Shown here in pieces: positions 1 through 33,246 of a stretch of 33,246 nucleotides of DNA. The notes under the pieces are model-generated. The model had not been told where the DNA came from and did not search any database. It worked only from the letters and a program-made list of their open reading frames with translations. The stretch comes from Acidimicrobiia bacterium (GTDB taxonomy: Bacteria; Actinomycetota; Acidimicrobiia; IMCC26256; JAMXLJ01). The stretch covers positions 1-33,246 of the forward strand of contig JAMXLJ010000072.1 in assembly GCA_024281095.1 (NCBI GenBank), written 5' to 3'. Position numbers and translations under genes: made by a program. Position 1 is the stretch's first letter; each line of letters starts with the position of its first letter.

Positions 1-143
1 CAGCGAATCGAGCGTACGCTCCCAGGCAAGCGCGCCGGCACGGACGAGGTTGCAACGCTGCCGGGAACGCAATTTCGCGAAGCCGGCGCTGTACTAAGTG
101 CTGCGTGACTTCTCCCGCCAGGATCCCGCGCAACGGGTCGCGC
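1..143. other. Window edge, no gene assigned
   Basis: This stretch lies downstream of the permease gene that ends at 144. One plus-strand frame is open from base 1 to a TGA at 106-108 and could be the tail of a gene entering from the left. Its translation has no recognisable motif, so I do not call it. Confidence 0.3.
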
Positions 144-905
144 CTACTCCTCCCAGCGGAAGTAGCGCGCCGCCAGCAGCGGCGCGGCGATCGCCCAACC
201 GACGAGCACCACCAGCTCGCCCACCGGAAACGCGCGTGACGCCAGGACGGCGCGCACCGTCTCCGACAGCGCGGCCGCCGGGAGCAGCTTGGCGAAGTCC
301 TGCATCGCTGCCGGAAGCTTCGACAGCGGATATGCCATGCCGCCGAGGAACAGCAGCACGAGGAACAGCGCGTTGGCGGCCGCCAGGTTGGCCTCGGCCC
401 GCAGCGTGCCCGCCATCAGCATGCCGATGCCGGCGAAGGCGATCGTGCCCAGCAGGAGCAGCCCGAGCGCCGGGATGATGGCACCGGTGACGTTCCAACC
501 GAGCGCGGCGCCGGTCGCGACGATCACGACGGCCTGGATCAACTCGATCGCGAGCACGTTCAGCGTCTTCGCCGCGAGCAGGCCGGTGCGCGACAGCGGG
601 GTCGAGCCGAGCCGCTTCAGCACGCCGTAGTGGCGCTCGTACCCCGTCGCGATGCCGAGGCTGACCATGGCGGTCGACATCACCGCGAGCGCGAGGATGC
701 CGGGCACGAGGAACTGCACCGGGTCCTTCAGGTCGCTGATGGTGTTGACCTGGGCGAAGAACACGAGGATCCCGATCGGGATCCCGAGGGTGACGAGCAG
801 GCTCTCCGATCGGCGCAGCGTCAGCAGCAGCTCGATCCGGGCCTGGGCGAACAACGCGCGGGAGCTCACCGGTGCATGGTCGCGCCGTGTCGAAGGATCG
901 CTCAC
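144..905 (-). CDS. ABC-2 type transporter permease
   Basis: Membrane subunit of an ABC-2 family exporter, 253 residues, working with the ATPase encoded just upstream. The sequence shows about six hydrophobic segments. A charged stretch, GYERHYGVLKRLGSTPLS, follows the second membrane segment, and such a stretch between early membrane segments is typical of ABC-2 permeases. The C-terminus ends ARYFRWEE after the last hydrophobic segment. The start is the GTG at 905, which overlaps the ATPase stop codon (GTGA, 4 bp), so the two are probably translationally coupled. An upstream extension of the frame is only the shadow of the ATPase gene. The substrate cannot be told from sequence; lipids, drugs or polyketide-like compounds are usual for this family. 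Confidence 0.9.
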   Translation of the reverse strand: MSDPSTRRDHAPVSSRALFAQARIELLLTLRRSESLLVTLGIPIGILVFFAQVNTISDLKDPVQFLVPGILALAVMSTAMVSLGIATGYERHYGVLKRLGSTPLSRTGLLAAKTLNVLAIELIQAVVIVATGAALGWNVTGAIIPALGLLLLGTIAFAGIGMLMAGTLRAEANLAAANALFLVLLFLGGMAYPLSKLPAAMQDFAKLLPAAALSETVRAVLASRAFPVGELVVLVGWAIAAPLLAARYFRWEE

Positions 906-1834
906 GCGCGGTCCTCGCTCGTGAGGCGGAGGAACACATCTTCGAGTGAGCGCCGCCCGGTGGAGAGCTCGCGCAGGACTGCGTTCTCGTCGCGCAGCCA
1001 GAGCGCGAGCTGCGCGATCCGGTCCGTGGTCGCGCTCGCGGCGACGACGTAATCGCCGGGGCGGGGCTCCTGCACCGCGGCGAGCGACACACGCATCGCG
1101 GCCGCGAGGCCGACGTGGTCGAGCCCGGCGCGTGACGCGAAGCGCAGCTCCTCGTCGCCGCCGAGTGCGGTGAGCTCGATCGGGCTTCCGCAGGCGACGA
1201 CGCGTCCGCGGTCGACGATCGCGAGACGGTCGCAGAGGTGCTCGGCTTCGTCCATCGCGTGGGTGGTGAGCACGACGGTGACGCCGCTCTCGCGCAGGTC
1301 GCGCACGAGCTGCCACGTCGTCGCCCGTGCCCGCGGGTCCATGCCCGCGGTCGGCTCGTCGAGGAACACGAGCTCGGGCCGGCCGACGAGCGCGAGCGCC
1401 AACGACAGGCGCTGGGTCTGGCCGCCGGACAGGCGGCGCACCAGGGTGTGCTGCGCTTCGCGCAGACCCACGAGGTCGAGGAGGCGTTCGGGGTCGTCGG
1501 GGTCGTCGTAGTACGACGCGAAGAGCCGGAGCGCCTCGAGCGGCTTCACGCCCGGATAGAGCCCGCCCTCCTGCAGCATCACACCGATGCGCGGCCGCAG
1601 CCGTCCGCCGTCCCGCCAGGGCACGAGCCCGAGCACGTGCGCGGTTCCGGCGTCCGGGCGGCGGTATCCCTCGAGGATCTCGAGCGTCGTGGTCTTGCCC
1701 GCGCCGTTGGGGCCGAGCAGACCGAACACCTCACCTCGCGCCACCGTGATCGACAGGCCGTCGACGGCTCTCGTGGTGCCGTAGCGCTTCTCGAGATCGA
1801 CGACCTCGATCGCCGGCTCGGTCGCGGCGCTCAT
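902..1834 (-). CDS. ABC transporter ATP-binding protein
   Basis: Cytoplasmic ATPase of the exporter whose permease follows with a 4-bp overlap. The product has 310 residues. Walker A GPNGAGKT lies at 41-48, the Q-loop glutamine at about 88, the signature LSGGQ at 135-139, Walker B VFLDEP at 156-161 and the switch histidine at 192. The remaining C-terminal 90 or so residues form the extra domain seen in CcmA/DrrA-type drug and lipid exporters. The start ATG at 1834 gives a normal N-terminus; a -10-like TAGTGT (1845-1850, minus) lies 10 nt upstream, so an internal near-leaderless promoter is possible. The gene follows the polyprenyl synthetase by 52 bp and is probably cotranscribed with it. Confidence 0.93.
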   Translation of the reverse strand: MSAATEPAIEVVDLEKRYGTTRAVDGLSITVARGEVFGLLGPNGAGKTTTLEILEGYRRPDAGTAHVLGLVPWRDGGRLRPRIGVMLQEGGLYPGVKPLEALRLFASYYDDPDDPERLLDLVGLREAQHTLVRRLSGGQTQRLSLALALVGRPELVFLDEPTAGMDPRARATTWQLVRDLRESGVTVVLTTHAMDEAEHLCDRLAIVDRGRVVACGSPIELTALGGDEELRFASRAGLDHVGLAAAMRVSLAAVQEPRPGDYVVAASATTDRIAQLALWLRDENAVLRELSTGRRSLEDVFLRLTSEDRA

Positions 1835-1886
1835 CGCGGGCCGGACACTAGTGGAGCGGATCTCCGGCACAGCGCTGCGTCGCCGG

Positions 1887-2987
1887 TCAGCGGTCGCGCC
1901 ATGCCGCGAACATCGCCAGCTCTTCCAGCGCCTGCCGTGCGTCGGGCGTGACCGGGAGTCGGCTGAGCGCGTCGAGGGCTTCCGCGACGAGTCGCTCGAT
2001 GGTTGCCTCGACCTCGGCCCGGGCGCCGGTGTCGACCAGCACCGCCTGCAAGGCGGTGACATCCGCGTCGGTGAGGTCGTCGGCGCCGAGGCGGGCGAGC
2101 AGGCGGGCGCCGGCACCGCGGGCGCGCGACGCGGCCGCGGCGACGAGCGGGGTCAGCTTGCCCTCTCGCAGGTCGTCGCCGACGGGCTTGCCCGTCCGGA
2201 GCGGGTCGCCGAACACGCCGAGCATGTCGTCGCGCAACTGGAACGCCTCGCCGAGCGGCAGGCCGAAGTCGCTGAGGGGGCCGCCGAGCGCGTCGAATTG
2301 TCCGGCGAGCGCGGCCCCGAGATGCAGTGGCCGTTCGACGGTGTACTTCCCCGACTTGTAGCGCTCGATGCGTCTCGCCGCCGCGGGGTCGCGACTGCCG
2401 TTCGCAGTGGCGGCGAGATCGAGAAGTTGGCCGATGCACAACTCCACCCGCAGCTCGTCGAAGACGCCTCGCGCGACAGGGGAAGCGTCCGTCATGAGCA
2501 TGTCGGCGTAGACCAGCGCGAGGTCGCCGACGAGGATCGCGATGCCCTCACCGAATCGGCGAGCCTCACCGTGACCCTCGTCGCGCACGTGACGGTCGAC
2601 GAACTCGTGATGAACCGACGGTCGACCGCGCCGGCGATCGCTGCCGTCCATGATGTCGTCGTGCACGAGCGCGAACGTGTGGAGCAACTCGAGCGCGGCG
2701 CACGCGTCGAGCGCAGCGGCGCCGCCGGGCTCGCCGCCCGCGCCGACGTAGGCCCAGTGGCAGAACGCCGGCCGGAGACGCTTGCCGCCCGCGGCGACGA
2801 ACGTCCGGAGCGCGCCGATCGGCTCGCGCAGGCTCGCGTCGGTGGCCGACCACCGTTCGACCTCGGCGTCGAGCAGGTCCATGACGCGGCGCTCGACCCG
2901 GTCGTCGACGACGAGGAGACTTCGCGGCGTGTCGAGAGCCTGTGCATCAGCACGCCACTCGGCGCGGGCCGCCGCCTCGAAGGTCAC
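1887..2987 (-). CDS. Polyprenyl synthetase (GGPP synthase-like)
   Basis: Trans-isoprenyl diphosphate synthase of 366 residues that condenses isopentenyl diphosphate with allylic diphosphates. The substrate-binding GGKRLRP is at 67-73 and the first aspartate-rich motif DDIMD at 110-114. The second aspartate-rich region reads FQLRDDMLGVFGD rather than DDxxD; this variant is, to my knowledge, common in actinobacterial GGPP synthases. The start is GTG at 2987. It is supported by a -10 hexamer TAGGCT (2994-2999, minus) exactly 6 nt upstream, implying a leaderless mRNA. Two ABC exporter genes lie directly downstream on the same strand, which could link a prenyl product to export, but that is inference. 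Chain length cannot be fixed by eye. Confidence 0.95.
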   Translation of the reverse strand: MTFEAAARAEWRADAQALDTPRSLLVVDDRVERRVMDLLDAEVERWSATDASLREPIGALRTFVAAGGKRLRPAFCHWAYVGAGGEPGGAAALDACAALELLHTFALVHDDIMDGSDRRRGRPSVHHEFVDRHVRDEGHGEARRFGEGIAILVGDLALVYADMLMTDASPVARGVFDELRVELCIGQLLDLAATANGSRDPAAARRIERYKSGKYTVERPLHLGAALAGQFDALGGPLSDFGLPLGEAFQLRDDMLGVFGDPLRTGKPVGDDLREGKLTPLVAAAASRARGAGARLLARLGADDLTDADVTALQAVLVDTGARAEVEATIERLVAEALDALSRLPVTPDARQALEELAMFAAWRDR

Positions 2988-2993
2988 CGTGAA

Positions 2994-2999
2994 AGCCTA
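2994..2999 (-). promoter_or_regulatory. Leaderless -10 element for polyprenyl synthetase
   Basis: TAGGCT on the minus strand, 6 nt before the GTG at 2987, fits the TANNNT consensus with transcription starting at the start codon. No clear -35 is visible. The element mirrors the -10 of the divergent SCP2 gene around the palindrome CGGGCCCG at 3015-3022. Confidence 0.55.
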
Positions 3000-3038
3000 C
3001 GCGGGTGTGCCGTCCGGGCCCGAGCCGCGTGCCGGCCG

Positions 3039-3044
3039 TAACGT
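3039..3044 (+). promoter_or_regulatory. Leaderless -10 element for SCP2-like gene
   Basis: TAACGT lies 7 nt before the ATG at 3052, with no Shine-Dalgarno sequence between. The spacing predicts a leaderless transcript. The -35 region would fall on the GGGCCC centre shared with the divergent promoter. Confidence 0.55.
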
Positions 3045-3051
3045 GCGTCAC

Positions 3052-3444
3052 ATGGCACGGTTCCTGTCGGCGGAGTGGATCGCGCAACTTGACCGGGCCG
3101 CGTCCGGATCGGCGCGGCTCGCGGAGGACCTCGCCGGGGTGACGCTCGTCGTCGAGCGCCGGGTCGAGGGCAGCCCGTTCGGCGACGTGAGCTACGTGAC
3201 CCGCGTCGATGCCGGCCGGGTGCGCTTCGTTCCCGGGCCGGCCGACGATGCCGACCTCGTCCTGCTGAGCGACTACGAGACCGCACGGGCACTCGCCCGG
3301 GGCGAGCTCAACGCCCAACAGGCCTTCGCGGCCGGGCGGTTGAAGATCCGCGGCGGCCTCGACACGCTCGTCACCCACAGCCGCACCCTTGCCGCTGTCG
3401 GCGTCGGCCTCGACGCCGTCCGCTCCGACACCACGTTCGACTGA
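3052..3444 (+). CDS. SCP2 sterol-binding domain protein
   Basis: Single-domain protein of 130 residues resembling the SCP2 lipid/sterol-binding fold. The strand-rich stretch VTLVVERRVEGSPFGDVSYV is followed by an acidic loop (GPADDADLVLLSDYETA). The C-terminal helices (NAQQAFAAGRLKIRGGL) match the family pattern, in which a hydrophobic ligand sits beneath the last helices. The start is the ATG at 3052, chosen because the -10 hexamer TAACGT is 7 nt upstream; longer in-frame extension overlaps the divergent gene. It precedes an acyl-CoA dehydrogenase, so a role in binding or delivering fatty acyl or sterol-like substrates is plausible but unproven. Confidence 0.85.
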   Translation: MARFLSAEWIAQLDRAASGSARLAEDLAGVTLVVERRVEGSPFGDVSYVTRVDAGRVRFVPGPADDADLVLLSDYETARALARGELNAQQAFAAGRLKIRGGLDTLVTHSRTLAAVGVGLDAVRSDTTFD

Positions 3445-3460
3445 CCCGGCTGCCGGTTCC

Positions 3461-3499
3461 GGCGTCGCTTCGGTACGGCAGTGGTACCGAAACGACGCC
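3461..3499 (+). promoter_or_regulatory. 16-bp inverted repeat (terminator or operator)
   Basis: GGCGTCGCTTCGGTAC (3461-3476) and GTACCGAAACGACGCC (3484-3499) are inverted copies matching at 15 of 16 positions around a 7-nt loop. The repeat starts 16 bp after the SCP2 stop but has no following T-run. The right arm covers the expected -35 region of the acyl-CoA dehydrogenase promoter. It may end the SCP2 transcript, bind a regulator, or do both. Confidence 0.6.
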
Positions 3500-3512
3500 A
3501 GGTGAGCGCCGC

Positions 3513-3518
3513 TACCAT
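3513..3518 (+). promoter_or_regulatory. -10 element for acyl-CoA dehydrogenase
   Basis: TACCAT fits TANNNT and would start a transcript with a leader of about 25 nt containing the GGAGGG ribosome-binding site before the ATG at 3551. No good -35 is seen; the position expected for it lies in the right arm of the inverted repeat 3461-3499. Confidence 0.4.
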
Positions 3519-3550
3519 CCCGGCGTCGCCGAGACCACCGGAGGGCTGTC

Positions 3551-4768
3551 ATGGCCGCCATCACGTTGGACGACTTCCGCCGCGAAGCCCAGGCCTTCCT
3601 CGAGACCAACGCGAAGCGGCGCGGCGAGGAGAAGTTCGTCTGGGGCGAGGGGTCGGACCGGGTCGGCGTGCTCGAGGAGAAGACGCCCGAGCAGGAGAAG
3701 GCCGATCTCGCGGTGGCCAAGCAGTGGAAGGCGAAGGAGTTCGACGCCGGCTTCGGTTGGATCGCCGGCCCCGAGGAGTACGGCGGTCGGGCGTTGCCGT
3801 CCGCCTACGACCGCGCGTACCGCGAGCTCGCGTCGCGCTTCGCGCTGCCCGACACGCACCATTTCGGCATCGGCCTCGGCATGGTCGCCCCGACGATCCT
3901 GGCCCACGGGATCCCCGAGGTCCGTGAGCGCTACCTGCGTTCGCTGTATCGCGGCGACATCGTCGCCTGTCAGTTGTTCTCGGAGCCGGTCGCCGGCTCC
4001 GACCTCGCCGGTATCCAGACCCGGGCCGAGCGCGACGGCGACGAGTGGATCATCAGCGGCCAGAAGGTGTGGACGTCGGGCGCGCACTACAGCGACATCG
4101 GCGAGATCATCACCCGGACCTCGCCCGACAAGCCCAAGCACAAGGGCCTGACGATGTTCCTCGTCGACATGAAGTCGCCCGGCGTCGAGGTGCGGCCGCT
4201 GCGTCAGATGACGGGCGGAGCGTCGTTCAACGAGGTGTTCTTCACCGACGTGCGGGTGCACGACTCGCATCGCCTCGGCGACGTCGACGAGGGCTGGACG
4301 GTCGCGCTCACGACGCTGATGAACGAACGTGCCGCGATTGGCGGCGGTGGTGCCGGCGTGGGCACCACGAGCGTCACGCGCTTCATCGAGCTCGCGCGGT
4401 ATCTCGGCATCGCGCGCGACCCCGTCGTGCGCCAGGAGCTCGCCGACGCGTTCGTGCGTCAACAGGTCGCCCGCTACACCAACCTGCGCGCGATGGCGAA
4501 GCTGCGTGCCGGCCAGTTGCCCGGCCCCGAGATGTCGATCGCGAAGCTCGCGTTGACCCAGAACATGCGCAATATGGGCGAGACGCTCGGCGCAATGCTC
4601 GGGCCCCGCCTCATCGCGGACACCGGCGAGTGGGGCACGTTCGCGTGGTCGGAGTTCGTGCTCGGCATACCCGGCATGCGCATTGCGGGTGGCACCGACG
4701 AGATCATGAAGAACATCGTCGGCGAGCGCGTGCTCGGCCTGCCGAAAGAGCCGGGCCTGAGCAAGTAA
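3551..4768 (+). CDS. Acyl-CoA dehydrogenase family protein
   Basis: Flavoenzyme of 405 residues that removes two hydrogens from the alpha and beta carbons of an acyl-CoA thioester and passes electrons to ETF. The FAD- and substrate-binding stretch CQLFSEPVAGSDLAGIQTRA lies near 138-157. It is followed by the beta-domain segment WIISGQKVWTSGAH, and the C-terminal helix carries AGGTDEIMKNIVGERVLGLP, the family signature near the end. Length is normal. The start ATG has a good ribosome-binding site (GGAGGG, 5-6 nt upstream). The catalytic base cannot be assigned safely by eye. The gene follows the SCP2-like gene, suggesting lipid or steroid side-chain breakdown. The chain-length class is unknown. 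Confidence 0.95.
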   Translation: MAAITLDDFRREAQAFLETNAKRRGEEKFVWGEGSDRVGVLEEKTPEQEKADLAVAKQWKAKEFDAGFGWIAGPEEYGGRALPSAYDRAYRELASRFALPDTHHFGIGLGMVAPTILAHGIPEVRERYLRSLYRGDIVACQLFSEPVAGSDLAGIQTRAERDGDEWIISGQKVWTSGAHYSDIGEIITRTSPDKPKHKGLTMFLVDMKSPGVEVRPLRQMTGGASFNEVFFTDVRVHDSHRLGDVDEGWTVALTTLMNERAAIGGGGAGVGTTSVTRFIELARYLGIARDPVVRQELADAFVRQQVARYTNLRAMAKLRAGQLPGPEMSIAKLALTQNMRNMGETLGAMLGPRLIADTGEWGTFAWSEFVLGIPGMRIAGGTDEIMKNIVGERVLGLPKEPGLSK

Positions 4769-4773
4769 GCGCA

Positions 4774-4818
4774 CCGCGACGCGCGTGCGCGGGCCGGCGA
4801 CCGCGACACGCGTACGCG
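4774..4818. repeat. 18-nt direct repeat
   Basis: Copies at 4774-4791 and 4801-4818 (CCGCGAC-CGCGT-CGCG pattern) differ at 2 of 18 positions and are 9 nt apart, directly downstream of the acyl-CoA dehydrogenase stop codon. Function unknown; it may be simple slippage in GC-rich DNA. Confidence 0.5.
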
Positions 4819-4819
4819 A

Positions 4820-4855
4820 GCTGTCCCCGGCCATTTTCTGTTGACCGGGGACAGC
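4820..4855 (+). terminator. Perfect hairpin after acyl-CoA dehydrogenase
   Basis: GCTGTCCCCGG (4820-4830) pairs perfectly with CCGGGGACAGC (4845-4855) around a 14-nt AT-richer loop. It lies 51 bp past the stop of the acyl-CoA dehydrogenase and is a likely transcription terminator, although there is no T-run after it. GTCCCCGG stems also occur in dispersed REP-type repeats, which is an alternative. Confidence 0.5.
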
Positions 4856-5150
4856 ACTGGGGCAGGGTGTACCTGGAACGGTGGGGGACGACCACCGCGG
4901 TTGAAGCATTCCCCCTCCGTCATTTCTCTAACGCTTTGCTCGACCGCGGCACACCGACGTACGCGCATTGCCGATTTGACGGCGAGCGGCTGTCGAAGGC
5001 TGCCTCGGACGAAGACGGTGCGGTCACGAGGAGTGACCCGAGGAAGTGCCCCGGAGCGGTCTACGCCAGCCTTCCTGAACGCTCGTTGCACCGCGACGGC
5101 TGCATGACGCGGAACGCGTTGGCCCTCAGCTGTCGCCCACAACACGGGGG

Positions 5151-5156
5151 TAGGGT
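5151..5156 (+). promoter_or_regulatory. Leaderless -10 element for gene at 5163
   Basis: TAGGGT is followed by 6 nt and then the GTG at 5163, the same leaderless spacing seen at several other genes of this window. No recognisable -35. Confidence 0.5.
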
Positions 5157-5162
5157 CGCCTC

Positions 5163-5966
5163 GTGCAGCCGTTCGAGCGCTTGCGATATCTCGCCCGGTG
5201 GGGCGGCGACGACGATGCGCTCGCTTCCGAAGCCGCCGACTGCCTTGCCGCGTTCGCCGATGATCCCGCCGGATTGGTCGTCGCGTGCCGGCAGCTGCTC
5301 GCCCACCACGTGACCTCGGGCCCGTTGTGGTGGCTGTGCTCGCGCGTCCTGTGCGCGAGTGATGCCGCCGACGCGGCGTGGGCGGCGGTGCAGCTGCTCG
5401 ACGAGGATCGCACCGCGTCCCGCCTGGCCGACGCGTTGCCGTTCCCTCATGACGCGCCCGTCGCCGTGCTCGGATGGGGCGACACCATCGCGCGCGCGCT
5501 CACGACCCGTTCCGATCTCGACGTCGTCGCGGTGCGGCTTCCGGGAGCGCGCCGCGTGGCCTCACAGGTCAGGCGGGCGGCCCGCCCGGTGCGGCTCGTG
5601 TCCGACCTCGAGGCCGGCACACTCGACGTGAGCCACGTGCTCGTCGAGGCGAGCGCGCTCGGGAGCCGCTCCGCGCTCGTGCCTCACGGCACCGAGTCGG
5701 TCGCGGTCGAGCTCGCGGGTGGCCGGGCCCAAATCTGGGTCGTGGCCGGGCTGGGGCGCGCCCTGCCCGACCGCCTCTACGACGCGCTGCGCGCCCGCCT
5801 GGGCAACATCACCGATCCGTTGGACGCGTCGACGGCCGACGAGGTCGAGGAGCTCGCGCTCGACCGGGTCGACGCCGTCGTCGGCCCGTCGGGGCTCGAA
5901 GCGCCGACCGTGGCGGCACGCCGGGCCGACTGCCCGATCGCGCCCGAGTTGCTCCGCGCCGGCTGA
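5163..5966 (+). CDS. Conserved-looking protein of unknown function
   Basis: Product of 267 residues with no motif I can name with certainty. The N-terminal 90 residues look helical (FERLRYLARWGGDDDALASEA onward). The rest alternates strand and helix like a Rossmann-type or eIF2B/NagB-like fold: PVAVLGWGDTIARAL, VLVEASALGSRSALVPHG, AQIWVVAGLGRALPDRLYD and VDAVVGPSGLEAPTV. The last blocks recall sugar-isomerase/eIF2B-alpha relatives, but this is a weak structural impression. The GTG start at 5163 is favoured by a -10 TAGGGT 6 nt upstream. It stands alone between two intergenic hairpins and converges on fxsA with a 10-bp gap. Confidence 0.8.
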   Translation: MQPFERLRYLARWGGDDDALASEAADCLAAFADDPAGLVVACRQLLAHHVTSGPLWWLCSRVLCASDAADAAWAAVQLLDEDRTASRLADALPFPHDAPVAVLGWGDTIARALTTRSDLDVVAVRLPGARRVASQVRRAARPVRLVSDLEAGTLDVSHVLVEASALGSRSALVPHGTESVAVELAGGRAQIWVVAGLGRALPDRLYDALRARLGNITDPLDASTADEVEELALDRVDAVVGPSGLEAPTVAARRADCPIAPELLRAG

Positions 5967-5976
5967 CCGGGCCCGT

Positions 5977-6387
5977 TCAGTAACGGTCGGGCGGCGCGTC
6001 GAGACGTCGGATCTCGACCCGGCGTACCACCCGACGCCCCAGCCGCCGGCGGGTGACGCCTCGGATGCCCGCCCGCACCGGCGGCAGCAACAGCAACAAG
6101 CCGGCCGCGTCGGTGATGAACCCCGGCGGGATCAGCAGCGCGCCCGCCAGCAGCAGGAGCGCGCCGTCGACCATCTCCTTGCCCGGGACCCGGCCCGCGT
6201 TGGTCTGCTCGCGCATGCGGCGCAGCACACCGATGCCCTGCCGCTTCACGAGCCAGACGCCGAGGACGGAGATCGCGAGCAGCAGCACGATCGTGTTGCC
6301 GACGCCCAACCAGGACCCGACTTTGATGATCACCGCGATCTCGGCGATCGGCAGAGCGACGAGCAGCACGACGAGGAGCGCGATCAC
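5977..6387 (-). CDS. fxsA: FxsA family membrane protein
   Basis: Small integral membrane protein of 136 residues. It opens with a hydrophobic segment (VIALLVVLLVALPIAEIAVII), then GSWLGVGNTIVLLLAISVLG. A cytoplasmic loop carries the family hallmark KRQGIGVLRRMREQTNAGRV, and a hydrophobic pair around PGFITDAAGLLLLLPP ends in a basic tail. This order matches E. coli FxsA, which is known to counter phage T7 exclusion by F plasmids; its role in actinobacteria is unknown. The start is GTG at 6387, supported by a -10 TACGCT 6 nt upstream. It lies 96 bp downstream of rmuC on the same strand. Confidence 0.88.
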   Translation of the reverse strand: MIALLVVLLVALPIAEIAVIIKVGSWLGVGNTIVLLLAISVLGVWLVKRQGIGVLRRMREQTNAGRVPGKEMVDGALLLLAGALLIPPGFITDAAGLLLLLPPVRAGIRGVTRRRLGRRVVRRVEIRRLDAPPDRY

Positions 6388-6393
6388 ACGACC

Positions 6394-6399
6394 AGCGTA
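6394..6399 (-). promoter_or_regulatory. Leaderless -10 element for fxsA
   Basis: TACGCT on the minus strand, 6 nt before the GTG at 6387, predicts a leaderless fxsA mRNA and its own promoter independent of rmuC upstream. Confidence 0.5.
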
Positions 6400-6483
6400 C
6401 CGACGTTCGCGCCGCTCGAGACCGTCGATGTGAGGAGCCGGCCCGCGCACGCCGGCGCCCCGATCCGCTCGGCGCTCGGTGAG

Positions 6484-7773
6484 CTACGCCTCCAATGCCA
6501 GGGCGCCCGAGTCGTCGCCGCTGTCGGCGAGCGAAAGTGGCCGCTCACGCCGCAGGCTCGCGATCTTCTCGAGCGGGCGCTCGAGCTGGCGCCGGCGTGT
6601 GCCGGCAAGCTCGTCGAAGTCCTTGCGGGCCGTCGCGAGCGACCGGTCGAGCTTGTCCATCTTGGCGACGAACTCCTTCCACTGCTTGTCGAACGTGGCA
6701 AGCAGTTCGAGGATCTCGTTCGACGTCCGCTCGAGCCGGAAGTTGTCGGCGGCCTGTCGGATCACCGCGAGCACCGCGAACAACGTCAACGGTGAACAGC
6801 ACACCACCTTGTGACGCAACGCCTCTTCCAGAATCGAGCTGTCGTGTTCCTGGATGAAGCCGTACAGCGCCTCGTTCGGGATGAACAGGAGCACACAGTC
6901 GAGCGCGTCGCTGCGCCCGCCGGCGTAGTCGCGCGCCGCGAGCTCGCGCACACGACCGCGGACATCGCGCAGGAAGTCGTCGCGGAAGCGCTTGCGGTCG
7001 AGGTCGGATTCGGAGTCAAGGAAGCGCAGGTAGTTGTCGAGCGGGAACTTCACGTCCATGTAGAGCGCCTGTTCCTGCGGGAGCATGAACGTGAAGTCGG
7101 GGATGCCGCCCCCGTCGACGGCGCGCTGCTTGCGATAATTGACGTTCTCGATGAAGCCGGCGAGTTGCAGTACGTCTTCCGCCATGCGCTCGCCCCACTG
7201 GCCGCGTGCCTTCGTGCTCGCGAGGGCCTGACGGAGGCCCTGGGTCACCTCGTGCAGCGCGCGGACACCGTCCTGGCTCTGCTGGAGCTGGGACGCGAGC
7301 GCTCCGAACTTCGCCTGCCGGTCGCGTTCGAGATCGTTCACGAGCTCGCGCACCTTGCCGAGCTCGCCGGTCATCTGGACGAGCTGCTGGTCGATCAGCG
7401 ACTTCTTGCCCTCGAGCTCGTGGGTGGCCTTCGACTGCGCCTCGCTGAGCCGCTGCGCGGCGAGCTCGAGGAAGGACCGCGCGTTGCGCTCGAGCGCGCT
7501 GGCTGACAGGGCCGAGAAGCGGTCGCCGAGGCGGGCCTCGGCCTCGTCGCGCGCAGCGAGGCGCTCCGAGGCGACGGCCAGCTCACGCTCGAGCTCGGCC
7601 TCACGCTGCGCATGAAGTCGCTCGCGTTGCGCGAGCTCGGACGCGACTGCGTCGTGGTCGCGGGCCGCGGCCTCGAGCCGGGGCCGGTGCACCACCGCGA
7701 GGGCCGCGCCGGCGCCGAGTGCGGCGCCCGCGAGCAGGGCCAGGAGGGCCAGCAGGATCGTCGTCGGGTCCAT
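6484..7773 (-). CDS. rmuC: DNA recombination protein RmuC
   Basis: RmuC-family protein of 429 residues, linked in E. coli to limiting inversions at short inverted repeats; it carries a nuclease-like fold. The N-terminus is a single membrane anchor (ILLALLALLAGAALGAGAALA). A long coiled coil follows, rich in E, R, A and Q (about 30-190). The conserved core begins at KARGQWGERMAEDVLQLAGF and runs through YRKQRAV, IPDFTFMLP, LYMDVKFPLDNYLRF and LLFIPNEALYGFIQEHD. The C-terminal region CCSPLTLFAVLAVIRQAADNF is also typical. The start ATG at 7773 has a possible CACAAT -10 element 7 nt upstream. It lies 80 bp after an SDR gene that appears to end in its own hairpin. Confidence 0.95.
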   Translation of the reverse strand: MDPTTILLALLALLAGAALGAGAALAVVHRPRLEAAARDHDAVASELAQRERLHAQREAELERELAVASERLAARDEAEARLGDRFSALSASALERNARSFLELAAQRLSEAQSKATHELEGKKSLIDQQLVQMTGELGKVRELVNDLERDRQAKFGALASQLQQSQDGVRALHEVTQGLRQALASTKARGQWGERMAEDVLQLAGFIENVNYRKQRAVDGGGIPDFTFMLPQEQALYMDVKFPLDNYLRFLDSESDLDRKRFRDDFLRDVRGRVRELAARDYAGGRSDALDCVLLFIPNEALYGFIQEHDSSILEEALRHKVVCCSPLTLFAVLAVIRQAADNFRLERTSNEILELLATFDKQWKEFVAKMDKLDRSLATARKDFDELAGTRRRQLERPLEKIASLRRERPLSLADSGDDSGALALEA

Positions 7774-7825
7774 GCCGTCGATTGTGCCGGTGGGGTGTGA
7801 CAGTTATCGGGATGCCGTCTGACCT

Positions 7826-7860
7826 GGGCTGACGCGTCGACGGCGTCGGGCCGTCAGCCC
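7826..7860 (-). terminator. Hairpin overlapping the SDR stop codon
   Basis: CGTCAGCCC (7852-7860) and GGGCTGACG (7826-7834) form a perfect 9-bp stem around 17 nt. The arm at 7852-7860 contains the TGA stop of the SDR at 7854, so the hairpin follows that gene on the minus strand. There is no T-run; it is a likely terminator or 3'-end stabiliser between the SDR and rmuC. Confidence 0.5.
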
Positions 7861-8609
7861 CCGCCGTCCACCCGGATCTTCTGGCCGGTCAGGTACCGGG
7901 CCTGCTCCGACACGAGGAACAGCACCACGTCGGCGACCTCCTCGGGACGGCACACATGGCCGAAGGGTGACCGCTTGTCGAGGCTGTGGATGTCGTCGAC
8001 CCCCATGGCGCCCTTCACCAGCCGCCGGCCCATCTCGGTCTCCACGAGGCCCGGCGCGACGACGTTGACGTGGATGTCGTTGGCGCGTTCCTCTTTCGCG
8101 AGCGTCCACGCCAGCGCCTCGAGCGACGCCTTCGCCATGTTGTAGGGGCTCGAGTTCGGGCCCCAGTTCACCGTCGCGAGGCTCGAGATCATCACGATGT
8201 CGCCCCGCGGACGGGCTCGCATCGACGGGATCAGGAGCTTGCTGAGCAGGAACGCGCCGAAGGCGTGGGTGCGCCAGACCCGTTCCAATTCGGCGGGGTC
8301 GGTGTCGACGACTGAGTGCCCGCGGCTCGCGATGCCGGCGTTGTGCACGAGGATGTCGACCGGGCCGAGGTCGCGCAGGACCGCTTCGGCCATGAGCTCG
8401 TCGTCCTCGGCCCGGTCGACCGACGCAGGGAACGCGATCGCACGCCGGCCGAGGCGCTCGATCTCTGTCACCGTGTCGCGGGCCGCGTCCGCGTCACGCC
8501 GGTAGTTCACCGCCACGTCGGCACCGGCGGCCGCGAGCGCGAGGGAGATGGCACGGCCGATGCCGCGCCCGCCCCCGGTCACGAGCGCGACGCGTCCCTC
8601 GAGTGTCAT
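7854..8609 (-). CDS. SDR family oxidoreductase (FabG-like)
   Basis: Classical short-chain dehydrogenase/reductase of 251 residues. The cofactor motif TGGGRGIG is at 11-18, NAG (VHNAGIASRG) near 90, and the catalytic Ser is in MISSLA with Tyr156 and Lys160 in YNMAK. The C-terminus ends LTGQKIRVDGGG, as in 3-oxoacyl-ACP reductase relatives. It probably reduces or oxidises a carbonyl or alcohol with NAD(P)H; the substrate is unknown. The start ATG at 8609 has GGAGGGA 6-7 nt upstream. That ribosome-binding site and the ATG are duplicated 29 bp further upstream, making a 10-codon upstream ORF that ends on this ATG. Confidence 0.93.
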   Translation of the reverse strand: MTLEGRVALVTGGGRGIGRAISLALAAAGADVAVNYRRDADAARDTVTEIERLGRRAIAFPASVDRAEDDELMAEAVLRDLGPVDILVHNAGIASRGHSVVDTDPAELERVWRTHAFGAFLLSKLLIPSMRARPRGDIVMISSLATVNWGPNSSPYNMAKASLEALAWTLAKEERANDIHVNVVAPGLVETEMGRRLVKGAMGVDDIHSLDKRSPFGHVCRPEEVADVVLFLVSEQARYLTGQKIRVDGGG

Positions 8610-8638
8610 CTGCTCCCTCCGCTTCCGCTCCGCCTCAT
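8606..8638 (-). other. 10-codon upstream ORF coupled to SDR
   Basis: An ATG at 8638 with its own GGAGGGA reads 10 codons (MRRSGSGGSR) to a TGA that overlaps the SDR start as ATGA. The small ORF exists because a segment with the ribosome-binding site and ATG is repeated 29 bp apart. Coupled reinitiation is plausible; a chance result of the duplication is equally possible. Confidence 0.4.
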
Positions 8639-8659
8639 CTGCTCCCTCCGCTTCCGCTC
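8606..8659. repeat. 25-bp tandem direct repeat with RBS and ATG
   Basis: Copies at 8606-8630 and 8635-8659 are identical over 25 nt, with a period of 29 nt. Each, read on the minus strand, carries GGAGGGAGCAG followed by ATG. Next to the second copy, CCGCTCGG and CCGAGCGG form a hairpin between the exonuclease stop and the SDR start. Confidence 0.85.
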
Positions 8660-8732
8660 GGGCGGCTACGCCGAGCGGAGCTTCCGCTCCGTCCGCACCG
8701 TGTCATCCACCACCTTGCGTTCCCTGCGTCGT

Positions 8733-9608
8733 TCACGAGCGCTTCTCCGCGAGCTCGACCGCGCGGTCGTAGAGCCGGCGGGCATCGAGGCGTTCGGCCC
8801 AGGTTTGCAGATCAGGGTGCGGCCCCGTCCACCGCCAGTCGTCGACCTGCCCGACGGTCGCATCGGTGCGCAACGTAGCGAGCACCTTGAACAGCGCGGC
8901 CGCGTCGCGGTGCTCGTGCAGCGTCGCGGCGAGCGTCTTCGCACCGCGCACGTTGACGTCCCACTCGTGCGCGTACTCGGGGATCGCCTCGAGGTGCTCG
9001 TAGCGGTGCAGCACCGCGGCCGCCGACTTCGCGCCCCAACCCGGGATGCCGGGGAACCCGTCGGCACTGTCGCCCACGAGCGCGAGCCAGTCGGGCACGG
9101 ACCGCGGCCCGACGCCGAACTTCGCCTCGACGCCCTGCTCGTCGAGCAACTGCTTCTTGCGCCGGTCGAACTGCACGACGTGACGGCCGACGACGCACTG
9201 GCCGAGATCCTTGTCGGGCGTGCAGATCAACACCTGCTCCACCCGCTCGTCGGCCGCGGCGATCTTCGCGGCGGCCGCGAGGGCGTCGTCGGCCTCCTGC
9301 TCCACCATCGGCCACACCGTCACACCGAGGGCCGCGAGTGACTCGTCGAGCAGCGGGAACTGCACGAGCAGCTGCGGGTCGACGCCCGCGCCGGTCTTGT
9401 AGCCCACGTACAAGTCGTTGCGGAACGACTCGATGACCTTGTCGTTCGCCACCCCGACGTGGGTGGCACCGTCTTCGAGGAGCGTGAGCACCGAATACAG
9501 CACCCCGCGCACCGCGGCGACCTCGACACCCTCACGGTCACGGTGCGACGGCAACGCGAAGAAATGCCGGAACAGCTCGTAGGTCCCGTCGACCAGATGC
9601 ACCTGCAT
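8733..9608 (-). CDS. 5'-3' exonuclease / flap endonuclease-like protein
   Basis: Product of 291 residues matching the 5'-nuclease domain of DNA polymerase I (PIN-like plus helix-hairpin-helix). The first metal-binding Asp is in HLVDGTYELFR. The acidic cluster MVEQEADDALAA (about 100-111) and CTPDKDLGQCV are the further metal ligands. GDSADGFPGIPGWGAKSA is the DNA-binding helix-hairpin-helix. It is a stand-alone nuclease, as in many actinobacteria, with no polymerase domain. The start ATG at 9608 is supported by a -10 TAGCAT 8 nt upstream, suggesting a leaderless or near-leaderless mRNA. It probably acts in DNA repair or flap removal. Confidence 0.92.
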   Translation of the reverse strand: MQVHLVDGTYELFRHFFALPSHRDREGVEVAAVRGVLYSVLTLLEDGATHVGVANDKVIESFRNDLYVGYKTGAGVDPQLLVQFPLLDESLAALGVTVWPMVEQEADDALAAAAKIAAADERVEQVLICTPDKDLGQCVVGRHVVQFDRRKKQLLDEQGVEAKFGVGPRSVPDWLALVGDSADGFPGIPGWGAKSAAAVLHRYEHLEAIPEYAHEWDVNVRGAKTLAATLHEHRDAAALFKVLATLRTDATVGQVDDWRWTGPHPDLQTWAERLDARRLYDRAVELAEKRS

Positions 9609-9616
9609 GCAGGGAG

Positions 9617-9622
9617 ATGCTA
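9617..9622 (-). promoter_or_regulatory. -10 element for exonuclease gene
   Basis: TAGCAT on the minus strand lies 8 nt before the ATG at 9608. It fits TANNNT and leaves almost no leader. It overlaps the short gap after the aldehyde dehydrogenase gene (stop at 9632). Confidence 0.4.
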
Positions 9623-9631
9623 CGGGTGGCG

Positions 9632-11047
9632 CTACTCCGAGTGCGTCCGTGTGGCCGAGCTGCCGCCCTTCGCGTCACCCACCCACACGGACTTGATGTT
9701 GCAGAACTCGCGGATGCCGTGAGCGGACAGCTCCCGCCCGTAGCCCGACTGCTTCACACCCCCGAATGGCAGCTGTGGATACGACGTCGTCATCCCGTTG
9801 ACGAAGACCATCCCGGCCTCGAGGTCGCGCACGAACCGTTCCTGTTCGTCGGGGTCGTCGGTCCACGCGTTCGAACCGAGGCCGAAGTCGGTCGCGTTGG
9901 CGAGATCGATCGCCTCGTCGATCCCGGAGATCCGGTACAGCTGCGCGACGGGCCCGAACACCTCTTCGTGGTACATCCGCATGTCGGGCGTCACACCGGA
10001 GATCACCGTCGGCTCGTAGAACCAACCCGGCCGGTCGGGCGCGCGCCCTCCCACGAGGACCCTCGCGCCGTTCGACACGGCTTCGTCGACGAGCTCGGCG
10101 ACGTCGCGGCGGCCCTGCTCGGTCGCGAGCGGGCCGATGTCGGTCGACTCGTCCATCGGGTCGCCGACGTGCAGGGCGGAGACGCGCGCGACGAAGTCCC
10201 TCTCGAACGCATCCGCGACTGCGTCGTGCACGATGAAGCGCTTCGCCGCGATGCAGCTCTGGCCGTTGTTCTGGTTGCGCGCGGTCACGCCGACCTCGAC
10301 CGCGCGGGCGAGATCGGCCGACGGCATCACGACGTAGGGATCGCTGCCGCCGAGCTCCAGCACGGTCTTCTTGATCTCGTCGCCGCCGACCTTCGCCACC
10401 GAGCGGCCTGCGGGCGTGCTGCCGGTCAAAGTCGCCGCCTTGATCCTGCGGTCGCGCAGCACCCGTTCGACCTGATCCGAACCGATCAGCAGCGTCTGGA
10501 ACGCGCCCTGCGGGAAGCCGGCCCGCTGGAACAGGTCCTCCATGAACAGCGCGGTCTGCGGGACGTTGGACGCGTGCTTCAACACGCCGACGTTCCCGGC
10601 CATGAGCGCCGGGGCCGCGAACCGCATCGCCTGCCACAACGGGAAGTTCCACGGCATGACCGCCAGCACCGGGCCCAGCGGTTGGTAGCGCGCGAACGCA
10701 CGCGTCGCGCCGACCGCGGCGGCGTCGGCCGGCTCGTCGGCGAGGAACTCCTCGGCGTGTTGCGCGTAGTACCGGCAGGCGGTCGCGCATTTCGCGACCT
10801 CGGCGCGCGCCGCCCCGATGGTCTTGCCCATCTCGGTCGTCATGACGCGCGCGATGTCGTCGCGTTCACCGTCGAGGATTCCGGCCGCGGAGTCCATCCA
10901 TTCGGCGCGCTGCGAGAACCGGGTCAGGCGGTACGCGGCGAACGCCGAGGCGGCGCGCTCGAGCCGGCGGTCGATCTCGTCGTCCGACAAGGGATCGAAC
11001 GTCTTGATCGTCTGACCGGTCGCGGGGTTGATCGTTGCGATCGCCAT
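9632..11047 (-). CDS. NAD(P)-dependent succinate-semialdehyde dehydrogenase-like
   Basis: Aldehyde dehydrogenase of 471 residues that oxidises an aldehyde to an acid. The general base Glu231 lies in LELGGSDPYVV and the catalytic Cys265 in NNGQSCIAAKRF, 34 residues apart as in the superfamily. Cofactor-binding MPWNFPLWQ and TGSTPAGRSVA are present, and the C-terminus has PFGGVKQSGYGREL. The start and overall pattern (INPATGQTIKTF) resemble GabD/YneI-type succinate-semialdehyde dehydrogenases, but substrate choice cannot be proven from sequence. The start ATG has AGGAGG about 5 nt upstream. It follows hsp20 by 97 bp on the same strand. Confidence 0.93.
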   Translation of the reverse strand: MAIATINPATGQTIKTFDPLSDDEIDRRLERAASAFAAYRLTRFSQRAEWMDSAAGILDGERDDIARVMTTEMGKTIGAARAEVAKCATACRYYAQHAEEFLADEPADAAAVGATRAFARYQPLGPVLAVMPWNFPLWQAMRFAAPALMAGNVGVLKHASNVPQTALFMEDLFQRAGFPQGAFQTLLIGSDQVERVLRDRRIKAATLTGSTPAGRSVAKVGGDEIKKTVLELGGSDPYVVMPSADLARAVEVGVTARNQNNGQSCIAAKRFIVHDAVADAFERDFVARVSALHVGDPMDESTDIGPLATEQGRRDVAELVDEAVSNGARVLVGGRAPDRPGWFYEPTVISGVTPDMRMYHEEVFGPVAQLYRISGIDEAIDLANATDFGLGSNAWTDDPDEQERFVRDLEAGMVFVNGMTTSYPQLPFGGVKQSGYGRELSAHGIREFCNIKSVWVGDAKGGSSATRTHSE

Positions 11048-11144
11048 GTCGCCTCCTCGGCGTCGCGTTCACCGTCGACGTCGCGTCGCCATCGACGCCT
11101 TCCGTTGTCTTCCCACCCCGAGCCGATCGGGAACGAGACCGGCG

Positions 11145-11597
11145 TCAGCGCACCTCGATGCGACGGCGGCGTGCCTCCGCCTTGGGCAGGCGAATCGTCA
11201 ACACACCCTCGCGCAGCGTCGCGGTCGCGCGGTCGGCGTCGACCTCGCCCGGCAACACCGCCTCGAACGTGAAGCGCCCCCGGTGGCGCCCCGCCCGGCG
11301 CTTCGCCGCGGTCTCCTTCGGCTCACCGGGCTCGCCCGACACGCACACCCGCCGGCCGGTCACCTCGACCTCGACGTCGTCGGCGTCGATTCCCGGCAGC
11401 TCGAACTCGAGCAGGTATTCGTCGTCGGATTCCTCGAGCTCGCCGAGCGGCGTGATCCCGCCGGCGGACTCGGCCGGGAACTCGCGCTCCCACGTCTCGA
11501 GGAAGCGTCTGAGCTCCTGGTTGAGCCGGCTCAGCTCGGCGAACGGGTCCCAGCGGTTCAGGCCGCCGCTTTCGCGACGGCTCGGGGCGGTCGTCAT
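11145..11597 (-). CDS. Hsp20 / alpha-crystallin small heat-shock protein
   Basis: Small ATP-independent chaperone of 150 residues. The N-terminal arm (WDPFAELSRLNQELRRFLETW) is typical of bacterial Hsp20. The alpha-crystallin domain runs from about 55 to 140 with YLLEFELPGIDADDVEVEV, and near the end the conserved GVLTIRLPKAE (A-x-x-x-G-V-L motif region). It holds unfolding proteins in the cytoplasm. The start ATG at 11597 has GGAGGCGAG upstream. No CIRCE or HAIR operator for HrcA or HspR was seen in the region before it. An upstream ORF ends on the start ATGA. Confidence 0.93.
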   Translation of the reverse strand: MTTAPSRRESGGLNRWDPFAELSRLNQELRRFLETWEREFPAESAGGITPLGELEESDDEYLLEFELPGIDADDVEVEVTGRRVCVSGEPGEPKETAAKRRAGRHRGRFTFEAVLPGEVDADRATATLREGVLTIRLPKAEARRRRIEVR

Positions 11598-11647
11598 CGC
11601 AGCTCGCCTCCGTGGCTCGCGGATTCCACCCCGATCCTCTCCCCCAT
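11594..11647 (-). other. Possible upstream ORF ending on hsp20 start
   Basis: A frame from ATG 11647 (or GTG 11629) runs to a TGA overlapping the hsp20 ATG as ATGA (17 or 11 codons). It includes the hsp20 ribosome-binding site. It may be a coincidence, since stop codons are rare in such GC-rich DNA. Confidence 0.25.
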
Positions 11648-11736
11648 GGACGGTGTTGTCACCCGCCGTCGGGCGGACTGCGAAAGCCTCCAAATAGAAT
11701 CGCGTTTCTTCTCATCCCCGACGGGAGGTCAGGCAC

Positions 11737-12615
11737 GTGCCCGAGACTCGGCCCGCGCGAGCGTTGCGTCCGAGCGGCGGACTCGAAGGGTTCGCCGCCA
11801 TCGTCACCGGCGGAGGCACGGGAATCGGCGCCGCGTGCGCGACCCGACTCGTTGCCGACGGTGCCGCGGTCACGATCTGCGGGCGTACCGAGTCGCGACT
11901 CGTCGAGACCTGTGACGGCCTCGCGCGCGCGGCCGGGCACGGCGGCACGGCGCGCTACCTCGTCGCCGACGTCACCGTGGAAGACGACGTGGCGCGCCTC
12001 GTGAAGGCGGCCTTGGAGCCGACCGGTTCGCTCGACGGCGTCATCGCCAACGCGGGCGGCGGCGGTGGCTTCGGGCCGTACCACCTGCAGGACACGGCCG
12101 AGTTCCTGCGGGTGCTGCACCTCAACGTGCTCGGCACCATGCTGTTGGTGAAGCACACCGTGCCGCCCATGGTCGCGGCCGGCGGCGGATCGTTCGTCGG
12201 CATGTCGTCCATCGCCGGCAACCTCACCCACCCGTACTTCGGCGCGTACACCGCGTCGAAAGCCGGCATCGAGCAGATCGTGCGCAACGCCGCCGACGAA
12301 TATGGCGCGGTCAACGTGCGCTTCAACGCGATCCGCCCAGGCTTCATCGCGACCGAGATCATGGAGGGAATTCCGCGCGACTCGCCCGTGTACGAGAGCT
12401 ACATCACCAACACGCCGCTCGGCGACGTCGGCGATGCCGACGACGTCGCCCACTTGGCCCGCTTCCTCCTGGGGCCGGAGGCTCGCTGGATCACTGGCCA
12501 GATCGTCAACGTCGACGGGGGGCACGGCCTGCGTCGCGGACCTGACTTCGGATGGTTCATCGAGCCGGCGATCGGCCGCGACGCGATGCTGGCGCGAACC
12601 CCGCCCCCGACCTGA
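11737..12615 (+). CDS. SDR family oxidoreductase
   Basis: Short-chain dehydrogenase/reductase of 292 residues. The cofactor motif TGGGTGIG lies near 25-32, IANAGGGGGFG is the NAG region, MSSIAG holds the catalytic Ser, and Tyr171 and Lys175 stand in YTASK. A substrate loop region (GFIATEIMEGIPRDSP) and the C-terminal GQIVNVDGGHGLRRG extend past the usual end by about 25 residues. The start GTG at 11737 has GGGAGG about 8 nt upstream. A TAGAAT -10-like element is at 11695-11700. The gene is divergent from hsp20 and convergent with the TetR regulator, whose stop is 2 bp away. The TetR gene could be its regulator. Confidence 0.92.
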   Translation: MPETRPARALRPSGGLEGFAAIVTGGGTGIGAACATRLVADGAAVTICGRTESRLVETCDGLARAAGHGGTARYLVADVTVEDDVARLVKAALEPTGSLDGVIANAGGGGGFGPYHLQDTAEFLRVLHLNVLGTMLLVKHTVPPMVAAGGGSFVGMSSIAGNLTHPYFGAYTASKAGIEQIVRNAADEYGAVNVRFNAIRPGFIATEIMEGIPRDSPVYESYITNTPLGDVGDADDVAHLARFLLGPEARWITGQIVNVDGGHGLRRGPDFGWFIEPAIGRDAMLARTPPPT

Positions 12616-12617
12616 GA

Positions 12618-13232
12618 TCAGCCGAACAACAGCTCCGCGGCCCGGTCGACGGCGGCGTACACGCCGGCGATCGGCGTGCGGCCGCGGGCCCAGTCGCGAA
12701 GGTTCGCGTCGAGGACCGCGCTCATCACGTTGATCACGTCGTCGCGCAGGCCCGGGTCGATGTTGGGCACGAACTTCGCGAACGCTTCGGTCTGCCGTGT
12801 CGCGAAGCGCTCGTAGACCGCAGTCGCGAGTGGATCCTTGGCGGCCTGCAGCAACAGGAGGTTCCCGTACACGGGCGGATGGAGCTCGAACGCGCGCACC
12901 GCGCGCCGGTACGCGGTCTTCAGGCGAGCGGTGCTCGTCTTGCCGTGCGCGCCGGTGACCTCGCTGCGGAATCGCTCGGCCCACGCCGCGAGCGCTTCGG
13001 CGAACAGGTGGTCCTTCGAGGAGAAGTAGCGGTACATCGTGCCGAGGGCAACACCGGCCGACGCGGCGACGTCCTTCATCTGGACGTGGTCGAGGTCGTA
13101 ACGGATCAGGTCGTCGAGCGCGGCGGCGATGATCCGCTCCCGGCGCGCCCTCTGCCGTGCGCTCAGCGTCTCGAGCGCCGGCGGCGCGTCGCGTTCACCG
13201 TCGTCCCCGCGCTCGGCCGGGTGGGTGGTCAT
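12618..13232 (-). CDS. TetR family transcriptional regulator
   Basis: One-domain DNA-binding repressor of 204 residues from the ATG at 13232. The helix-turn-helix is RRERIIAAALDDLIRYDLDHV followed, with overlap, by VQMKDVAASAGVALGTMYRYF and FSSKDHLFAEALAAWAERF. The C-terminal ligand domain shows no name-giving motif. An in-frame TTG at 13310 would add 26 residues, but I prefer the ATG: an upstream mini-ORF with a strong ribosome-binding site ends right on it. The gene converges with the SDR and diverges from the small membrane protein gene, so either could be its target. No clear palindromic operator was found beyond a weak AATCCGATT. Confidence 0.85.
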   Translation of the reverse strand: MTTHPAERGDDGERDAPPALETLSARQRARRERIIAAALDDLIRYDLDHVQMKDVAASAGVALGTMYRYFSSKDHLFAEALAAWAERFRSEVTGAHGKTSTARLKTAYRRAVRAFELHPPVYGNLLLLQAAKDPLATAVYERFATRQTEAFAKFVPNIDPGLRDDVINVMSAVLDANLRDWARGRTPIAGVYAAVDRAAELLFG

Positions 13233-13249
13233 GCGCCGACCGGAACCAT
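13229..13249 (-). other. 6-codon upstream ORF coupled to tetR
   Basis: ATG at 13249, with GGGGGAGGG only 5 nt upstream, reads MVPVGA and stops at a TGA overlapping the TetR start as ATGA. The tetR start itself has no good ribosome-binding site, so coupling through this mini-ORF is plausible. Confidence 0.35.
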
Positions 13250-13357
13250 TCGGACCCTCCCCCAGAAGCTTCGAGCCCGCCACCTTTTCAGAATCGGATT
13301 TCAGTTTCAACCCGAGTGGTGGGAACGGTGGTCCACCGCCGTGGCTCCCGTCGTTCC

Positions 13358-13363
13358 TAGGCT
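13358..13363 (+). promoter_or_regulatory. Leaderless -10 element for membrane protein gene
   Basis: TAGGCT lies 6 nt before the ATG at 13370, the same hexamer and spacing as at the polyprenyl synthetase and the HTH-TOBE gene. Confidence 0.55.
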
Positions 13364-13369
13364 CGTGGC

Positions 13370-13807
13370 ATGAACACCCTTGCCGACGCGGGAATTCTCG
13401 CCGGGTGCTGTGCCGCGGTATGGCTGCTCGTCGCGCCGCTGGCGCGACGGCGCGGATGGTTCGGGCGGGTCGCGCTCTATGCCGTCGGCGCGGCGCTGAC
13501 CACCGCCGCGGCCCTGGCGATCGGCCGCTGGCGCGAGCACGTGCGGCTCACGCCGGCCGCCGCGGGTGTGGTCGGCGGCGGCATGTGCGCGTTCTGGATC
13601 CTCGTCGCGCTGCAGCGCACGCGTCCGGCCGACCCCGGTGCCGCGGCCACGTCGAGCTCCACCGAGCGGGGCGTACAGCCCGCGACCACAGCGGCCGAAG
13701 CCGATGGCGCCCGGGGCGGGGCAGGGCTGACGAGGCGGGAGCGCAGGCTCGCGAACCGCCGGCGGTTCCCGGGCCCCCACCGGCGGCATCAGCGCGTCGG
13801 CGTCTGA
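13370..13807 (+). CDS. Small membrane protein of unknown function
   Basis: Product of 145 residues with three predicted membrane segments: AGILAGCCAAVWLLVAPLA, VALYAVGAALTTAAALAIG and AAAGVVGGGMCAFWILVAL. A hydrophilic tail follows (about 85-145), rich in Ala, Thr, Arg and Gly. The tail ends in a very basic stretch (RRERRLANRRRFPGPHRR) that probably faces the cytoplasm. I do not recognise the family. The start ATG at 13370 follows a -10 TAGGCT by 6 nt, implying a leaderless mRNA. It diverges from the TetR regulator, which may control it. A possible terminator lies at 13909-13934. Confidence 0.75.
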   Translation: MNTLADAGILAGCCAAVWLLVAPLARRRGWFGRVALYAVGAALTTAAALAIGRWREHVRLTPAAAGVVGGGMCAFWILVALQRTRPADPGAAATSSSTERGVQPATTAAEADGARGGAGLTRRERRLANRRRFPGPHRRHQRVGV

Positions 13808-13908
13808 AGAGCTCGCCCGGCGGAAGCCGGTGACCGAGCACACACAAGCGGCCGGGCCCGCCCGGTTCGCCACGTCGGGGCAGGGGCGACGGGGATCCCC
13901 GAACGGGA

Positions 13909-13934
13909 CCCGACCGCTCACTTCGGGCATTTTT
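13909..13934 (+). terminator. Candidate intrinsic terminator
   Basis: CCCGA (13909-13913) pairs with TCGGG (13923-13927), followed two bases later by TTTTT at 13930-13934, the only such T-run near a stem here. A longer alternative stem uses CCCGAA at 13898-13903. It lies about 100 bp after the membrane protein gene. Confidence 0.4.
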
Positions 13935-13996
13935 GGGCCTTCCCGGCCTCGGGACATGACCTGTGTAGACCATTTCCATAACTATTCGTCAGATCG

Positions 13997-14015
13997 CTCG
14001 CGCGCTGCGCGCGAG
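13997..14015. repeat. Perfect hairpin CTCGCGCG-CTG-CGCGCGAG
   Basis: An 8-bp perfect stem with a 3-nt loop sits inside the AT-richer island. It is followed by TTTCC on the plus strand. It could be a terminator or part of an untranslated RNA structure. Confidence 0.5.
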
Positions 14016-14358
14016 TTTCCGATGTTGTCCACCAAATGACTACAGAGAGCGTTTCCATCACTACATTTCCTCTTGCATTCGGCCCCGGGGTCGCGGACGA
14101 TGGTCCTGCGTACAGATCTCATGCCGTGTCGGCCACGGAAGCCGGCCGCCTCGATTCCGCGCTCGTTCGCAGCCCTCACCCCAGCGAGCGCCCTGCGAGG
14201 CGTTTCCACGCCGCCACGGCATGTGTCCCGCCCGATTCCCCGGAGGAACGGACCCGGCGTGTCCCTGCCCCACGCCGAGGTTCGCCCTCCGGGTCGGGCG
14301 GCTCCACGGCTCGTCCCCCGCACTGCCCCGCGGCGGCGAGCCGCGGGCGCGGTCACCG

Positions 14359-15198
14359 TCAGGCGCCGGCCCGCAGCCTTCCCCGCAACGCGGTGAACGC
14401 GAGCGTCATGCTGACGACGCCGACGCCGAGAATGCAGCCCGCCGCCTTCAGGAGCGCACCGGCCTGCCAGCCCGTCAGGATCAGCGAGCGCATCCCTTCG
14501 AGCAGATACGTGACCGGGTTGTAGCCGGCGATGCTCGCCAACCATCCCGTCAGCGCCTGACGGGGCAGGAACGACGTCGTGAGGAAGGCGAACGGGAAGA
14601 ACAGGATGAAGCTCGAGTTCACCGCGGCCGGGTTGCCTGTCTTCAGCGCGATCGCATAGGGGAATCCGGTGAACGCGAGGCCCCACCCGCCCGCGAGGAG
14701 CAGGAACAGCAGCACCCCGAGCGGACCGCTCTCGAAGCGCACCCCCACCGCGAAGCCGAGCACGATCACCGGGATCGACAGGGCGATCACGAGCGCGAAG
14801 TCGGCGACCATGAGGCCGAGCAACAACGACAGCCGGCGGATCGGCGTCATCAGGAGCCGGTCGAAGTAGCCGTCCTGGATGTCGGTGACGAGTGCGGACG
14901 CCCGCGAGATGCCCGTCACCGCGAAGATGATCGCCACGGGCAGCTGGAAGGCCTTGAAGTCGGTGACTGGCCCGCGTTCCGCGAGCTTCTGCAGCGAGCC
15001 GATGTTGACCGCGAAGAAGAACACCGGCACGACCAGCGCGGGCACGATCGCCTCGGGCTCACGCGGGATCGCGCGGATCGCCCGTCCCGCGATCGAGCGC
15101 GTATCTGCGAGGAACCCGGCCGCGCGGGCGCGTATCGCCGACGGGCGCACGCCGGTCGGCGCGGTCGCGCCATTCCGGTCGGTTGCGCCCGTGGTCAC
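14359..15198 (-). CDS. ABC-2 type permease (DrrB-like)
   Basis: Membrane subunit of a daunorubicin-resistance-type exporter, 279 residues. After a cytoplasmic N-terminus, about six membrane segments are visible, beginning with EAIVPALVVPVFFFAVNIG. The conserved loop SALVTDIQDGYFDRLLMTPI follows the second segment. The C-terminal portion has FAFLTTSFLPRQALTGWLA and GYNPVTYLLEGMRSL, which are typical DrrB/ABC-2 features. The GTG start at 15198 overlaps the ATPase stop as GTGA, indicating translational coupling. The exporter probably moves a lipid or drug-like molecule; no biosynthetic genes stand next to it, so the substrate is unknown. Confidence 0.93.
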   Translation of the reverse strand: MTTGATDRNGATAPTGVRPSAIRARAAGFLADTRSIAGRAIRAIPREPEAIVPALVVPVFFFAVNIGSLQKLAERGPVTDFKAFQLPVAIIFAVTGISRASALVTDIQDGYFDRLLMTPIRRLSLLLGLMVADFALVIALSIPVIVLGFAVGVRFESGPLGVLLFLLLAGGWGLAFTGFPYAIALKTGNPAAVNSSFILFFPFAFLTTSFLPRQALTGWLASIAGYNPVTYLLEGMRSLILTGWQAGALLKAAGCILGVGVVSMTLAFTALRGRLRAGA

Positions 15199-16166
15199 GA
15201 CGCCTCTGCTTCGAGGATGTGGCCGCCCGTGAGCTCCAGAAAGACGTCGTCGAGTGTCGGCACCCGCAACGTGAGGTTGCGCACCGGCACGCCGCAGCCA
15301 TGGAGTGCGATGGCGATGGGGCTCAACGACCCGGGCCCGTCGGTGACCCGGATCATCAACTCCGTGCCCCGTGCCTCCACCTCGTCGACGCCCGCGAGGC
15401 CACGGACGGCCGCAATGGCAGGTGCGGGGTCACCGTCGACTTCGGCGACGACAACGTCGGATCCGAGTGAGCGCTTCAGCTCGTCGGGCGTCCCGTCGGC
15501 GATGATGCAGCCGTGGTCGATGATGCCGACCCTGCCCGCGAGGGCGTCGGCCTCCTCGAGGTACTGGGTCGTGAGGAAGATCGTCGTGCCGAGGCGCTGG
15601 TTGAGGTGCCGGACCTCTTCCCACACGCGGTTGCGGCTCATCGGGTCGAGCCCCGTGGTGGGCTCGTCGAGGAACAGCACGTCGGGGTTGTGGATCAACG
15701 CGGCCGCGAGGTCGAGTCGGCGCTTCATACCGCCCGAGTACGTTCCGATGCGACGCTCGAGCGCGTCGCCGAGATCGACGAGACTGCCGAGCTCGTCGAG
15801 GCGCTGGTTCGTCTCGGCGGTCGTGAGCCCGTAGAGGCGAGCCTGCAGACGCAGCAGTTCGGTTCCGGTCTGCCGGGCGTCGAGCGATGCGTCCTGCAAT
15901 GCGACCCCGATGCGCAGGCGGACGGCGTCCGCCTCCGTGGCCACGTCGAAGCCCGCGACCAGTGCTCGCCCTGCGGTCGGACGCAGCAGCGTGCACAGCA
16001 TCCGTACGAGCGTCGACTTCCCTGCGCCGTTCGGGCCGAGAAAGCCGTAGATCTCCCCGGGCGCCACGTGAAGGTCCACGCCGGCGACCGCGAGCGTCGA
16101 ACCGAAACGACGTTCGAGGCCCTCGGCGAGCACGGCGGGGGGTGCGGAGGCAGGCCCTTCGGTCAC
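15195..16166 (-). CDS. ABC transporter ATPase (DrrA-like)
   Basis: ATPase of the exporter, 323 residues from the GTG at 16166. Walker A GPNGAGKS is at 44-51, the signature YSGGMKRR lies near 140, Walker B VLFLDEPTTGLDP near 160, and a QYLEEADALAGRV switch region follows. The C-terminal 90-residue domain ending VPTLDDVFLELTGG is typical of DrrA proteins. A GTG nine bases further upstream (16175) is also in frame, but it overlaps the -10 hexamer TAGCGT (16174-16179, minus). With that promoter the natural leaderless start is 16166. Divergent from the YjbQ gene. Confidence 0.93.
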   Translation of the reverse strand: MTEGPASAPPAVLAEGLERRFGSTLAVAGVDLHVAPGEIYGFLGPNGAGKSTLVRMLCTLLRPTAGRALVAGFDVATEADAVRLRIGVALQDASLDARQTGTELLRLQARLYGLTTAETNQRLDELGSLVDLGDALERRIGTYSGGMKRRLDLAAALIHNPDVLFLDEPTTGLDPMSRNRVWEEVRHLNQRLGTTIFLTTQYLEEADALAGRVGIIDHGCIIADGTPDELKRSLGSDVVVAEVDGDPAPAIAAVRGLAGVDEVEARGTELMIRVTDGPGSLSPIAIALHGCGVPVRNLTLRVPTLDDVFLELTGGHILEAEAS

Positions 16167-16173
16167 CGCCCGC

Positions 16174-16179
16174 ACGCTA
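16174..16179 (-). promoter_or_regulatory. Leaderless -10 element for drrA-like gene
   Basis: TAGCGT on the minus strand lies 7 nt before the GTG at 16166. It fixes the start of the ATPase and would exclude the GTG at 16175. The overlapping plus-strand CACGCT (16173-16178) might be the -10 of the divergent YjbQ gene, but that is weaker. Confidence 0.5.
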
Positions 16180-16210
16180 GCGAAGTGACCGATCGGAGCA
16201 GGATGACGTC

Positions 16211-16612
16211 ATGGACTCAACCGAGCTCTCGATCGACACCCGCGACCGCTTCGTCGTCGACCTCACCGAAGCGGTCCGCGGCTTCTGCCGCGGGCGCGGC
16301 GACGGCCTCCTCAACGTGTTCGCTCCGCATGCCACGGCGGGGGTCGCGCTGATGGAGACCGGGTCGGGCTCAGAGGCCGACCTCGAGGACACGCTCGAGC
16401 GGCTGCTCCCACGCGACGACCGGTACCGGCACGCCCACGGCTCGCCCGGTCACGGAGCGGATCACCTGCTGCCGGTCCTCGTCGCGCCGTCGGTCGTCGT
16501 GCCGGTCCTCGACGGCCGCCCTGCGCTCGGCACATGGCAGAGCATCGTGCTGGTCGACACCAACCGCGACAACCCACGCCGGCACGTGCGCCTGTCGTTC
16601 GTCGCCGGCTGA
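16211..16612 (+). CDS. YjbQ (UPF0047) family protein
   Basis: Protein of 133 residues of the YjbQ/UPF0047 family. The sequence shows the family pattern: STELSIDTRDRFVVDLTEAV, then GLLNVFAPHATAGVALMETG with the conserved His-Ala-Thr-Ala block. HAHGSPGHGADHLLPVLVAPS provides several conserved His, and the end GTWQSIVLVDTNRDNPRRHVRLSF is the family's closing motif. Some members show weak thiamine-phosphate synthase activity, but the physiological role is not settled. The start ATG has GGAGCAGG about 8 nt upstream. It is divergent from the DrrAB-like exporter and converges with ctaA. Confidence 0.92.
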   Translation: MDSTELSIDTRDRFVVDLTEAVRGFCRGRGDGLLNVFAPHATAGVALMETGSGSEADLEDTLERLLPRDDRYRHAHGSPGHGADHLLPVLVAPSVVVPVLDGRPALGTWQSIVLVDTNRDNPRRHVRLSFVAG

Positions 16613-16638
16613 CCGGCCGTGTCTGCGCGCGTCGTGAC

Positions 16639-17586
16639 TCAGGCGCGGGCGAGTGTGTTGCGGGCCAGTGCCGGCTGGGACCGCGGTGAAGGGGCCTCCT
16701 CCGTCGTGGGGCGCTCGCGCAGCGAGAGATACAGCGCGGCGGTGGCTGCGAAGACCGCGGTCGCGCCGGCCACGTGCACCGCGACGAGGATCACCGGGAC
16801 GCCCGTGAAGTACTGCGTGTACCCCACGGCGGCCTGGGCGACGAGCACCAGCAACAGGATGCCCAATCGACGCCGCACGAGCGCCGGAGCGCGGCGCCGG
16901 TAGGCGAGCCACAACATCGACAGGACGGTGCCGAGGAACACCATCACCGTGGTGCCGTGCACACGGGCGACGTCGGTGAGGTGCAGATCGAGCCGTGCCG
17001 CGCGCCTGTCGCCCGCGTGCGGGCCGGTGCCCGTGACGACGGTGCCCGTGACGATCGCGGCGCACCCGAGCACGAACACGGCGCGACCGAGGTGGAGCAG
17101 CGTGCCGTCGACGACGGGCCTCGACCGCCCCGGGGCCTGACCGGCCCGGTGGTGCAGCAGGACGGCGTTCCACAACAACACGATCGACAGGAGGAAGTGG
17201 CCCATCACGAACGGTGGTGCGAGCACCTTCTTCACGACGAGGCCACCGAGGACGGCCTGGGCGAAGACGCCGGCCACGAGGCCGACGGAGAGCCACGTGA
17301 GCTCGCTGCGGCGGGGACGGCGTACGAGCGAGCCGAGCACCGCGAGCATCACGGCGATCGACACGATGCCGGTGAACGCGCGGTTCCAGAACTCGATCTG
17401 CTGGTGATAGCCGGCCGCCGGCTTCGCCACGAGCTGCCCCGGCTCGCACTGCGGCCACGTGGGGCAACCGAGCCCGGACCCCGTGAGCCGTACCGCGGCG
17501 CCGGTGAGGATGATCACCGCGAGTGCGAGTGCGGCGACGAAGGTGATCCGGCGGTAGGCGCGCGGGGTGATGGTCAGCCGACCCAT
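16639..17586 (-). CDS. ctaA: Heme A synthase, CtaA/Cox15 family
   Basis: Polytopic membrane enzyme of 315 residues that oxidises heme O to heme A for cytochrome aa3 oxidase. The N-terminal membrane segment leads into TGSGLGCPTWPQCEPGQ, whose cysteine pair in an outer loop is typical of CtaA. The heme-ligand histidines are likely in IEFWNRAF-side helices and MGHFLLSIVLLWNAVLLHH. A second half repeats the pattern (ARVHGTTVMVFLGTVLSM; ILVAVHVAGATAVFAA). About eight membrane segments are visible. The start ATG at 17586 is internal to a compact minus-strand block. No ctaB (heme O synthase) is in the window. The C-terminus is a short hydrophilic tail. Confidence 0.93.
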   Translation of the reverse strand: MGRLTITPRAYRRITFVAALALAVIILTGAAVRLTGSGLGCPTWPQCEPGQLVAKPAAGYHQQIEFWNRAFTGIVSIAVMLAVLGSLVRRPRRSELTWLSVGLVAGVFAQAVLGGLVVKKVLAPPFVMGHFLLSIVLLWNAVLLHHRAGQAPGRSRPVVDGTLLHLGRAVFVLGCAAIVTGTVVTGTGPHAGDRRAARLDLHLTDVARVHGTTVMVFLGTVLSMLWLAYRRRAPALVRRRLGILLLVLVAQAAVGYTQYFTGVPVILVAVHVAGATAVFAATAALYLSLRERPTTEEAPSPRSQPALARNTLARA

Positions 17587-17661
17587 GACCAGCCGATGGT
17601 ATGGCAGGCCGCGTACCGCGATCCGATCGGCCCGGGCCGGGTTCGGTGCCGCTGCTCCGCC

Positions 17662-18231
17662 TCAGGCGGGGTCCGGGAACGGGACTCCGGTCACGCCGTC
17701 GTCGCGCTCCACGCCGAACGCGTTGAGTGCGAACGACACGAGGTGGTACTGCCCGATCGCGAACACGAGGTCCATCATCTGCTGCGCGTCATATCGCTGC
17801 GACAACACGTCCCAGGTTGCGTCGGCGATCGTGTTCCGGTCGTGGAGCTCGTCGACCGCTCGCAGGATGGCGGCGTCGTGTTGCGACCACCCGGCTGCAC
17901 CGGGACCATCGGCGATGCGCGCGATCTCTTCGTCGTCGATGCCGGACCGTCTGCCCACCACGACGTGCTGGCCCCACTCGTACGGCGCGGCACAACGCCA
18001 ACCGGTGCGCAGGATCGCCAGCTCGCGGTCGCGCGCCGGAAGCGTGCTCTTCACGAGCACGTGATTTGCGAACACCAGCCAGCGCTTGAACAGCTTCGGG
18101 TGCTGCGCGAGCGTCGTGAAGACGTTGAGATGATCGACCCGGTTGCCTTGCAACCCGGTCAGGCTGTCGAGCAGCGATCGCGTCTCGTGATCCATCGCGT
18201 CGAGTTCGACCGGTGGTATGCGCGGCGTCAT
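17662..18231 (-). CDS. Carboxymuconolactone decarboxylase family protein
   Basis: Helical AhpD-like protein of 189 residues. The sequence shows the family core LPARDRELAILRTGWRCAAP followed by YEWGQHVVVGRRSGI, with the conserved Glu-Trp...His seen in carboxymuconolactone decarboxylase-like proteins. It lacks the C-x-x-C redox pair of AhpD, so a peroxidase role is unlikely; most such paralogues have no proven function. The start ATG at 18231 has a -10 TAGGCT 8 nt upstream (leaderless or nearly so). Its promoter is interleaved with that of the divergent hydrolase gene. It is followed by ctaA after 75 bp on the same strand. Confidence 0.9.
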   Translation of the reverse strand: MTPRIPPVELDAMDHETRSLLDSLTGLQGNRVDHLNVFTTLAQHPKLFKRWLVFANHVLVKSTLPARDRELAILRTGWRCAAPYEWGQHVVVGRRSGIDDEEIARIADGPGAAGWSQHDAAILRAVDELHDRNTIADATWDVLSQRYDAQQMMDLVFAIGQYHLVSFALNAFGVERDDGVTGVPFPDPA

Positions 18232-18239
18232 GGAGGCGC

Positions 18240-18245
18240 AGCCTA
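18240..18245 (-). promoter_or_regulatory. -10 element for CMD-family gene
   Basis: TAGGCT on the minus strand is 8 nt before the ATG at 18231. Its -35 region would fall at about 18263-18268, beyond the -10 of the divergent hydrolase promoter. Confidence 0.5.
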
Positions 18246-18256
18246 CGGCGCCTGAG

Positions 18257-18262
18257 TACGCT
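18257..18262 (+). promoter_or_regulatory. Leaderless -10 element for hydrolase gene
   Basis: TACGCT lies 7 nt before the GTG at 18270, supporting that start. Its -35 region would fall at about 18234-18239, beyond the -10 of the divergent promoter, so the two promoters overlap completely. Confidence 0.55.
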
Positions 18263-18269
18263 GCGCGAC

Positions 18270-19217
18270 GTGAGCAGCCCCGACCCCGGACAGTCGGACC
18301 ACGCCGTGGAGCTCGTCGACTACGACGAGTTCGGCATGTTCCACGAGAACGCCGAAGAGGTCGGCCTTCCCTACGACGGCCCGCCCCGCGTCAAGCGCGC
18401 GTCGGTCGAGGTGAAGCCGGGATATTCACTCAGTGCATTGGTGTGGGGCGAGGACCGCCCCGAAGTCGTTCTCCTCCACGGTGGCGCACAGAACGCGCAC
18501 ACCTGGGACACGGTCGCGCTCGCGCTCGGCTGGCCGTTGGTCGCGATCGACCTTCCCGGTCACGGCCATTCCGACGGTCGGCTCGACGTCGGCATCTCCC
18601 CGTCGGACTACGCGCGCGACGTGGCGGTTGCCATACGACAGCTCGCTCCCGAAGCGCGCATGGTCGTCGGCATGTCGCTCGGCGGCCTCACCGCGCTGGC
18701 CCTCGCCGCGCAAGACCCGGACCTCGTGCGCAAGCTCGTGCTCGTGGACGTCACGCCGGGGGTCAACCAGGAGAAGGGCTCCTCGATCGCGGCGTTCGTC
18801 AACGGGCCCGCGTCGTTCCCCAACTTCGACGAGATCCTCGCGCGTACTGTCGAGTTCAACCCGACCCGTTCGGTGTCGTCGTTGCGTCGCGGCATCCTGC
18901 ACAACGCGGTGCAACAACCCGACGGCTCGTGGGTATGGCGGTACCGGCGCTGGCGCGTGATCGGTGAGAACGAGTCGGGTGCCGTCGCCGCGCATCCCGA
19001 TTTCGGCGCGTTGTGGGACGCAGCCGACGCGGTTCGCGCGCCGATCATGCTCGTGCGCGGCGCCGACTCGCCGGTGGTCGACGACGATGACGTCGCCGAG
19101 CTCCGACGCCGTCAACCCGGGGTGCGTGTCGAGGTGGTCGAGAAGGCGGGCCACAGCGTCCAAGGAGACCAGCCGCTCGTGCTCGCGAACCTGCTCGCCG
19201 ACTTCGCGCGCGACTGA
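18270..19217 (+). CDS. Alpha/beta hydrolase
   Basis: Serine hydrolase of 315 residues with a standard alpha/beta fold. The oxyanion region HGG is in VVLLHGGAQNAHTW. The nucleophile Ser136 stands in VVGMSLGGLTAL, the likely acid is Asp266 in RGADSPVV, and the base is His295 in KAGHSVQGDQP. A cap region lies between the nucleophile and acid. The start GTG at 18270 is chosen for the leaderless -10 TACGCT 7 nt upstream. The first 60 residues precede the fold and are rich in acidic residues (VDYDEFGMFHENAEEVG). It may form an operon with the methyltransferase and HD genes. The substrate is unknown. Confidence 0.92.
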   Translation: MSSPDPGQSDHAVELVDYDEFGMFHENAEEVGLPYDGPPRVKRASVEVKPGYSLSALVWGEDRPEVVLLHGGAQNAHTWDTVALALGWPLVAIDLPGHGHSDGRLDVGISPSDYARDVAVAIRQLAPEARMVVGMSLGGLTALALAAQDPDLVRKLVLVDVTPGVNQEKGSSIAAFVNGPASFPNFDEILARTVEFNPTRSVSSLRRGILHNAVQQPDGSWVWRYRRWRVIGENESGAVAAHPDFGALWDAADAVRAPIMLVRGADSPVVDDDDVAELRRRQPGVRVEVVEKAGHSVQGDQPLVLANLLADFARD

Positions 19218-19233
19218 CCGAACCACGGCCGCG

Positions 19234-19914
19234 GTGCACGACGACCGCTACGCGGGCTTCCCCGCCGGGTTCTTCGACCGCGGCGACGAGATGCCCGACG
19301 CGGCGTTCTACCGGCCGCCGCGTCTCGTCACCCACATCGACGAAGGCGCGATCGCGGCAGTCGGCCGTCTGTACCGGGAGCTCGGCGTCGACGGTTGCGT
19401 CCTCGATCTCATGGCGTCGTGGGTGTCGCATTTCGAGGATCCGCCGCGGGAACTGACGGTGCTCGGGATGAACGCGACCGAGCTCGAGCACAACCCGATG
19501 GCGACCCGCCGGGTCGTGCACGACCTCAATGCGGATCCCGTCCTTCCCTTCGGTGACGCCGAGTTCGACGACGCGGTGTGCTGCGTGTCGGTCGACTACC
19601 TCGTGCGCCCGATCGAGGTCTTCGTCGAAGTGGCCCGAGTGGTCCGCCCGGGCGGCCGCTTCGTGTGCACGTTCAGCAACCGGTGCTTCCCCACCAAGGC
19701 GATCCGGGGCTGGCTCGCCGGCAGCGACGAGGACCACTGTGCCCTGGTGGCCGAGTACTTCCGGCGGGCGGATTCATGGGACGAACCGCACATCGCCGGT
19801 TCCGACTGGTCGACCCCGCTGCGGCCTCCCGGGTCTGCGGCCAGGCCCGGGCCGAGGGCCGATGTCACCCCCCGCGGCGATCCGCTCTACGCGGTGTGGG
19901 CCCGGCGGCGTTGA
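19234..19914 (+). CDS. SAM-dependent methyltransferase-like protein
   Basis: Product of 226 residues. The frame starts FPAGFFDRGDEMPDAAFY and leads to the nucleotide-binding strand VDGCVLDLMASWVSHF. This replaces the usual E/D-x-G-x-G-x-G motif I of class I methyltransferases with D-L-M-x-S-W-V-S-H. Later motifs look normal: LGMNATELEHNPMA, LPFGDAEFDDAVCCVSVDYLVRP and EVARVVRPGGRFVCTFSNRCFP. I regard it as a methyltransferase-fold protein whose activity is uncertain. The GTG start at 19234 is tentative, as no ribosome-binding site is obvious; an ATG at 19291 is the next choice. It begins 17 bp after the hydrolase stop and is followed by the HD gene after 37 bp. Confidence 0.85.
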   Translation: MHDDRYAGFPAGFFDRGDEMPDAAFYRPPRLVTHIDEGAIAAVGRLYRELGVDGCVLDLMASWVSHFEDPPRELTVLGMNATELEHNPMATRRVVHDLNADPVLPFGDAEFDDAVCCVSVDYLVRPIEVFVEVARVVRPGGRFVCTFSNRCFPTKAIRGWLAGSDEDHCALVAEYFRRADSWDEPHIAGSDWSTPLRPPGSAARPGPRADVTPRGDPLYAVWARRR

Positions 19915-19917
19915 AGG

Positions 19918-19945
19918 TTGTCTCCCGGGCCAGATCGGCGACAAT
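19918..19945 (+). promoter_or_regulatory. Promoter for HD gene
   Basis: TTGTCT (19918-19923) and GACAAT (19940-19945) are separated by 16 nt, and GACAAT is 6 nt before the ATG at 19952. This is the best two-part sigma-A-like promoter seen in the window. It would give a leaderless transcript starting just after the methyltransferase gene. Confidence 0.45.
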
Positions 19946-19951
19946 AGGGAT

Positions 19952-20521
19952 ATGACCCAGACGACACAGACCTTCACCCGGATGGACGAATCGACGGCCG
20001 AGCAGTGGGCCGTGATCGGCGTGGAGACCATGCAGCACCAGGGCCGGGTCGCGGAGCGGGTGCTGGCGATGCTGCGATCCCTCGCCGACATCACCGACGG
20101 GTTCGCGGTCGATCAGCTCACCCATTCCCTCCAGACCGCCACACGCGCCGAGCGTGCCGGGGCCGACGACGAAGTCGTGGTCGCGTCGTTGTGCCACGAC
20201 ATCGGCAAGGCCGTCAGCGTGCCGAACCATCCGGCCATCGCAGCCGCGATGCTGCGTCCCTACGTTCGCGACGAGGTGTACAAGATGATCCTCGTCCATC
20301 AGGACTTCCAGGGGAGGCACTACTACGCGCACTTCGGCGGCGATCCGGATGCGCGCGAGAAGCACCGCGACGCGCTGAGCGCGGACGAGTTCGCGCTGGC
20401 GGAACGCTTCGCCGACGAATGGGACCAGACCGCGTTCGACCCGGACTACGACACGCTCCCGCTCGAGCACTTCGAGGCACGCGTGCGCGAGACGTTCGCG
20501 CAGGCCCGCTTCGCGCTCTAA
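19952..20521 (+). CDS. HD-domain protein, PhnZ-like candidate diiron oxygenase
   Basis: HD-superfamily protein of 189 residues. Likely metal ligands are His58 (in THSLQTA), His82-Asp83 (CHDIGK), His93 (NHP), His116 (VHQDFQG) and Asp158 (EWDQ). This His/HD/His/His/Asp set, and the segment WDQTAFDPDYDTLPLEHFE, resemble the mixed-valence diiron oxygenase PhnZ (phosphonate C-P bond cleavage) more than nucleotide phosphohydrolases. The identity is from pattern memory. No phn genes are in the window, so a phosphonate substrate is not implied. The start ATG at 19952 has a leaderless-type promoter. Its stop codon overlaps that of the convergent small gene by 3 bp. Confidence 0.88.
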   Translation: MTQTTQTFTRMDESTAEQWAVIGVETMQHQGRVAERVLAMLRSLADITDGFAVDQLTHSLQTATRAERAGADDEVVVASLCHDIGKAVSVPNHPAIAAAMLRPYVRDEVYKMILVHQDFQGRHYYAHFGGDPDAREKHRDALSADEFALAERFADEWDQTAFDPDYDTLPLEHFEARVRETFAQARFAL

Positions 20522-20868
20522 CTGTCGGTCGGGAGCGCGCCGAGCTGGACGTCGCTCCACAACAGCAGCTCGCGCACGTTTGCCGACGGACGCGTGACGG
20601 GCGGTGCTTCGCGTACCGCCCGCGCGACAGCGTGGAGCACGGCCGGTTCGTGCTCGGTGCGGACGAACAACAGCAGGTCGGACGCGCTGACGGTGAGACC
20701 TTCGTCCACGAGTGTGCGCGCGGCCTCGATGCGCTGATCGACGTTCGGCGTGTCGAGCCGGCAGGCGAGGGCGTGGGCCCGCCGTGCGTGTCGCGCCCGG
20801 CGCCCCGCGACAGCCGACAGGGCGAGGCCCGCCGCCGCGGCCGCCGCCGTCCTGCGCGCGCGACCCAC
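20518..20868 (-). CDS. Small helical protein of unknown function
   Basis: Product of 116 residues. The start is GTG at 20868 because AGGAGG stands 8 nt upstream, one of the better ribosome-binding sites here. The N-terminus is basic then Ala-rich (GRARRTAAAAAAGLALSAVAG), and could be a membrane anchor or signal. The rest is helical, with DQRIEAARTLVDEGLTVSASDLL and AVLHAVARAVREA, and looks like HEAT- or armadillo-type helices. I do not recognise the family. The stop codon TAG overlaps the HD gene stop by 3 bp. The start region diverges from apbE. Confidence 0.7.
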   Translation of the reverse strand: MGRARRTAAAAAAGLALSAVAGRRARHARRAHALACRLDTPNVDQRIEAARTLVDEGLTVSASDLLLFVRTEHEPAVLHAVARAVREAPPVTRPSANVRELLLWSDVQLGALPTDS

Positions 20869-20920
20869 CCTGGACCTCCTCAGTCATGACCCCGGTGACG
20901 GAGCCGACCGTAACGCACCG

Positions 20921-21011
20921 CTGCCGACCGCGCAGCTGCGTCCGCACGACACCCATGGCTCCCTCGCGGCGCCGTCCCGGGCGTCTGCCCACGGCGCAGC
21001 TGCGTCCGCAC
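20921..21011. repeat. 27-bp direct repeat before apbE
   Basis: The copies at 20921-20947 and 20985-21011 share 25 of 27 positions, including an identical 18-nt block GCGCAGCTGCGTCCGCAC that contains the palindrome GCAGCTGC. They are 64 bp apart, in the 163-bp divergent region between the small helical protein and apbE. Paired operator sites are the simplest explanation. Confidence 0.7.
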
Positions 21012-21031
21012 TTGACTGCGAGACTGGGATC

Positions 21032-21955
21032 GTGGCGAGCGCGCAGGTGCACCGGTTCCATGCCATGGGGACCGACGTCGAGGTCATCGTGGTCGGTGGG
21101 GCCGACGGGGCCGCGATCGGGGCACAGGCGCGCGTCGACGAGTTGGAACGGCGGTGGAGCCGCTTTCTTCCCGACAGTGAGCTGAGCCGGCTCAATGCCG
21201 CCGGCGGGAAGCCCGTGATGGTGTCGCGTCTCACCTTCGAGCTCGTGCGGCGAGCGGTCGACGCATGGCGTGAGACCGAAGGTCGCTTCGACCCGACCGT
21301 CCTCGCCGCGCTCGAAGCAGCCGGCTACGACCGGACCTTCGAGGACGTGCCGCGCGAGATTCCGGTGGAGCCCGGCCCGGCCTCACCGGCGCCGGGATGC
21401 GCCGCGATCGAGCTCGATCCGCTGGTGCGCGCGGTGCGCCTGCCACGGGGCGTGCGTCTCGACCTCGGCGGGATCGGCAAGGGGTTCGCGGCCGATCTCG
21501 TCGCCAACGAGCTCCGTGAGAATGGTGCCGCGGGCGTGTGCGTCAACCTCGGCGGCGACCTCCGGGTGACAGGTGAAGGCCCGGATGGCGCTCCCGCCTG
21601 GGTGGTGGCGGTCGAGGACCCGTCGGGATCCGAACGGTTCGGCAACCTCGTCCTGGTCGAAGGCGGCGTCGCCACCAGCACGCGGCTGCGGCGCTCGTGG
21701 CGACGGGCCGGCCGCGAGCTGCATCATCTGGTCGATCCGGCATCGGGTGCTCCCGCGGCGCGCGGGCTGGCCTCGGTCACGGTGTTGGCCGCCGAAGCGT
21801 GGTGGGCCGAGGTGCTCGCGAAAGCCGCGTTCGTGGCCGGCCCGGCGGACGGTGCTCGGCTCGTCCGCGAACGCGGCGCCACCGGGCTGCTCGTGCACGA
21901 CGACGGGAGAGTCGACGAGCTCGACGGGCTGACGGCGTTCCGGCCCGTCAGCTGA
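21032..21955 (+). CDS. apbE: FAD:protein FMN transferase (ApbE)
   Basis: Flavin transferase that attaches FMN to a Thr of target proteins from FAD, usually outside the membrane. The product is 307 residues. The order of family motifs is seen: FHAMGTDVEVIV, SRFLPDSELSRLNA, EGRFDPTVLAALEAAGYD, then VRLDLGGIGKGFAADLV (the FAD-binding DLGGxxKG), VNLGGDLRVTGE and HHLVDPASGAPA with the metal-site Asp. No signal peptide or lipobox is visible in the first 20 residues, so it may act in the cytoplasm. The start GTG at 21032 (VASAQVHRFHAMGT) is tentative; an ATG at 21062 is the alternative. The substrate protein (for example an NqrC/RnfG-like one) is not in the window. Confidence 0.93.
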   Translation: MASAQVHRFHAMGTDVEVIVVGGADGAAIGAQARVDELERRWSRFLPDSELSRLNAAGGKPVMVSRLTFELVRRAVDAWRETEGRFDPTVLAALEAAGYDRTFEDVPREIPVEPGPASPAPGCAAIELDPLVRAVRLPRGVRLDLGGIGKGFAADLVANELRENGAAGVCVNLGGDLRVTGEGPDGAPAWVVAVEDPSGSERFGNLVLVEGGVATSTRLRRSWRRAGRELHHLVDPASGAPAARGLASVTVLAAEAWWAEVLAKAAFVAGPADGARLVRERGATGLLVHDDGRVDELDGLTAFRPVS

Positions 21956-21970
21956 CGCGACCGCCGGCGT

Positions 21971-22783
21971 CTACGCGCCCATCCCCTGCAGGATGCCGCG
22001 CATCATGGCCTCGTCGCTCGCGTGACGCCACGCGTCCAGCATGCCGACGCTCATCGGGTCGCACCCGTAGCGCAGCGGGCCGTCGTCGTCGAGGATCGCG
22101 TCGACGATCGCGCGTGCTGCGTCGTCCGTCGGAGTCTTCATGTCGCGCGCCATCTTGCTGTTCGCGATCATGCGCTCGGCCATCGGCCGGTACAGCTCGT
22201 GCTCCGCCGCCTTCATCTCGTGCTCGGAGTTGGCGAGCATGTCGGTGTCGATCGGCCCGGGCATGATCTCCACGACACGGATACCGAACGGCGCGAGCTC
22301 GGCGCGTAGCGTCTCGCCGATCGCGCTCACAGCCGCTTTGCTCGCCCGATAGATCGCGTAGAACGGCACCGGCGCGAGGATCGACGACGACGTGACGTTG
22401 CACAGCACTCCCCCGCGTTCGCGAAGACGCGGAATGGCGTGTTTGGTGATCTCCACCAGACCGAACACGTTCGTCTCGAACATGTCGCGCCAGTGTTCGA
22501 TCGGCGTCGACTCGAACGGGAGGTGCGGGCGCTCCACACCCGCATTGTTGACGAGCACCCGCAAACCCTGAGGCATCTCGAACGATCCGACGTCTGTGAC
22601 GTCGAGCCGTTCCACCCGCAAACGCCCGCCACCGGCCTCGGCTTCGCTCGCCAGCGTGGCGCCGTCCGACGGGTCGCGCATCGTCGCGACGACGTCGAAG
22701 CCGCGACGCGCGAGCTCGAGCGCCGTGGCGCGGCCGATCCCGCGGCTCGCGCCAGTCACGAGCGCGGCGCCCTGGACCTTCAT
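21971..22783 (-). CDS. SDR family oxidoreductase
   Basis: Short-chain dehydrogenase/reductase of 270 residues. The NAD(P)-binding TGASRGIG is at about 10-17, NNAG (LVNNAGVERPHL) near 80, and a serine in NVTSSSILA is the likely catalytic Ser. Tyr145 and Lys149 stand in YRASK. The segment RVVEIMPGPIDTDML after the active site is typical of the family. The start ATG at 22783 has GGGGGGACGACG upstream. The gene follows the Rpf-like gene by 28 bp, with a short hairpin (GTCCG-GAA-CGGAC, 22797-22809) between. It converges with apbE. The substrate is unknown. Confidence 0.93.
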   Translation of the reverse strand: MKVQGAALVTGASRGIGRATALELARRGFDVVATMRDPSDGATLASEAEAGGGRLRVERLDVTDVGSFEMPQGLRVLVNNAGVERPHLPFESTPIEHWRDMFETNVFGLVEITKHAIPRLRERGGVLCNVTSSSILAPVPFYAIYRASKAAVSAIGETLRAELAPFGIRVVEIMPGPIDTDMLANSEHEMKAAEHELYRPMAERMIANSKMARDMKTPTDDAARAIVDAILDDDGPLRYGCDPMSVGMLDAWRHASDEAMMRGILQGMGA

Positions 22784-22811
22784 CGTCGTCCCCCCTGTCC
22801 GGAACGGACGC

Positions 22812-23876
22812 TCAGCAGCGTCCGCCCCATGGGCCCTTGCCCTGCCATTGGTACAGCGCCCACGCCATGTCGTCCTGATCGGCGACGGATGCCGCGTTCG
22901 GACGGACGCCGACGAGATCCAGACGGCCGGTGTGGTTCGCTACAGAGTCCCACGTCGACTGGGCGAACTGGTAGGCGCCGTACCACGGGCCGGCGGGATT
23001 CACGACGGTGTAGTCGCCGCTGCTCTCGCGCGCACGGGTGCACACGAGGAACGGATCATCGTGGTGCGAGCCGCCGCCTCCACCGCTCGCGGGGCCGCCG
23101 AGCGGTGGTGTGGCGATCCTGGGCGCCCCGCTCGCCGGCGTCGAGACCGGGCCGCGGCTACGGGGTGGCGACGCCGCGGCCTGCTGCGTGGTTCGTGCGG
23201 TCGCGGCCGCCTGCGCGTCTCCGAGCGCCTTCTTTGCCGACGCCAGCTGCGCGTCCATCGCCGCCTGCGCTGTGTGCAACGACGCCAATGCCTGCTGTTG
23301 CCGACTCTGGTCCGCGCTCAGCTGCTTGCGGCGTGAGCGAAGGACCTCGTTCTGCCGCGCGAGCTCGTTGAACACGTTGTTGTCGCGCGCGCTCGCGGCT
23401 GCGACGAGACGATCACGGCGCGCGCTGTCCAGCGGATCGCCGCCGTCGAGGAATTCGATGACCGAGGTGCCGCCGGTCTCGTACAACTGACGCGCTCGTT
23501 CCGCCACACGCGCGCGCAACCCCGACGCGTTCGCTTCGTCGTCACGAAGGCGTGATTCGAGATCCGCGATCTGGAGCCGCAGTCGCGCACCACGGTCCAA
23601 CGCGTCGAAGTACCGCGATGCGAGGGCGTCCGCCTGCTGGCGCACCGCGGCGACATGAGCCGTCGCCGCGGCGACCGGGTCGGTGGATGTCGCGGCGCGG
23701 TGCGCGCTCGAAGCCGCTCCTGCCGCAATGGGAGCGGCGAGCACCCAAGCGACGAGGATCGCAACCGTGGCCATGGCGCGGCGGGGGCTCGGGGGCAGGA
23801 GGTCCTCCTCGTCCTGCGGTCGGGCACGGCGCGGCCCGCAGTCGGACGAACGGCTCGATGCAGTGAGGCTACCCAA
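22812..23876 (-). CDS. Secreted coiled-coil protein with Rpf-like lysozyme domain
   Basis: Product of up to 354 residues. A Sec-type signal follows RR (MATVAILVAWVLAAPIAAGA, near 35-54). A long coiled coil rich in A, R, L and Q runs to about 230, then a low-complexity linker (PPRSRGPVSTPASGAPRI) and a C-terminal domain. That domain has CTRARESSGDYTVVNPAGP, QFAQSTWDSVANHTG and the final WQGKGPWGGRC. It matches resuscitation-promoting-factor/transglycosylase domains; Glu284 is the likely catalytic residue, and cysteines at both ends could pair. The start is uncertain: TTG 23876 overlaps the MFS gene by 8 bp, while ATG 23774 lacks the positive n-region. It probably remodels peptidoglycan. Confidence 0.85.
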   Translation of the reverse strand: MGSLTASSRSSDCGPRRARPQDEEDLLPPSPRRAMATVAILVAWVLAAPIAAGAASSAHRAATSTDPVAAATAHVAAVRQQADALASRYFDALDRGARLRLQIADLESRLRDDEANASGLRARVAERARQLYETGGTSVIEFLDGGDPLDSARRDRLVAAASARDNNVFNELARQNEVLRSRRKQLSADQSRQQQALASLHTAQAAMDAQLASAKKALGDAQAAATARTTQQAAASPPRSRGPVSTPASGAPRIATPPLGGPASGGGGGSHHDDPFLVCTRARESSGDYTVVNPAGPWYGAYQFAQSTWDSVANHTGRLDLVGVRPNAASVADQDDMAWALYQWQGKGPWGGRC

Positions 23877-25179
23877 GCACAGGCTCGGCGCTCACGCCGG
23901 ACGGGTGCAGACGACCGAGATCCAGCCAGAACACCAGGCAGAGAGCCACAACCGCGCCCGCAAGCATGACCGCGGTGATGCTCGTGACCCGCACTGCGTA
24001 CCCGCCTGCGAGCACACCCAATGGCACCGTGCCGCCGAATGCCATGGTCCACAACGCCATGATCCGGCCCCGCACCTCGTCGCGCAGATGATCCTGCAAA
24101 AGGGTCGAGAGTGACGTGATCACGACGAAATAGGCGTAACCGAGCGCAATCGCGATCGGATATGCCGCGCCTTGTACGCGCACCAGTGCGAAGAGCGCGA
24201 GCAGGATGGTGAACGCACTCAACCCGATGCGCACGCTCCGAGTCTTCGAGCGCGTCACCAAGATCGTCCCGACGCTGACTGCGCCTGCGGCTGCGCCGAG
24301 CCCGAAGCCCGCGTACAACAGCCCGTACTCCACACTCTTGGCGCTGATGCCGAAGTTCTTCTCGGCGATTGCGGGCATCAGTCCCACGAAGGTGAGCGAG
24401 AAGAACGAGAACACCGTCATGCCGACGAGAATGCGGCGCACGAACTCGTCATGGCCTGCGATGCGGAAGCCCGACATCAACCGGGCGAACCCGCGTTCCT
24501 CGATGACGGTCCGTTTGGGTCTCTCGTAACGCGCGAGCAACAGACCCGCGACCGCGAACAGGTAGGTGCCCGCATTGATCGCGAAGACCGCGGCCGCCCC
24601 GGTTCCCGAATAGATCAGCGCCCCGATCGCGGGCCCGATCACACGTGACAGGTTCATCTGAACGCTCTGCAACGACACGGCCCCGGGCAGGTCCCGCCGC
24701 GGGACGAGTGTCGGGAGGATCGCGGACAGTGCGGGGGCGCTCAGCGCGTTGCCGATGCCGATCACGAGCACGCATCCCACGATGGCGCCGCGTGACGGAT
24801 GGGGCGCGGCAACGAGTACAGCGAGCACGAGCGAGAACACGAGTTGCTCCAGCTGCATCCAGATGAGGAGACGGCGCCGATCGACGAGGTCGGCGAGCAC
24901 GCCGCCCACGGTCGCGAGGAACAGCAGCGGACCCAGTTGTGCGAAGAACAGGATGCCGACGAACCCGGTGCTGTGCGTGAGTTGGTAGCCGTACGCACCG
25001 AGGAGCACGTTCTGCATCCAGGTGCCGATGTTCGACGCGAACGTGCCGCCCCACACGATGCGGAAGTCGCGATGACGCAGCGCGGCGCGCGCACCGCCGG
25101 GGGCCAGGCTCTGGTCGCCGTCGACGAGCGCGTCCGTCGCGTCTTCGACGCCGGTATGGCGCGCTTCGTCCACCCCCAT
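23869..25179 (-). CDS. MFS transporter (EntS-like exporter)
   Basis: Major facilitator protein of 436 residues with about twelve membrane segments. It opens with ALRHRDFRIVWGGTFASNIG, then TWMQNVLLGAYGYQLTHST and a conserved loop ADLVDRRRLLIWMQL. These features match the EntS/transmembrane-secretion-effector MFS group, known for siderophore or drug export. The central cytoplasmic loop (ARYERPKRTVIEERGFARLM) divides the two halves. The start is ATG at 25179, chosen because TAACGT (-10, minus strand 25187-25192) is 7 nt upstream; GTG at 25185 is in frame but lies in the spacer. The stop is 8 bp inside the longest form of the Rpf-like gene. Confidence 0.92.
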   Translation of the reverse strand: MGVDEARHTGVEDATDALVDGDQSLAPGGARAALRHRDFRIVWGGTFASNIGTWMQNVLLGAYGYQLTHSTGFVGILFFAQLGPLLFLATVGGVLADLVDRRRLLIWMQLEQLVFSLVLAVLVAAPHPSRGAIVGCVLVIGIGNALSAPALSAILPTLVPRRDLPGAVSLQSVQMNLSRVIGPAIGALIYSGTGAAAVFAINAGTYLFAVAGLLLARYERPKRTVIEERGFARLMSGFRIAGHDEFVRRILVGMTVFSFFSLTFVGLMPAIAEKNFGISAKSVEYGLLYAGFGLGAAAGAVSVGTILVTRSKTRSVRIGLSAFTILLALFALVRVQGAAYPIAIALGYAYFVVITSLSTLLQDHLRDEVRGRIMALWTMAFGGTVPLGVLAGGYAVRVTSITAVMLAGAVVALCLVFWLDLGRLHPSGVSAEPVLG

Positions 25180-25186
25180 GCCCACG

Positions 25187-25192
25187 ACGTTA
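25187..25192 (-). promoter_or_regulatory. Leaderless -10 element for MFS gene
   Basis: TAACGT on the minus strand, 7 nt before the ATG at 25179. It implies that the MFS gene has its own promoter in the 30-bp gap after the Pro/Thr-rich gene. Confidence 0.5.
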
Positions 25193-25209
25193 GATGTGCA
25201 CCGCCGCGC

Positions 25210-25950
25210 CTACGTGATCGGCGTGGTGATCGGAAGTGTCGTCGCCGTGGTCGTGGTCGTCGTGGGCGGCTGCGTCGTGGTGGTCGGCGGTTGCGTCGTG
25301 GTGGTCGGCGGCTGCGTGGTGGTCGGCGGTTGCGTCGTGGTGGTCGGCGGTTGCGTCGTGGTCGTGGTCGGCGGTTGCGTCGTCGTGGTGGTCGGCGGTT
25401 GCGTGGTGGTCGTCGTGGGCGGCAGCGTCGTGGTCGTCGTGGGCGGCAGCGTCGACGGCGGCGGCAGGGACGGCGGCGGCGGTGGCAGCGTGCCGGGCAG
25501 CGGCTGGAACGACCCCGGGAACGTGGTCGTGGTCGTCGGGCCGGCGCCGGCCGGGATGATGGGCGTGCTCGCCGGCGGCGGCTGCAGCGTGGATGGCAGG
25601 TTCGTGGTGAAGCCCAACGGCGACAGCACGGATGCGAAGAGACCCTGGAGCTGTTGCGTCACCGTGCCGGCGGGAGCCGGGGGTGCCACCACCGCCGCGG
25701 GCGACGCGGGCGAGCCGGACGAGCTCGACCCGGCCCCCGAGGTCGTGCTGCGGCGCGGTTGGCTGTGTGCGGAGGCGTTGATCTCCGGGCCTTTGGCGCT
25801 GGCCGTGGAGCCGGAGCTTCCCGGGCGGAGGAACGCGACGAGCGACACGACCGCGAAGACGATTCCCGCCACGAGCATCGTGGCGAGCATCTGCTCCTCA
25901 GTCGTGCGCGCGCGCAACTTCTTGAGGTTCAGGTTCGGGACCCGCCCCAT
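25210..25950 (-). CDS. Membrane-anchored protein with Pro/Thr-repeat tail
   Basis: Product of 246 residues. A short basic N-terminus (GRVPNLNLKKLRARTTEEQ) precedes one membrane segment (MLATMLVAGIVFAVVSLVAFL), with the rest probably outside. The region from about 46 to 150 is low-complexity (Ser, Ala, Pro, Gly). It continues with TQQLQGLFASVLSPLGFTTN, the only part that looks ordered. From about 165 the chain is a run of Q/L-PP-T(3-6) units. The protein resembles cell-wall spanning mucin-like tails and lacks a sorting signal; a glycosylated surface spacer is a guess. The start ATG at 25950 has GGAGGG about 9 nt upstream. It stands 30 bp upstream of the MFS gene. Confidence 0.8.
   Translation of the reverse strand: MGRVPNLNLKKLRARTTEEQMLATMLVAGIVFAVVSLVAFLRPGSSGSTASAKGPEINASAHSQPRRSTTSGAGSSSSGSPASPAAVVAPPAPAGTVTQQLQGLFASVLSPLGFTTNLPSTLQPPPASTPIIPAGAGPTTTTTFPGSFQPLPGTLPPPPPSLPPPSTLPPTTTTTLPPTTTTTQPPTTTTTQPPTTTTTQPPTTTTQPPTTTQPPTTTTQPPTTTTQPPTTTTTTATTLPITTPIT
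25249..25450. repeat. In-frame minisatellite of 18-24 nt units
   Basis: Near-identical units based on TGCGTCGTGGTGGTCGGCGGT (plus strand) follow each other with lengths 21, 21, 18, 21, 24, 24, 24 and 24 nt from 25271 to 25447, after an earlier partial unit. All differ by multiples of 3, so the frame of the Pro/Thr-rich gene is kept. The variation changes the number of Thr residues per PP unit. Confidence 0.9.
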
Positions 25951-26039
25951 CAGCCTCTGCCCTCCGCCGACCAGTGTGCCAGCCGAAACGACCGGCTGCG
26001 AGTTTTCGCGGCGGTTTCTGCCGGAAAGGGGTGAGGTTG

Positions 26040-26055
26040 CCCCGGCGCGCCGGGG
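26040..26055 (-). terminator. Perfect GC hairpin after SnoaL/amidohydrolase pair
   Basis: CCCCGGCGCGCCGGGG is a 16-bp perfect palindrome lying 26 bp downstream of the SnoaL-like gene stop on the minus strand, between it and the Pro/Thr-rich gene. With no T-run it may terminate by Rho or serve as a 3'-end barrier. Confidence 0.5.
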
Positions 26056-26081
26056 TAGCGGCGGGGGCGCCGGACCGGGCC

Positions 26082-26471
26082 TCAGCCGGCTGCGGGTGAG
26101 AGCTGGCTCATGAACTGGTTGAGGTCGAAGTAGTCACGCCAGGCGGCGATCCGGCCGTCCTTCAGCTCGAACACACCGGCGACCGGCAGCTCCACGGTGA
26201 CCGCCGGCATGGTGAACACGTCGACTCGCTCGGTGAACACGAGCGGACCGTCCGACACCGCCGCGAGGATCCGGAACTCGATGTGCTCCGCTCCCCCGGC
26301 GAACCCCTCGATCGTGGCCCGGATCGCGTCGCGGCCCGTCACCGGCGCGATCGGCATGTTGTGGTACACCGCGTCGTCGGTGAAGAAGGTCATGAGCGTG
26401 TCGACGTCGAGATCGCTCCACGCCTCACAGAACCGGCGCACGACGTCGATCGGAGCGGTGGTGTCGGTCAC
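26082..26471 (-). CDS. SnoaL / limonene-epoxide hydrolase-like protein
   Basis: NTF2-fold protein of 129 residues. It opens with TAPIDVVRRFCEAWSDLDVDTLMTFF, then TDDAVYHNMPIAPVTGRDAI, the helix-strand layout of SnoaL and limonene-1,2-epoxide hydrolases. The middle VFTERVDVF and the end GVFELKDGRIAAWRDYFDL are family motifs. Whether it is an epoxide hydrolase, an isomerase or a binding protein is open; the Asp/Arg pair near the end fits hydrolase-type members. The start is GTG at 26471 with GGGGAG about 8 nt upstream. It begins 17 bp after the amidohydrolase stop, so the two probably form an operon. Confidence 0.88.
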   Translation of the reverse strand: MTDTTAPIDVVRRFCEAWSDLDVDTLMTFFTDDAVYHNMPIAPVTGRDAIRATIEGFAGGAEHIEFRILAAVSDGPLVFTERVDVFTMPAVTVELPVAGVFELKDGRIAAWRDYFDLNQFMSQLSPAAG

Positions 26472-26488
26472 GGATGTTCTCCCCGGGG

Positions 26489-27676
26489 TCAGGCGGGCCG
26501 GAGCTCGTTGAGCGCGGCTGTGTTGTCGTGCAGGATCAGGCGCCGCGTCGCGTCGTCGAAGTCCTTCAACTCGCGCTCGTAGTCGCGCGGCATCGGCATG
26601 CCCTCGATGTGGGGCCAGTCCGACCCGAAGATCACGCGGTCCGGCCCCATGAGGTCGACGACCTCGTAGGGATCGTCCTCCCAGAACGGATTGATCCACA
26701 CGTGCCGGCGGAACGTCTCGACGGGGTCCTCGGCGAAGTAGCCCGGGAGCTTGCGCGACGTCGACCGGAGCTTTCGGAACAGGTCCGGGAGGAACTCCGA
26801 GCCGTTCTCGACCGACGCGATCCGAAGGTTCGGGAAGCGGGCGAACAAGCGGTCGAAGACGAGCGACGCGAGGAAGTCGTAGATCGCCCGTTCGATGTTC
26901 AGCATCTTGATCGACGGGCGCCCGGCGCCCTCGAACGTCGCGGCGAAGCCGTCCTTCGCGTACCCCTGGGACGAGTAACCACTGTCACCCGCGTGAACGA
27001 CCACGGTGATCCCCGCTTCGTTCGCCCGCGCCCAGAACGGGTCGAAGAGCTCGTCGGCCGGCGGCCGCTGTCCGAGCACCGTCGTCGGCGCGGCAGGACG
27101 CATGCAGACGATGCGGGCGCCGCGGTCGAGCGCCCATTCCAGCTCGCGGACCGCGCCGTCGACGTCCGCGAGCGAGATGTAGGGCGCCGCGAAGATGCGG
27201 TCCTCGTACGCGACCCCCCAGTCCTCCTGAAGCCATTCGTTGAACGCTCGGAACGTGATCATGACCGCTTCGGGATCGTCCTTCAGTAGTTCCTCGTAGA
27301 GCACGCCGAGCGTCGGGAAGAGCCACAACTGCTCGACACCTTGTTGGTCCATCACGGCAACACGCGTCTCGCGGTCGCGGTACTCCGGACGGATGCGCTC
27401 GCGCTCGCGGAGGAACTCGAGCGGGCTGCGGGCGTCGGGGTTCCCGCGGAAGTAGTCGTGAAGGGCGCCGGGCTTGGCCACGGGGTCGAACGTCGGGTTC
27501 ACCACGGCACGCGAGACCCGCCCGCCGACCACGTGATACCTGCGCCCGTCGATCTCGGCCCACTGCACCGTGCGCGGTCCGAGCTTCGGATCGAGGTGAC
27601 GGGTGAAGGCGTCGACCGCCTCGTAGTAGTGGTTGTCGGCGTCGAACACCGCGAATCCCGACCCGTCGCCTCGCAT
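26489..27676 (-). CDS. Amidohydrolase family protein
   Basis: Metal-dependent hydrolase/decarboxylase-like TIM barrel of 395 residues. It opens with VFDADNHYYEAVDAF, where DxDNHY replaces the usual HxH of the ACMS-decarboxylase/amidohydrolase-2 group. Later blocks include GITVVVHAGDSGY (metal His), PNLRIASVENGSEFLPDLF, VWINPFWEDD and VIFGSDWPHIEGMP with the metal-binding Asp. The overall layout matches actinobacterial amidohydrolases seen in aromatic and steroid breakdown; no substrate can be named. The ATG at 27676 has GGAGG 5 nt upstream. The same frame stays open further upstream, but only as a shadow of the divergent cupin gene. It is divergent from the cupin gene. Confidence 0.93.
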   Translation of the reverse strand: MRGDGSGFAVFDADNHYYEAVDAFTRHLDPKLGPRTVQWAEIDGRRYHVVGGRVSRAVVNPTFDPVAKPGALHDYFRGNPDARSPLEFLRERERIRPEYRDRETRVAVMDQQGVEQLWLFPTLGVLYEELLKDDPEAVMITFRAFNEWLQEDWGVAYEDRIFAAPYISLADVDGAVRELEWALDRGARIVCMRPAAPTTVLGQRPPADELFDPFWARANEAGITVVVHAGDSGYSSQGYAKDGFAATFEGAGRPSIKMLNIERAIYDFLASLVFDRLFARFPNLRIASVENGSEFLPDLFRKLRSTSRKLPGYFAEDPVETFRRHVWINPFWEDDPYEVVDLMGPDRVIFGSDWPHIEGMPMPRDYERELKDFDDATRRLILHDNTAALNELRPA

Positions 27677-27733
27677 GTGTGCCTCCGTGGCGGCCCGCTG
27701 TCGACGGGCACAGAATCGTTGCGTGTCCCGACC

Positions 27734-27739
27734 AGCGTA
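27734..27739 (-). promoter_or_regulatory. -10 element for amidohydrolase operon
   Basis: TACGCT on the minus strand, inside the 9-mer CGTACGCTG shared with the divergent promoter. The transcript leader would be about 50 nt and contains the ribosome-binding site. Confidence 0.4.
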
Positions 27740-27792
27740 CGGCGTGGTGACGCGTCCGAGCCGGGTAGGCGCCGTCCGTCCCGTCGCGGTCG

Positions 27793-27798
27793 TACGCT
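27793..27798 (+). promoter_or_regulatory. -10 element for cupin operon
   Basis: TACGCT within CGTACGCTG (27791-27799), the exact inverse of the copy at 27733-27741. It gives a leader of about 22 nt with the GGAGAGGAGGG ribosome-binding site before the ATG at 27827. Confidence 0.45.
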
Positions 27799-27826
27799 GC
27801 TGCCAACCCCGGAGAGGAGGGCACGG

Positions 27827-28216
27827 ATGGACGTGCGGTCGATCGAGGACGCAGCCCCGGTGGTCGAGCACAACGGGACGGTCCCGGTGTGGTGGCTCGT
27901 CAGCCCGCGAGAGATGAAGGAAATCACCGACGGCGGGTATCTCGAGCTCGCGAATGAGTTCGAGGTACCGGGTGGTTCCGCGGTATATCCGCATTCGCAC
28001 CCGACCCATGAGTTCTATTACGTGACCTCGGGACGCGGAATGATGACCATCGGAGGCGAGGAGCGGGAGATCGCCCAGGGCGACCTCGTCTACATTCCGC
28101 CCGACGCAGTCCACAGCCTGAAGCCGATCAGCGAGCATGCGCCGATCCACTGCTTCTGTTTCGCGGTCGGCGTCAAGGACGCTCCGCCCATCGACTACAC
28201 GCACCACGACGACTGA
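27827..28216 (+). CDS. Cupin domain protein
   Basis: Single cupin barrel of 129 residues. The first motif is HSHPTHEFYYVTSGRGMM, which supplies His, His and Glu, and the second is GDLVYIPPDAVHSLKP with the last His. Such a set usually binds Mn, Fe or Zn. Single-domain cupins can be dioxygenases, isomerases or sensors, so the reaction is open. The start ATG at 27827 has a strong GGAGAGGAGGG. It is divergent from the amidohydrolase, and the shared regulatory region may couple the two. The glycosyltransferase follows after 41 bp and may be cotranscribed. Confidence 0.9.
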   Translation: MDVRSIEDAAPVVEHNGTVPVWWLVSPREMKEITDGGYLELANEFEVPGGSAVYPHSHPTHEFYYVTSGRGMMTIGGEEREIAQGDLVYIPPDAVHSLKPISEHAPIHCFCFAVGVKDAPPIDYTHHDD

Positions 28217-28240
28217 GCAGCGGAGAACAGCGGCGGAGAC

Positions 28241-28261
28241 ATGACGGATTCTCGCCGATGA
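28241..28261 (+). other. 6-codon upstream ORF before glycosyltransferase
   Basis: ATG at 28241 reads MTDSRR and ends in a TGA that overlaps the glycosyltransferase start as ATGA. GGAG lies only 2 nt before the small ORF, closer than ideal. It may couple translation or be chance. Confidence 0.3.
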
Positions 28262-29418
28262 GCACACCGACGACGGCTTCGCGCGAGCGTCCGCTGCGAG
28301 TGCTGTTCCTCAACGAGAACCTCGGCGGTCACGCGACGATGCACCGCGCGATCAAGGCCACTATCGCGGAACAGCCGCAGGTGGTTGCGACGTTCGTGGA
28401 CGTTCCTCCCCGAGGCCTCGTCCGCAGGATCGCGGGCGCCGGCATCCCGCCGCTCGACCGCCTGGACCTCGATTTCGCAGCTCTTCGCAGCCAGCTCGCG
28501 GTGAGCTTCGTCGCCCGCCGCATCCTGCGCGAGCTGACCGGCGCGTACGACCTCCTGCACGTGTACACCCAGCACGCCGCGCTTCTGAGCGCGGAGGCGA
28601 TCGGGTCGACGCCGGCCATCGTGTCCACGGACGCGACAGGTGAGCAGGTGTCGCGCCTGCTTCCCTACCGCTTGCCGACGCGATGGACGCCGCTGCAGCA
28701 CCGTGTCCGCGCGCCGCTGGAGCACCGGGTCTACGACAGTGCGACGCTCGTGGTCGGGAAGTCCGACTGGTGTCTCAATTCTCTGCGCAACGACTACGAC
28801 ATGCCCGAACAGAAGCTGCGCCGGATCCCGTTCGGTGTCGTAGTCCCGCCGCCGGTGCCGCGCACGCCGACGTCGTCGGGGCGCCCCGAGATCACGTTCG
28901 TCGGCACGACCCTCGCCCGAAAGGGCGGCGACCGTTTGTTGCGTGTCTACCGCGATCGTCTCGCCCACAAAGCCGACGTCAATCTCGTGACTCGTGAGGA
29001 CGTACCGGCGCAGCCGGGGGTGCACGTGTTCCGGGATCTCGCGCCCGGCGACCCGCGGCTCGTCGAGATCCTTTCGCGTACCGCGGTGCTCGCATTCCCG
29101 ACAGAGATGGACACGTTCGGCTACGCGGCGTTGGAGGCGATGGCGATGGGCGTGCCCGTGGTCGGTACGAAGCTGCACGCGTTGCCCGAGATCGTCGTTC
29201 ACGGAACGAGCGGTCTCCTCGTTGCTCCAGACGATCGCGAGCTCGGCGACGCGCTCGAGCGGCTCCTCGACGACGAGGCCCTGCGCGCACGGATGGGTGA
29301 GGCCGCGCGCCGGCGCGTCGTCGACCGCTTCGACGCGCGCAACACGACGGCACAACTCGTCGACGTCATCTTCGAGGCCTACGAGCGCTACCGGCCGTAT
29401 GCCCCGACCGGTTCCTGA
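28258..29418 (+). CDS. Glycosyltransferase family 4 protein
   Basis: GT-B-fold glycosyltransferase of 386 residues. The acceptor half starts PLRVLFLNENLGGHATMHRA. The donor-binding half includes ITFVGTTLARKGGDRLLRVY, a strand with LAFPTEMDTFGYAALEAMAMG (the E-x7-E motif of GT4), then GVPVVGTKLHALPEIVVHGTSG and a closing helix region. It transfers a sugar from a nucleotide donor; the sugar and acceptor are unknown, and no other sugar genes are nearby. The ATG at 28258 is preceded by a mini-ORF that ends on it. It could be translated with the cupin gene. Confidence 0.92.
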   Translation: MSTPTTASRERPLRVLFLNENLGGHATMHRAIKATIAEQPQVVATFVDVPPRGLVRRIAGAGIPPLDRLDLDFAALRSQLAVSFVARRILRELTGAYDLLHVYTQHAALLSAEAIGSTPAIVSTDATGEQVSRLLPYRLPTRWTPLQHRVRAPLEHRVYDSATLVVGKSDWCLNSLRNDYDMPEQKLRRIPFGVVVPPPVPRTPTSSGRPEITFVGTTLARKGGDRLLRVYRDRLAHKADVNLVTREDVPAQPGVHVFRDLAPGDPRLVEILSRTAVLAFPTEMDTFGYAALEAMAMGVPVVGTKLHALPEIVVHGTSGLLVAPDDRELGDALERLLDDEALRARMGEAARRRVVDRFDARNTTAQLVDVIFEAYERYRPYAPTGS

Positions 29419-29489
29419 CGCGAGCTCGACCCGACAGCCCGGCGCGGCACGGCGTCTTCCCGCCGCCGGCACTGCCTGAGGAGGCACCG

Positions 29490-30140
29490 ATGAAGGTCGT
29501 CATTCCGCTGTTCCCCCGCTTCACCGCGCTCGACGCGGTGGGTCCGTACGAGGTGCTCAGTCGCCTCCCCGACGCGTCGGTGACCTTCGTCGCCGCGACG
29601 CGCGACGCGGTCAGCGCGGACACGGGCGCGCTCACGCTGCTGCCGGGCGCCACCTTCGCCGACGTCGACGCATGCGACATCCTCGTCGTGCCGGGCGGCC
29701 CAGGGACCCGCAGCCTCACGACGGACGAGGAGCTCCTCGGCTGGGTCCGGCGTATGAGCGCGGTCGCCCGGTGGACCACGTCCGTGTGCACGGGATCGCT
29801 CGTGCTCGCGGCCGCAGGATTGCTGGACGGGCTCGACGCGACCACACATTGGGCGGCGCGGGACCTGCTCGAGTCGCTCGGTGCGAGGTATTCAAATGAG
29901 CGGGTGGTCGTTCGCGGCACGGTCATCACGGCCGCGGGCGTCTCGTCGGGCATCGACATGGCCCTCGCGCTCGCCGGCCTCGTCGCCGGGCATCCCGTGG
30001 CCGAGGCCATCCAACTGTCGATCGAGTACGACCCGCAGCCCCCGTACGACAGCGGCTCGGTGGCGAAGGCCCGACCCTCGACGGTCGAGCTCGTGCGCTC
30101 GCTCGCGAAGCGGCGCACTGAGGGCGCCGGTACGACGTGA
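29490..30140 (+). CDS. DJ-1/PfpI family protein
   Basis: DJ-1/PfpI-fold protein of 216 residues. The N-terminal FPRFTALDAVGPYEVLSRL is typical of the isonitrile-hydratase/ThiJ branch. The nucleophile Cys100 stands in TTSVCTGSLVLAAAGLLDG with the following THWAARDLLESLGA. A C-terminal GVSSGIDMALALAGLVAG is also typical. Some relatives are isonitrile hydratases or form the amidase half of AraC regulators; there is no DNA-binding domain here. The start ATG has GAGGAGG about 7 nt upstream. It lies 71 bp after the glycosyltransferase and 72 bp before the sigma factor. Confidence 0.92.
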   Translation: MKVVIPLFPRFTALDAVGPYEVLSRLPDASVTFVAATRDAVSADTGALTLLPGATFADVDACDILVVPGGPGTRSLTTDEELLGWVRRMSAVARWTTSVCTGSLVLAAAGLLDGLDATTHWAARDLLESLGARYSNERVVVRGTVITAAGVSSGIDMALALAGLVAGHPVAEAIQLSIEYDPQPPYDSGSVAKARPSTVELVRSLAKRRTEGAGTT

Positions 30141-30212
30141 CGAGGTCCGGCCTCCGCGCGGTCGCGGAGGCTGGGGCTCAATTCTCGACGGCGCGATGCC
30201 GATCGAAGGCGT

Positions 30213-30866
30213 GTGGCGGCGGAGCGCGCGGGGCGCACGACGATCGGCGACGATTGGGACTCCGTCCTCGCCGCCGCGGGCGCGGGGGCGGAGTGGGCGA
30301 TCGCAGTCTTGTATCGAGAGCTGAATCCGCCGCTCGTGCGCTACCTCCGGACGCGGGTGCCGCGCGACGCCGAGGACCTTGCGTCCGAGGTGTGGATGGC
30401 GCTCGCGCCGGCTCTCGCCGGGTTCACCGGCACGGAGCAGGAGTTGCGCCGTCTCGCGTTCACGATCGCCCACCGCCGCGTGGCGGACTACTGGCGTCGC
30501 CGGGCTCGGCGGGTCGGCGAGGAGGTCACGGCGCCCGACGCGCTACCGGAATCGCCTGCGCACGGGCGGGCCCGCGACGTCGCTGACCTCGTCGCGGACG
30601 CCGATTCGGCCGAGGCCGCCCTCGCGCTCGTGCGTGCGAGGCTTCCGGCTGCGCAAGCCGACGTCGTGCTGCTGCGCGTCGTCGCCGGCCTCGACGCCGA
30701 TGAGGTGGCGGAGATCCTCGGGAAGCGGGCGGGCACGGTGCGGGTGCTGCAGCATCGGGCGCTGAAGACACTCGCCCAGGCCCTGGCGGCCGAGCCGGCC
30801 GCCGGCGACGTTGTCCCCGTGATGCCGGTCAGCCCGACGATCGCCTCGCGCGCCTCCGCCGTCTGA
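30213..30866 (+). CDS. ECF-like RNA polymerase sigma factor
   Basis: Sigma-70 family protein of 217 residues. Region 2 runs from AIAVLYRELNPPLVRYLRTR to DAEDLASEVWMALAPAL and the -10-recognition helix TIAHRRVADYWRRRAR. Region 4 is LPAAQADVVLLRVVAGLDAD, then EVAEILGKRAGTVRVLQHRA, the -35 helix-turn-helix. Regions 1 and 3 are absent, so it is an ECF-type factor. An anti-sigma gene does not follow; the next gene is on the other strand. The C-terminal tail of about 20 residues is short. The GTG start at 30213 is tentative, with only a weak GAAGG upstream. Confidence 0.88.
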   Translation: MAAERAGRTTIGDDWDSVLAAAGAGAEWAIAVLYRELNPPLVRYLRTRVPRDAEDLASEVWMALAPALAGFTGTEQELRRLAFTIAHRRVADYWRRRARRVGEEVTAPDALPESPAHGRARDVADLVADADSAEAALALVRARLPAAQADVVLLRVVAGLDADEVAEILGKRAGTVRVLQHRALKTLAQALAAEPAAGDVVPVMPVSPTIASRASAV

Positions 30867-31000
30867 ACCGTGCCGGCACAGCCGCGCACTGGCTCGTCCC
30901 AGGCAGCCCGCGTCGCCGCCACCGCGCCGGCGGGGAAACGACTCGATCCAGAGCTCCCCGGCCGAGATCCAGCCGAGCCCTGCGGGGTGGCGACGGTCGC

Positions 31001-31405
31001 TCACTCGCCCCGATACGTGCCGAAGCTCCAGATGTTGCCTTCCGGATCGCGCACGCTGAACCCGCGGGATCCATAGTCCTCGTCGCGTAGCTCCCGCACG
31101 AGCTGCGCGCCCGCGCCCATCGCGCGGTCGAACAGCTTGTCCGGGTCGTCGGTGACGACGTACACGGATGCCGCACCGGTCGGCCGCTGTGAGAACACGT
31201 TGTCTTCGCGGTCGGCGGTTCCGAGCATCACGCCGCCGCCCTCGGGCCAGCGGAGCTGCGCGTGCTCGACGATTTCCGGCATCTCCCCCGGGACGACGAG
31301 GGTCTCCTCGAAGCCGAAGGCGTCGACGAGGAAACGGATCGCACGCCGCGCGTCGAGGTAGTTCAGCGTCGGCCACACGGTCTTGGCGGGTCTGTTCTCG
31401 GTCAT
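31001..31405 (-). CDS. VOC (glyoxalase/bleomycin resistance) superfamily protein
   Basis: VOC-fold protein of 134 residues, one pair of beta-alpha-beta-beta-beta modules. It starts with VWPTLNYLDARRAIRFLVDAFGF and ends with the closing block YGSRGFSVRDPEGNIWSFGTY. Such proteins bind metals and act as isomerases, dioxygenases or antibiotic-binding proteins; the pattern here (glyoxalase-like, no clear His in the first strand) fits PhnB-like members of unknown role. The start is the ATG at 31405. It is convergent with the sigma factor and divergent from modA. Confidence 0.88.
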   Translation of the reverse strand: MTENRPAKTVWPTLNYLDARRAIRFLVDAFGFEETLVVPGEMPEIVEHAQLRWPEGGGVMLGTADREDNVFSQRPTGAASVYVVTDDPDKLFDRAMGAGAQLVRELRDEDYGSRGFSVRDPEGNIWSFGTYRGE

Positions 31406-31493
31406 GGGTCAACCCTGCCCGAACCGTGCCCTCGTTGCCATGAACAATCGCGAGATGCCCCGACGCAAGCCACGCGGGAGGGCGCGGGCCTCG

Positions 31494-31514
31494 GATCCCG
31501 CGACTGCAAGGATC
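31494..31514 (+). promoter_or_regulatory. Weak inverted site upstream of modA promoter
   Basis: GATCC (31494-31498) and GGATC (31510-31514) flank CCCGCGACTGCAAG (31497-31510), which matches 10 of 14 bases of the CCCGCATCTGCGGG palindrome in front of the HTH-TOBE gene. It lies just upstream of the expected -35 of modA. It is a candidate second binding site for the regulator. Confidence 0.3.
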
Positions 31515-31542
31515 AGCTCCACTTCTCCTTGCTTCCACGAGC

Positions 31543-31548
31543 TAGCGT
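31543..31548 (+). promoter_or_regulatory. -10 element for modA
   Basis: TAGCGT would start a leader of about 32 nt containing GGAGG before the modA ATG at 31587. It has the same hexamer as the DrrA-like gene promoter. Confidence 0.4.
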
Positions 31549-31586
31549 CGGCCGGCATCACTGGGTTCCTGCCGCCGGAGGATGGG

Positions 31587-32396
31587 ATGTCGAAGGTCAT
31601 GGCGCGCCGGTCGACCCGGCCTTTCACCGCGGCGGTCATGTTGGTGGTGGTCGTCGGCGCCGCGGCGTGTGGATCCGGGGCCGCGACGAAGCCCGGCAAT
31701 CCGTCGTCCGGCGCGGCTCTGGCCGGCCGGCTGACCGTCTTCGCCGCTGCGTCGCTCACAGAGTCGCTCGACCAGGAGAAGCAGAGCCTGCGACGACGGC
31801 ACCCGAAGCTGTCGGTCACGTACTCGTTCGCGGGCTCGCAGCTCCTCGCCCAACAGATCCTGCAAGGCGCTCCCGCCGACGTGTTCGCGTCTGCCGACGA
31901 GAAGAACATGCAAAAGCTCGTCGACGCGCGTTTGGTGGAGAAGCCCTTGGTATTCGCCCGTAACAAGCTGGAGATCGCCGTCGCCCGTGGCAATCCGAAG
32001 CACGTGACGGGATTGCGCGATCTCGGCCGCTCCGACCTGACGGTCGTGCTCGCGGACCCGAGCGTCCCGGCCGGCAACTACAGCCGCCAGGCGCTCGACG
32101 CCGCCGGTGTGACCGCACACCCGAAGTCGCTCGAGCTCGACGTGAGGGCGGCGCTCGCGAAGGTCGCGTCCGGTGAGGCGGACGCGACGGTCGTGTACGT
32201 CTCCGACATCCGTGGTGCGGGCGCGAAGGTCGACGGCGTCGAGATCCCGGACGCGCAGAACGTCATTGCCCGGTATGTGGCCGCGGTCGTCCGGCGGACG
32301 GGGAACGCCGCGGTCGCGCGAGCGTTTCTCGCCGACCTCGTGAGCGGAGACGGCCACGCCGCGATCGTCGCCCACGGGTTGCTGCCGGCCGAATGA
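31587..32396 (+). CDS. modA: Molybdate ABC transporter substrate-binding lipoprotein
   Basis: Periplasmic-type binding protein of 269 residues that captures molybdate or tungstate for the ModB permease. A signal with TAAVMLVVVVGAAACGSG has a lipobox ending in Cys, so the protein is a lipoprotein. The mature chain opens LTVFAAASLTESLDQ, the hallmark of ModA with oxyanion-binding Ser. It continues with SFAGSQLLAQQILQGAPADVFASAD, VLADPSVPAGNYSRQALD and the DATVVYVSD stretch that completes the binding site. The start ATG at 31587 has GGAGGATGGG. The HTH-TOBE gene follows after 46 bp, then modB. Confidence 0.95.
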   Translation: MSKVMARRSTRPFTAAVMLVVVVGAAACGSGAATKPGNPSSGAALAGRLTVFAAASLTESLDQEKQSLRRRHPKLSVTYSFAGSQLLAQQILQGAPADVFASADEKNMQKLVDARLVEKPLVFARNKLEIAVARGNPKHVTGLRDLGRSDLTVVLADPSVPAGNYSRQALDAAGVTAHPKSLELDVRAALAKVASGEADATVVYVSDIRGAGAKVDGVEIPDAQNVIARYVAAVVRRTGNAAVARAFLADLVSGDGHAAIVAHGLLPAE

Positions 32397-32414
32397 AGCG
32401 CTTCAGACGTAAAA

Positions 32415-32428
32415 CCCGCATCTGCGGG
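32415..32428 (+). promoter_or_regulatory. Palindrome in HTH-TOBE promoter (operator)
   Basis: CCCGCA-TC-TGCGGG is a perfect palindrome; the flanks extend it with one mismatch (AAA / ATT). It sits between the expected -35 and the -10 TAGGCT at 32431, which is the usual position of a repressor operator. It could instead act as the terminator of modA, but no T-run follows. Confidence 0.55.
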
Positions 32429-32430
32429 AT

Positions 32431-32436
32431 TAGGCT
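32431..32436 (+). promoter_or_regulatory. Leaderless -10 element for HTH-TOBE gene
   Basis: TAGGCT is exactly 6 nt before the ATG at 32443 and begins two bases after the palindrome 32415-32428. It implies a leaderless transcript of its own inside the modA-modB block. Confidence 0.6.
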
Positions 32437-32442
32437 GGCCCG

Positions 32443-32850
32443 ATGCCTTCGTTTCGCATCGGTGTGGCCGCGGACCTGCTCGGCGTGAGCGTCGACACGG
32501 TCCGGCGTTGGGCCGACGAGGGGCGCCTCCGTGTCACACGGACCTCGGGTGGCCATCGCGTGATCGACGGGGCCGATCTGGCCCGGTTCGCGACGTCGCT
32601 GGCCGCGGCGGACTCGCCCGAGCCCATCGTCGGCCAGTCCGCCCGCAACCGGTTCCCGGGCATCGTCACACGCGTCGTGAAGGACAAGGTCGCGGCCCAG
32701 GTCGAGATCCAGGCCGGCCCGCACCGGCTCGTCTCGCTCATGACCAGAGAGGCGGCCGACGAGCTGGAGCTCGTGCCGGGGGTGCTCGCGATCGCGGCGG
32801 TCAAGGCGACCAACGTCGTCGTGGAGATCCCGTCCGACGGGCAATGGTGA
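32443..32850 (+). CDS. MerR-type HTH plus TOBE (Mop) regulator
   Basis: Two-domain protein of 135 residues. The N-terminal helix-turn-helix is RIGVAADLLGVSVDTVRRWA with the wing DEGRLRVTRTSGGHRVI, as in MerR/BldC-like proteins. A short linker follows. Then comes a single TOBE/Mop domain (about 66-130: NRFPGIVTRVVKDKVAAQVE, LVSLMTREAADELELVPG, VLAIAAVKATNVVVEI), the molybdate-binding module of ModE and Mop proteins. It probably senses molybdate and controls the uptake genes. The start ATG at 32443 is fixed by the -10 hexamer. Its stop codon lies inside modB (8 bp overlap with an ATG, 4 with the GTG). Confidence 0.93.
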   Translation: MPSFRIGVAADLLGVSVDTVRRWADEGRLRVTRTSGGHRVIDGADLARFATSLAAADSPEPIVGQSARNRFPGIVTRVVKDKVAAQVEIQAGPHRLVSLMTREAADELELVPGVLAIAAVKATNVVVEIPSDGQW

Positions 32851-33246
32851 CCGCCGAGCGCGACGACGAGTTGCGCGAGCGCCCTCCCGTCGTGCCGGTG
32901 GTGCTCGCATCCCTCGCGGTCCTGTTCTTCGCACTGCCGCTCGCGGGGCTGGTCTGGAAGGCGCGGTGGAACACTGCGTGGGATCAGCTCACACAGCACG
33001 AGGCGCTGCAGGCCCTGCGGCTGTCTCTCGTCACGTCTGTCGGCGCGACCGCGGTCGCGCTCGTCTTCGGCGTTCCGCTCGCCTGGGTGCAGGCGCGCGT
33101 CGCGTATCCCGGCAAGCGCCTCGTGCGCGCGCTCACGACCCTTCCCATGGTGTTGCCGCCCGTGGTGGGGGGCATCGCGTTGCTCTACGGCCTGGGTCGG
33201 GCGGGCCTCGCGGGGCGGCAGCTCGACACGTTGGGCGTGCACCTGC
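32844..33246 (+). CDS. modB: Molybdate ABC transporter permease (partial)
   Basis: First 134 or so codons of the membrane subunit of the molybdate transporter; the gene runs off the window. The visible part has a short hydrophilic N-terminus, a first membrane segment (VVLASLAVLFFALPLAGLVW) and the loop QALRLSLVTSVGATAVALVF. The ModB motif LPMVLPPVVGGIALLYG is followed by LGRAGLAG. The start is ATG at 32844, overlapping the regulator by 7 bp; the in-frame GTG at 32847 would give a GTGA overlap. The expected ATPase (modC) is likely beyond the end. The gene is read from the regulator's transcript. Confidence 0.92.
   Translation, partial: MVTAERDDELRERPPVVPVVLASLAVLFFALPLAGLVWKARWNTAWDQLTQHEALQALRLSLVTSVGATAVALVFGVPLAWVQARVAYPGKRLVRALTTLPMVLPPVVGGIALLYGLGRAGLAGRQLDTLGVHL

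Follow-up and report, generated by a model that had tools for sequence, protein, structure and literature searches.

The window, by which we mean the whole stretch of 33,246 nucleotides that was analysed, ends inside a molybdate uptake operon. As in the original prediction, a gene for a small protein joining a helix-turn-helix (HTH) to a TOBE domain lies here between modA and modB, a placement on which profile matches and coordinates agree. The features of this region are the following:

31496-31511, no strand assigned: predicted distal operator of the modA promoter (TCCCGCGACTGCAAGG), 11.2 bits, exactly 31 bp from the next site
31527-31542, no strand assigned: predicted proximal operator of the modA promoter, a weak site of 5.9 bits (CCTTGCTTCCACGAGC) spaced 31 bp from its distal counterpart
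31543-31548, forward strand: putative -10 box TAGCGT of modA, read from the sequence, directly after the proximal operator
31587-32396, forward strand: modA, molybdate ABC transporter substrate-binding protein (TIGR01256, 131.3 bits, cut-off 62.5)
32415-32428, no strand assigned: candidate operator palindrome CCCGCA-TC-TGCGGG (CCCGCATCTGCGGG), 16.0 bits, conserved in relatives
32431-32436, forward strand: -10 box TAGGCT, 6 nt before the start codon
32443-32850, forward strand: HTH-TOBE regulator, 135 aa, predicted to be leaderless (Pfam TOBE, PF03459, 55.6 bits, cut-off 22.3; Pfam MerR, PF00376, 44.7 bits, cut-off 28.2)
32449-32610, forward strand: winged helix-turn-helix (wHTH) of the regulator, residues 3-56 (AlphaFold2 model; best solved matches BldC 6ama/6amk)
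32638-32826, forward strand: TOBE (Mop) domain of the regulator, residues 66-128, with conserved S66, R68, T101, K121 and A122 (Pfam, NCBIfam and PDB matches; conservation)
32844-33246, forward strand: modB permease, cut by the contig end (TIGR01581, 93.9 bits, below the cut-off of 210.3, the score covering the first 134 aa, the only part of the gene inside the window)

The start of modB overlaps the end of the regulator gene by 7 nt. Another contig of the same genome (C53) has 127 exact end bases in common with the window contig, completes modB and leads into a frame resembling an ABC ATPase that has a TOBE domain at its C-terminus and is read here as modC; thus, the most likely order is modA, regulator, modB, modC. 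A genome of the same genus (G036) keeps the identical order modA-regulator-modB.

The 46-bp gap between modA and the regulator gene contains CCCGCATCTGCGGG, TAGGCT and, 6 nt further, the ATG at 32443, so that palindrome, box and start codon all lie where the original prediction had put them. The palindrome had been called perfect over 14 bp; 12 of the 14 positions do pair, as a 6-2-6 inverted repeat, but the central TC is unpaired. It is the sole repeat with arms of 6-8 and a gap of 0-11 in this intergenic stretch and the single site of the regulator promoter, centred at -21. The weaker copy that had been noticed upstream of modA is also there, as CCCGCGACTGCAAG at 31497-31510, with 10 of 14 positions identical in a by-eye comparison. 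Taken alone in the window, the palindrome is unremarkable: perfect 6-2-6 repeats number 25, or one in about 1,330 bp, CCCGCANNTGCGGG with up to two mismatches occurs three times in the window against 6.2 expected, without local enrichment, and CCGCANNTGCGG is rarer in the 4.39-Mb genome than its reversed control (17 versus 40). The two places with a TC centre among the 16 other occurrences of CCGCANNTGCGG were inspected; both (G000:C124 in a hydrogenase-like frame and C138 in a MoaD-like frame, identities that come from our reading of the translations) lie inside coding sequence and were put down to chance. The search of the window's own genome gave no additional member of the regulon, and sites of 11.9 and 12.5 bits in two other genomes (G003 and G174) are probably chance as well. 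Therefore, it is the comparative evidence, and not the counts in window or genome, that sets the palindrome apart from chance. In G036, CTCGCA-AC-TGCGAG stands at the equal distance from the start codon, with one base different in each arm and the pairing preserved.

This evidence was drawn from the best 80 of 215 relatives of the regulator, 58-76% identical and many of them from metagenome assemblies, which after removal of 9 near-duplicates left 71 non-redundant HTH-TOBE promoters, that of the window included. A de novo search of the 100 bp before these 71 genes, covering all inverted repeats with arms of 3, 4 or 5 and gaps of 0-14 and not direct repeats of the BldC type, returned GCA-N2-TGC at the top by a wide margin, with 27 of 71 promoters against a mean of 2.56 and a maximum of 6 in 50 dinucleotide shuffles; the longer CGCA-N2-TGCG occurred in 12 of the 71 against 0.22 in shuffles. 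Exact patterns revealed no additional targets: a tandem pattern with one mismatch allowed occurred at 15 places versus 119 in the control, and a strict tandem pattern matched 8 of the 395 genomes of the class, with no excess over control columns. The motif being too degenerate for exact words, we used a palindromic weight matrix trained on the 71 promoters. Sites above 9 bits were present in 39 of them, compared with 2.95 in 200 dinucleotide shuffles, and control windows at six offsets within the same loci gave 1-4 of 66-71.

Promoters absent from training were obtained from the order, where the HTH-TOBE protein occurs in 23 of 58 genomes at an E-value of 1e-25 or better, and from a sample of the phylum, where it occurs in 35 of 149 genomes at 1e-20; from the latter the best 30 places with DNA were taken, the window's own included and the weakest matches falling outside. 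Setting aside duplicates of earlier promoters (7 of 21 order loci, 2 of 29 phylum loci) left 41 held-out promoters, and an all-promoter set of 112 resulted from removing 18 near-duplicates out of 130. A script took the nearest in-frame ATG, GTG or TTG as start codon; one locus whose match begins at residue 17 (L084) was excluded from the promoter work and another whose match begins at residue 66 (L135) from the hold-out. The held-out promoters contained sites above 6 bits in 22 of 41 cases (mononucleotide shuffles 7.8, maximum 14) and above 9 bits in 16 (1.5, maximum 7). In the order, 13 of 14 exceeded 5 bits and 7 of 14 exceeded 9; in the phylum sample of best 30 places, the 12 of 27 above 5 bits were within the shuffle range (7.8, maximum 15) and the 9 of 27 above 9 bits beyond it (1.0, maximum 4).

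Conservation of the palindrome before HTH-TOBE genes, the check proposed along with the original prediction, is thus borne out in training and held-out promoters, but some groups are exceptions. Between -150 and +40, 37 of the 112 promoters lack any site above 6 bits. No site above 9 bits was found in any of the ten members examined of one family (f67), in which no clear shared word presented itself as an alternative operator either, or in the two mycobacterial promoters of the non-redundant set (L050 and L068). The absence from whole groups suggests that the operator has changed there or that the regulator has another role. Covariation between the arms, calculated on 58 sites, is only partial, being significant for pair 1/14 alone (p=0.003, uncorrected, five tests), with p=0.07 for pair 2/13 and no significance at the three other pairs. 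The dyad conserved across these promoters is YCGCA-N2-TGCGR.

The promoters share a second trait. In 79 of the 112 (shuffles 5.95, maximum 11), the start codon is preceded by a TANNNT box at a distance of 5-8 nt, usually 6 or 7, and a Shine-Dalgarno-like word near the start occurs in only 5. Leaderless transcription is therefore predicted to be a trait of the HTH-TOBE family, and the transcription start predicted at or next to the ATG at 32443 fits both the conserved box and the scarcity of Shine-Dalgarno words. Among the promoters with a -10 box (27 in register 2, 31 in register 1), a hand-entered -35 matrix revealed neither a conserved -35 nor a preference for 19-20 bp spacing. Of the earlier statement that the palindrome lies in the -35/-10 spacer, the position just upstream of the -10 box stands, but no recognisable -35 is conserved. 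In 13 of the 112 promoters a site above 6 bits covers the start codon itself.

When sites above 6 bits between -150 and -1 were paired, 27 pairs at 31-32 bp were found in 22 of the 112 promoters, against 0.04 and a maximum of 1 in 300 mononucleotide shuffles; the held-out promoters alone account for 8 such pairs in 7 of 41. At a threshold of 5 bits, the training set of 71 promoters (from the best 80 of 215 relatives) also contained 11 pairs at 62-63 bp versus 0.05, which points to three sites in some promoters. Relative to the start codon, the site centres of the 112 promoters form two ladders, at about +2/-29/-60/-91 and at about -20/-51/-82. Since 31 bp corresponds to three helix turns, adjacent sites, or the dimers on them, would face the same side of the DNA. 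The two predicted operators before modA have exactly this spacing, and if modA transcription starts about 7 nt after TAGCGT, near 31555, the centre of the proximal one would be near -21, as at the HTH-TOBE promoter. The position of the regulator between modA and modB in this genus thus implies two controlled promoters, that of modA with a 31-bp pair and that of regulator-modB with one strong site.

The arrangement is different in most relatives. There, modA follows the regulator on the same strand (with the window's proteins as queries, 60 of 79 by blastp and 62 of 79 by tblastn, 61 of the tblastn matches beginning no more than 900 nt from where the regulator starts); it precedes the regulator in none of the 79, compared with its upstream position in the window and in G036. 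Four loci where modA was not found (L029, L031, L035 and L051) have a 31- or 32-bp site pair about 3.2 kb away. The gene behind this off-promoter pair in L029 and L035 is similar to the tungstate-binding WtpA, below the equivalog cut-off, and is followed in L029 by a fused permease-ATPase; in L015 and L053 a WtpA-like gene stands behind the regulator. As a separate observation, L024, L062 and L074 carry pairs at 32-33 bp away from the regulator promoter for which we have no explanation.

The regulator contains a single TOBE stretch (residues 66-125 by Pfam). Its matches to the Mop model TIGR00638 (48.9 bits) and to the BldC model NF033787 (36.3 bits) are below the respective cut-offs of 55 and 77, and the ModE model NF007957 covers only residues 64-127, at 20 bits versus a cut-off of 369. 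The structure model (mean pLDDT 85, pTM 0.47) shows a helix at residues 43-56, a low-confidence linker at 58-67 and then the TOBE barrel at 69-128; given this pTM, the relative placement of wHTH and TOBE is not fixed by the model. It has no coiled-coil dimerisation helix, so that dimerisation would most likely come from the TOBE domain. In Foldseek searches, the wHTH part matched BldC (6ama), RacA, NmlR and GlnR, with 6ama_A at an rmsd of 1.2 Å, a TM-score by target of 0.84 and an E-value of 0.011, and the TOBE part matched ModE, ModG, Mop and Tub; the top match was molybdate-bound ModE (1o7l), in which the domains are placed differently (rmsd 15). According to passages of a gut survey, tungstate in Tub is held by the backbones of Arg6 and Ala61, the side chains of Ser4 and Lys60, and Ser40 of the neighbouring subunit (PMC11980592). 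With the numbering transferred by hand from alignments, S66, R68, T101, K121 and A122 are the counterparts of these ligand residues. S66, R68, N69 and K121 are invariant in all 79 aligned proteins, that of the window included, and all 79 have T or S at position 101 and A or S at position 122, one protein with a read-through length of 286 (L068) being excluded from the count.

A ModE repressor domain above cut-off was found in none of the 58 genomes of the order, which gave five weak matches below it, and TIGR00637 had no match at E<=0.001 in the window's genome. As the 58 include the 23 genomes with the HTH-TOBE regulator, molybdate uptake control would otherwise lack an explanation there. Together with the conserved motif and the conserved TOBE pocket, this supports the earlier reading of a one-protein molybdate regulator. 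Autoregulation, which had been part of that reading, is likely insofar as the regulator's own promoter carries the motif, but the likely targets are wider, including the uptake operon and modA. Our preferred interpretation, which we hold to be probable, is that the 135-aa protein is a molybdate- or tungstate-responsive repressor of itself and of the uptake genes that acts through its BldC/MerR-type wHTH. The computation shows the motif with its position and 31-bp phasing, the leaderless -10 box, the domain content and the conserved pocket; binding of the motif by the protein, promotion of this binding by molybdate, repression and cooperativity are the four steps that we infer.

The wHTHs would recognise the dyad YCGCA-N2-TGCGR, and the single TOBE domain would bind the oxyanion and provide a dimer or higher-order interface, the likely signal being molybdate or tungstate held between TOBE subunits. 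In a molybdate-replete cell, the loaded protein would sit on sites that either abut the -10 box, with a centre at about -21, or cover the -35 region and the start site, with centres at about -29 and +2, adjacent sites spaced by 31 bp probably being filled cooperatively. The bound protein may then block RNA polymerase at modA and at the leaderless promoter of the regulator, the latter heading regulator-modA-modB in most relatives. Positions next to the -10 box, across the -35 region or across the start codon would be well suited to a repressor that keeps the polymerase away. It is tempting to go one step further, although only tentatively, and to picture a ligand-gated multi-dimer switch in which the TOBE domains, once molybdate or tungstate is bound, form a dimer or trimer of dimers as in Mop and Tub and the attached wHTHs, as paired readers, clamp two to three palindromes spaced by three helix turns between about -91 and the start codon of a leaderless promoter, the oligomer setting the 31-bp pitch in a manner similar to the reading of paired boxes at three turns by the NrdR tetramer.

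The promoter geometry also bears on a rather unlikely alternative, that the protein is a MerR-like activator which binds the promoter and untwists its DNA, and which switches uptake on under molybdate scarcity or reverses its effect with the ligand. Its wHTH does belong to the MerR superfamily, and palindrome binding by symmetric dimers is described for classical MerR proteins in passages of a BldC study (PMC5859096). However, the promoters show neither a -35 consensus nor a preference for 19-20 bp spacing, the model has no coiled coil, and sites that cover the start codon fit blocking.

Another possibility, which we consider unlikely, is that the palindrome array serves another regulator of molybdate uptake and that the HTH-TOBE protein is a bystander, for instance a molybdate buffer. 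The 50 genomes of the order with modA offer a control here, in which the 23 with the regulator include genomes of training promoters, three upstream stretches reach only 204, 355 and 377 bp, and G194 and G209 have two and one additional modA copies, respectively, outside the count. Single sites above 9 bits precede modA in 13 of the 23 genomes with the regulator and in 7 of the 27 without it; the latter sites, and the regulator-bearing groups that lack the motif, would suit a bystander. In contrast, pairs at 30-32 bp within 800 bp upstream of modA are found in 7 of the 23 and in none of the 27. Also against a bystander, the motif marks the regulator's own promoter, pairs stand before a WtpA-like gene in two loci that lack an adjacent modA, ModE does not exceed its cut-off in the order, and the HTH-TOBE protein has a wHTH of its own.

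That the palindrome is an accident of a GC-rich genome or the remnant of a modA terminator is very improbable, for all the abundance of 6-2-6 repeats and the unenriched word described above, as no T-run follows it, no Rfam family reaches the gathering score in 31400-33246, and the palindrome recurs, with position, sequence and dyad retained, in G036 of the same genus and across the wider family.

A repressor of this kind resembles several known systems and coincides with none of them. With ModE it shares the joining of wHTH and TOBE in one protein, the location of its gene with the uptake operon and, by analogy, probably also the repression of uptake in the molybdate-loaded state. It differs in having one TOBE domain instead of two, another N-terminal domain (MerR/HTH_17, BldC) and another predicted operator, YCGCA-N2-TGCGR, often in tandem, where that of E. 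coli ModE has the consensus ATCGNTATATA-N6-TATATANCGAT, as given in a passage of PMC545781. TATATA, TATAT and ATATA do not occur in 31400-32442. By its wHTH, TOBE number and operator, the protein is not a ModE.

In promoters of the MerR family the palindrome lies in a long (19-20 bp) -35/-10 spacer, and classical MerR proteins have a coiled coil as dimer interface. The protein of the window does have the MerR-type wHTH; the missing coiled coil and the lack of a long-spacer promoter set it apart from a classical MerR protein. BldC, small and also devoid of a coiled coil, provides the closest solved wHTH (6ama/6amk, rmsd 1.2-2.0 Å among the matches listed), and by analogy the cooperative filling of repeated sites is a probable common feature. 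BldC has no sensor domain and, in passages of PMC5859096, is described as a monomer binding 9-bp direct repeats head to tail, whereas the sites described here are dyads three turns apart and the match to its sequence model is below cut-off.

NrdR boxes are likewise palindromes. The excerpts of PMC12051234 describe an NrdR tetramer, a ligand-controlled oligomer, that represses from two boxes whose centres are separated by about three helix turns, an operator geometry shared with our paired sites; NrdR itself is an unrelated protein (Zn ribbon plus ATP cone) with a nucleotide ligand and ribonucleotide reductase targets. Mop, ModG and Tub have a TOBE domain with the same pocket residues and differ in being storage or homeostasis proteins without a DNA-binding domain; according to passages of PMC11980592, Tub forms a hexamer built as a trimer of dimers, and its ligand sites lie at the subunit interfaces.

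A molybdate regulator with one TOBE domain is as such already known, since that survey, in the passages concerned, names ModE-like proteins with HTH_9 and one TOBE domain (PMC11980592), which have the TOBE number in common with our protein and differ in the type of HTH. Its TaoR-like proteins (HTH_17, PBP-like domain and TOBE) share HTH_17 and TOBE, and the window protein has no Pfam match for a PBP-like domain. The passages on these two classes give no operator. The same excerpts count ModE, ModE-like and TaoR-like as the three major architectures of TOBE regulators and mention nine minor ones besides; a MerR/HTH_17-type wHTH with a single TOBE domain alone is outside the three major architectures. 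No description of a regulator of mod genes with HTH_17/MerR plus TOBE was found in the open-licence literature, a scope that gives no proof of absence, and excerpts from a review of metal homeostasis in Frankia name ModABC and ModG and no mod regulator (PMC4531530).

For many molybdate operons of Actinomycetota, the analysis thus provides a candidate regulator together with an operator and a promoter geometry that can be read from sequence. If the preferred reading of a TOBE-dependent repressor holds, a storage-type metal-binding domain would have taken the place of the MerR-type dimerisation module, and a ligand sensor would read three-turn-phased sites as NrdR does, one small protein and a promoter word making up a simple metal-sensing switch. 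With the transcript apparently leaderless and operator, -10 box and start codon within about 30 bp, a very compact molybdate or tungstate biosensor may be possible. The window's genome has five strong matches and one weak match to PF02738 (molybdenum hydroxylase-type), which suggests that the organism probably needs molybdate.

The final 127 bases of the window (33120-33246) are identical to the end of another contig of the same genome, C53 (G000:C53, locus L004). C53 supplies the rest of modB and also contains a frame that resembles an ABC ATPase and has a TOBE domain at its C-terminus. The junction between the window and C53 is an assembly break within the operon. On the other side, the genes upstream of modA have no apparent link to molybdate:

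Window 29490-31405: DJ-1/PfpI protein, sigma-70-type factor and glyoxalase-family protein (minus strand).

Among the related loci, L029 holds a single frame matching different models in its two parts:

L029:4415-6280, minus strand: 622-aa reading frame, with a WtpB match in its first part and a WtpC/ModC match in its second.

Judged from these matches, its predicted product is a fused permease-ATPase, probably serving molybdate/tungstate uptake.

Four further loci (L008, L037, L063 and L118) present CTTGC-ATGA-GC, operator-like in sequence, across the first codons of the HTH-TOBE gene; in those that also have an upstream site, the two lie 30-31 bp apart. The codons beneath it read Met-Ser followed by Glu, Asp or Gly, and an operator may have shaped the first residues of the protein.

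Two groups of HTH-TOBE promoters were also inspected:

L151-L158, L160 and L166: regions upstream of the HTH-TOBE genes of family f67 (n=10, all fetched members).
L050 and L068-L071: regions upstream of the HTH-TOBE genes of Mycobacterium/Mycolicibacter.

In f67 a TANNNT box lies 4-11 nt ahead of the start codon in all ten genes, and none of the ten upstream regions contains a palindrome copy above 9 bits. In the mycobacterial group, modA and modB were not matched in the locus DNA of any of the five members, and the two non-redundant promoters (L050 and L068) showed no site above 5 bits ahead of the gene. The upstream regions of all five share GGTATTTCCCAGGAG; perhaps these mycobacterial proteins have a different operator and a different role. 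In L068 the gene following HTH-TOBE encodes a SigJ-like sigma factor.
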